The position numbers and the translations under genes were made by a program. From Flavobacteriales bacterium (lineage in GTDB: Bacteria; Bacteroidota; Bacteroidia; Flavobacteriales_D; Sanyastnellaceae), in assembly GCA_030828175.1 (NCBI GenBank), contig JAURDB010000007.1, positions 1 to 36,820 on the forward strand: a DNA stretch of 36,820 bases. Direction: 5' to 3'. The notes under the pieces were generated by a model. That model was not told where the DNA came from. It saw nothing but the letters and a program-made list of their open reading frames with translations, and ran no database searches. How positions within the stretch are numbered: the first letter of the stretch is position 1; each line of letters opens with the position of its first letter. This document shows, one piece after another, positions 1 through 36,820 of this stretch.

Positions 1-29
1 AATGTAGTGCTGGCTGTTGCTTGTGCGCC

Positions 30-530
30 ATGGACTATTTTGCCGATGTGATGGAGCAATGGCATGGGTGGACCTTGATCGTTCTGGTCCTGTTGATTGG
101 CGAGGCCTTTGTACCGGGATTGGTTCTCGGTTCTTTGGCGGTCGGCGCCGTGGCGGGCGGGTTGGCCAGCTTGATCACGGAAAGCTGGGAATACCAATTC
201 ATCGCAGCGTCTGCAGGTTCTGTCCTGTCGCTTGTCTTCCTTCGTCCCCTGGCCATGCGCAAGTGGTTCAGTGGTGATTCCGTCGCAACCGGCGTGGATG
301 CCCTTCCGGGAAGGGAGGTGCGCATCACGGAGGCTTTCGATGTGAAGACCGGGCGGGGACGGGGACGCATCGATGGAGACGATTGGCTCATTGAATTTCC
401 TGAAGACTGGTCCGGCCGTCGGGATGAAGGCCAGACCGCATTGAATTCGCCCGATCAATTCGCCGTGGGTGACCGTTTGGAAATCCTGCGAGTGGAATCC
501 AACGTGCTCATCGTCATACCGATCAACTGA
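30..530 (+). CDS. NfeD family membrane protein
   Basis: Small membrane protein of the NfeD family, which pairs with stomatin/SPFH proteins in membrane quality control. The N-terminal half holds two or three hydrophobic segments (WTLIVLVLLIGEAFVPG and the stretches after it). The C-terminal half, from about residue 85, looks like the NfeD OB-fold (LPGREVRITEAFD, then VGDRLEILRVESNVLIVIPI at the end). The ORF track starts at TTG 21; I prefer ATG 30 (MDYFADVMEQ), which gives 166 aa. The stomatin gene follows after 15 bases, the classic NfeD-SPFH pairing. Family assignment rests on topology, the C-terminal pattern and this neighbour. The promoter lies outside or at the very edge of the window. 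Confidence 0.85.
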   Translation: MDYFADVMEQWHGWTLIVLVLLIGEAFVPGLVLGSLAVGAVAGGLASLITESWEYQFIAASAGSVLSLVFLRPLAMRKWFSGDSVATGVDALPGREVRITEAFDVKTGRGRGRIDGDDWLIEFPEDWSGRRDEGQTALNSPDQFAVGDRLEILRVESNVLIVIPIN

Positions 531-545
531 TATTTCCTCAACCCT

Positions 546-1532
546 ATGGAAGGCTTTTCTTTTATCTCCGTTACCCTCCTTATCCTCGCCATGGTTGTCG
601 TGGTGCGGGGACTGCGCATCATCAAACAAAGCGAGGCGATGGTCATCGAGCGTCTCGGCCGATACCGCACCACCCTCACGGCGGGCATCAACATCATCAT
701 CCCCTTCATCGACCGGCCCCGTTCCAGCATCTGGCGTTACGTGAAGGAGGATGCCATGGGTGAGCGGATGATTGCCTACAAAATGTTGGATCGCATTGAC
801 CTGCGGGAAACGGTGTTCGACTTTCCCCGCCAGAGTGTGATCACGCGGGACAATGTGGTCACGGAGATCAATGCCCTCATTTATTTTCAGGTGGTCGATC
901 CGGTCAAGAGCGTCTATGAGATCAACAACCTGCCCAATGCCATTGAGAAGCTGACCCAGACAACGCTGCGGAACGTGCTCGGCGAGTTGGATCTGGATGA
1001 ATGCCTGTCCAGCAGGGACACCATCAACACCAAGCTGAGGGCCATCCTGGACGAGGCGACCAACAAGTGGGGCGTCAAGGTGAACCGCGTGGAGTTGCAG
1101 GACATCAATCCTCCGCAGGACATCAAGGAGGCGATGGAAAAGCAGATGCGTGCCGAACGGAGCCGCCGTGCACAGATCATCGAAGCCGAGGGAACCAAGA
1201 CGGCGGCCATTCTGGAGGCAGAAGGCCGGAAAGGCGCCGATATCAACCAGGCCGAGGGCGAGCGTCAAGCGGCCATCTTGGAAGCCGAGGGGCGTGCAGT
1301 GGCCCGCCTGAAGGTGGCCGAGGCGGAGGCGGAGGCCATTCGGAAGGTGGCGGAGGCGGTGGCCAAGACCAAGGCCGACCCCACCCAGTATCTCATCGCG
1401 GTGCGTTATGTGGAAGCACTGGAGAAGATGATGGATACTTCCAACGACAAGTCGCGTGTGGTCTTCATGCCCTATGAGGCGAGTGGCATGCTGGGCAGCG
1501 TTGGCAGCATCAAGGAATTGCTGAAGGATTGA
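546..1532 (+). CDS. SPFH/stomatin/band 7 family protein
   Basis: Stomatin-like (slipin/QmcA type) membrane scaffold of 328 aa. One N-terminal membrane segment (FISVTLLILAMVVVVRGLRII) is followed by the band 7 domain (about residues 20-180: IIKQSEAMVIERLGRY, VITRDNVVTEINALIYFQV, WGVKVNRVELQDI). A long Ala/Glu-rich helical region with repeated EAEG units (about 205-275) should form the oligomerising coiled coil. Such proteins form large rings in the membrane and work with NfeD partners and membrane proteases. The gene sits directly after the NfeD gene. Its TGA stop overlaps the TTG start of the downstream aldehyde dehydrogenase gene (TTGA), so translation is probably coupled. Confidence 0.93.
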   Translation: MEGFSFISVTLLILAMVVVVRGLRIIKQSEAMVIERLGRYRTTLTAGINIIIPFIDRPRSSIWRYVKEDAMGERMIAYKMLDRIDLRETVFDFPRQSVITRDNVVTEINALIYFQVVDPVKSVYEINNLPNAIEKLTQTTLRNVLGELDLDECLSSRDTINTKLRAILDEATNKWGVKVNRVELQDINPPQDIKEAMEKQMRAERSRRAQIIEAEGTKTAAILEAEGRKGADINQAEGERQAAILEAEGRAVARLKVAEAEAEAIRKVAEAVAKTKADPTQYLIAVRYVEALEKMMDTSNDKSRVVFMPYEASGMLGSVGSIKELLKD

Positions 1533-2935
1533 GCAACGCAGATCTCACAGCGGCCTTTGAGGCCTTGCAGGCGGCCCATCGCAATCGCCCTGCGTCCAGC
1601 CTGCGCGAGCGGAGGGCGCTGTTGGCCCAGATGTTGGACGGACTGCGGGAATTCGAGCAGCCCTTGCTGGATGCTTTGAAGCAGGACTTGAGCAAGTCAG
1701 AACCTGAGGCCCGTCTGACCGAGTTCTTTCCCATCCGCAAGGAAATTTCCTTCATGCGGAAGCACCTGGGGGAATGGATGCGCCCTGAGCGCTGCTCCAC
1801 ACCCTTGCAGTTGTTCGGTACCGTTTCCGAGATCATCAACCAGCCCAAGGGTGTGGTCTTGGTCATTGCTCCTTGGAATTTCCCCCTCCTGCTGACCATG
1901 AAGCCCGTGATTGCGGCATTGGCAGCGGGGAATCGGGTTGTGGTGAAGCCACCGGAGCAGGCGCCGGCCACGTCTCGGGTCATGGCGGATTGGATGCGGA
2001 AGGTGTTTTCCGAGGACCTCGTGAAGGTCGTGTTGGGCGGGCCTGAGGAGGCCGCGCATTTGACCTCGCTTCCCTTTGACCACATCTTTTTCACGGGAGG
2101 AACGGTCACGGGACAAAAAGTCATCCGTGCAGCGGCCGAGCATTTGACTCCCCTCACCCTGGAATTGGGAGGCAAGAGCCCTGCCATCATTGATGCCTCC
2201 GCCAATATGTCCGAAGTTGCCCAGCGAATGGCGTGGGGCAAGACGTTGAATTCCGGGCAAGTATGTATAGCTCCGGACTATTTGTTGCTGGAGCGCGGCT
2301 TGCAGGACCGCATGGTGGAAGCCCTTGTCTCGGTTTGGGACCGTTGGTTCGGAAAAGACAAGGCGTCATCGCTCGATTATGGTCGGATTGTCAATGCAGA
2401 TCAATTCGACCGTTTGGTGGAAACTTTGGAGGATGCCAGGGCAAAGGGGGCGAAGGTGTTATGTGGTGGAGGTCACGACCGGTCGGCCCTCTTTATGGAG
2501 CCCACCATCCTCGTGGATGTCACTTCGGATATGCGCATTCTGCGGGAGGAGATTTTCGGCCCCATCCTTCCCATTCTGACGTGGGATGACCCCACTGAAG
2601 TGCCCGGCATCATTGCTTCCATCCGGGACCAACCCCTGGCCTTGTACATATTCACCAAGTCGAGGAAACGCGCCCGCATGTGGTTGTCCACCACCCGTTC
2701 GGGAACCGTGGGAATCGGCGAAGCAGTCGTGCAAATTGCCAATCCCCGACTGCCATTTGGGGGTGTGCAGGCCAGTGGCAATGGAAGGTCCAATGGAAGG
2801 GCTTCCTTTGATGAGTTCTCCAACCGTCGCAGTGTTTTGAGGAAAACGCTGCCTTTGACGGCGGTCCCCCTCTCCTTTCCCCCCTTTGGACCATTCAAGC
2901 AGGGTTTGGCGCGGTGGATTTCGAGAAAGCTCTGA
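1529..2935 (+). CDS. Aldehyde dehydrogenase (ALDH3-like)
   Basis: NAD(P)-dependent aldehyde dehydrogenase of 468 aa, closest in pattern to the class 3/fatty-aldehyde group, which oxidises medium- and long-chain aldehydes to acids. Visible motifs: cofactor-binding NFPLLLTMKPVIAALAAGN and FFTGGTVTGQKV, the general base Glu in LELGGKSP, the nucleophile Cys in NSGQVCIAPDY, and the late EEIFGPILPI and LPFGGVQASGNG motifs. The roughly 470 aa length suits ALDH3, which is shorter than the ~500 aa classical enzymes. The start is TTG, overlapping the stomatin stop by four bases; no ATG lies near the N-terminus. The basic C-terminus (FKQGLARWISRKL) could aid membrane contact, as in fatty-aldehyde enzymes; that part is inference. 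Confidence 0.93.
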   Translation: MSNADLTAAFEALQAAHRNRPASSLRERRALLAQMLDGLREFEQPLLDALKQDLSKSEPEARLTEFFPIRKEISFMRKHLGEWMRPERCSTPLQLFGTVSEIINQPKGVVLVIAPWNFPLLLTMKPVIAALAAGNRVVVKPPEQAPATSRVMADWMRKVFSEDLVKVVLGGPEEAAHLTSLPFDHIFFTGGTVTGQKVIRAAAEHLTPLTLELGGKSPAIIDASANMSEVAQRMAWGKTLNSGQVCIAPDYLLLERGLQDRMVEALVSVWDRWFGKDKASSLDYGRIVNADQFDRLVETLEDARAKGAKVLCGGGHDRSALFMEPTILVDVTSDMRILREEIFGPILPILTWDDPTEVPGIIASIRDQPLALYIFTKSRKRARMWLSTTRSGTVGIGEAVVQIANPRLPFGGVQASGNGRSNGRASFDEFSNRRSVLRKTLPLTAVPLSFPPFGPFKQGLARWISRKL

Positions 2936-2970
2936 CGATGACGGATTGATCGTCGGAGCCGGGTTCCACC

Positions 2971-4068
2971 TTGCCTTGGCTTATCTTGCGAACCGTGCTC
3001 GTACAGACCCATTTCCCCAGAAAACTCGCCCCCGGCAGGTACGACCAGTACCTTGCTTCCGGTTGGTTTCGGGGCAGCGTCATGTTGTACAAGGTGGACC
3101 TGCTCTGCATAGAGTCGGGCATCTACGGAGTGGTCAACATCCGCATGAACCTGGATCGTTTCTCATTGCGGAAGAGCCAGCGGAAGCGCTTGGGGCGCGG
3201 TGACAGGAAATTCACGGTCAGCATAGGAACCGCAAAGCCCGATGCGGAAAAGGAAGCGTTGTATGCGCTGCACAAGGATCGCTTCAAGGGTTTCATCCAC
3301 CCCACGTTGAATGAGTATTTGACAAGTGGATTTCACCGCACGGTATTCGATACGAGAGAGGTGTGTGTCTACGACGGTGACAAATTGGTGGCAGTCAGTT
3401 ATTTCGACATGGGTGAGAAGTCCATGGCGAGCCTGATTGGCTTGCAGCATCCGGATTATCGTTCCTACGGATTGGGTATCTACACCATGCTGAAGGAAAT
3501 CGAGTTTGGACGTTCTGCTGGTTTCAAATGGTACTACCCCGGATATGTTTTGGATTTGCCCTCTGACTTTGACTACAAGCTGGAATTGGGTGATTTCGAA
3601 TTCTACACCCCTACGAAGCGATGGGGAACCTTCAAGAATTTTGATCCCTCCAAAACCACAGGCAATCGGGTGCGTGAGGCGATGGGGCGCTTGAAATCGG
3701 GTTTGGAGGCATTGGGCATTTCCAGCAACGAACGTTACTACCCCTATTTCTCTTTGGGTTACATGGCTCCATGGCAGCTCGAGTTTTTGACGTTGCCACA
3801 TTTCATGGAGCTTGCGGAAGTAGAGGGGCGTCGATTGATTGTGGGGTATGAGCCCGTGCAAAGGGACTACCGGTTGTTGGATGTAGGCCCTACCGAGGAC
3901 TTCAATCATTTGGTCAGGATGGACCACAGCGCCGGTTTGTCGACAGAGGGTGCGCATTTCATGGAAATGCTGCAGGTACGCAGGGTGCTTCATCAATCGG
4001 ATGATGTCGATTTGCTTCTCGCGCAATTGGTGGCCCGGGGTTGGGCACGCCCGGACGGGATGGCCTGA
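2971..4068 (+). CDS. Arginyl-tRNA--protein transferase-like protein (ATE/Bpt, GNAT fold)
   Basis: Probable aminoacyl-tRNA--protein transferase, the enzyme type that adds Arg or Leu to protein N-termini for N-degron degradation. The N-terminal part (YDQYLASGWFRGS, IRMNLDRFSLRKSQRKRL) follows the ATE_N pattern. The central part (HKDRFKGFIHPTLNEYL, KLVAVSYFDMGEKSMASLIGLQHPDYRSYGLGIYTMLKEIEF, WYYPGYVLDLPSDFDYK) is the ATE C-terminal/GNAT region. Two things are odd. The Cys motif usual in the N-terminal domain is absent, with only one Cys (DLLCIES) in that place. There is also a C-terminal extension of more than 100 aa. Start uncertain: TTG 2971 is the longest option, and GTG 2995 is also in frame. 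An in-frame stop at 2947 excludes anything further upstream. Confidence 0.75.
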   Translation: MPWLILRTVLVQTHFPRKLAPGRYDQYLASGWFRGSVMLYKVDLLCIESGIYGVVNIRMNLDRFSLRKSQRKRLGRGDRKFTVSIGTAKPDAEKEALYALHKDRFKGFIHPTLNEYLTSGFHRTVFDTREVCVYDGDKLVAVSYFDMGEKSMASLIGLQHPDYRSYGLGIYTMLKEIEFGRSAGFKWYYPGYVLDLPSDFDYKLELGDFEFYTPTKRWGTFKNFDPSKTTGNRVREAMGRLKSGLEALGISSNERYYPYFSLGYMAPWQLEFLTLPHFMELAEVEGRRLIVGYEPVQRDYRLLDVGPTEDFNHLVRMDHSAGLSTEGAHFMEMLQVRRVLHQSDDVDLLLAQLVARGWARPDGMA

Positions 4069-4097
4069 ATCCGGTTTCACTTTGCGAGCTTGCGTCC

Positions 4098-4865
4098 ATG
4101 AAATTGGGAACGTGGAATGTGAACGGCATCCGGGCCGTGGCCAAGAAGGATTTTGCGGGATGGCTCGGTCAGAGCGGATTGGATGTACTGGGATTGCAGG
4201 AAACCAAGGCCCAGGATGACCAGGTAAGGGAGGCTTTGTTTGATCTCGGAGGGGATTGGCACATTCACTCTTCCAGCGCCATCAAGAAGGGATACAGCGG
4301 TACGGCCATTTTGTCCCGCGTGGAGCCCCAAGCGGTCACGCATGGAATCGGTGTGGACGGCTTGGATGATGAGGGCCGGGTCACTTCCGCTGATTTTGGG
4401 TCATTCCATTTCGTCACGGTCTACACGCCGAACAGCTCTTCAGGCTTGAAGCGACTGCCATTCAGAAAGCAATGGGACGTTGCTTTCCTTTCATACCTCC
4501 AGGGATTGGCGGCGGAGAAGCCTGTGATTTGCTGTGGTGACTTGAATGTGGCGCACCAACCCATCGATTTGGCTCGGCCCGATGCGAACTACAACAAGAC
4601 GCCGGGATACACTCAGGATGAAATCGATGGCATGACCGCGTTGTTGGAAGGGGGATTTTGCGACGTCTGGCGTCAGCAGAATCCGGACCGTGTGGAATAC
4701 TCATGGTGGAGCTACCGCGGAGGAGCCCGAGAGAAGAATGTCGGTTGGCGGTTGGATTACTTCTTGGCCTCAGAAGAGGCACTCGGACATTGCGGTCCCG
4801 CTGCGATCTTGGGAGATGTGCACGGTTCGGACCACTGTCCGGTGGTGCTCGACTTCAAGGGTTGA
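4098..4865 (+). CDS. xth: Exodeoxyribonuclease III / AP endonuclease
   Basis: Mg-dependent AP endonuclease/3'-5' exonuclease of the ExoIII family, acting in base excision repair. I choose ATG 4098 (MKLGTWNVNGIRAV), the canonical family N-terminus, instead of the upstream start in the ORF track; this gives 255 aa. Catalytic motifs are all present: WNVNGIRA, LQETKAQD (metal-binding Glu), YTPNSS, CCGDLNVAH (Asp/Asn) and GSDHCPVVLDF (Asp-His). It follows the ATE-like gene by 29 bases on the same strand. Its TGA stop at 4863-4865 abuts the stop of the convergent cytochrome gene with no spacer, so no separate terminator fits between them. Confidence 0.95.
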   Translation: MKLGTWNVNGIRAVAKKDFAGWLGQSGLDVLGLQETKAQDDQVREALFDLGGDWHIHSSSAIKKGYSGTAILSRVEPQAVTHGIGVDGLDDEGRVTSADFGSFHFVTVYTPNSSSGLKRLPFRKQWDVAFLSYLQGLAAEKPVICCGDLNVAHQPIDLARPDANYNKTPGYTQDEIDGMTALLEGGFCDVWRQQNPDRVEYSWWSYRGGAREKNVGWRLDYFLASEEALGHCGPAAILGDVHGSDHCPVVLDFKG

Positions 4866-6848
4866 TCATTGGCGCACGAGGCGCAATGAGCCTGCATCAG
4901 ATTTGAACAGGTAAGTACCTGAGGTTGGCAAGGCCAGCCGAAGCTCTTTGTTTGGACAGAGCCCTTCTTCTATGGATCTACCGGTCCCGTCGAAAACTGC
5001 GTAGGATCCGATTTGCCTTTCTGCCTTCACCCGAAGCAGGCCGTTTTCGCTGGGATTGGGAAAGGCAAACAAGGTGCTTCCCGCGGTCTCCTCGAGGACG
5101 TCGCTGATGGTCTCTGTCCATTCGAGAGATGCGATTCTTTCGGGCGTGGGAACGAATTCCGCATACAAGGTTCTGAAGCCCTCTATGAGGCTGTCCCCTT
5201 CCAATTCCAGCATAGGAGCTGCCCATTTGGGTGGGAGGCTTTGGTACCAAACGGTACAGGTGAACTGAAGTTCGGTGGTTTCATTCCACCCCTCCGGCAT
5301 CACATAGGTGACCTGGTCTGTCCCTGTTCCCTCCCCTTCCTCGCTGCTGAAATTGAAGTTGGGGTCGTTCAATGCACCGCCGACGACTTCGGTGGTGTCG
5401 TACACGATGTGAGCGGTCGAGAATCCACGGGGGACGAGGCGGTTGTCTTTCAGATGGTCGTGTGCCCTTTCCAGCAAGGTGGTAGGGTCACCGTTCACAT
5501 CGCCCAAGACCAATTCGTAAATGACGACGTCTTCTTCATTTGTGATGATGTCATGGTGCGGTTCCCAAGCGACGTCTTCCTGTCCCAGGATGTGCCCTGT
5601 GGAAGGGTTCCAGGCACCCGAGTGAAACAAGCTTTGTCCATCGGCATCGGTTACATGGAGTTCAATCCAAGCCCGACGGGCCGGGTATCCAGAGGGGAAT
5701 TTGTGGCCTGCCTTGTTGAGCAGGTTCACGACTACGTGCATTTCCCCGGCTTCGATGTATGTGGAAGCGGTGAGGTCCAGCGTCTGTTCTTCCAGCATTT
5801 TCAAGGTGCGATCGAGGGTGCTGTCAAACTGGGCTTCCGTGGCGTTCAACCCCAATGAGTCCACGTTGTTCCTCAGCATGCGGAGCATGTGGGTATTGGC
5901 GCCGACGAAGTAATGCAGGGAGAAAGGAGAACGGGGCTGCAACCAGGCATACCCGCTGGCAATGCCAACCGGATCATCGATTTGGGGCATGTGGCATCCT
6001 TGGCATTCCTGCTGTTCTGGTCCCTCTGAATACACGGAATTGACCCATTCGTGATAGGTCGCCTGCTCTATGACGGAAACGCCGGTGTATTCTCCTTCGA
6101 GGTCCACGCTGTTGGTAATCAAGCTGTGGCAAGCGGCACAGCTCTCAGAGCGCGTCATGTGCTCTCCATACAGCGGCATGAAGCCGATGAAGCTTTGCAT
6201 GGGTTGGTATTGGACCGGGTACTCGTCCTTTCCGCCTCCGTAGGGGCCGTAAATCGTGTCTTCGACGAAGGTCATCTCTCCGCTGAAGCGGGTACCGATT
6301 CCTGCGGCATCTTGCTGGTGACAAACCGCGCAATTCACACCGTCAAGGGCAAGGCTGTCCGTCAAAGCTTCCAGCAGCGAGTAGTACTCTGCCCCCTCGT
6401 GGTGGGCGGCAAAATGTCCGACCGGTGCATGGCAGCTTGTGCACTTGTCCTCCAGTTCCGCGGCATGTCCCGGATTGGTGATGACCTCATGGCGGACTTT
6501 GGCCCTCCAGAAGGGATCCTTGGTACTGTTGGCCATGATGGAACTGCGCCAATCGTCCACCACATTCACGTCCCATCCGTCGGGCATGGGGTCCATGGGA
6601 AAGCTCTGGCCCGCAATGGAGGCGAGATCGTTTGGGTCTTCTCCATGGCAACCTGCACATTTTCCAGAGCCGTAGAACAATGCGTTGATCGTGTCGGGCA
6701 GGCCTCCCAGGTTGTCGTTTCTGAAATAGGCCTCCAGCCCTTCATGGGCGGCCATCACCGGCCGGGGAGAAAATGCCCCCAATTGCCAAGCGGCACTCGT
6801 CGTGACGAGCAGTGTCGCTAGAACTGCAAAACCAATGGCCTTACGCAT
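4866..6848 (-). CDS. Pentaheme cytochrome c with T9SS type A sorting domain
   Basis: Exported multiheme c-type cytochrome of 660 aa. A signal peptide (MRKAIGFAVLATLLVTTSAAW) precedes five CXXCH haem sites at about residues 64 (CAGCH), 136 (CTSCH), 173 (CAVCH), 237 (CAACH) and 282 (CQGCH), with many extra His that may act as distal ligands (HFAAHH). A beta-rich region with NKAGHKFPSGYPARRAWIELHV at about 380-405 follows, a motif I associate with large multiheme cytochromes. The last ~75 residues (LFAFPNPSENGLLRV to GTYLFKSDAGSLRLVRQ) form a type A T9SS sorting domain, so the protein should be exported across the outer membrane. It lies 61 bases downstream of the ASPIC/VCBS gene on the same strand, with a strong hairpin between them. 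The redox partner and substrate are unknown. Confidence 0.88.
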   Translation of the reverse strand: MRKAIGFAVLATLLVTTSAAWQLGAFSPRPVMAAHEGLEAYFRNDNLGGLPDTINALFYGSGKCAGCHGEDPNDLASIAGQSFPMDPMPDGWDVNVVDDWRSSIMANSTKDPFWRAKVRHEVITNPGHAAELEDKCTSCHAPVGHFAAHHEGAEYYSLLEALTDSLALDGVNCAVCHQQDAAGIGTRFSGEMTFVEDTIYGPYGGGKDEYPVQYQPMQSFIGFMPLYGEHMTRSESCAACHSLITNSVDLEGEYTGVSVIEQATYHEWVNSVYSEGPEQQECQGCHMPQIDDPVGIASGYAWLQPRSPFSLHYFVGANTHMLRMLRNNVDSLGLNATEAQFDSTLDRTLKMLEEQTLDLTASTYIEAGEMHVVVNLLNKAGHKFPSGYPARRAWIELHVTDADGQSLFHSGAWNPSTGHILGQEDVAWEPHHDIITNEEDVVIYELVLGDVNGDPTTLLERAHDHLKDNRLVPRGFSTAHIVYDTTEVVGGALNDPNFNFSSEEGEGTGTDQVTYVMPEGWNETTELQFTCTVWYQSLPPKWAAPMLELEGDSLIEGFRTLYAEFVPTPERIASLEWTETISDVLEETAGSTLFAFPNPSENGLLRVKAERQIGSYAVFDGTGRSIEEGLCPNKELRLALPTSGTYLFKSDAGSLRLVRQ

Positions 6849-6863
6849 ACTTAAAGATGCAAA

Positions 6864-6892
6864 GGACCCCGCCCGGATACCGGACGAGGTCC
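6864..6892 (-). terminator. 13-bp hairpin between the VCBS/ASPIC gene and the cytochrome gene
   Basis: Read on the minus strand, GGACCTCGTCCGG-TAT-CCGGGCGGGGTCC folds into a 13-bp stem with a 3-base loop, including two G-U pairs. On the plus strand those two positions become C-A mismatches, so the hairpin is fully paired only in minus-strand RNA. It is followed by TTTGCATCTTT, a modest U-rich stretch, and lies 15 bases before the cytochrome ATG. It could end transcription after the VCBS/ASPIC gene, act as a leaky intergenic attenuator, or stabilise the cytochrome mRNA 5' end. The structure is seen directly; the function is inferred. Confidence 0.6.
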
Positions 6893-6909
6893 ATGGATGC
6901 TGTGTTTTC

Positions 6910-9759
6910 TTATCGCAGGACGATCCGCGCCGTGGCGGAGTTCTCTGCCCCTGTGAGCTTCAGGATGTGCACACCTCGTGGCAATTCGTTCAAGTCCAGG
7001 ACACCGAGTTCCGCGGCTCCATTGGCCTGCACGCTGTACAGAATGCGGCCAGACATGTCGATGACTTCACAGGTCACGGCCCCGAAGCCGAACTCGGACC
7101 AATCCAGACGCACGATGCCTTCGGAGGGATTGGGATGCACGCGCAAAGCGCCCTCCAAAACGGTGATGTCGTCCACTCCGGAGACTTCGACGGTGACCGT
7201 GACCGGCACCCGGTCGGAAGCACAGGCCACGCCTTGGGTGGTCACTGTCCAATCGTAGAAGAAGTAGTAGTAACTCGTGGCGTTGTTGGGGTTGCTCACG
7301 CTGGTCGATGTGATGGTCGCGAGATCTCCTATGGCATACGGGAAGTCGAGGTCGCTCCCCTGGCCATCTCTCCACAGCTGGGGATTTCCTCCATTGCTGC
7401 GAAGTCCCATGCCGGTGCCGGCAGGCGCTTCGAGTTCCAGGGTCACGGTGCTTTCGCCGTCGGGGATGTTCACGGTGACTTCATCCAGGATGTTTCCGGC
7501 ATCGTCAATGACGGCGATGCTGCGGTCGCCCTCGCCGTTGGCAAAGACCTTCACGGATTGGATGATGATGGGCTCGTAGGCATCGAAACGCAGCCAGTAG
7601 TTGCTGTTGTTGTGGTACTGCCCTTCGGATTGTTGCGAGGACCCGCCCATGGCGGTCTCCAATCCGTGGTTGATGACATCCTCCACCCAGAACGTGGTGG
7701 TTTCATTCAGGACAGGGGTTTCGAAGTTGTTGCCGATGAACACCGGATTGGTTGCGGTTTCGCTGTCGTACCAATGCAGTTCATTGCCGCTGAAGTCGAG
7801 GGTCGTGCTCGCAGGAGTAGGAATGGAGCTGTCTTCTACTTCTGGGGTGACGGGGGATTCGAATACTTCGATCACAATGTCTTCAGACGCGGTGGGTTCA
7901 GCGCACTCGCCTTCCACCGATACGGAGTAGGTGCCGGGTTCGGTGACCAGGATGGCCTGGTCCGTTGCGCCCGTGCTCCAGGTGTAGGATGGCGCAGCAC
8001 TGCAGATGAGCGTGACGCTTTCGCCCTCGCACAACTTGAGCTCACCGTCGATGGTGATGGAAGGCACTTCAGGCTGGTAGACCTCGATGGCGATGGGATT
8101 GGAAATGCCAGCACATCCGTCGGCGTCGTACACCAGCACGGTGTAGTTGCCGGTTTCTCCCACTGTGACAGCCTCACCTTCTGTTCCGTTGCTCCAGCTG
8201 TAGCTGCTGAATCCACCGGGGGCAGTGAGCGTGGCGGTCTCTCCCGGACACAGAACAGCGGCTCCCTCCAGCGCGAGGTCGAATGCGCCGATTTGGCACG
8301 GCGCTTCGATGACGTTGTGGTAGGTGTCGATGGCGGGGTTCTCCAAGGTGACGGTGAATCCACTGGGGAAACTCACGACAGCACTGTCGATGGCATCTGC
8401 GGCACCCAGTCCGAAGTGGGGGTGGGTGGAGCAGGTGATGCCGTAGCTCTCCCCTGCCCTCACATCGCGGAGCTGTACTCCCCATGGTCCGTAGACGGCC
8501 ACTTGGGCGCCCACGGCGTCCGCGTTGGACTCAATGCCTTGAAGGTCGAAGCAGACCCAATGGTTCTCGTTTCCATCGTTGATGTAGAGTTGGTCGGGGT
8601 TGTTGTTGTCGGGGCTCACGTACACGCCACCGTGGCTGGCGATGATGTCGATCTGACCGTCGCGTCCCACGTCGCCGGTGGCGAAACTCAGCATGGCGTC
8701 TCCGTAAGAGAAGGGCCATTCGAGCTGTTCAAAGGTGCCGTCGCCGTTGCCCTTGAAGTAATAGTTGGAGCTGTTGTCTCCTGAGGTCATGAAGTCCAGG
8801 AAGCCGTCGTTGTCGAAATCCTCGAGCTTGCTCTGCAGGAAAAATCCACTCACTTCCATCCCGCTTCCGGCGGTGATGTCGGTGTAGTGGCCGGTGCCGT
8901 CGTTTTCCAACAGCATCAACGTCGTGCTGTGGTTGGTCACGGCGAGGTCCATGTCTCCGTCGTTGTCGATGTCCCCGAAATCAGCCGTCCAGCTCTGCTC
9001 GTAGAACACGAGGCCGCGCTCGAGGGCTTCCTCGGTCCATCCGCCTTGACCGTCGTTCACCCAAAGCTGGTTGATGCGGCGGGGGTCATTGGGATCGTTG
9101 ACGAACTGGCGGCACTTGGCGATGTACAGGTCCACGTCGCCGTCGCTGTCAAAGTCGGAGAAGACCGTTCCGTAGTTGCCGCTGTGGTCGGTGTTGGGGT
9201 AATCGCTGTAGTCGTAGTCCATCAGCGGCATCAGGGACGCGTCGTTCAAGGGAAGACCGGCTTCATCGCCTTTCCACATGCGGCTGAGCGCGTCGTCGTG
9301 GCAACCGAATGCGTCGAGCACTCCATCATTGTCCAGATCGGCCATGTTGCAGGCCTGCATGAACATGGCGCCATTGTCGAGGTCATCGAGCTGGTAGTTG
9401 CCGCCGGTGCCGATGCGCATCAGGTGTACACCGTCATAGCTTCCGCCTGCGAAAATGTCTTTGATGCCGTCGTTGTCCATGTCGCCGATGCAGGCGCCCC
9501 ACTGGTTGGCTCCGCTCACCGGGCCGTAATGGACCTGGTTGAAGCCGGTTTGGGTTTGGTACAGCACGTGGACATCCTCTCCCTGGTCGAAGAGGACGAT
9601 GTCGTCCAAGCCATCGTTGTCGACATCAATGAAGCCGATGGGACCTCCGCTGTTGAAGGTTCCTCCGAGCTGATCGGTAGCCAGGGTAAAGGTTTGCGCA
9701 AAAGCAAGGGAGCTGAACAGGGTCATTGCCGTCAGCAGGGAAAGGTGGGTTTGGTTCAT
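6910..9759 (-). CDS. VCBS/FG-GAP propeller protein with ASPIC/UnbV, Ig-like and T9SS sorting domains
   Basis: Large secreted protein, 949 aa from ATG 9759 (MNQTHLSLLTAMTLFSSLAFA, a signal peptide); the ORF-track start further upstream adds no signal-like sequence. Residues ~20-420 contain seven FG-GAP/VCBS calcium-type repeats (DVDNDGLDDIVLF, DMDNDGIKDIFAGG, DFDSDGDVDLYIA, DIDNDGDMDLAVT and others), consistent with a seven-bladed propeller. An ASPIC/UnbV domain follows (SNADAVGAQVAVYGPWG, HFGLGAADAIDSAVVSFPSG). Next come two Ig-like units (YSWSNGTEGEAVTVGETGNYTV, YTWSTGATDQAILVTEPGTYSV), a further beta-rich region, and a C-terminal type A T9SS sorting domain (VHPNPSEGIVRLDWSEF to ARIVLR). It probably acts in adhesion or surface binding; ligand unknown. 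Long open frames on the plus strand here are shadows. Confidence 0.9.
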   Translation of the reverse strand: MNQTHLSLLTAMTLFSSLAFAQTFTLATDQLGGTFNSGGPIGFIDVDNDGLDDIVLFDQGEDVHVLYQTQTGFNQVHYGPVSGANQWGACIGDMDNDGIKDIFAGGSYDGVHLMRIGTGGNYQLDDLDNGAMFMQACNMADLDNDGVLDAFGCHDDALSRMWKGDEAGLPLNDASLMPLMDYDYSDYPNTDHSGNYGTVFSDFDSDGDVDLYIAKCRQFVNDPNDPRRINQLWVNDGQGGWTEEALERGLVFYEQSWTADFGDIDNDGDMDLAVTNHSTTLMLLENDGTGHYTDITAGSGMEVSGFFLQSKLEDFDNDGFLDFMTSGDNSSNYYFKGNGDGTFEQLEWPFSYGDAMLSFATGDVGRDGQIDIIASHGGVYVSPDNNNPDQLYINDGNENHWVCFDLQGIESNADAVGAQVAVYGPWGVQLRDVRAGESYGITCSTHPHFGLGAADAIDSAVVSFPSGFTVTLENPAIDTYHNVIEAPCQIGAFDLALEGAAVLCPGETATLTAPGGFSSYSWSNGTEGEAVTVGETGNYTVLVYDADGCAGISNPIAIEVYQPEVPSITIDGELKLCEGESVTLICSAAPSYTWSTGATDQAILVTEPGTYSVSVEGECAEPTASEDIVIEVFESPVTPEVEDSSIPTPASTTLDFSGNELHWYDSETATNPVFIGNNFETPVLNETTTFWVEDVINHGLETAMGGSSQQSEGQYHNNSNYWLRFDAYEPIIIQSVKVFANGEGDRSIAVIDDAGNILDEVTVNIPDGESTVTLELEAPAGTGMGLRSNGGNPQLWRDGQGSDLDFPYAIGDLATITSTSVSNPNNATSYYYFFYDWTVTTQGVACASDRVPVTVTVEVSGVDDITVLEGALRVHPNPSEGIVRLDWSEFGFGAVTCEVIDMSGRILYSVQANGAAELGVLDLNELPRGVHILKLTGAENSATARIVLR

Positions 9760-9851
9760 CCTTAGAGGTTTGCAGGAGGGCAAGATACACTTCAGTGAAT
9801 GGTCTTGTCCGTTGGGGTCATAACCCGCAACGGGAGCTGATGGTTGCCCAT

Positions 9852-9859
9852 TAATTTCG
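9852..9859 (+). promoter_or_regulatory. Putative -7 element for mtaB
   Basis: TAATTTCG matches five of the six fixed positions of the Bacteroidota -7 element TAnnTTTG. It ends four bases before the mtaB ATG at 9864, so the transcript would begin at or very near the start codon. No clear -33 TTTG was found at the expected distance. Low-to-moderate confidence from sequence alone. Confidence 0.35.
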
Positions 9860-9863
9860 CGGC

Positions 9864-11195
9864 ATGGCAAACCATGGTCGAGTGGCCTTTGAAACGCTCG
9901 GGTGCAAGCTGAATTTTTCGGAAAGCAGCGCCTTGGCCCGCAACCTCAGTGAGGCGGGATATGCCCGCGTGGCCATGGAGGACCGACCGGATGTGGTGGT
10001 GGTGAATACCTGCTCGGTCACCGACCATGCCGATGCGAAATGCCGCAACATCGTCAGGCGTGCCAAGGCCGCCAATCCGGAATCTTTCGTGGCGGTCATT
10101 GGATGCTACGCACAATTGAAGCCTCGTGAAATCGCCGAGATCGAGGGCGTGGACATGGTGCTCGGCGCCCAGGAGAAGTTCAATTTGGCCGAGCATTTGG
10201 AACGGGGACGTGATCGAAGGAATGCCGGTTCCGTGGATGCCGTGGTCGAGCGCGGAGAAATAAGGGACGTGCACGTTTTTCATCCCGCTGTCAGCTCCGG
10301 GGATCGGACGCGCAGTTTCCTCAAGGTCCAGGATGGCTGCGATTATTTCTGCGCCTTCTGTACCATCCCTTTGGCGCGGGGACGATCGCGTAGCGCGGAC
10401 ATAGCAACCACGCTGGTTGAGGCGCGGAAGGCGGCGGAAGCCGGTGCGCGGGAAATCGTGCTGACAGGGGTCAACATCGGCGACTTCGGAAAGGCCCAGG
10501 GCCAAAGCCTCCTAGAATTGTGCCGCGCATTGGAGGCAGATCAGGCGCTGTCATCCGTGGAGCGATACCGCATCAGCAGCATTGAACCGAATTTGCTGGA
10601 CGGTCCGCTCATAGATTTCGTGGCCGATTCCGCCAAGTTCCAGCCGCACTTTCATATCCCGCTCCAAAGTGGCAGTGATGCGGTGCTTTCGGCCATGCGC
10701 CGTCGGTACCGAACCGATTTGTACCGGGATCGCTTGGCCCACATTGTGGACCGCATGCCCGACGCAGGCATTGGCATAGACGTGATTGTGGGCTTCCCGG
10801 GAGAAACCGAAGAGAGGTTCGCCGAAACCCGGGACTTCCTGCTGGATATGCCGGCGTCTTACCTGCATGTATTCACGTACAGTGAACGGCCGAAGACCAC
10901 GGCCCTTCGCATGGATGAAGTCGTTCCGGTGTCCGAACGCAAGGCCCGCAACAAGCAGTTGCAACAAGTCAGCTTGAAAAAGCAATGGGCACATGCGCAG
11001 AAATTCCACGGGCAGACGCGGCCGGTGTTGCTTGAGGCGGATGTCGATGAAGCCGGCCGCCGCAGCGGATACACCCCTGAATATGTTCGGGTGGCAGTGG
11101 AGGATGGCGCGTCACAAGAACCCGGCCATGTGGTTGAAGTGGTCCTGGGAGAAATGCGCGAAGGAAAACTACAGGGCCGAACAGTGACCGTGTAA
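9864..11195 (+). CDS. mtaB: tRNA (t6A37-C2)-methylthiotransferase MtaB
   Basis: Radical SAM methylthiotransferase that converts t6A to ms2t6A at position 37 of ANN-decoding tRNAs. The 443 aa protein shows the three-part family layout. The N-terminal MTTase domain has its three cluster cysteines in TLGCKLN, VNTCSVTD and VIGCYAQ. The radical SAM domain carries CDYFCAFC (CxxxCxxC) and GVNIGDFG. The C-terminal TRAM domain begins near QTRPVLLEADVDEAG. The TLGCKLNFSES start and VTDHADAKCRNIVRRA favour MtaB over MiaB and RimO. ATG 9864 is well placed for the family N-terminus. The VCBS/ASPIC gene diverges upstream; lgt follows after 21 bases and may be co-transcribed. Confidence 0.94.
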   Translation: MANHGRVAFETLGCKLNFSESSALARNLSEAGYARVAMEDRPDVVVVNTCSVTDHADAKCRNIVRRAKAANPESFVAVIGCYAQLKPREIAEIEGVDMVLGAQEKFNLAEHLERGRDRRNAGSVDAVVERGEIRDVHVFHPAVSSGDRTRSFLKVQDGCDYFCAFCTIPLARGRSRSADIATTLVEARKAAEAGAREIVLTGVNIGDFGKAQGQSLLELCRALEADQALSSVERYRISSIEPNLLDGPLIDFVADSAKFQPHFHIPLQSGSDAVLSAMRRRYRTDLYRDRLAHIVDRMPDAGIGIDVIVGFPGETEERFAETRDFLLDMPASYLHVFTYSERPKTTALRMDEVVPVSERKARNKQLQQVSLKKQWAHAQKFHGQTRPVLLEADVDEAGRRSGYTPEYVRVAVEDGASQEPGHVVEVVLGEMREGKLQGRTVTV

Positions 11196-11216
11196 CTTGC
11201 CGACAGATTCGCATCC

Positions 11217-12452
11217 GTGTATCCCAATCTCTACTTCCTCTTCCAGGACCTGCTCGGCATTGAGATCCCGGCTTTGAAGCTGGTGAACTCTTTTGGATTG
11301 ATGGTGGCCATTGCTTTTGTCGTGGCGAGCGGGTTGCTGAAGCGTGAGCTGAAGCGAAAGGAACAAGAAGGCCTGATTGCCCCCACAGAAACGACAACGG
11401 TGGTGGGTAAGCTGGCTGGGCCTTTTGCCTGGGCGTCCAGTGCTTTCCTCGGGCTCATTCTGGGGTGGAAGGTGCTTTGGTTGCTATGGAATGCCGGCAC
11501 ATTGTTCAGCGGTGGCGGACCTCCCCAACAGCATTTGTTCAGCGGTGAGGGTTACCCCCTTCTGGGCGCGTTGGGTGCGGCGGTCATGGGGTATCTCCGG
11601 TACCGTGAGGACAAGGCCCAGCAGTTGGATCAACCCAAAGAAAAAAAGGTCGTCGTTCACCCCTGGGAACGCACGGGCAACATCACCTTGATGGCCGCTT
11701 TGGGGGGAGTGGTCGGTGCCAAGTTCTTCCATTTGTTGGAGTACCCGGAGGAGATGGTGGCCTTCTTTACGGAGCCTTCCCTTCAGGGATTTCTCGGCGG
11801 ATTGACCATCTATGGGGGGTTGATTGTGGGAGGCATTGCCGTGGCACTGTACGGCCGTCGGCATGGCATCCGTTTTCTTCATTTGGCAGATGCGACGGCG
11901 CCGGGCTTGATGCTGGCCTATGGCATCGGTCGTGTAGGTTGCCAGGTCAGCGGAGACGGCGATTGGGGCATTCCGAATCCCCACCCCAAGCCCGACTGGC
12001 TATCCTGGGCGCCGGATTGGGTATGGAGCTACCCGTTCCCCAACAATGTGAATGCGGTTTTTGGACCGAGGCCCGCTGGCTACACCGGCAAGTTGATCAC
12101 GGAGAACGACCCTTGGCCCATTTTTGAGGGCTTCGGCACCTACCTCGATCCAGGGGTCTACCCGACTTCCCTGTATGAAACGGTCATGGCCACGGCCATC
12201 TTCGCCTTTCTCTGGTCCATGCGCAAGCGCTGGAAGGTGCCGGGCACCCTTTTTTCCGTCTACCTCATGTTCAATGGGATGGAGCGTTTCTGGATCGAGA
12301 AGATCCGTGTAAACGCGCCCATGGAGCTGTTGGGGATGACCATGACGCAGGCGGAGCTCATTGCCACCTTGACGTTTGTCTCCGGGTGCGCCCTGCTTGT
12401 CTTGGTCCAAAACACCTCCTGGCTGAAAGGGTCAAGTGAGGGTGATTCATGA
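11217..12452 (+). CDS. lgt: Prolipoprotein diacylglyceryl transferase (extended form)
   Basis: Integral inner-membrane enzyme that transfers diacylglycerol from phosphatidylglycerol to the lipobox Cys of prolipoproteins, the first step of lipoprotein maturation. Family signatures: GGLTIYGGLIVGGIAVALYGRRHGI, LADATAPGLMLAYGIGRVGCQVSGDGDWG (the Lgt signature region) and PTSLYETVMATAIFAFLW. At 411 aa it is about a third longer than typical Lgt. The extra sequence is mainly at residues ~40-145 and includes charged loops and additional hydrophobic segments. The start is GTG 11217 (MYPNLYFLFQDLLG). The window also encodes substrates: two lipoproteins with lipoboxes (GldI-like and its neighbour). Confidence 0.9.
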   Translation: MYPNLYFLFQDLLGIEIPALKLVNSFGLMVAIAFVVASGLLKRELKRKEQEGLIAPTETTTVVGKLAGPFAWASSAFLGLILGWKVLWLLWNAGTLFSGGGPPQQHLFSGEGYPLLGALGAAVMGYLRYREDKAQQLDQPKEKKVVVHPWERTGNITLMAALGGVVGAKFFHLLEYPEEMVAFFTEPSLQGFLGGLTIYGGLIVGGIAVALYGRRHGIRFLHLADATAPGLMLAYGIGRVGCQVSGDGDWGIPNPHPKPDWLSWAPDWVWSYPFPNNVNAVFGPRPAGYTGKLITENDPWPIFEGFGTYLDPGVYPTSLYETVMATAIFAFLWSMRKRWKVPGTLFSVYLMFNGMERFWIEKIRVNAPMELLGMTMTQAELIATLTFVSGCALLVLVQNTSWLKGSSEGDS

Positions 12453-12470
12453 CCGTGCCAGTCTGATCTG

Positions 12471-13301
12471 ATGCCGATGGCCCCCCATCAACCATCCCAT
12501 TCTTTTGACTTGGCGTCCCTCTTGTCCAAGGCGGTGGAAGTCATTCGTCCGGTGGGGGGATTTCTGATGGCCCAACGGGTGAGCGAGGCACAGGTTGAGA
12601 CCAAGAGCCTCAACTCGCTGGTCAGCCACGTTGACAAGCAAGCGGAATCCCAGCTTGTGGAAGGGTTGTCGCGCATCTTGCCGGAAGCTGGATTCCTCGC
12701 CGAAGAAGGATCGGGCGCAGGCGTGGAAGGGAGCCGATACCGTTGGGTGGTGGATCCACTGGATGGGACCACCAATCTGATCCACGGCCTGCCGGTTTTC
12801 TGCGTGTCGGTGGCACTGGTCGATGGAGATCAGCCGATACTCGCCGTGGTCTTTGACCCGAACCGCGATGAGTGCTTTACCGCAACGCGCGGTGGGGGTG
12901 CTCATTTGAATGGGAGGCCCATGCGCTGCGCGTCCCGTGAGCGCCTGGCGGACGCTTTGGTGGCGACGGGCGTGCCCCACTGGGATTTCACCCAAATGGA
13001 GGCCTACCTCGCAGCGCTGACAGCGTATGCCCAAGGATCGCGTGGCCTGCGCCGCATGGGGTCTGCCGCGATTGATTTGGCGTACGTGGCCTGTGGCCGT
13101 TTCGATGCCTTCTTCGAATACAGCTTGCAGCCCTGGGACATTGCTGCCGGCTTGTTGCTGGTTCAGGAAGCCGGGGGCGTCACCTCTGATTTTCGTGGCG
13201 GCACGAATCCCGCTGCTTTGCTGTCGGGAAAGGAGACCTTTGCATCCGCTCCCGGCATTTTGGACGAAGCTTTTTCCGTGGTTCGATCGGCCTTCGGTTA
13301 A
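12471..13301 (+). CDS. Inositol monophosphatase family protein
   Basis: Mg/Li-sensitive sugar-phosphate phosphatase of the IMPase/SuhB family, 276 aa. Motifs: the metal-binding Glu in LAEEGSG, the signature DPLDGTTNLIHG, and the C-terminal WDIAAGLLLVQEAGG. Substrate cannot be told from sequence: inositol phosphates, or other small phosphates such as PAP or NADP as in related families. ATG 12471 is used; a second ATG two codons later is equally possible. It lies 18 bases after lgt. The ECF sigma gene follows, so it may be the last gene of the mtaB-lgt unit or the first before the stress operon. Confidence 0.9.
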   Translation: MPMAPHQPSHSFDLASLLSKAVEVIRPVGGFLMAQRVSEAQVETKSLNSLVSHVDKQAESQLVEGLSRILPEAGFLAEEGSGAGVEGSRYRWVVDPLDGTTNLIHGLPVFCVSVALVDGDQPILAVVFDPNRDECFTATRGGGAHLNGRPMRCASRERLADALVATGVPHWDFTQMEAYLAALTAYAQGSRGLRRMGSAAIDLAYVACGRFDAFFEYSLQPWDIAAGLLLVQEAGGVTSDFRGGTNPAALLSGKETFASAPGILDEAFSVVRSAFG

Positions 13302-13335
13302 ACGGTCCCGTATTCCACTCGTTCCTTTGGGGAAC

Positions 13336-13875
13336 GTGCACATCTCGACGGACCCCTCTGCCCCACCCGATTTCGCATCCTGGATGCGGGAGAATTACCG
13401 TTTGGTGTTTTCTCAGTGTCGTCGGATGCTGGGGGTGACTGAGGATGCGCAGGATGTCTCCCAGACCGTCTTCGTGAAGGCCTGGCAAGCATGGGAAGGA
13501 TTTGAAGGAAATGAGGGGCAGCGCCGGGCATGGTTGATGCGGATCACCCGCAATGCCACTTTGGATGCCGCCCGAAAGCGAAACCTGCGCCGGATGGCAT
13601 CATTGGATGTCATGTTGGAGGAAAGGACGGCAGAGGTGTTGTCTTCGCCCGATTTCGAGGGCGATGCGATTCTCGCGCGACTGCACGCCGCCCTGGCCAC
13701 CTTGCCTCCCAAGCAGCGCTGGGTATTTCAAGCGCGGTATTTCGACGACCGCTCATACGCAGCATTGTCGGCAGAAACCGGCACTTCGGAAGGGGCGCTG
13801 AAAGCTTCCTATCATCACGCCCGCAAGAAAATCGAATCCATTCTGGTGCAGGAGGCCCAGACTTTGTTCCATTAA
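13336..13875 (+). CDS. ECF-type RNA polymerase sigma factor
   Basis: Sigma-70 family extracytoplasmic-function factor of about 179 aa. Region 2 is visible as NYRLVFSQCRRMLGVTEDAQDVSQTVFVKAWQAW with RRAWLMRITRNATLDAARKR. Region 4 is LPPKQRWVFQARYFDDRSYAALSAETGTSEGALKASYHHARKKI. The ORF-track start at 13027 lies inside the phosphatase gene and translates to nonsense in its first ~100 codons. GTG 13336 gives a normal ECF length; TTG 13327 and ATG 13384 are alternatives. The next two genes encode a one-TM protein and a Spy-like periplasmic protein, so this is likely an envelope-stress sigma factor with its own regulator and effector. Confidence 0.9.
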   Translation: MHISTDPSAPPDFASWMRENYRLVFSQCRRMLGVTEDAQDVSQTVFVKAWQAWEGFEGNEGQRRAWLMRITRNATLDAARKRNLRRMASLDVMLEERTAEVLSSPDFEGDAILARLHAALATLPPKQRWVFQARYFDDRSYAALSAETGTSEGALKASYHHARKKIESILVQEAQTLFH

Positions 13876-13903
13876 ACCCCGTCGGAATCAGTCCGTTTAC
13901 AAC

Positions 13904-14239
13904 ATGATGCCTTCTTCTTCCACAGCCCCAAAGGGTCCGCGCGATGATGGTTTCCGGGTTTCGGATGCCACCATAGATGCCGCCATTGCGGGGGTCATGG
14001 CCCAGCCCCGGAAGCGTCCTTTGCGCCTCCGTTTCATGGTGCTGTCCACTGCGGCGGCCGTTGCACTCGTTTTGGGAATGGGTGTGGCCTTGACTGACGT
14101 CTTGAAGACCGAGCCCTGTATGACTTTTGCCTGCCAGCTCGAGACATTGTCGGACGAGGAGCTCGCAGAAATGATGAACTTGATGGATGAGGAAGCTTCT
14201 TTCGGCAGGGAGGAAGCGGACTGGCCCACCCTGTATTGA
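13904..14239 (+). CDS. Putative single-TM anti-sigma-like protein
   Basis: Hypothetical 111 aa protein with one central membrane helix (about residues 44-66, FMVLSTAAAVALVLGMGVALTDVL). The N-terminal part is short and basic. The C-terminal tail is acidic (LSDEELAEMMNLMDEEASFGREEADW) with two Cys (EPCMTFAC). No zinc-binding anti-sigma signature is seen, so the role is inferred from position: it directly follows an ECF sigma gene and precedes a Spy/CpxP-like gene. A membrane protein in this slot often holds the sigma factor inactive. Two ATG codons start the frame (13904, 13907). Confidence 0.6.
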   Translation: MMPSSSTAPKGPRDDGFRVSDATIDAAIAGVMAQPRKRPLRLRFMVLSTAAAVALVLGMGVALTDVLKTEPCMTFACQLETLSDEELAEMMNLMDEEASFGREEADWPTLY

Positions 14240-14244
14240 ATGAG

Positions 14245-14784
14245 ATGACCATGCATATTTCACGTTACACACCGATTGCCCCCCTTTTCGTGGCACTGTG
14301 GTTTTCACTGCAGGTTTCTGCCCAACCCAACCGCCCGGGGACGGGCCCCGACCGTGAGGCCCTCCGGGAGCGGATGGATGCCATGGCGGTGGGTTTTCTG
14401 ACCGAGAAACTCGAACTGGATGCAGAAACTGCCCAGGTGTTCTGGCCGATTTTCAATGCGCACAAGGAAAAGAAGGAGGCCGTCGAAAAGAAGGAGCGCG
14501 ATGCCGAGAAGGCCCTGGCTGCCTGGGAAAATGGCGACAATGAGGCATTCAATGCGCTTTTGAAGGACCTTGAAAATGCCGAAATCGAGGCGGCTCGGTT
14601 GCGCGGAGGGTTTTTGAGGGAAATCGCTGAGGCATTTGATCCGGCGTTCGCCATCCGTTGCGTGCAGGCGCAAAGGGAGTTTGGCCGCATGGTTCGGGAG
14701 CGGTTCCAAGAGCGCATGTCTTCTGAGGACAGAAGAGCGCCTGGGAAGATGGGGCGAGGTCCCGGGCGCCAGCGACCGCGTTGA
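14245..14784 (+). CDS. Spy/CpxP-like periplasmic protein
   Basis: Exported, mostly helical protein of about 180 aa. A signal peptide (ISRYTPIAPLFVALWFSLQVSAQ) is followed by charged amphipathic helices (LTEKLELDAETAQVFWPIFNAHKEKKEAVEKKERDAEKALAAW) resembling the Spy/CpxP/periplasmic metal-sensor group. It ends in a basic Gly/Arg tail (GKMGRGPGRQRPR). ATG 14245 and ATG 14251 both work; TTG 14236, overlapping the upstream TGA as TTGA, is a third choice. As the third gene after an ECF sigma factor and a TM regulator it may be a chaperone or stress sensor feeding back on the sigma factor. Family assignment is by pattern only. Confidence 0.65.
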   Translation: MTMHISRYTPIAPLFVALWFSLQVSAQPNRPGTGPDREALRERMDAMAVGFLTEKLELDAETAQVFWPIFNAHKEKKEAVEKKERDAEKALAAWENGDNEAFNALLKDLENAEIEAARLRGGFLREIAEAFDPAFAIRCVQAQREFGRMVRERFQERMSSEDRRAPGKMGRGPGRQRPR

Positions 14785-14790
14785 TGCCGG

Positions 14791-15186
14791 TTATTCCTCT
14801 GGCCGGAAGTCCAGACAGACTCCATTGACGCAATGCCGCATCCCGGTTTCGGTGGGGCCATCGGGAAAGACGTGGCCCAGGTGTGAATCGCAGGTGGCGC
14901 ATCGGATTTCCACGCGGATCATGCCGTGGCTTGTATCCCGGATGCGGGCCACCTTGTCGGTGTCCGCTTCGGCATCGAAGCTGGGCCAACCGCAGCCTGA
15001 GTCAAATTTGGCGCTTCCCTTGTAAAGCAGCGTATTGCACACCTTGCAGTGGTAGCTTCCTTGTCTTCGCTCTTCGTTGAGCGGACTGGTGAAAGGAGCT
15101 TCGGTCCCATTGCGGCGCAGGACCCGAAATTCTTCTGGGCTCAACCGACCGAGGAGGTCAGTCTCATCAAATCCCGTGTCGCTCAT
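14791..15186 (-). CDS. msrB: Peptide-methionine (R)-S-oxide reductase
   Basis: MsrB reduces the R epimer of methionine sulfoxide in proteins, using thioredoxin. The 131 aa sequence has the full domain. Two zinc-binding CxxC pairs are present (CKVC and CATC). Further motifs are KFDSGCGWPSF and SHLGHVFPDGPTETGMRHCVNGVCLDF; the Cys in RHCVN is the expected catalytic nucleophile. There is no signal peptide, so it is cytoplasmic. It sits three bases downstream of the DEAD-box helicase gene on the same strand and is probably co-transcribed with it. It converges with the Spy-like gene across a six-base gap. Confidence 0.96.
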   Translation of the reverse strand: MSDTGFDETDLLGRLSPEEFRVLRRNGTEAPFTSPLNEERRQGSYHCKVCNTLLYKGSAKFDSGCGWPSFDAEADTDKVARIRDTSHGMIRVEIRCATCDSHLGHVFPDGPTETGMRHCVNGVCLDFRPEE

Positions 15187-15189
15187 GGT

Positions 15190-16839
15190 TCAGTTTCCAG
15201 AAGGAGAACCGCCTTCCCTGGAAGGATTTTGTGGCCCTCCTCCGCTTTGTCCACCGTTTCCACGGCGGCGGTTCTTGTTGCGTCGGCGTTTGTTGTTTCC
15301 GCCTCCTTGGCCACCTTCATTCCGCTGAGCTTGGGGACCGTCACTTCCCGAACCGCGGTCGGGGCCAATTCCTGGGCTGTTGTCGCCCCTTCGGCGGTCG
15401 CCTCGGCCGCGTCCTTTGCCACCGCCAGGGCCTCCACCGCGTCGTTCTCCTCCGTGACCTCTTCGGTCGTGCCCGCCCCCTCGGCCTCCGCGGCCTCCGC
15501 TGCCTCCTCTTCCGCCCCGCCCGGATGGTGCATTGGGGTCGTACTGCGGACCTTCTCCAAGTTCTTCGGGCAGGGGTTCCTTGCGGACTTCCATGCCGAT
15601 GAGCTTTTCGATGCGCGAGAAAGAGCGCATTTCTCCCGGGGTGATCAATGTGATTCCGACGCCTCCCCTTCCTGCGCGTGCCGTGCGGCCGATTCGGTGC
15701 ACATAATCTTCTTCGTTGGGAGGCACATCGTAGTTGATGACCATCTCGATGTTGTCGATGTCGATGCCGCGGCTGACCACATCGGTGGCGACCAAGACGT
15801 GGATTTTGCGGTTCCGGAAATTGCGCATGACCTCTTCCCTGTCTTTCTGTTCCAGGTCGGAGCTGATGGAACCAACGTTGAGTCCCGCTTTCGAGAGCGA
15901 ACGGGCGATGATGGAAATGCTCCGTTTCCGGCTGGAGAACACGATGACGGACTCCAGTCCACGGTCCTTGAGCAGGCTTACCAGAAGTTTGGGCTTTTGG
16001 TCGTCGTGTACCGGATAAGCAGCCTGCATCACCTTCTCGGCCGGACGCGACAGCGCGATTTGCACCGTTACGGGGTCCTTGAGCATCGATTGCGCCAACT
16101 TGCCGATTCGCTCCGGCATGGTGGCGCTGAAAAGCAGGGTCTGCCGGTCGGGGTTGCATTGCTCGGCAATGCGGTTGATGTCGCCGAGGAAGCCCATGTC
16201 GAGCATGCGGTCCGCTTCATCCAGGATCAAAACATGCAGCTTGGAAAGGTCCACGTAGCCGAGGTTCATGTGGCTGATCATGCGGCCGGGCGTAACGATG
16301 GCAATGTCCACCCCTGTTGTGAGGGCGTTCTTCTCGCGGTCGAAGTCGCTTCCACTTCCACCTCCATAAATGGAGACACTGGACGTGCCCGAAAAGTAGC
16401 CGAAGCCTTCACAAGCCTGGTCGATTTGCAAGGCCAACTCCCTGGTGGGCGTAATGATGAGACATTTGATGTGGTCTCCTCCCCCCGATTCATGGATGTT
16501 GTGCATCGTGGGCAACAAGAAGGCCGCGGTCTTGCCCGTTCCGGTTTGCGCGATGCCAATGAGGTCCCGGCCTTCGGTGATGGGGGGAATGGCCATGGCC
16601 TGGATGGGTGTGGCGACTTCGAAGCCCATGGCGTCGAGGCCCTCTTGCACGGCATCGCAGAGCGGCAGTTCCTTGAAGGGGATCTTGGGAGGTTCTTCCG
16701 GAGGCGTCTCGGCTTCTGGAGTTTCAATTTCGGCGTCCCGGGTCAGCGCTTCCTGCGCCTCGGCTTCTTTCTGGCCCTGTTCGGGCTGGGACGCATCCTG
16801 GGGTGCCAACGGTTCGTCGGCAGAGTGCGTGTCAATCAT
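15190..16839 (-). CDS. DEAD-box ATP-dependent RNA helicase with RGG-rich tail
   Basis: RhlE-type RNA helicase of 549 aa, likely acting in RNA unwinding, ribosome assembly or cold adaptation. An acidic Glu/Pro-rich N-terminal extension (1-52) precedes the core. Core motifs: Q motif with TPIQAMAIPP, Walker A AQTGTGKT, PTRELALQ, TPGRMISH, DEAD in LILDEADRMLDMGF, SAT in LFSATMPERI, and HRIGRTARAGRGG. From about residue 415 it has a long low-complexity tail of Gly/Arg/Asn (GRGGRGGSGGRGGRGGG; NKRRRNKNRRRG), typical of nonspecific RNA binding and possibly condensate formation. The 634 aa plus-strand ORF across it is a shadow caused by this biased composition. Confidence 0.95.
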   Translation of the reverse strand: MIDTHSADEPLAPQDASQPEQGQKEAEAQEALTRDAEIETPEAETPPEEPPKIPFKELPLCDAVQEGLDAMGFEVATPIQAMAIPPITEGRDLIGIAQTGTGKTAAFLLPTMHNIHESGGGDHIKCLIITPTRELALQIDQACEGFGYFSGTSSVSIYGGGSGSDFDREKNALTTGVDIAIVTPGRMISHMNLGYVDLSKLHVLILDEADRMLDMGFLGDINRIAEQCNPDRQTLLFSATMPERIGKLAQSMLKDPVTVQIALSRPAEKVMQAAYPVHDDQKPKLLVSLLKDRGLESVIVFSSRKRSISIIARSLSKAGLNVGSISSDLEQKDREEVMRNFRNRKIHVLVATDVVSRGIDIDNIEMVINYDVPPNEEDYVHRIGRTARAGRGGVGITLITPGEMRSFSRIEKLIGMEVRKEPLPEELGEGPQYDPNAPSGRGGRGGSGGRGGRGGGHDRRGHGGERRGGGPGGGKGRGRGDRRRGDNSPGIGPDRGSGSDGPQAQRNEGGQGGGNNKRRRNKNRRRGNGGQSGGGPQNPSREGGSPSGN

Positions 16840-16958
16840 GTAATGCTATCCGCTCTTGAAGCAGATGATGTAAAGGTCGGTGATCGCGTTCATACCTCGA
16901 CGCAGGTGAAGAATGTTGTCAAGAACGCAACCTTCCCCCCTTCCAACAGTTAAATTCA

Positions 16959-19649
16959 ATGCCGGCTGTGTCGCCTATGTGTCGCAAATTCTTTCTCTCA
17001 ACCCTCGCCCTGTTGGCAATGTCCATGACATTGCATGCGACGCACATTGTGGGGGGAGAGATCAGTTATGAGGATTTGGGAGGAGGTACCTATCGAATTC
17101 GGCTTGTGGTCTATCGGGATTGCGGCCCCGCGAATGCCAATGGGACAGGTTTTGATGATGCGGCTTCCGTCGGCATCTTCAACGCCGCCGGACAATTGAT
17201 CGATGTGGTCAACATCCCCATCTCCTTTCAAAACGTAAGTCAGGTGCCCGTGGTGTTGGAAAATCCCTGTGGGACTCCTCCGCCTTCGGTATGTGTGGAA
17301 CAGGCAGTGTATCAGCAAGTTGTGGAGATCGGTGAGTCCCCGAATGGTTTCACTTTGAGCTATCAACGTTGTTGTCGGAACCCATCCATCATCAATTTGA
17401 CCAATCCCGATGATGCCGGAGCCACTTTCACCACCCAGATTCCGGGTACGAATGTCACGGAAGATGACAACAGCAGTCCCGTATGGAACAGCTTGCCCCC
17501 CGTGGCCTTGTGTGCTGGGTTTGATTTTTTCTTTGACCACAGCGCTGCGGATGCAGATGGAGACAGCCTGGCCTATTCCCTTTGCTCCCCCATGTTTGGC
17601 GGGACCCCCAATGAACCGGCACCCAATCCGCCGAATGGTCCTCCTTACACCGATGTGAATTGGGCACCCGGTTATTCGGCCACCAATCCCATAGATGGAG
17701 ACCCTTCGTTTGAGATTGATCCGGTGACGGGCTTTTTGACAGGCATGCCGACACAGGCCGGGCAGTATGTCATTGGCATCTGTGTTGAGGAGTGGCGCGA
17801 TGGGCAATTGTTGAGCAATTCCAACCGCGATTTTCAATTCAATGTGACGGTCTGTGATCCGAACATCAGTTCCAATGTGGCAGTGCAGACCGGAAGCCAG
17901 CTGTGCATTGGGGAGACGATGGAGTTCCAACAGTTTTCCATCAACGCCACTTTTTTCCATTGGGATTTTGGTGTGCCGGGCATCGACTCTGACACCTCAA
18001 ACTTGGCATTTCCGTCCTTCACGTTTCCTGAGCCGGGGACGTACACGGTGACCCTTGTGGCCAATCCGGGTTGGCCTTGTGCCGATACAAGCGAGGCTGT
18101 TTACGATGTCTTTTCACCTGTCGAACCGGTTCTGGAAGTCACGGGATTCGATTGCTCCTCCGGCACGCCCGTGTTTGACTTTGGCACGACGGAAACCTAC
18201 AATGGTGCGGACTTCGCCTGGGAATTTGGTCCGCAGGCATCCAGCGCTGCAAGCAACTTGGCGGCCCCGGGCGGAATCGGCTTTCCCAGCATCGAGGATG
18301 TGGAAGCGGAGTTGACCATCGTTCAAAACGGATGCGTGGGCGCTGGCATCTTGGATTGGACGCCGCCACCTCCCCCCAATGCCGTCATTGCTCCGCAAGA
18401 GGATTTCTGCACGGGTTTCACGCTTGCATTCGACAACAACAGTGTGGGAGGTGCCTCTTTCATCTGGACTTTTGGTGAGCCGGGAAACGACGATGTGAGC
18501 TATGATGCTTTTCCCACTTGGACCTATGATGGCCCGGGTACCTACGAAGTCCAATTGGTCGCCTTGGCGGAATTTCAATGTCCGGATACCACCACGGAAG
18601 TCTTCGAGGTGGCGTGGTTGCTCGAGCCGTTTTTCGAGACACCCGAGCCGGAGTGCTTCGAGGAGCACAGTTTTGGATTTGAGGTGTTGGGGGTCACCGA
18701 TCCCAATGCCACTTACTCATGGAATTATGCGCCCGGAACCGCAGCCATTGAGGCCGGCCCATTGCTGCAAGGGTTGTCCTTCCCCGAGCCCGGAGTCTAT
18801 ACCGTGGAAGTAGTGGTGACGGCGGAAGGATGCGAAAGGGATTATGAGACAGAGGTGGAGGTCCTGTCCGACCCTTCCATTGCTTTTGACGGAGGCCCGG
18901 TATCGGGCTGTCCTCCCCTGCCCGTGAGTTTTGCGAACTACTCCCAAACGGAGACTGCGGCGAGTTACACTTGGTATTTCGGCGATGGCTCTTCTTCCAA
19001 TGCGGTGAACCCCACGCACATTTATGCATTGCCCGGTGACTACACCGTTACACTGGAGATGTCGACCTCGGGCTATTGCGTGCAGGAGTTGGCTTCGGTC
19101 CAGACGGCTTTCGTGCAAGTACTTCCGGTGCCGACGGCCGATTTTTTGATGGAACCCACCCTCGTGGACATCCTTGAACCGGTGGTTCAATACCAGGACT
19201 TGAGCAGCGGTGCGGTGCAGCATTACTACAACTTCGGTGATGGCGGATCCTCCACCGATGCGTCGGGTACATATGTATTTCAGGGCGCTGGCGTGTTTGA
19301 CGTGACACAGACTGTAATCAACGAGTATGGCTGCGTCGCAACGGCACAAGGCGAAGTGGGCGTCAATGGAACGCTGTTCTATGCCCCCAACACCTTCACA
19401 CCCAACAACGACGGGATCAATGACCGATGGATACCGACCACTACGGGCTTGTCGGCCTATCACTGCAAGGTCTACAACCGTTGGGGTGAGTTGGTATTTG
19501 AGACGGAGGATGCCGCGGAGGGTTGGTTGGGCAATGCCCGGAACGGTGATCATTATGCACCCGATGGCATCTACCTGTATGAGGTTTATCTGGAGGACCA
19601 GCTGAGGATTCCCTTCACCTATTCCGGCAGAATTCAACTGGTCCGGTGA
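16959..19649 (+). CDS. PKD-repeat surface protein with T9SS type B (gliding-associated) C-terminal domain
   Basis: Very large exported protein, 896 aa from ATG 16959; ATG 16977 (MCRKFFLSTLALLAMSMTLHA) gives a cleaner signal peptide and is likely the true start. The N-terminal domain begins ATHIVGGEISYEDLGGGTYRIRLVVYRDC, a pattern I associate with Bacteroidota gliding-associated proteins, and is rich in paired Cys. About six PKD-like units follow (FHWDFGVPG with FPEPGTYTVTLV, FIWTFGEPG with YDGPGTYEVQLV, YTWYFGDGSSSNAVNPTHIYALPGDYTVTLEM and others). The C-terminus (FYAPNTFTPNNDGINDRWIP, YNRWGELVFET, GIYLYEVYL) is the type B sorting domain of SprB-like T9SS substrates. It probably acts as an adhesin or matrix protein at the cell surface. 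Confidence 0.92.
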   Translation: MPAVSPMCRKFFLSTLALLAMSMTLHATHIVGGEISYEDLGGGTYRIRLVVYRDCGPANANGTGFDDAASVGIFNAAGQLIDVVNIPISFQNVSQVPVVLENPCGTPPPSVCVEQAVYQQVVEIGESPNGFTLSYQRCCRNPSIINLTNPDDAGATFTTQIPGTNVTEDDNSSPVWNSLPPVALCAGFDFFFDHSAADADGDSLAYSLCSPMFGGTPNEPAPNPPNGPPYTDVNWAPGYSATNPIDGDPSFEIDPVTGFLTGMPTQAGQYVIGICVEEWRDGQLLSNSNRDFQFNVTVCDPNISSNVAVQTGSQLCIGETMEFQQFSINATFFHWDFGVPGIDSDTSNLAFPSFTFPEPGTYTVTLVANPGWPCADTSEAVYDVFSPVEPVLEVTGFDCSSGTPVFDFGTTETYNGADFAWEFGPQASSAASNLAAPGGIGFPSIEDVEAELTIVQNGCVGAGILDWTPPPPPNAVIAPQEDFCTGFTLAFDNNSVGGASFIWTFGEPGNDDVSYDAFPTWTYDGPGTYEVQLVALAEFQCPDTTTEVFEVAWLLEPFFETPEPECFEEHSFGFEVLGVTDPNATYSWNYAPGTAAIEAGPLLQGLSFPEPGVYTVEVVVTAEGCERDYETEVEVLSDPSIAFDGGPVSGCPPLPVSFANYSQTETAASYTWYFGDGSSSNAVNPTHIYALPGDYTVTLEMSTSGYCVQELASVQTAFVQVLPVPTADFLMEPTLVDILEPVVQYQDLSSGAVQHYYNFGDGGSSTDASGTYVFQGAGVFDVTQTVINEYGCVATAQGEVGVNGTLFYAPNTFTPNNDGINDRWIPTTTGLSAYHCKVYNRWGELVFETEDAAEGWLGNARNGDHYAPDGIYLYEVYLEDQLRIPFTYSGRIQLVR

Positions 19650-19668
19650 GGCCGTTTGGGATTCTGCT

Positions 19669-19681
19669 TACCTTTTCCACA
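19669..19681 (+). promoter_or_regulatory. Putative -7 element overlapping a DnaA-box match, upstream of the DUF3276 gene
   Basis: TACCTTTT (19669-19676) matches five of six fixed positions of TAnnTTTG and lies 17 bases before the ATG at 19694. TTTTCCACA (19673-19681) fits the relaxed DnaA box TTWTNCACA and overlaps it. A GGAG purine run sits just before the start codon. If both assignments are right, DnaA binding here would block the promoter. Seen by eye only; no exhaustive motif scan was possible. Confidence 0.35.
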
Positions 19682-19693
19682 CAAATCGGAGTT

Positions 19694-20065
19694 ATGGAAG
19701 GCGATCGCAATCAATCGAGTTGGGGTAGAAATGACCGGCGTGAGGAGGACGTACATACCATTGCCGTCAAGGCAGGTAAGCGCACGTATTTCTTTGATAT
19801 CCGAGCGACCCGGGCCAAGGACCTCTATCTGACAATCACGGAGAGCAAGCGGCAGACGCACGCCTCTGGAGAGGTTTCCTACACCAAGCACAAGCTTTTT
19901 CTGTACAAGGAAGACTTTGAGAAGTTCAGTGATGGCTTGCGCGATTCGTTGGACAAAATCTCGGAATTGCAGGGCACCGACGGCTTCCAATCCGGTGAAC
20001 ACAACGGTCCGCTTGACAGCGAACTGGACAGCAGCGGCGAAGACGTCGATTTCGACACGTTGTGA
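19694..20065 (+). CDS. DUF3276 (PUR-domain) family protein
   Basis: Small protein of 123 aa with the PUR-like fold of DUF3276, a family common in Bacteroidota and distantly related to eukaryotic Pur-alpha single-stranded nucleic-acid binders. The core reads VHTIAVKAGKRTYFFDIRATRAKDLYLTITESKR and KHKLFLYKEDFEKFSDGLRDSLD; an acidic tail (DSELDSSGEDVDFDTL) follows. ATG 19694 is chosen over the GTG at 19646, which adds residues without family resemblance. Role is likely DNA or RNA binding; the target is unknown. It stands between the large T9SS gene and the UPF0173-parAB cluster and has candidate promoter and DnaA-box elements of its own. Confidence 0.88.
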   Translation: MEGDRNQSSWGRNDRREEDVHTIAVKAGKRTYFFDIRATRAKDLYLTITESKRQTHASGEVSYTKHKLFLYKEDFEKFSDGLRDSLDKISELQGTDGFQSGEHNGPLDSELDSSGEDVDFDTL

Positions 20066-20096
20066 GTTTCCCTGGCCTCACTGCGGTGGGGTTTCG

Positions 20097-20105
20097 TGTG
20101 GATAA
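20097..20105 (-). promoter_or_regulatory. Perfect DnaA box (TTATCCACA on the minus strand)
   Basis: TGTGGATAA on the plus strand is the exact complement of the consensus DnaA box TTATCCACA. It lies in the 90-base gap between the DUF3276 gene and the UPF0173 gene, about 50 bases before the latter's ATG and about 750 bases before parA. A perfect 9-mer is expected by chance less than once in a window of this size, but one box alone does not prove function. Confidence 0.5.
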
Positions 20106-20119
20106 ATCGCAGCCTCCAA

Positions 20120-20143
20120 GGGGGTGGCCCCCGGTTATATTTG
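20120..20143 (+). promoter_or_regulatory. Inverted repeat and perfect -7 element upstream of the UPF0173-parAB cluster
   Basis: GGGGG-TGG-CCCCC (20120-20132) is a perfect 5-bp inverted repeat. Three bases later TATATTTG (20136-20143) matches the Bacteroidota -7 element TAnnTTTG at every fixed position, 12 bases before the ATG at 20156. No clear -33 TTTG was found at the usual spacing. The inverted repeat sits where an activator or repressor could touch polymerase. Together with the DnaA box upstream this looks like the promoter of the parAB cluster. Confidence 0.5.
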
Positions 20144-20155
20144 AGGTTCCCACTC

Positions 20156-20854
20156 ATGGACCTCACATTCCTTGGACATAGCTGTTTTCTCTTGGTTTCA
20201 GGGGACGTGCGCGTCGTGGTGGACCCTTTCATCTCATCCAATCCATTGGCGGAAGGTGTGAATTTGGATGCACTGGATCCCTCCCATGTTTTGCTCACGC
20301 ACGGACATGAGGACCATGTGGCCGATGCGGAAGCCTTGTTGCGCTCCAGTGGGGCTGAGTTGATTGCGCCTTACGAAGTGGCTACCTGGTTTGGAGCCAT
20401 GGGAATGGAACGCATTCGTCCAATCAATCCTGGGGCAGACTTTGAGATCCAGGAAGGCAGCTCCAGCTGCAGACTCCGGGTGGTGGGGGCTGTACATTCC
20501 TCAACCTTGCCGGACGGCACGCCAGGAGGTGTGGCTTGCGGGTACATTCTCGAAGGAAGTGGCGTTCGCGTCTACCATGCAGGCGATACGGACCTCTCCA
20601 TGGAGATGGAGTTGATCGGAAGATTCTGGACGCCGGATTGGTCCATTCTCCCCATTGGTGGCACTTTCACCATGGGGTACGTGGATGTTCCCGCTGCCAT
20701 GCAAATGTTGCAATGCCGAAATGTCGTCGGTATGCATTACGATACATTCCCTCCCATTTCCATAGACAAGGAAAAGGCTTTGCGCACCGTTGAGGAAGCA
20801 GGAGGAGCATTGTTGCTCCCCGAAGTGGGCAAGGGATTCAAAATGAAAAAATGA
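20156..20854 (+). CDS. UPF0173 family metal-dependent hydrolase
   Basis: Metallo-beta-lactamase-fold hydrolase of the UPF0173/UlaG-like group, 232 aa. The metal site is visible as HGHEDH in VLLTHGHEDHVADAEAL, with a later His/Asp set in YHAGDTDLSMEME and GMHYDTFPPI. The N-terminus MDLTFLGHSCFLLVSGDVRVVVDPFIS is canonical for the family and fixes the start at ATG 20156. The physiological substrate of the family is not established. The stop overlaps the parA start (ATGA), so expression is coupled to chromosome segregation genes. Whether that coupling is functional or just shared promoter use is not known. Confidence 0.92.
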   Translation: MDLTFLGHSCFLLVSGDVRVVVDPFISSNPLAEGVNLDALDPSHVLLTHGHEDHVADAEALLRSSGAELIAPYEVATWFGAMGMERIRPINPGADFEIQEGSSSCRLRVVGAVHSSTLPDGTPGGVACGYILEGSGVRVYHAGDTDLSMEMELIGRFWTPDWSILPIGGTFTMGYVDVPAAMQMLQCRNVVGMHYDTFPPISIDKEKALRTVEEAGGALLLPEVGKGFKMKK

Positions 20855-21711
20855 CCATGGGCAAAATCATCGCCATAGCAAACCAAAAAGGCGGCGTGGG
20901 CAAGACCACGACTGCCATCAACCTCGGTGCGAGCCTGGGAGCATTGGAGTACAGGACCCTTCTGGTGGATGCGGATCCACAGGCCAACTCGAGCTCGGGT
21001 GTGGGTGTGGATCCGAAATCGGTGGAGACCGGAACCTACCAGTGCCTGGTGGAGGGAACGGAAGCCAAGGCTGCCATTGTGGAAACGGGCAACCCGAACC
21101 TTTGGCTCCTCCCCTCCCACATCGACCTCGTTGGCGCAGAAATCGAGTTGATCAGTGAACCTGAAAGGGAACGCAGAATGCGTGCGGCGTTGGAGCCGTT
21201 GCGCGAAGACTTTGACTTCATTCTGATTGACTGTTCTCCTTCTCTGGGTCTGATCACCTTGAATGCTTTGACTGCGGCGGACAGTGTGGTCATACCGGTA
21301 CAGTGCGAGTATTTCGCCTTGGAGGGGTTGGGTAAGTTGCTCAACACCATCAAAATTGTGCAGGGCGGACTGAATCCGGAGCTGGGGATTGAGGGCATTC
21401 TGCTGACGATGTATGACACCCGGCTCAGGTTGTCGAATCAGGTGGTGGAAGAAGTGCGGATGCACTTCCGTGACATGGTGTTCGACACCTTGATTCACCG
21501 CAATACCCGCCTCGGTGAGGCGCCGAGTCATGGAGAAACCATCGTGATGCACGATGCCACCTGTAAGGGGGCCATCAACTACCTGAACCTGGCGCGGGAA
21601 ATCCTTCAGAAGAACGACCTCACGAAATTGCCCAATGCCGAGAAGTTCATCGATGCCGATGCTGGAATCGCTGCAGCGGGAACCGCGGAAGGTGCGGTAG
21701 GATTGAACTGA
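20851..21711 (+). CDS. parA: ParA/Soj chromosome-partitioning ATPase
   Basis: Walker-type ATPase that dimerises with ATP, coats DNA nonspecifically and moves ParB-parS complexes apart. The deviant Walker A (NQKGGVGKTTTAINLGASL) begins near residue 10; the DADPQANSSSG and LIDCSPSLGLITLNAL motifs follow. It has 286 aa without a long N-terminal HTH, as in chromosomal Soj-type ParA. The start is ATG 20851 overlapping the preceding TGA; ATG 20857 is two codons in. parB follows after 13 bases. Confidence 0.95.
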   Translation: MTMGKIIAIANQKGGVGKTTTAINLGASLGALEYRTLLVDADPQANSSSGVGVDPKSVETGTYQCLVEGTEAKAAIVETGNPNLWLLPSHIDLVGAEIELISEPERERRMRAALEPLREDFDFILIDCSPSLGLITLNALTAADSVVIPVQCEYFALEGLGKLLNTIKIVQGGLNPELGIEGILLTMYDTRLRLSNQVVEEVRMHFRDMVFDTLIHRNTRLGEAPSHGETIVMHDATCKGAINYLNLAREILQKNDLTKLPNAEKFIDADAGIAAAGTAEGAVGLN

Positions 21712-21724
21712 GGGGAAGGACGTG

Positions 21725-22672
21725 ATGTCGAAGAATTCAAAAAAGCCCGCTTTGGGACGAGGTTTGGGCGCTTTGCTGGATGCCCAGCAGGCCGGACGCT
21801 CGGGCAAGTCTGTGCCTTTTGAGGAAGGCAGGGAAGCGCCTCCGACCTCGGCAGCAGGTGAACCAGCCATAGACATGGCAGGAAGGGTGGCACTGTTGCC
21901 CATTTCCGCCATTGAGGCCAACCCGGATCAGCCAAGGCGCACTTTTGAGCCTTTTGCGCTCGAGGAATTGGCGGACAGCATCCGGACGTTGGGCATCATC
22001 CAACCGCTGACGGTGCGCAGAAAGAGTGCGGCCAAATACCAATTGATTTCGGGTGAACGGCGATTCCGGGCATCCCAGATTGCAGGATTGGACCAGGTTC
22101 CCGCCTATGTTCGGGAGGCCAACGACCAGGAAATGCTGGAAATGGCCTTGGTCGAGAACATACAGCGGGAGGATTTGGATGCGATCGAGGTCGCCATCAG
22201 TTTTCGGCGTCTCATGGAGGAGTGTTCGCTGACGCAGGAAGAGCTGGCGGCTCGGGTCGGAAAGCAACGTTCGACGGTGGCGAATTACATCCGATTGTTG
22301 GGTTTGCCTGCCGATGTTCAGCAGTCGGTGGCAACGGGACACCTCAGCTTCGGTCACGCGCGTGTATTGGCAGGTTTGCAGGAGCCGAAGAACCAAAAGG
22401 CATTGTTCCGTCGCATTCTCGAGAAGGGGCTCAATGTGCGACAAACCGAACGAGAGGCCAGTGAGATGCTGGGGCGGAAGCCATCACGCAAAACGGTGCG
22501 TGCAGCGGCCTTGAGTTTGCAGATGCAAACCATGCGGGCCCATTTGCGGAGTCGTTTTGGGGGTCGTTCTCTCGAAGTGAAGGCCCGGGAAGATGGAGCG
22601 GGTCGGATTGAGTTGTATTTCGAGGACGCGGAGGACTTGCAGCAGCTGATGGACGAACTCGGGGCCCGTTGA
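21725..22672 (+). CDS. parB: ParB/Spo0J chromosome-partitioning protein
   Basis: CTP-dependent clamp that loads at parS and directs ParA action. The N-terminus (KKPALGRGLGALLDA) is the ParA-stimulating segment. The CTPase/ParB-N domain shows EANPDQPRRTFEPFALEELADSI, GERRFRASQIAGLDQVPAYVR and ALVENIQREDLDAIEVAISFRRLMEE. The HTH is at TQEELAARVGKQRSTVANYIRLLGLP, and the C-terminal ~50 residues are the dimerisation domain. ATG 21725 is used; the ORF track extends by one GTG codon. The stop shares one base with the next ATG (TGATG). I found no clean parS palindrome nearby. Confidence 0.95.
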   Translation: MSKNSKKPALGRGLGALLDAQQAGRSGKSVPFEEGREAPPTSAAGEPAIDMAGRVALLPISAIEANPDQPRRTFEPFALEELADSIRTLGIIQPLTVRRKSAAKYQLISGERRFRASQIAGLDQVPAYVREANDQEMLEMALVENIQREDLDAIEVAISFRRLMEECSLTQEELAARVGKQRSTVANYIRLLGLPADVQQSVATGHLSFGHARVLAGLQEPKNQKALFRRILEKGLNVRQTEREASEMLGRKPSRKTVRAAALSLQMQTMRAHLRSRFGGRSLEVKAREDGAGRIELYFEDAEDLQQLMDELGAR

Positions 22673-23229
22673 TGGACTTCCGGTGTTGCCTTTTGTTGCT
22701 GTTGGGTGGGTTGTCTGCAGGGCCATGTCAGGCGCAGAGCCTGGAAACGATGGAAGGCCGCAGGGAACGCATCGCGCGTACCACAAGACACAGCGCTCTC
22801 ATCCCGGGTTGGGGCCAGATTGACAACGGAAAATGGTGGAAAGTACCCATCGTCTACGGTGCGCTGGGAGTGAGCGGATATTTCATTCAATGGGAGGGCG
22901 GTCAGTACAAGGAGTATCGGGACGGATACAGAGCCATGACCGATGACGATCCCGAGACGGTCTATGTGACCCAGTTCAATGCCCAGCAGGTATTGGATCG
23001 CCGGGACTTCCACCGCTCCAATCTGGAGCAGTCCATTCTCACTTTTGCCCTTCTCTGGGGTGCGCAGGTGGTAGATGCTCATGTGGACGCCCACCTGTTC
23101 GGTTTTGATGTTTCTGAGGACCTGGGCTTTGTTCCCGGGACGGGCCCTGTGATGGGCTTGCGCCTGACACGTTTCCTGGATTGCAACCGAGGGTCGGGGT
23201 CCTGCATCCAGCCAAAGACAAAGCGATGA
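22672..23229 (+). CDS. DUF5683 domain-containing protein
   Basis: Small exported or membrane protein of 185 aa. A signal-like N-terminus (MDFRCCLLLLLGGLSAGPCQAQ) precedes the DUF5683 core: RHSALIPGWGQIDNGKWWKVPIVYGALGVSGYFI and later NLEQSILTFALLWGAQVVDAHVDAHLFGFDVS. The PGWGQ start and the conserved Asp/His pair near the C-terminus are typical. The function of the family is unknown; it regularly sits between parB and dapB/lepB in Bacteroidota, which is the arrangement here. The start (ATG 22672) overlaps the parB stop by one base, and the stop overlaps the dapB ATG as ATGA. Confidence 0.88.
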   Translation: MDFRCCLLLLLGGLSAGPCQAQSLETMEGRRERIARTTRHSALIPGWGQIDNGKWWKVPIVYGALGVSGYFIQWEGGQYKEYRDGYRAMTDDDPETVYVTQFNAQQVLDRRDFHRSNLEQSILTFALLWGAQVVDAHVDAHLFGFDVSEDLGFVPGTGPVMGLRLTRFLDCNRGSGSCIQPKTKR

Positions 23230-23903
23230 GATTGTTGGTGATTGGAGACGGTCGAATGGGGCGGGCTGTCATGGCTGCTGCGGAAGAGATGGGCCATGAG
23301 GTGGTAGGCTGTCTCGGAAGAGAAGGGTTCTCCCAGGCCCAATGGCCGGATGCAGATGTGGCCATTGAATTCACGGCTCCGGAGAGCGCCCTGGATGTGT
23401 TTGCGGCTTGCAGGAAAAGAGGGGTCCCCTTGGTCAGTGGGACCACAGGTTGGGAAGCGCATTGGATGGAGGTAGAACGCGCTGCCGTGGCGTCCCGTCA
23501 TCGGATGGTGTGGTCTTCGAATTTTTCCGTGGGAGTATATCTCTTCCGGAAAGCATTGCGCCATGTCGCAGACGTCATGAAGGAGCAATCGGACTATGTG
23601 CCGTCCGTTCACGAGGTGCACCACACGGGAAAGAAGGATGCACCCAGCGGAACCGCCAAAACCCTCCAGGGCGATTTGGCGTCCATGGGGCTGGGCCAGG
23701 TTTCCGTGACCGCCGAGCGCATAGCGGGCGTGCCGGGGACGCACACTGTGGAGTGGCACGGGCCGATAGACGCGGTGCAGCTGACGCACCATGCCCGCGG
23801 ACGCAGTGGTTTTGCCCGGGGAGCCGTGCAGGCAGCCGAATGGTTGATGAAGTTCCAGCCATCCGAGTGCACCATATTCGGCATGGATGACGTTTGGGGG
23901 TGA
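23226..23903 (+). CDS. dapB: 4-hydroxy-tetrahydrodipicolinate reductase
   Basis: NAD(P)H-dependent DapB of the lysine/meso-diaminopimelate pathway, feeding peptidoglycan synthesis. 225 aa from ATG 23226, where the family N-terminus MRLLVIGDGRMGRAV with its nucleotide-binding GxGxMG-like loop begins; the ORF-track start is too early. Motifs: SGTTGW, SSNFSVGVYLF, the catalytic EVHHTGKKDAPSGTA, and AVQLTHHARGRSGFARGAVQAAEWL. It is slightly shorter than the ~265-270 aa enterobacterial enzyme, as is common in Bacteroidota. The preceding gene overlaps by four bases, and lepB follows after 39 bases. Confidence 0.95.
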   Translation: MRLLVIGDGRMGRAVMAAAEEMGHEVVGCLGREGFSQAQWPDADVAIEFTAPESALDVFAACRKRGVPLVSGTTGWEAHWMEVERAAVASRHRMVWSSNFSVGVYLFRKALRHVADVMKEQSDYVPSVHEVHHTGKKDAPSGTAKTLQGDLASMGLGQVSVTAERIAGVPGTHTVEWHGPIDAVQLTHHARGRSGFARGAVQAAEWLMKFQPSECTIFGMDDVWG

Positions 23904-23942
23904 TATTGCACGCTCTTTGAATCCTGAGTCCTTTTTCGCCCC

Positions 23943-25529
23943 ATGAATCTTCCTTTGATTCTGTTGCTCGCTTTGCCGTTGGTACACATGGCCGTTTTGC
24001 CGCGCCTCTTTGCCCGCGCGGGATTGACCGCTTGGCATGGATATGTGCCCGGCTTGAATTACTGGACCTTGCTGACCATGCTCAAGCGGCCCAAGCATTG
24101 GATCGTCCCTTTGCTGTTTCCGGGCCCCAACCTGTTGATGGTTTCCATTCTTCACGTGGAAATGGGCATTGCGTTCGGCAAGAGGTCCACTGCGGAGCAA
24201 TGGTGGTTCGGGGCCCTGCCCTGGCTGGCCCTGCCGCGATTGGTTTTTGCCGATGGTTCGGCTTTTGTCGGCCCCCGGGATTGGTCCAAGGTGAAAAAGG
24301 GAATGATGCGGGAATGGGGAGAAGCCATCCTGTGGGCAACGGTTGTCGCCTCTTTGATTCGAGGATATGTCTTTGAGGCTTTCACCATTCCTACCGCCTC
24401 GATGGAAGACAGCATGCTGGTGGGCGATTACCTCGTGGTGAGCAAGATGAGCTATGGTCCGAAGGTGCCGGAGACCCCCCTCTCCCTTCCCTTCGTGCAC
24501 AATGCGATTCCAGGAACGAATCTGAACAAGAGTTACCTGGAATGGGTCAAGATTCCCTATTCCCGGCTTCCGGGATTCGGCGAGGTGGACCGCTACGATG
24601 CCGTGGTCTTCAATTTCCCGAACGGCGATTCCATTGTGGTGGACCCCTACCTCGCAGGGCACGATTACCACGCCTTGATTCGGCAGCGTGCGATTGGATT
24701 TGCCGGTGGGGATCCGGTTGCCTTTGAGGCGGATCGTGAGCGCTACAATGCGATGTCCCGGAAGGATTGGCAACGAACCCATGGAATCAAGGCTCGCCCC
24801 ATCGACAAGAAGGAGCACTATGTAAAGCGCTGCGTTGGACTGCCAGGTGAGGATTTGGCCATCGTCGACCGGCAATTGATGATCGATGGAGTGGTGGTGG
24901 AATCTCCACCGGGGTTGCAATACAACTACCTCGTCCGTCTCAAGCGCGAGGCAGACCTCAGGGCCATTCGCGAGCGTTTGGGGCTGACAGACATCGACAT
25001 CCAAGGCAAAGGCGGCGGCGGAACCTATTTCATGGCCTTGCGCGATGACGAAGTTCAATTGCTCGAGGAAGGTGGGCTTGTTGCGGACATTCAGCCCATG
25101 GACGTAACCTCCCGAAGGGGGACCCTGGACATGTATCCCAACACCAACAAGTTTGACTTTGCGAGTTGGGACCTGGACAATTACGGCCCCATCCACCTGC
25201 CCAAAGCCGGCGAGACGATCGCGCTGACTCCGCGGAACGTGGTGCTTTACCGAAGGGTGATCACGGCATACGAGGGACACGATCTGCGGGTGGACGGAGA
25301 TGTGGTCATGCTCGATGGTTTGCCGGCCACCGAGTATACCTTTCAACAAGGTTATTACTGGCTGATGGGGGACAATCGGCACAGTTCTGCGGACAGCCGC
25401 TATTGGGGTTTTGTACCCGAGGACCATGTTGTGGGCCGCGCGTCCTTCACTTGGTTCAGCAAAATGAACGAAGCACAACATGGGGAGTCGGGCATTCGCT
25501 GGGACCGCATGTTCAAGGCGGTCAAGTGA
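23943..25529 (+). CDS. lepB: Signal peptidase I (extended Bacteroidota form)
   Basis: Inner-membrane serine protease that removes signal peptides from exported preproteins. The 528 aa protein is far longer than E. coli LepB (324 aa). An N-terminal hydrophobic region (~1-140) carries several membrane segments. The catalytic Ser is in FTIPTASMEDSMLVGD (S153) and the general-base Lys in HYVKRCVGLPGEDL (about K295). The late GDNRHSSADSRYWGFVPEDHVVGRA box is canonical. The inserted region between Ser and Lys is unusually long, a feature of Bacteroidota homologues. It would serve the many signal-peptide proteins in this window. The stop overlaps the GTG start of the WbqC-like gene. Confidence 0.95.
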   Translation: MNLPLILLLALPLVHMAVLPRLFARAGLTAWHGYVPGLNYWTLLTMLKRPKHWIVPLLFPGPNLLMVSILHVEMGIAFGKRSTAEQWWFGALPWLALPRLVFADGSAFVGPRDWSKVKKGMMREWGEAILWATVVASLIRGYVFEAFTIPTASMEDSMLVGDYLVVSKMSYGPKVPETPLSLPFVHNAIPGTNLNKSYLEWVKIPYSRLPGFGEVDRYDAVVFNFPNGDSIVVDPYLAGHDYHALIRQRAIGFAGGDPVAFEADRERYNAMSRKDWQRTHGIKARPIDKKEHYVKRCVGLPGEDLAIVDRQLMIDGVVVESPPGLQYNYLVRLKREADLRAIRERLGLTDIDIQGKGGGGTYFMALRDDEVQLLEEGGLVADIQPMDVTSRRGTLDMYPNTNKFDFASWDLDNYGPIHLPKAGETIALTPRNVVLYRRVITAYEGHDLRVDGDVVMLDGLPATEYTFQQGYYWLMGDNRHSSADSRYWGFVPEDHVVGRASFTWFSKMNEAQHGESGIRWDRMFKAVK

Positions 25530-26158
25530 CAACTGGAGTCGTTCTTCTGCCCCTGTGTCCTTTTCCTCCCCTTCCATGGTGGTCCCTTGCCCTGATGGAA
25601 GAGGCCCGAGTGGATGCTTTTGAGCATTATCAAAAAAGAACCTTCCGAAACCGGGTCACGCTGATGACGTCGGTTGGAATTCAAACCTGGACGCTTCCTG
25701 TGGAGCGCCGAGGAGGCCTTCCTCGCTCCCAGGATGAGACGCTGCGGATCATGGATGGGTCAGGTCGGAAAGCATGGCAGGCCATGCGAACGGCATACGG
25801 AAGGGCGCCTTTTTTTGAAGAGATGGCCGAAGGGCTGGAGTCTGTCTTCCTGTCGAGGGCCGACACCCTCGGAGCTTGGAACCGCGAGACCCTTCGCTGG
25901 ACAGCGGATTGGTTGGGCGTCTCGGTTCCAAAGGATGCAGAATGCGCATCGGCAGGTCGTTCAGAACATGCCTATGCACCATCCGAAGGAAGGCCCGCCT
26001 CCTTCAAGGTGGAAGGGTGGTCCCATGTGTGGGATGATCGGCACAAAGACATCCCCTATGCTTCGCTGAGCATGGTGGACGCCCTGCTTCATTTGGGACC
26101 GGAAGCAGCCCGAAGGATTACTCGGAATCCACGGAGTGGATTTCCGCGTCCAGAATGA
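25526..26158 (+). CDS. WbqC-like family protein
   Basis: WbqC-like protein of about 210 aa, a family linked in some genomes to surface-polysaccharide biosynthesis but of unproven activity. Visible core: FEHYQKRTFRNRVTLMTSVGIQTWTLPVER, RKAWQAMRTAYGRAPFFEEM, and near the end DRHKDIPYASLSMVDALLHLGPEAARR. The ORF-track start (25166) lies within lepB in another frame; GTG 25526, overlapping the lepB stop as GTGA, gives the normal length. Its last 41 bases overlap, on the opposite strand, the 3' end of a toxin-like gene. Confidence 0.85.
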   Translation: MTTGVVLLPLCPFPPLPWWSLALMEEARVDAFEHYQKRTFRNRVTLMTSVGIQTWTLPVERRGGLPRSQDETLRIMDGSGRKAWQAMRTAYGRAPFFEEMAEGLESVFLSRADTLGAWNRETLRWTADWLGVSVPKDAECASAGRSEHAYAPSEGRPASFKVEGWSHVWDDRHKDIPYASLSMVDALLHLGPEAARRITRNPRSGFPRPE

Positions 26159-26423
26159 CGTCCAGGACGGAGATGCGCTGGTCCTCCACCAGATAGTAGA
26201 TGCGGTGGTTGTGAGCGAGAACGCTTCGGATGTCCCCCGAAACCGAATCAAACCGCGCTTTTCGTGAATCTCCGGGCGCCGCGTTGCGTCCGAGGTCCCG
26301 GATGCGGGACAGCATTTCGTCCTTGGCCTTTTCAGCGCCAATGAGCGAAGCGCCTTGCAAGTGGCGAATGATCCTCTCCATGGCGTTCACTGCCCGGTCG
26401 GCGATGATGACGTTTCTGTTCAC
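26118..26423 (-). CDS. RelE/ParE superfamily toxin-like protein (orphan)
   Basis: Short protein of about 101 aa from GTG 26423; TTG 26450 would add nine residues. The pattern (VNAMERIIRHLQG, DEMLSRIRDLGRN, then KARFDSVSGDIRSVLAHNHRIYYLVEDQRISVLDVILDAE) fits the RelE/ParE toxin fold: N-terminal helices followed by a beta sheet with a conserved Arg (DIRSV) and a YYLVED strand. Members either cleave mRNA at the ribosome or poison gyrase; which applies cannot be told here. No antitoxin gene is next to it. Upstream there are only about 90 noncoding bases before the divergent gcvT, and the 3' end overlaps wbqC-like by 41 bases. It may be an orphan relic or depend on an antitoxin elsewhere. Confidence 0.72.
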   Translation of the reverse strand: MNRNVIIADRAVNAMERIIRHLQGASLIGAEKAKDEMLSRIRDLGRNAAPGDSRKARFDSVSGDIRSVLAHNHRIYYLVEDQRISVLDVILDAEIHSVDSE

Positions 26424-26501
26424 GTGCGAAAGATCGCCCGGCGTGCACAAAGGCGCACATAAATCAGCTGGGATGCAGATGAATTCGGGTCACGCCCCCC
26501 C

Positions 26502-26509
26502 TACTTTTG
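26502..26509 (+). promoter_or_regulatory. Putative -7 element for gcvT (perfect TAnnTTTG)
   Basis: TACTTTTG matches all fixed positions of the Bacteroidota -7 element and ends four bases before the gcvT ATG (26514). Transcription would start at or next to the A of the ATG, giving a leaderless message. A -33 TTTG at the usual spacing was not found, so activity may need an activator. Confidence 0.45.
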
Positions 26510-26513
26510 GTCC

Positions 26514-27602
26514 ATGGAAGAAGCGACGAAGACGCTGGCCACCACGCCACTTCACTCTGTTCACCTGGCTTCAGGTGCCCGCATGGTTCCTTTCGCAGGA
26601 TATGAAATGCCGGTCCAATATTCGGGCCTTCGGCAGGAGCACGAGGCCGTGCGATCGGCCGCAGGACTCTTCGATGTGAGCCACATGGGTGAGCTGTGGT
26701 TCTCAGGAGATGGTGCCAAGGCTTATCTGCAGCATCTGCTTGCGGGTGACATCGAGAAGGCGACGGAAGGTCGCGCCCTGTACACTTGCCTTCTGAATGA
26801 CGCCGGTGGAATCGTCGAGGATTTGCTCGTTTACGGTTTTGGTTCGCGTTACATGTTGGTCGTCAATGCCGCCAATCGCGCCGAGGTGGTTTCATTGGTT
26901 CGCGGGACGCTGCCTGACCATGTTCATTTTGAAGATGCGAGTGACCAAACGGCGCTGATTGCATTGCAGGGCCCGGCTTCCGATGCGGTTGCCCAGGCCC
27001 TGGGTCATGACCTTTCTTCACTCAAGTATTACCACCACCGCACCCTTGGGTTCCAAGGCGTGGAGGTCGTGGTGGGGGCAACGGGGTATACGGGTGAACG
27101 CGGATTCGAGTGGTACGTCCCTTCGGAGCGAGCGGAAGCCTTGTGGACGGCATTGATGGAAGCTGGGCAGGATCAGGGATTGGTGCCTTGCGGGCTGGGA
27201 GCCCGCGACACCTTGCGCCTTGAAAAGGGGTTTTGCCTTCATGGAAATGACATAGGGCCGGATCGGAATCCGGTGGAGGCGGGATTGTCGTGGACGGTGG
27301 GCTGGAAAACGGATTTTCGGGGAAAGGCCCCTCTTGAAGAAACGAAGTCTTCGGGTCCCGCCCAGAAACTGGTAGGATTCAAGCTTCTGGAGCGGGGCAT
27401 TCCCCGCAAGGACTATCCGATTGTGGATGATGGTGGTCAACCCATTGGGGTTGTTACCAGCGGCACACAATCCCCGTCGCTCGGTGAGGCGATCGGCTTG
27501 GGTTACGTGTCCGCGTCCCATGCTGTTAAGGGTGGCGAAATCGGCATTTCGATCCGAAACAAGACGATCCGGGCAACCGTCACTGGGATTCCTTTCCTTT
27601 GA
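26514..27602 (+). CDS. gcvT: Glycine cleavage system aminomethyltransferase (T protein)
   Basis: Tetrahydrofolate-dependent T protein that releases ammonia and forms 5,10-methylene-THF from the aminomethyl group carried by the H protein. 362 aa with full family pattern: TPLHSVHLASGARMVPFAGYEMPVQY, FDVSHMGEL, TCLLNDAGGIVEDLLVY, GYTGERGFEWYVP, LGARDTLRLEKGFCLHGNDI and IPRKDYPIVDDGGQPIGVVTSGTQSPSLGEAIGLGYV. The first eight residues before the conserved block suit ATG 26514. gcvH and gcvP are not in the window, as often in Bacteroidota where gcvT stands alone. comB begins four bases after the stop, so the two are likely co-transcribed. Confidence 0.96.
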   Translation: MEEATKTLATTPLHSVHLASGARMVPFAGYEMPVQYSGLRQEHEAVRSAAGLFDVSHMGELWFSGDGAKAYLQHLLAGDIEKATEGRALYTCLLNDAGGIVEDLLVYGFGSRYMLVVNAANRAEVVSLVRGTLPDHVHFEDASDQTALIALQGPASDAVAQALGHDLSSLKYYHHRTLGFQGVEVVVGATGYTGERGFEWYVPSERAEALWTALMEAGQDQGLVPCGLGARDTLRLEKGFCLHGNDIGPDRNPVEAGLSWTVGWKTDFRGKAPLEETKSSGPAQKLVGFKLLERGIPRKDYPIVDDGGQPIGVVTSGTQSPSLGEAIGLGYVSASHAVKGGEIGISIRNKTIRATVTGIPFL

Positions 27603-27605
27603 GGC

Positions 27606-28400
27606 ATGGCAGAAGTGTCCTTATCCGACAAGAGAAAAGAAGAACGTCCTGTGCGAAGGGTGGAAGTTTGCTTCTCGCCCAGGCAGTTCGATTTGTACAA
27701 GGACGAGTTCCATACCTGTGTCGTGATTGATGTGCTTCGGGCCACATCGGCCATTTGCACAGGGCTCGCCAACGGTGTGGACAGGATCATTCCGGTGCCC
27801 ACGGTGGAGGAAGCGAGGGCCCTCAAGGCTGAAGGGTGCATTGCAGCCGCTGAGAGAAATGGCCAGATCGTGGAGGGTTTTGATTTCGGGAATTCTCCCA
27901 GGGCCTACATGTCGGGTGAGCTGAAAGGCAAAACCGTGGCGTTGACCACTACCAATGGGACCAAGGCCATCGACATGGCCAAGGAGATGCCGCAGGTAGC
28001 GATTGGAAGCATCAACAACCTCGATGCCATCTGCACATGGTTGATGCAGCAGCCGGGAGATGTGTTGCTCCTGTGCTCAGGTTGGAAGGATAAATTCAAC
28101 CTGGAGGACACCATCTGTGCTGGTGCAATTGCGGACAACCTCATTGACATCGCCCGGTACAAAAGCGAAGAGGACAGTACCATCGCCGCCAAACACCTCT
28201 TCCTCGGGGTGCGGGGCAACATCTTTTCCTTTTTGAAGGCCTCCTCCCACCGGCGCCGCTTGCGCAACCTGAATTTGGGCGAGGACATCAAGTATTGTCT
28301 GACACCGAATACCGTGAATGTGGTTCCGGTCCTGCACGATGGCGCCCTGATCGACGCGCGGCGCATCAAGGAGGGCGTGGTCAAGGACCTCTCCCATTGA
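27606..28400 (+). CDS. comB: ComB family 2-phosphosulfolactate phosphatase
   Basis: Mg-dependent phosphatase of the ComB family, which converts 2-phosphosulfolactate to sulfolactate. 264 aa: VEVCFSPRQFDLYKDEFHTCVVIDVLRATSAICTGLANG, then FDFGNSPRAY, TTTNGTKAI, LLLCSGWKDKFNLEDTICAGAI, and a C-terminal LNLGEDIKYCLTPNTVNVVPVL. In methanogens this is a coenzyme M step; in Bacteroidota a link to sulfonates such as sulfolactate or cysteate-derived lipids is only a possibility. It is placed between gcvT and a zinc phospholipase-like gene with short or negative spacing (TTGA overlap downstream), so all should share one transcript. Confidence 0.9.
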   Translation: MAEVSLSDKRKEERPVRRVEVCFSPRQFDLYKDEFHTCVVIDVLRATSAICTGLANGVDRIIPVPTVEEARALKAEGCIAAAERNGQIVEGFDFGNSPRAYMSGELKGKTVALTTTNGTKAIDMAKEMPQVAIGSINNLDAICTWLMQQPGDVLLLCSGWKDKFNLEDTICAGAIADNLIDIARYKSEEDSTIAAKHLFLGVRGNIFSFLKASSHRRRLRNLNLGEDIKYCLTPNTVNVVPVLHDGALIDARRIKEGVVKDLSH

Positions 28401-29371
28401 GTTTGCTCCACCGTTGTTCTCTTCTCTGCGTCCTGATTGCAGTGGGGTGGACATGGTCCGGTTGGGGTTTTCCCGTACATCGACACGTCAACCGATCGGC
28501 GGTTTCTGCTCTTCCAGAGCCGTTGCGGGGGTGGATGGCGGCAGAGGTGGATTGGCTTTCTGCCCATGCCACGGATGCAGACAAACGAAAGCATGCGGTG
28601 GAACGCGAGGCACCTCGGCACTATCTCGATTGGGATGCACCCGCCCTCTCTTGTTTGGACACGCTGGGCGTTGCGCCGTCATACTCAAGGGCATTGGGCG
28701 CTTGTACTGAAGACTCCCTCTGGGAATACGGTGTGATCCCTTGGCAATTGGAGTGGTCCCATCGAAAATTGGTGGAGGCTTTTGACTGCCAAGACCGCGA
28801 AGGCATTCTTCGCGCGGCTTCCGATCTCGGACACTATGTGGCGGATGCCCATGTCCCCTTGCACACGACACTCAACTACAACGGACAGTTGAGTGGTCAG
28901 GAAGGCATTCATTCGGTTTGGGAGACCCGATTGCCTGAGCTGTATGGCGGTGGTTACCGGCTGTTTGTTGAGGAGGTCGGGTATGTCGCTGATGTTCGGT
29001 TCTGGGCATGGGATGTGGTCAGGGAAAGTCACGCCCTGGTCGCTCCCCTCCTCGCGGCGGAGCGCATGATTTCAGAGGAACGGCCGGAGTTCGACCATGT
29101 CCGTGAAGAGCGCGGTGGGAGCATGCAGTTGTTGCGGTCGGAGCCTTGGTGTGCGGAATATCACCGGGCCCTGGAGGGAATGGTGGAAAGCAGGTGGCGC
29201 GCATCCATTCGCGGCGTGGCAGCGCTGTGGTATACCGCTTGGGTCGATGCGGGTTCCCCTGACTTGTCGGATGTGCTGGGGCCACCTCGCCGAGGCTTTC
29301 TTCGGTGCCGGTCGAATCGGGGGAAGAATCGCGGCCGGGACAAGGGCATTGGCCAGGCTCCGGTACCTTGA
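28397..29371 (+). CDS. Exported zinc-dependent phospholipase C / S1-P1 nuclease-like protein
   Basis: Secreted or periplasmic zinc enzyme candidate of ~324 aa from TTG 28397, which overlaps the comB stop (TTGA); TTG 28403 is possible. A signal peptide (LLHRCSLLCVLIAVGWTWSGWG) is followed at once by the first zinc-ligand block (WGFPVHRHVNRSAVSALP, with the N-terminal Trp and His). Further blocks are EREAPRHYLDWD, DLGHYVADAHVPLHTTLNYNGQLSGQEGIHSVWE and RESHALVAPLLAAE. These His/Asp blocks match the trinuclear-zinc fold shared by bacterial phospholipase C and S1/P1 nuclease. Substrate, lipid or nucleic acid, cannot be told from sequence. The upstream part of the ORF-track entry lies in comB and is not real. 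Confidence 0.82.
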   Translation: MSLLHRCSLLCVLIAVGWTWSGWGFPVHRHVNRSAVSALPEPLRGWMAAEVDWLSAHATDADKRKHAVEREAPRHYLDWDAPALSCLDTLGVAPSYSRALGACTEDSLWEYGVIPWQLEWSHRKLVEAFDCQDREGILRAASDLGHYVADAHVPLHTTLNYNGQLSGQEGIHSVWETRLPELYGGGYRLFVEEVGYVADVRFWAWDVVRESHALVAPLLAAERMISEERPEFDHVREERGGSMQLLRSEPWCAEYHRALEGMVESRWRASIRGVAALWYTAWVDAGSPDLSDVLGPPRRGFLRCRSNRGKNRGRDKGIGQAPVP

Positions 29372-29375
29372 GGTC

Positions 29376-30491
29376 GTGCAACGCATCGCCATTGTCAATC
29401 CATATTCGGCGGGAAGCCACGCCCAATGGGCATCGGGGCTGGCCCTTTCCCTACCCGGGGCAGCAGCGTCTGCCGGGGTGGATTTGGAGGTGGAGGTGCA
29501 CTCCTTGCCCGGTCGTCATTGGAAATGGCGGATGCATGCGGCTTCCCTGACGCTGGTGGAACGCATGGAATCGGATGGCGCTTTTTCCCGCGGCATTGAC
29601 ATTTTCATCGTGACAGACATGCTGGACGTGGGGCAGTTCAGGGCGGCATTGCCCCGTGGCCACAGGGACAAACCCATCGTCCTTTATTTCCACGAGAATC
29701 AGCTCACTTTTCCGTCCCATCCAGACAGCCCTCCCAAGGACTGGGATCGGCACTACGCTTTCATGAATGTCACGGGAGCCTTGTTGGCAGACCAAGTCTG
29801 GTTCAATTCGGAATACCACAGAAGGTTGTTCTTGGAGGCATTGCCGGCTTTCCTCTCGGTCTTCCCTTCCCCTCGTCCGGAAGGGGCAGATGAGAGAATC
29901 CGATCGAAGTCCACCGTCATCCCCATTGGAATCGAGAAGGATGTTCTGGATGCCGGGGCTCTTGGGAAGGGCAGCGTTTTTGGAGACGGTCCACCGGTCG
30001 TGGCATGGAACCACAGGTGGGAATACGACAAGGGGCCGGATGGATTCCTCCATTGTATTGATGCAGCTGTGGCCGCTGGCTGTGAATTCAGATTGGCCAT
30101 GATGGGCCAGGCATTTGACCGGATACCCCCTGCTTTTGAAGCGCTGCGGAAGCGGCATGCGGACCGGATTGTCCTGTGGGGTTACTTGAAAACGCGAGAG
30201 GAATATGTGGAATCCCTGCGGTCTTGCGATATCGCATTGGTAACGGCGCATCACGATTTCTTTGGAATCAGCGTGTTGGAGGCGGCGGCTGCGGGGCTTC
30301 ACTTGCTGGCCCCCCGGGCTTTGGCATATCCCGAGCATTTTGGTTCCGATCGGCTCCATCCCAGGGAGGAGTTGCAGTCGGCCTTCGTTGAAGTGTTGAA
30401 GTCGACACCGATCCGCTCTGGCTTTTCCGTGGCGCACCATGGTTGGTCTTTTGTTGCACAAAGGGCATGGAATGCGCTTCATTCGGCATGA
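29376..30491 (+). CDS. tRNA-queuosine mannosyltransferase-like glycosyltransferase (DUF3524, GT4)
   Basis: Glycosyltransferase of 371 aa from GTG 29376. The N-terminal half is the DUF3524/QTMAN domain: RIAIVNPYSAGSHAQWASGLA, KPIVLYFHENQLTFPS, YAFMNVTGALLADQVWFNSEYHRRLFLEALPAFL. The C-terminal half is a GT4 domain (VVAWNHRWEYDKGPDGFLHCI, ADRIVLWGYLKTREEYVESLRSCDIALVTAHHDFFGISVLEAAAAGLHLLAP). In vertebrates the family member (GTDC1/QTMAN) adds mannose to queuosine in tRNA-Asp. The bacterial homologue could do the same or glycosylate something else; that is inference. It starts four bases after the phospholipase-like gene and ends the gcvT operon. Confidence 0.82.
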   Translation: MQRIAIVNPYSAGSHAQWASGLALSLPGAAASAGVDLEVEVHSLPGRHWKWRMHAASLTLVERMESDGAFSRGIDIFIVTDMLDVGQFRAALPRGHRDKPIVLYFHENQLTFPSHPDSPPKDWDRHYAFMNVTGALLADQVWFNSEYHRRLFLEALPAFLSVFPSPRPEGADERIRSKSTVIPIGIEKDVLDAGALGKGSVFGDGPPVVAWNHRWEYDKGPDGFLHCIDAAVAAGCEFRLAMMGQAFDRIPPAFEALRKRHADRIVLWGYLKTREEYVESLRSCDIALVTAHHDFFGISVLEAAAAGLHLLAPRALAYPEHFGSDRLHPREELQSAFVEVLKSTPIRSGFSVAHHGWSFVAQRAWNALHSA

Positions 30492-30810
30492 GTGGGGATC
30501 GAACGGGGTGTTATGGGTGGATATGGGACACAGAATCTCGAAAAATTGCCATCCTGGAAAAGGAGGTTTTGGGCGTAGGGAACCGTGTTGAATTTGGACG
30601 AGTGGCTTTTTTGTTGTGCTGTATTGGGGGTTATCAACGCCGGGAATATTTTGGGTGGCGTGAAGGAGTATTCCGAGAATGGACTTTCGAAAAAGTCAAG
30701 GGCCTGTGGGCTTTTTTTTATCAAACGTTGCGGGAATATTTGCCTTCTCCTTGGAGGGAGTGCCGGGGTCCTTTCCCGGTGTTTGATTTATCTCTGTAAA
30801 CCACATCCGA
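30492..30810 (+). other. 319-base noncoding region upstream of dnaA
   Basis: No convincing gene is seen; the short ORFs here are unlike any family. The region contains an 11-base direct repeat, CGGGAATATTT, at 30641-30651 and 30731-30741, exactly 90 bases apart. It also holds a weak DnaA-box-like TTATCAACG (30631-30639, 7 of 9 to consensus), a hairpin/T-run element at 30682-30719, and a candidate -7 element TATCTCTG (30789-30796, five of six fixed positions) 14 bases before the dnaA ATG. It probably carries the end of the gcvT operon and the dnaA promoter. Confidence 0.55.
30682..30719 (+). terminator. Tandem hairpins plus T8: terminator or dnaA leader attenuator
   Basis: GACTTT-CGAA-AAAGTC (30682-30697) is a perfect 6-bp stem with a tetraloop. 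It is followed by a second small stem, AAG(GG)CC-TGTG-GGCTT, ending in eight T at 30712-30719. The T run directly after the second stem is typical of an intrinsic terminator. It lies 190 bases past the glycosyltransferase stop and 92 bases before dnaA, so it could end the gcvT operon or attenuate a longer dnaA transcript. Confidence 0.55.
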
Positions 30811-32241
30811 ATGAACCTTCATCACGAAAGCGTCTGGGCGAATTGCCTCTCCTTCATAGAAGACAATGTCAGTGCGCAGGCTTTCAAGACTTGGTTCGTT
30901 CCGATCAAAGCGGTGAAGTTGGAGGAGGCCGTGCTGACCATTCAGGTGCCTTCTCAGTTTTTCTACGAATGGCTGGAGGAGCACTACATTGAATTGTTGC
31001 GCAAGGCGATTGGAAAGGAGTTGGGAAAGGAAGCCAGGCTCGAGTATTCCATCATCATGGAGCAGCACCCCGCTGGAACGTCTCCCTATACTGTGAAGGT
31101 TCCGACCTCGCATCACGCTGCGGTGCGCAACCGTTCTGTGAAGATGCCGATGGACACCATGGAGGCTCCGATCAAGAATCCTTTCGTGATTCCGGGTTTG
31201 AAGAAGCTCAACATCGACTCCAACCTGAATCCGAAGTACAGCTTTGAGAACTTCATCGAGGGTGAAAGCAATCGCCTGGCGCGAAGCGCTGGATTTGCTG
31301 TCGCTCAAAAGCCGGGTGGTACGGCATTCAATCCGCTTCTGATCTACAGCCCGGTCGGACTCGGAAAGACCCACCTCGCACACGCGATCGGAATCGAAAT
31401 CAAGAACCGCTTTCCCGAAAAGACGGTCCTCTACGTCAACTCCGAAAAGTTCACGCACCAATTCATCGATGCGGTGCGGAACAACAGCGTCAATGACTTC
31501 TCCCACTTCTACCAACTCATGGATGTCCTCATCGTGGACGACGTGCAGTTCTTCAGTGGCAAGGAGAAGACCCAGGACGTGTTCTTCCACATCTTCAATC
31601 ACCTGCACCAGACCGGCAAGCAGATTGTCCTGACCAGTGACAAGCCGCCTGTGGAGATGCAGGGCATGGAGCAGCGCCTCCTCTCCCGCTTCAAGTGGGG
31701 CTTGAGTGCGGACGTCCAGGTCCCCAGCCTGGAGACCCGGATGGCCATCCTCGAGAAGAAGATGTACGCCGATGGCATCGAGCTTCCCCGCGAGGTCATG
31801 GAGTACCTCGCCTACTCCATCAACACGAACATCCGCGAGCTGGAAGGTGCGCTCATCAGCTTGATTGCCCAAAGCAGCCTGAACCGCAAGGCGATTACCT
31901 TGGAGTTGGCCAAGCAGATGATTGACAAGTTTGTCAAGAACACCGCCCGCGAGGTCAGCATCGACTACATCCAGAAGGTGGTCTGCGATTACTTCGATTT
32001 GCCCATCGAGTTGCTCAAGTCCAAGACGCGCAAGCGCGAAATCGTGCAGGCGCGTCAAATCGCGATGTATTTCGCGAAGAAGATGACAAAGAGTTCGTTG
32101 GCCAACATTGGCCTGCACTGCGGAGGCAAGGACCACGCGACGGTGCTTCACGCCTGCCGCACGGTCAACAACCTGAGCGAGACCGACAAGCACTTCCGCA
32201 AGTACCTCGACGACCTCGAGAAAAAGTTGAATGTCAGCTGA
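30811..32241 (+). CDS. dnaA: Chromosomal replication initiator DnaA
   Basis: AAA+ initiator that binds DnaA boxes and opens oriC; 476 aa with all four domains. Domain I is at residues ~1-85 (VWANCLSFIEDNVSAQAFKTWFVPI) and a linker runs to ~140. The ATPase domain has Walker A SPVGLGKTHLAHAIG (~180-194), Walker B LIVDDVQFF, sensor I LTSDKPP, and NTNIRELEGALISLIA. The C-terminal DNA-binding domain has the signature CGGKDHATVLHACRTVNNL. ATG 30811 begins the canonical N-terminus. Codon use in the second half is notably rich in C-ending codons. No cluster of DnaA boxes is seen beside the gene, so oriC may be elsewhere, as is common in Bacteroidota. Confidence 0.98.
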   Translation: MNLHHESVWANCLSFIEDNVSAQAFKTWFVPIKAVKLEEAVLTIQVPSQFFYEWLEEHYIELLRKAIGKELGKEARLEYSIIMEQHPAGTSPYTVKVPTSHHAAVRNRSVKMPMDTMEAPIKNPFVIPGLKKLNIDSNLNPKYSFENFIEGESNRLARSAGFAVAQKPGGTAFNPLLIYSPVGLGKTHLAHAIGIEIKNRFPEKTVLYVNSEKFTHQFIDAVRNNSVNDFSHFYQLMDVLIVDDVQFFSGKEKTQDVFFHIFNHLHQTGKQIVLTSDKPPVEMQGMEQRLLSRFKWGLSADVQVPSLETRMAILEKKMYADGIELPREVMEYLAYSINTNIRELEGALISLIAQSSLNRKAITLELAKQMIDKFVKNTAREVSIDYIQKVVCDYFDLPIELLKSKTRKREIVQARQIAMYFAKKMTKSSLANIGLHCGGKDHATVLHACRTVNNLSETDKHFRKYLDDLEKKLNVS

Positions 32242-32259
32242 TCGGGTAGTCTGCCTGAA

Positions 32260-32706
32260 GTGAAGCAATACCTGGTCGTATGCCTCGGCAACATCTGCCG
32301 CTCTCCGATTGGAGAGGGTTGGTTGCGCCATGCCGCGATGGTTCGTGGGTGTCGGGTCAAGGTGGATTCAGCGGGCACTTCCGGCTACCATGCGGGGGAG
32401 GCTCCGGATCGGAGGAGCGTAGCTGCGATGCGGGCTGTGGGCATTGACATTTCGGGCCAGCGTTCCCGGAAGTTCGTCCGGGGCGATTTCGCCAAATTCG
32501 ATCGGATTCTGGTGATGGATCGGGCGAACTTGAAGGATGTCCTCGACATGGCCCAAAGCGAAGAGGACGAGGCCAAGGTGGCCTTGTTTGATCCCTCGGG
32601 GGCGGAGGTGCCGGATCCCTACTATGGCGGTGAGGATGGTTTCTCTGCCGTGAGGGAACAGGTGCGCCAGGCTTCGGAAGCATGGCTCGATCGGGATTTC
32701 TCTTGA
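32260..32706 (+). CDS. Low-molecular-weight protein-tyrosine phosphatase family protein
   Basis: Small cytosolic phosphatase of 148 aa. The active-site P-loop CLGNICRS (CX5R then S) is at the N-terminus (KQYLVVCLGNICRSPIGEGWLRHAA), and the general-acid Asp is in EVPDPYYGGEDGFS. VDSAGTSGYHAGEAPDRRSVAAMRAVGIDISGQRSRKF is typical. It could act on phosphotyrosine or phosphoarginine; the sequence alone does not decide. GTG 32260 is used, 18 bases after dnaA, so the two may share a transcript. It converges with the lipoprotein gene on the minus strand with one base between. Confidence 0.93.
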   Translation: MKQYLVVCLGNICRSPIGEGWLRHAAMVRGCRVKVDSAGTSGYHAGEAPDRRSVAAMRAVGIDISGQRSRKFVRGDFAKFDRILVMDRANLKDVLDMAQSEEDEAKVALFDPSGAEVPDPYYGGEDGFSAVREQVRQASEAWLDRDFS

Positions 32707-32707
32707 T

Positions 32708-33463
32708 TCAGTAAGCTTCCACCGCAAATTGCACCGGTGTATGGGCGGGCAGCCCCCATTCCAGGTGGGCTTGGGACCCGAAGGCCCCGTCGGAAGTGGA
32801 CCAGATGTGGGCTGAGGCCCCCGGTCCTGCCAGCGAAACGAAAGGCGCCAATGCGGGGACGACCTGGTCGGGTTCACCTTCGAAGAAGGCGATTTTCACG
32901 GTGTCACCGATCATGCTCCCATCCGGGCGAAGGGTGACGATGCTCAATCGAATGGGGTCACCCTGGGCAAAACGTTGGGCGGGAGGTTCAAAGAAATCTG
33001 GACTTGAGCGTTTCAATGCTTGCCACCACGAATGCTCTGCCGCCTCAGGTGAGGGGGACCGGCTGAGATGGACGGCTCCCATCCGGGCGATTTCATTTCG
33101 CCCAAGGCACCGCCACCTCACCGTGAGGCTGTCGACACCCTCCCAACGGAAGGCCTGTCGAATGCTCAGAGGGAGGTTCTCTGGATGCAGCCGAATGAGG
33201 TCGCCGCAGGACAAGGATGGAAGCCCCAGTAGTTCGCGCTGGGCGATTTGGGTGGCTGTATCCGATGCCCAAAGAATGTATGGCCAAACGGCACGGTCGG
33301 TCCCAGCCGAATCCTGAACCTCCGCGGCGATTCCTTTTCCTTGGGCCAGCGCCTCGCTGACGGAAGTGCTGCCGAGTTCCAACCATCTCCAAGGAGGTGC
33401 TTCCTTGCGCACGCAACCGACCAGGGTTCCGGTCAAAAGTGCGAGGATCACCCCGCGCTTCAT
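32708..33463 (-). CDS. Lipoprotein with FKBP-like C-terminal region
   Basis: Putative lipoprotein of 251 aa from ATG 33463. The signal sequence MKRGVILALLTGTLVGC carries a lipobox (LVGC). The central part is not recognised. The last ~70 residues (GDTVKIAFFEGEPDQVVPALAPFVSLAGPGASAHIWSTSDGAFGSQAHLEWGLPAHTPVQFAVEAY) follow the layout of an FKBP domain (a G..a..ips..AyG segment, then IP..TPL.F.VE), but many key positions look degenerate, so isomerase activity is doubtful. Its start overlaps the stop of the GldI-like gene (ATGA), and the two likely arose as partners. The ORF-track entry starts 29 codons too early. Confidence 0.7.
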   Translation of the reverse strand: MKRGVILALLTGTLVGCVRKEAPPWRWLELGSTSVSEALAQGKGIAAEVQDSAGTDRAVWPYILWASDTATQIAQRELLGLPSLSCGDLIRLHPENLPLSIRQAFRWEGVDSLTVRWRCLGRNEIARMGAVHLSRSPSPEAAEHSWWQALKRSSPDFFEPPAQRFAQGDPIRLSIVTLRPDGSMIGDTVKIAFFEGEPDQVVPALAPFVSLAGPGASAHIWSTSDGAFGSQAHLEWGLPAHTPVQFAVEAY

Positions 33464-34035
33464 GCCGGTCGGGTGTAGAGGTCGATCCGGATGGCTACGG
33501 CGATGACGGCTTCCTGAGGGATTTCCGGAGGGCGGCCGCTCATGCCCCAAGCTTGGGACGGCGGTATCAAGGCGCGCAAGCTGTCTCCCAGCATCGATTG
33601 ACCTATCAGTTGGTGGAACCCCGCAGGTAAATCGGTGCCTTCCAGTTCGAAGGCCATCGGTCCGTCCTCTTGCCAGGTGGTGATGGTTTTGCCGTCGAGC
33701 AGCGCGAAGCGGTGATGCAATTCCAAGACCGTGCCCTTGGGGAGGCTGCTGACCGGTGCGGCGCTTTTTCGTTCCAGGATTTCATAGCGGATGCCGGTTC
33801 CCGTAGAGCCGACGGAATCCCAATCCGCGGTGTGGGCCACAATCAGACTGTCCAAGGCCAGGGCGCGCAAGCGATGGAACTCCATGAGGTCGGCCTGATC
33901 GGGAGCTGTCTTGGGCGGTGCATCAGGTATGCGCCTTTCTGCGCAACCGGTCCAGCATCCTTGCAGCAGGATGCAAAGCACTCCCAGAGCAGCCGAAGCC
34001 AAAACGGGTGTTCTGTTCCCGCTCCTTCGGTTCAT
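33460..34035 (-). CDS. gldI: GldI-like FKBP-type peptidyl-prolyl isomerase lipoprotein
   Basis: Periplasmic peptidyl-prolyl cis-trans isomerase anchored as a lipoprotein, 191 aa. The signal (VLASAALGVLCILLQGC) has lipobox LQGC. The FKBP domain runs from about residue 70: GTGIRYEILERK, LPKGTVLELHHRFALLDGKTI, PMAFELEGTDLPAGFHQLIGQSMLGDSLRALIPPSQAWG, and EIPQEAVIAVAIRIDLY. In flavobacteria GldI is such a lipoprotein required for gliding, and it usually lies next to an nrnA-type gene and a second FKBP, the order seen here. Its start overlaps the nrnA stop by four bases. The gldI symbol rests on this synteny plus the domain. Confidence 0.75.
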   Translation of the reverse strand: MNRRSGNRTPVLASAALGVLCILLQGCWTGCAERRIPDAPPKTAPDQADLMEFHRLRALALDSLIVAHTADWDSVGSTGTGIRYEILERKSAAPVSSLPKGTVLELHHRFALLDGKTITTWQEDGPMAFELEGTDLPAGFHQLIGQSMLGDSLRALIPPSQAWGMSGRPPEIPQEAVIAVAIRIDLYTRPA

Positions 34036-35093
34036 TCTTGGTTTCCTTCGGATGCAGCGATGCCTGAGGCGATTTCGGGCAGAAGACCGCGAAGACGGGC
34101 CATGACCACGCCGATGGATTCCTCGGAGGCTCCGCCAGCGGCGTTGTTGTGTCCTCCACCGTCAAAATGCTTCTCGGCCAAATCGCGCACGCTGTAGTTG
34201 CCCGTGGAGCGGAAGCTCATCTTCACGCGGTCCGACGACTGCTTGGCAAAGACCGCCACCTTGACGCCGGCCACGCCGAGCGCCTTGTTGACCAGCCCCT
34301 CGGTGTAGCCCGGGCGGTAGTTGAACCGCTCCATGTCCTCGGCCGTGAGGTGGACAAAGGCGGTCTGGAATTCGGGGTATACCTCCATACGCTCCACAAC
34401 GGCAAAAGCATGAAGTTTCATGCGGTCCATGGGCTGTTCGCCGAAGATGGCCTCGTGCACGGCGGTGTGGTCGAGCCCGCGGTCCTTCATCTCAGCAATG
34501 ACACGGTGGGTCTCTCCGGTGACCGAACCAAAGCGGAAACTGCCCGTGTCGGTCATCATGCCTGCGTACAGCAGCGATGCCCCTTCAGCGTCTACGGCTT
34601 CTTTGCCGCCCAATCCTGCAATGACACCCCAGAGGAGTTCGGCAGTGGAGCTGCAGCGCGCGTCGTGGACCTTGGCTGCCGGGAAATCTTCCGGCCCCAT
34701 GTGGTGGTCCACCATCAGCCAGGTTCCCGTGGCGGAACGCGCAGCATCGGCCATGGGGCCCAGGCGGCTCAAACCATTGTAGTCGAGTGCAAACAGAACG
34801 TCGGCGCGGTGCAGGGCATCCTGTGCTGCTCCCGGATCGCGGTCGAACAACACGATGTCTTGTACCCCCGGCATCCAATCCAAGGCCTCGTCCGGCGCGT
34901 CGGGCAGTACGCAGGTCACCTCTTTGCCCGTGGAGCGCAGGTAACGCGCCAAAGCGAGTGAGGTGCCCACAGCGTCGGCGTCGGGCGAGCGGTGGCTGGT
35001 GATGGTGACGGTGCTGGCTCCATCGAGATGGTCCCGGAAAGCGGCAAGGTCTGCGGCGTCCACCATGCTGTGGACGGATTGCGGTGCATTCAT
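34032..35093 (-). CDS. nrnA: NrnA-like DHH/DHHA1 phosphoesterase (oligoribonuclease / PAP phosphatase)
   Basis: Mn-dependent DHH-family enzyme of 353 aa that degrades nanoRNA and/or dephosphorylates pAp. The DHH domain shows HRSPDADAVGTSLALARYL, LFALDYNGLSRLG and the family DHH motif in LMVDHHMGPEDF, followed by GMMTDTGSFRFGSVT. The DHHA1 domain has NKALGVAGVKVAVFAKQ, KMSFRSTGNYSVRDLAEKHFDGGGHNNAAGG, the GGGH loop being diagnostic. ATG 35093 is used. It is the first gene of the nrnA-gldI-FKBP operon and faces nth across only 24 bases. The minus-strand sequence TATCTTCG six bases before its ATG is a candidate -7 element. Confidence 0.93.
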   Translation of the reverse strand: MNAPQSVHSMVDAADLAAFRDHLDGASTVTITSHRSPDADAVGTSLALARYLRSTGKEVTCVLPDAPDEALDWMPGVQDIVLFDRDPGAAQDALHRADVLFALDYNGLSRLGPMADAARSATGTWLMVDHHMGPEDFPAAKVHDARCSSTAELLWGVIAGLGGKEAVDAEGASLLYAGMMTDTGSFRFGSVTGETHRVIAEMKDRGLDHTAVHEAIFGEQPMDRMKLHAFAVVERMEVYPEFQTAFVHLTAEDMERFNYRPGYTEGLVNKALGVAGVKVAVFAKQSSDRVKMSFRSTGNYSVRDLAEKHFDGGGHNNAAGGASEESIGVVMARLRGLLPEIASGIAASEGNQE

Positions 35094-35099
35094 CTCTGG

Positions 35100-35113
35100 C
35101 GAAGATACCTTGC
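35100..35113. promoter_or_regulatory. Back-to-back -7-like elements in the 24-base nrnA/nth gap
   Basis: On the minus strand TATCTTCG (plus-strand 35100-35107) matches five of six fixed positions of TAnnTTTG and lies six bases before the nrnA ATG. On the plus strand TACCTTGC (35106-35113) matches four of six and lies four bases before the nth ATG. The two share the TA at 35106-35107, so they look like one symmetrical, bidirectional promoter. The gap leaves no room for a conventional leader on either side. Confidence 0.4.
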
Positions 35114-35117
35114 ACCC

Positions 35118-35807
35118 ATGTCAGAAGCAGACCCCTCTGCCCCACTTGCCCACCCCGATTTGTCCACGAAGGCCGACCGCGTGCAATGGGTGATGGACGA
35201 ACTCGAGCGCTTGTACCCCGAAGTGCCGGTTCCACTGGACCACACCGACCCCTACACGCTGCTGGTGGCGGTGCTGCTCAGCGCCCAGTGCACCGACGAG
35301 CGGGTGAATCAAGTCACCCCTGCCCTCTTCGCCCGGGCGAACAACCCGAAGGACATGCGCCATGTGCCGGTGGACGAGGTCCGCGAGATCATCCGGCCGT
35401 GTGGACTCAGTCCGCAGAAATCGAAGGCCATCGTCCGCCTCAGCGAGATCCTGATGGACGAGCACGGCGGAACGGTCCCACAGGACATGGAGGCATTGGA
35501 ACGCCTGCCGGGCGTGGGCCACAAGACCGCCTCGGTGGTCATGTCGCAAGCTTTCGGCGTCCCCGCCTTCCCGGTGGACACCCACATCCACCGCCTGATG
35601 TACCGCTGGAATTTCACCAACGGCAAAAACGTGGAGCAGACCGAGCGCGACGCCAAGCGCCTGTTCCCGGAAGAGAAGTGGAACAAACTCCACCTGCAGA
35701 TCATCTTCTACGGCAGGGAATACTCTCCGGCCCGCAGCCCCAAGCGCGACCGCGACTTCATCACGCGGACCATCGGCCGCAAGTCCGAAATCGCCAAGCT
35801 GAAGTAA
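35118..35807 (+). CDS. nth: Endonuclease III, form without the C-terminal iron-sulfur cysteines
   Basis: DNA glycosylase/AP lyase for oxidised pyrimidines, 229 aa from ATG 35118 (MSEADPSAPLAHPDLSTKADRVQWVM). The helix-hairpin-helix with catalytic Lys and Asp is intact: LERLPGVGHKTASVVMSQAFGVPAFPVDTHIHR. LLSAQCTDERVNQVTPALF is also typical. The C-terminus (LHLQIIFYGREYSPARSPKRDRDFITRTIGRK) lines up with the region that in E. coli Nth holds CX6CX2CX5C, but no Cys is present there. Cluster-free Nth may be a lineage trait. The next gene starts nine bases downstream. Confidence 0.93.
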   Translation: MSEADPSAPLAHPDLSTKADRVQWVMDELERLYPEVPVPLDHTDPYTLLVAVLLSAQCTDERVNQVTPALFARANNPKDMRHVPVDEVREIIRPCGLSPQKSKAIVRLSEILMDEHGGTVPQDMEALERLPGVGHKTASVVMSQAFGVPAFPVDTHIHRLMYRWNFTNGKNVEQTERDAKRLFPEEKWNKLHLQIIFYGREYSPARSPKRDRDFITRTIGRKSEIAKLK

Positions 35808-35816
35808 CGCCGCGCC

Positions 35817-36680
35817 ATGGGCCTCTTCTCCAACGACTACCCGGACCGCATGCCCTTCCTGGAACGCATGGGCAAGGAGCTGCGCTTCCGCAAAGCCGTT
35901 CGCCAGTCGGCCCAAAAACACGGCCAGCCGCAGTTCGTGCTGGTCCACCCCGATTGGCCCAGCAAGCGCGCCAGCATCATGGCCTACGCCGACGCCCTCG
36001 GTTGGGCCGTCACCAACCGCAAGGAAACGCCCGCCCGATACAATGGCGCAGTCCGCATCCAGCTCGCCTTTGACGACCGCACCGAAAAGCGGCAGGCCCA
36101 GCCCGGCATGTGGAACGGCCAGTGTCTGGACATCAGCAAGAGCACCCTCGATCGCCACCACCGTGACGTCTTCGGCTACGGCCTCGCTGTGGATCCGACC
36201 GCCCACGCCGGCCCGATGCTCGAAAAATCAGAAGGCAACGCCGTCCACGACGGCCGCGAACTACAAGGCCCCATTGACCCAATCAAGGTCCAGCCCGGCA
36301 AGGTCTACCAGCGCATCCTCGACAACCGCACCGATCAAGGACTCTACGAAGACCTCAGGGTGGTGGTCATCGACGGGCAGCTGCCGGTGGTCTATCGCAA
36401 GCGCAAGTCACAAGACGTCCGATACACCAACGAGACGGCAGAAGTCGATTTGGCGAAATCCCCCGAAAGCGTCCTTTCCGAGGCAGAAATCGCCCAAATT
36501 CTCGCGATTTCGGCCAGAATGTGCGCAGAATTCGCAGAATTGGACGTGCTCCGCGATCGCCAAGACGGGCGCATCCATTGCGTGGACCTCAACCCCACCC
36601 CCTACGGCCCTCCCGCCGGCCTTCCCGAGCCCGAAAAAAGCAGGGCCCTCCACCAAATCCGGGCCTTGCTCGGGCATTGA
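35817..36680 (+). CDS. Putative ATP-grasp-fold protein of unknown function
   Basis: Unrecognised 287 aa cytoplasmic protein with ATP-grasp-like features in its second half. EDLRVVVIDGQLPVVYRKRKSQDVRY resembles the central strands. SEAEIAQILAISARMCAEFAELDVLRDRQDGRIHCVDLNPTPYGPP resembles the metal-binding end, with the Glu of AELDVLRD and the Asp/Asn of VDLNPTP as candidate Mg ligands. The N-terminal ~100 residues (MPFLERMGKELRFRKAVRQSAQKHGQPQFVLVHPDWPSKRA) are basic and show no known domain. Substrate unknown. It follows nth by nine bases. The plus strand is strongly C-rich here, unlike the G-rich genes elsewhere in the window, so it may have a different origin or codon regime. Confidence 0.6.
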   Translation: MGLFSNDYPDRMPFLERMGKELRFRKAVRQSAQKHGQPQFVLVHPDWPSKRASIMAYADALGWAVTNRKETPARYNGAVRIQLAFDDRTEKRQAQPGMWNGQCLDISKSTLDRHHRDVFGYGLAVDPTAHAGPMLEKSEGNAVHDGRELQGPIDPIKVQPGKVYQRILDNRTDQGLYEDLRVVVIDGQLPVVYRKRKSQDVRYTNETAEVDLAKSPESVLSEAEIAQILAISARMCAEFAELDVLRDRQDGRIHCVDLNPTPYGPPAGLPEPEKSRALHQIRALLGH

Positions 36681-36820
36681 AGGACTTCCCTCACCCTTCG
36701 CCGAGCGTCCCGAGAGCATGACATGCACAACGCTTACAAATTGGATATATAATTTTTTTGATAAAAATGATAATAGAAGAATATTAAGTGCATGTAACCA
36801 TTATTGTCATGCGTCAAACC
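36681..36820 (+). other. Noncoding right edge with abrupt AT-rich shift
   Basis: After the ATP-grasp-like stop the sequence stays GC-rich for some 45 bases. It then falls to roughly 30% GC (TTGGATATATAATTTTTTTGATAAAAATG and onward). An imperfect -7-like TAATTTTT (36750-36757) and a short inverted repeat, GCATG...CATGC (36790-36812), are present. No ORF is seen. It may be a promoter for a gene beyond the window or the border of an acquired segment. Confidence 0.4.

Follow-up and report, generated by a model that had tools for sequence, protein, structure and literature searches.

A pentahaem cytochrome with a predicted type IX sorting domain, and its recurrent propeller neighbour, in Flavobacteriales

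The cytochrome P0001, encoded in a 36,820-nt stretch of the genome of a marine Flavobacteriales bacterium (hereafter the window), is real, conserved and partly explained; it represents a branch, with a predicted T9SS tail, of a pentahaem family that is already known. We regard it, with a probability of roughly 55%, as a cell-surface redox protein that has the neighbouring propeller protein P0002 as a helper, a reading in which the substrate, the acquisition of haem, the passage through the T9SS, the transfer of electrons and physical contact with P0002 are inferred. The core of P0001 would gain its haems in the periplasm, and the folded protein would leave through the T9SS, addressed by a divergent type A domain at its C-terminus. 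Its most likely role outside the cell would be that of an electron relay or a terminal reductase that passes electrons to or from small molecules, metals or partners at the surface, and P0002, a predicted second T9SS cargo composed of a CRTAC1-like propeller and Ig modules, would probably assist in docking or retaining the cytochrome, or the substrate of the latter, there. The T9SS passes folded cargo, and most work on it has dealt with the export of adhesins and hydrolases; should the reading of a conserved, T9SS-tailed pentahaem cytochrome be true, redox proteins also belong to what it displays on the cell surface. No paper joining the T9SS with multihaem cytochromes was found in the open-licence literature that we searched. 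Extracellular multi-haem proteins have been predicted in Bacteroidota from activated sludge MAGs (PMC11495043), and the passages of that study dealing with them differ from the present case in relying on location prediction and in drawing no link to T9SS tails or to the pentahaem family.

The cytochrome gene comprises the following features:

4866..6848, minus strand: P0001, pentahaem c-type cytochrome of the PHC (ExtKL/c552) fold family with a T9SS-type C-terminal domain, 660 aa (ORF, homologue alignment, profile and structure matches)
6750..6848, minus strand: signal peptide region of P0001, residues 1-33 (assigned by eye; cleavage site putative)
6645..6659, minus strand: haem motif 1, CAGCH, residues 64-68 (CXXCH scan and alignment)
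6429..6443, minus strand: haem motif 2, CTSCH, residues 136-140 (CXXCH scan and alignment)
6318..6332, minus strand: haem motif 3, CAVCH, residues 173-177 (CXXCH scan and alignment)
6126..6140, minus strand: haem motif 4, CAACH, residues 237-241 (CXXCH scan and alignment)
5991..6005, minus strand: haem motif 5, CQGCH, residues 282-286 (CXXCH scan and alignment)
5682..5708, minus strand: GHKFPSGYP motif in the beta domain of P0001, residues 381-389 (alignment; H382 and K383 invariant)
4869..5069, minus strand: C-terminal beta-sandwich of P0001, predicted divergent T9SS type A sorting domain, residues 594-660 (homologue matches, profile-profile comparison, structure)

The five CXXCH sites that the sequence-only reading had counted in this 660-aa protein are all present (ORF 4866-6848, minus strand, motifs at 64, 136, 173, 237 and 282) and invariant among 61 homologues; the highest count reached in 20,000 composition shuffles was two, against five in P0001. 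Candidate ligands outside the motifs that are likewise invariant among the 61 homologues comprise H312, H382, H431, M105, M217, K383 and K467, with H266 conserved at 93% and H480 at 90%. The AlphaFold model, based on the 61-row alignment, has a mean pLDDT of 89.5 and begins with an N-terminal helix (residues 2-25) followed by a disordered segment (27-39).

Searching this model against the PDB with Foldseek retrieved a single match that was both strong and well aligned, Thermochromatium tepidum c552 (5ze8; E 9.7e-16, target TM 0.64), five further matches at E <0.001 having poor TM and rmsd. The family profile recovered the same structure (E 1.5e-7) together with MccSep (9wt8, E 3.8e-6). P0001 shares with c552 the five haems, the overall fold and a beta domain with H-x-x-P-x-G, but c552 is shorter (385 residues in the structure), lacks a T9SS tail and is only 17% identical. 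In the literature, ExtKL, Gsu2801 and proteins of cable bacteria are grouped as a family of pentahaem cytochromes that contain an Ig-like domain, and their structural homology to c552 has been pointed out (PMC11976967). P0001 displays the traits of this PHC family, i.e., five CXXCH motifs, a c552-like pentahaem fold and a C-terminal Ig-like/beta domain with H-x-x-P-x-G-x-P, and has in common with Geobacter ExtKL/MccSep and the cable-bacteria proteins the order of a pentahaem domain followed by an Ig-like domain. What c552 and ExtKL do is not yet settled either (PMC11976967, PMC5877670); ExtI/ExtKL have been linked to selenite reduction (PMC5877670).

Profile searches against multihaem families, together with haem number, fold and domain order, place P0001 in the PHC family. 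It was rejected as a surface decahaem cytochrome of the MtrC/OmcA type (five haems, not ten; TIGR03507 score 27.5 against a cut-off of 209 bits), as an NrfA nitrite reductase (all five motifs are CXXCH, and CXXCK is absent) and as an ExtKL equivalog (NF040886 score 45.9 against a cut-off of 250 bits), the last model matching 57 of the 61 homologues. The selenocysteine of MccSep (X325 in 9wt8, whose record lists a U325A mutant) aligns with Y388 of the GHKFPSGYP motif, a position occupied by Tyr in 60/61 homologues. With Tyr388, neither Sec nor Cys, opposite residue 325, P0001 was also dismissed as an ExtKL/MccSep selenoprotein, and the selenium chemistry of ExtKL is therefore not carried over to it. 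In addition to this Tyr at the Sec position, P0001 differs from ExtKL/MccSep in its predicted T9SS tail, and no ext genes cluster about it within the window.

Export of P0001 through the T9SS is predicted with good confidence from comparative evidence. The type A sorting tail assigned to P0001 from its letters is supported indirectly, by family comparison, although P0001 itself falls below every sorting-domain model of Pfam and NCBIfam (for NCBIfam, no match even at E<=10). Among the 61 homologues, 50 match TIGR04183 and 35 match PF18962; three of them (L018, L086 and L094) exceed the TIGR04183 cut-off, L018 being the best genus tail of those scanned singly (23.8 bits against a cut-off of 23). 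A profile of the genus tails aligned to one built exclusively from P0002-type tails (hhalign probability 95, E 3e-8), the control region just upstream reaching a probability of 0.1, and the P0001 family profile matches the T9SS C-terminal domain structures 8glk and 7pzj. In the model, residues 594-659 form a separate beta-sandwich (pLDDT about 95) that follows a disordered linker (585-589). The genome of the window (2.3 Mb, 84% complete, 252 contigs) encodes the T9SS machinery, i.e., SprA (2356 bits) and a PorU-type C25 peptidase, along with 36 type A tail matches. It is improbable that the tail has decayed and that the protein stays periplasmic in the source species: the lack of a model match in P0001 and a poor score of the tail in genome G004 would agree with decay, but the P0001 tail still folds with that high pLDDT and keeps the PNP start and the strand pattern, the TIGR04183 matches of sister genomes reach as far as the cut-off, and the genus-tail profile matches T9SS tails. 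Elsewhere in the window (16959-19649, plus strand), a PKD protein of 896 aa bears a type IX signal domain (CHU_C) and represents another T9SS cargo.

Upstream of the cytochrome, the neighbouring gene and the intergenic region contain the following:

6910..9759, minus strand: P0002, FG-GAP / ASPIC-UnbV (CRTAC1-like) / Ig_7 protein with a T9SS type A tail, 949 aa (domain models)
8320..8517, minus strand: ASPIC/UnbV domain of P0002, residues 415-480 (E 8.6e-13)
6919..7140, minus strand: Por_Secre_tail of P0002, residues 874-947 (above the model cut-off)
6864..6892, minus strand: 13-bp GC-rich hairpin followed by a T-rich stretch, terminator-like, between P0002 and P0001 (folding and conservation)

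P0002 is indeed the adjacent and co-oriented 949-aa propeller/Ig protein with a T9SS tail that had been described from the letters. It lies upstream of P0001 across a 61-nt gap and scores above the cut-offs for FG-GAP_3, UnbV_ASPIC, Ig_7 and Por_Secre_tail; the ORF lister had placed its start at a TTG (9870), and starting from the ATG at 9759 yields a proper signal peptide. Its FG-GAP repeats and UnbV domain are those of CRTAC1 / ASPIC-UnbV proteins, residues 328-483 matching cartilage acidic protein 1 (CRTAC1, PDB 9etn, E 5.9e-7), and beyond CRTAC1 it has extra Ig_7 modules and the T9SS tail. Single-sequence structure prediction of P0002 gave a pLDDT of 35 and was unusable.

Of 60 relatives, 47 have a match to P0001 (E<=0.001), and every one of the 20 genomes sampled from other genera of its family is among them; within the order, a few of the matches are weak and cover the tail only. 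Across the phylum, the family profile matched 39 of 396 genomes at E<=1e-10, many to only a part of the core. Named records with relatives of the cytochrome are MAGs of Flavobacteriales, 'Crocinitomicaceae bacterium TMED114' and UBA4474 among them, and no relative was seen among viral contigs. The cytochrome is also carried by four MAG records (L057, L060, L063 and L064) titled 'Chryseobacterium gleum', a species label that is probably wrong.

A survey for the gene pair found a P0002 orthologue immediately upstream of the cytochrome in all 14 genomes of the genus that bear the cytochrome (11/11 distinct cases with full flanks), within a conserved order of aldehyde dehydrogenase, ATE-like, xth, cytochrome, P0002, MtaB and Lgt. 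We did not treat these 14 pairings as independent cases; they represent one syntenic locus instead. One genus genome (G014) keeps aldehyde dehydrogenase, ATE-like, xth, P0002, MtaB and Lgt with no cytochrome between xth and P0002 (L218:6852-6980, about 128 nt), and two incomplete genomes (G003 and G015) gave neither a cytochrome nor a close P0002 match. In the remaining genera of the family, the closest orthologues of the cytochrome are unpaired, and many are located between recF-DUF721-like genes (375-aa RecF-like and a small 97-aa DUF721-like protein, identified by eye) and phoH, a neighbourhood that we took as housekeeping context and dismissed as a functional clue. Several P0002 orthologues in these genera are also solo, beside MtaB-Lgt; with the two orthologues at separate loci there, the pair of the genus was therefore formed from two separate loci.

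A second pairing joins a cytochrome of another paralogue clade to a different propeller paralogue, 35-37% identical to P0002 and encoded downstream of that cytochrome. It occurs in G017, G021, G022, G027, G031 and G033, and also in G030, where an additional propeller gene separates the two. In the trees, the genus pair, with P0002 upstream, and this second pair, with the propeller downstream, fall into different paralogue clades. Differing as they do in both paralogues and gene order, at least two pairings look independent. Other pairs have the propeller upstream and touching (G040 and G051), downstream (G045) or divergent (G055). Of the 41 cytochrome genes outside the genus, 8 have a close relative of P0002 no more than 1 kb away and 33 are unpaired. 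The complete 4.1 Mb genome G027 contains about three relatives as close to P0002, and chance adjacency should therefore be well below 1% per gene. Two genes downstream of the pentahaem cytochrome of G051, contig L111 has a 761-aa open frame with eight CXXCH motifs.

The hairpin between the two genes (-28.4 kcal/mol, z -4.7) is kept in 13/14 genus genomes, through some pair changes. A hairpin of this kind also lies 3' of the P0002 orthologue in G014, where there is no cytochrome, and terminator-like hairpins lie 3' of several P0002 orthologues in other genera, so that it is best interpreted as the terminator of P0002 itself. As only about 15-20 nt separate it from the start of the cytochrome, the latter is probably reached by read-through or from a promoter overlapping the hairpin; neither a sigma-70-type nor a Bacteroidota -33/-7-like promoter pattern rose above chance. 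Given the terminator-like hairpin between the genes (13/14) and the G014 locus without a cytochrome, a simple P0002-P0001 operon is doubtful. The part of the second-clade pairs that we folded contained no such hairpin.

A contrasting arrangement came to light in the phylum sample, where 11 of the 396 genomes encode tailless pentahaem homologues of about 550-590 aa that form one clade in the tree (support 100; nine of the 11 included). Directly upstream of the tailless gene and co-oriented with it, all 11 genomes encode a fusion of a class I monohaem cytochrome with a putative outer-membrane barrel, for example:

L167:5742-6929, plus strand: monohaem cytochrome / putative outer-membrane beta-barrel fusion (PF13557-like, C-terminal Trp)

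All eight fusion members compared end in Trp, and six of them match PF13557 (best 1.4e-4). Strong fusion matches (over 500 bits) occur in exactly these 11 genomes of the phylum sample, and none was found in its tailed genomes or in the 60 relatives, although the tailless clade is one evolutionary event, so that the tail/barrel association does not extend over independent cases. We rejected loss of the T9SS as the origin of the tailless form, SprA and sorting-domain proteins being present in all 22 genomes compared. In G360, a second tailless copy, in a frame with internal stops, has no barrel. The layout of a monohaem cytochrome joined to a putative outer-membrane barrel presumably resembles that of Cyc2-type fused cytochrome-porins, a likeness that we take as a lead only; the partner of the tailless homologues differs from Cyc2-type proteins in its length of about 396 aa and its PF13557-type similarity. 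This contrast is suggestive of electron exchange by the pentahaem core, at the outer membrane or beyond it, whether the protein is tailed or has the barrel partner. We tentatively propose, at somewhat less than even odds, that there are two routes outward: the whole protein would travel via the T9SS, often beside a CRTAC1-like cargo, or it would be tailless and wired through a dedicated monohaem-cytochrome/barrel fusion encoded upstream. If true, this would describe a new family of surface redox modules that is widespread in the Flavobacteriales family of the window.

As to the functional link with the propeller that the sequence-only reading had supposed, the pair might also consist of two unrelated T9SS cargoes, the cytochrome having settled beside P0002 once in the ancestor of the genus and stayed there through synteny of the locus. 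We find this conceivable but somewhat doubtful. The whole stretch is syntenic, so the 14 genomes amount to one event; the terminator of P0002 stands between the genes, the cytochrome is absent there in G014, and most cytochrome genes outside the genus are unpaired. Against it stand the second pairing, which involves another clade, different paralogues, the opposite order and short hairpin-free gaps, and the further pairs in G040/G051, G045 and G055; the few close P0002 relatives of G027 make chance adjacency rare. A functional link between P0001 and P0002 is moderately supported, with the propeller as a recurrent but not an obligate neighbour.

What the exported cytochrome does is the second point on which readings diverge. 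The proposed extracellular electron transfer gains from the presence of ExtKL in the same fold family and from the tailless relatives beside an outer-membrane fusion, and loses from the lack of an MtrB-type porin (MtrB/PioB), none being found in the 84%-complete genome of the window; electron exchange of P0001 with extracellular acceptors or donors is accordingly something we hold as possible rather than probable. The only other PF14522 protein found in this genome (L217, G000:C142; six CXXCH motifs in a 473-aa frame) may be of the respiratory ActA type, i.e., an alternative complex III subunit, and this single protein, coupled with the missing porin, speaks against classical respiratory extracellular electron transfer here. 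Alternatively, P0001 could be an extracellular enzyme and not a relay, e.g., an oxyanion or peroxide reductase or another detoxifying protein, built on the fold that is the base of the ExtKL/MccSep selenocysteine site. The homology around that site, with Tyr388 in 60/61 homologues, would suit an enzyme, as would the invariant histidines outside CXXCH, which (H312, H382 and H431, plus H266 at 93%) are too few for five bis-His haems, and the invariant M105 and M217, with which a haem of other ligation is possible; the same direction is indicated by the missing conduit and by the tie of ExtI/ExtKL to selenite reduction (PMC5877670). Yet the catalytic signatures (CXXCK, Sec) are absent and an enzyme outside the cell would still need an electron source, and we rate this alternative as rather unlikely. 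For the surface redox protein that we favour, the tail-or-barrel contrast frames a testable question, i.e., whether it is an extracellular electron-exchange protein, and how it is fed without a known conduit. The recurring pair and the tail/barrel switch hint at an overlooked kind of surface redox chemistry.

The ASPIC/UnbV propeller family adjoins other kinds of haem proteins too. Two examples from a different family of the order are 371- and 381-aa proteins, each with two CXXCH motifs, whose genes directly adjoin those of ASPIC/UnbV proteins (L206:7283-8395, minus strand, and L207:3484-4626, plus strand), and in G027 a dihaem cytochrome c peroxidase (CCP_MauG, E 4e-51; L117:8080-9201, minus strand) lies two genes from a solo P0002 homologue.
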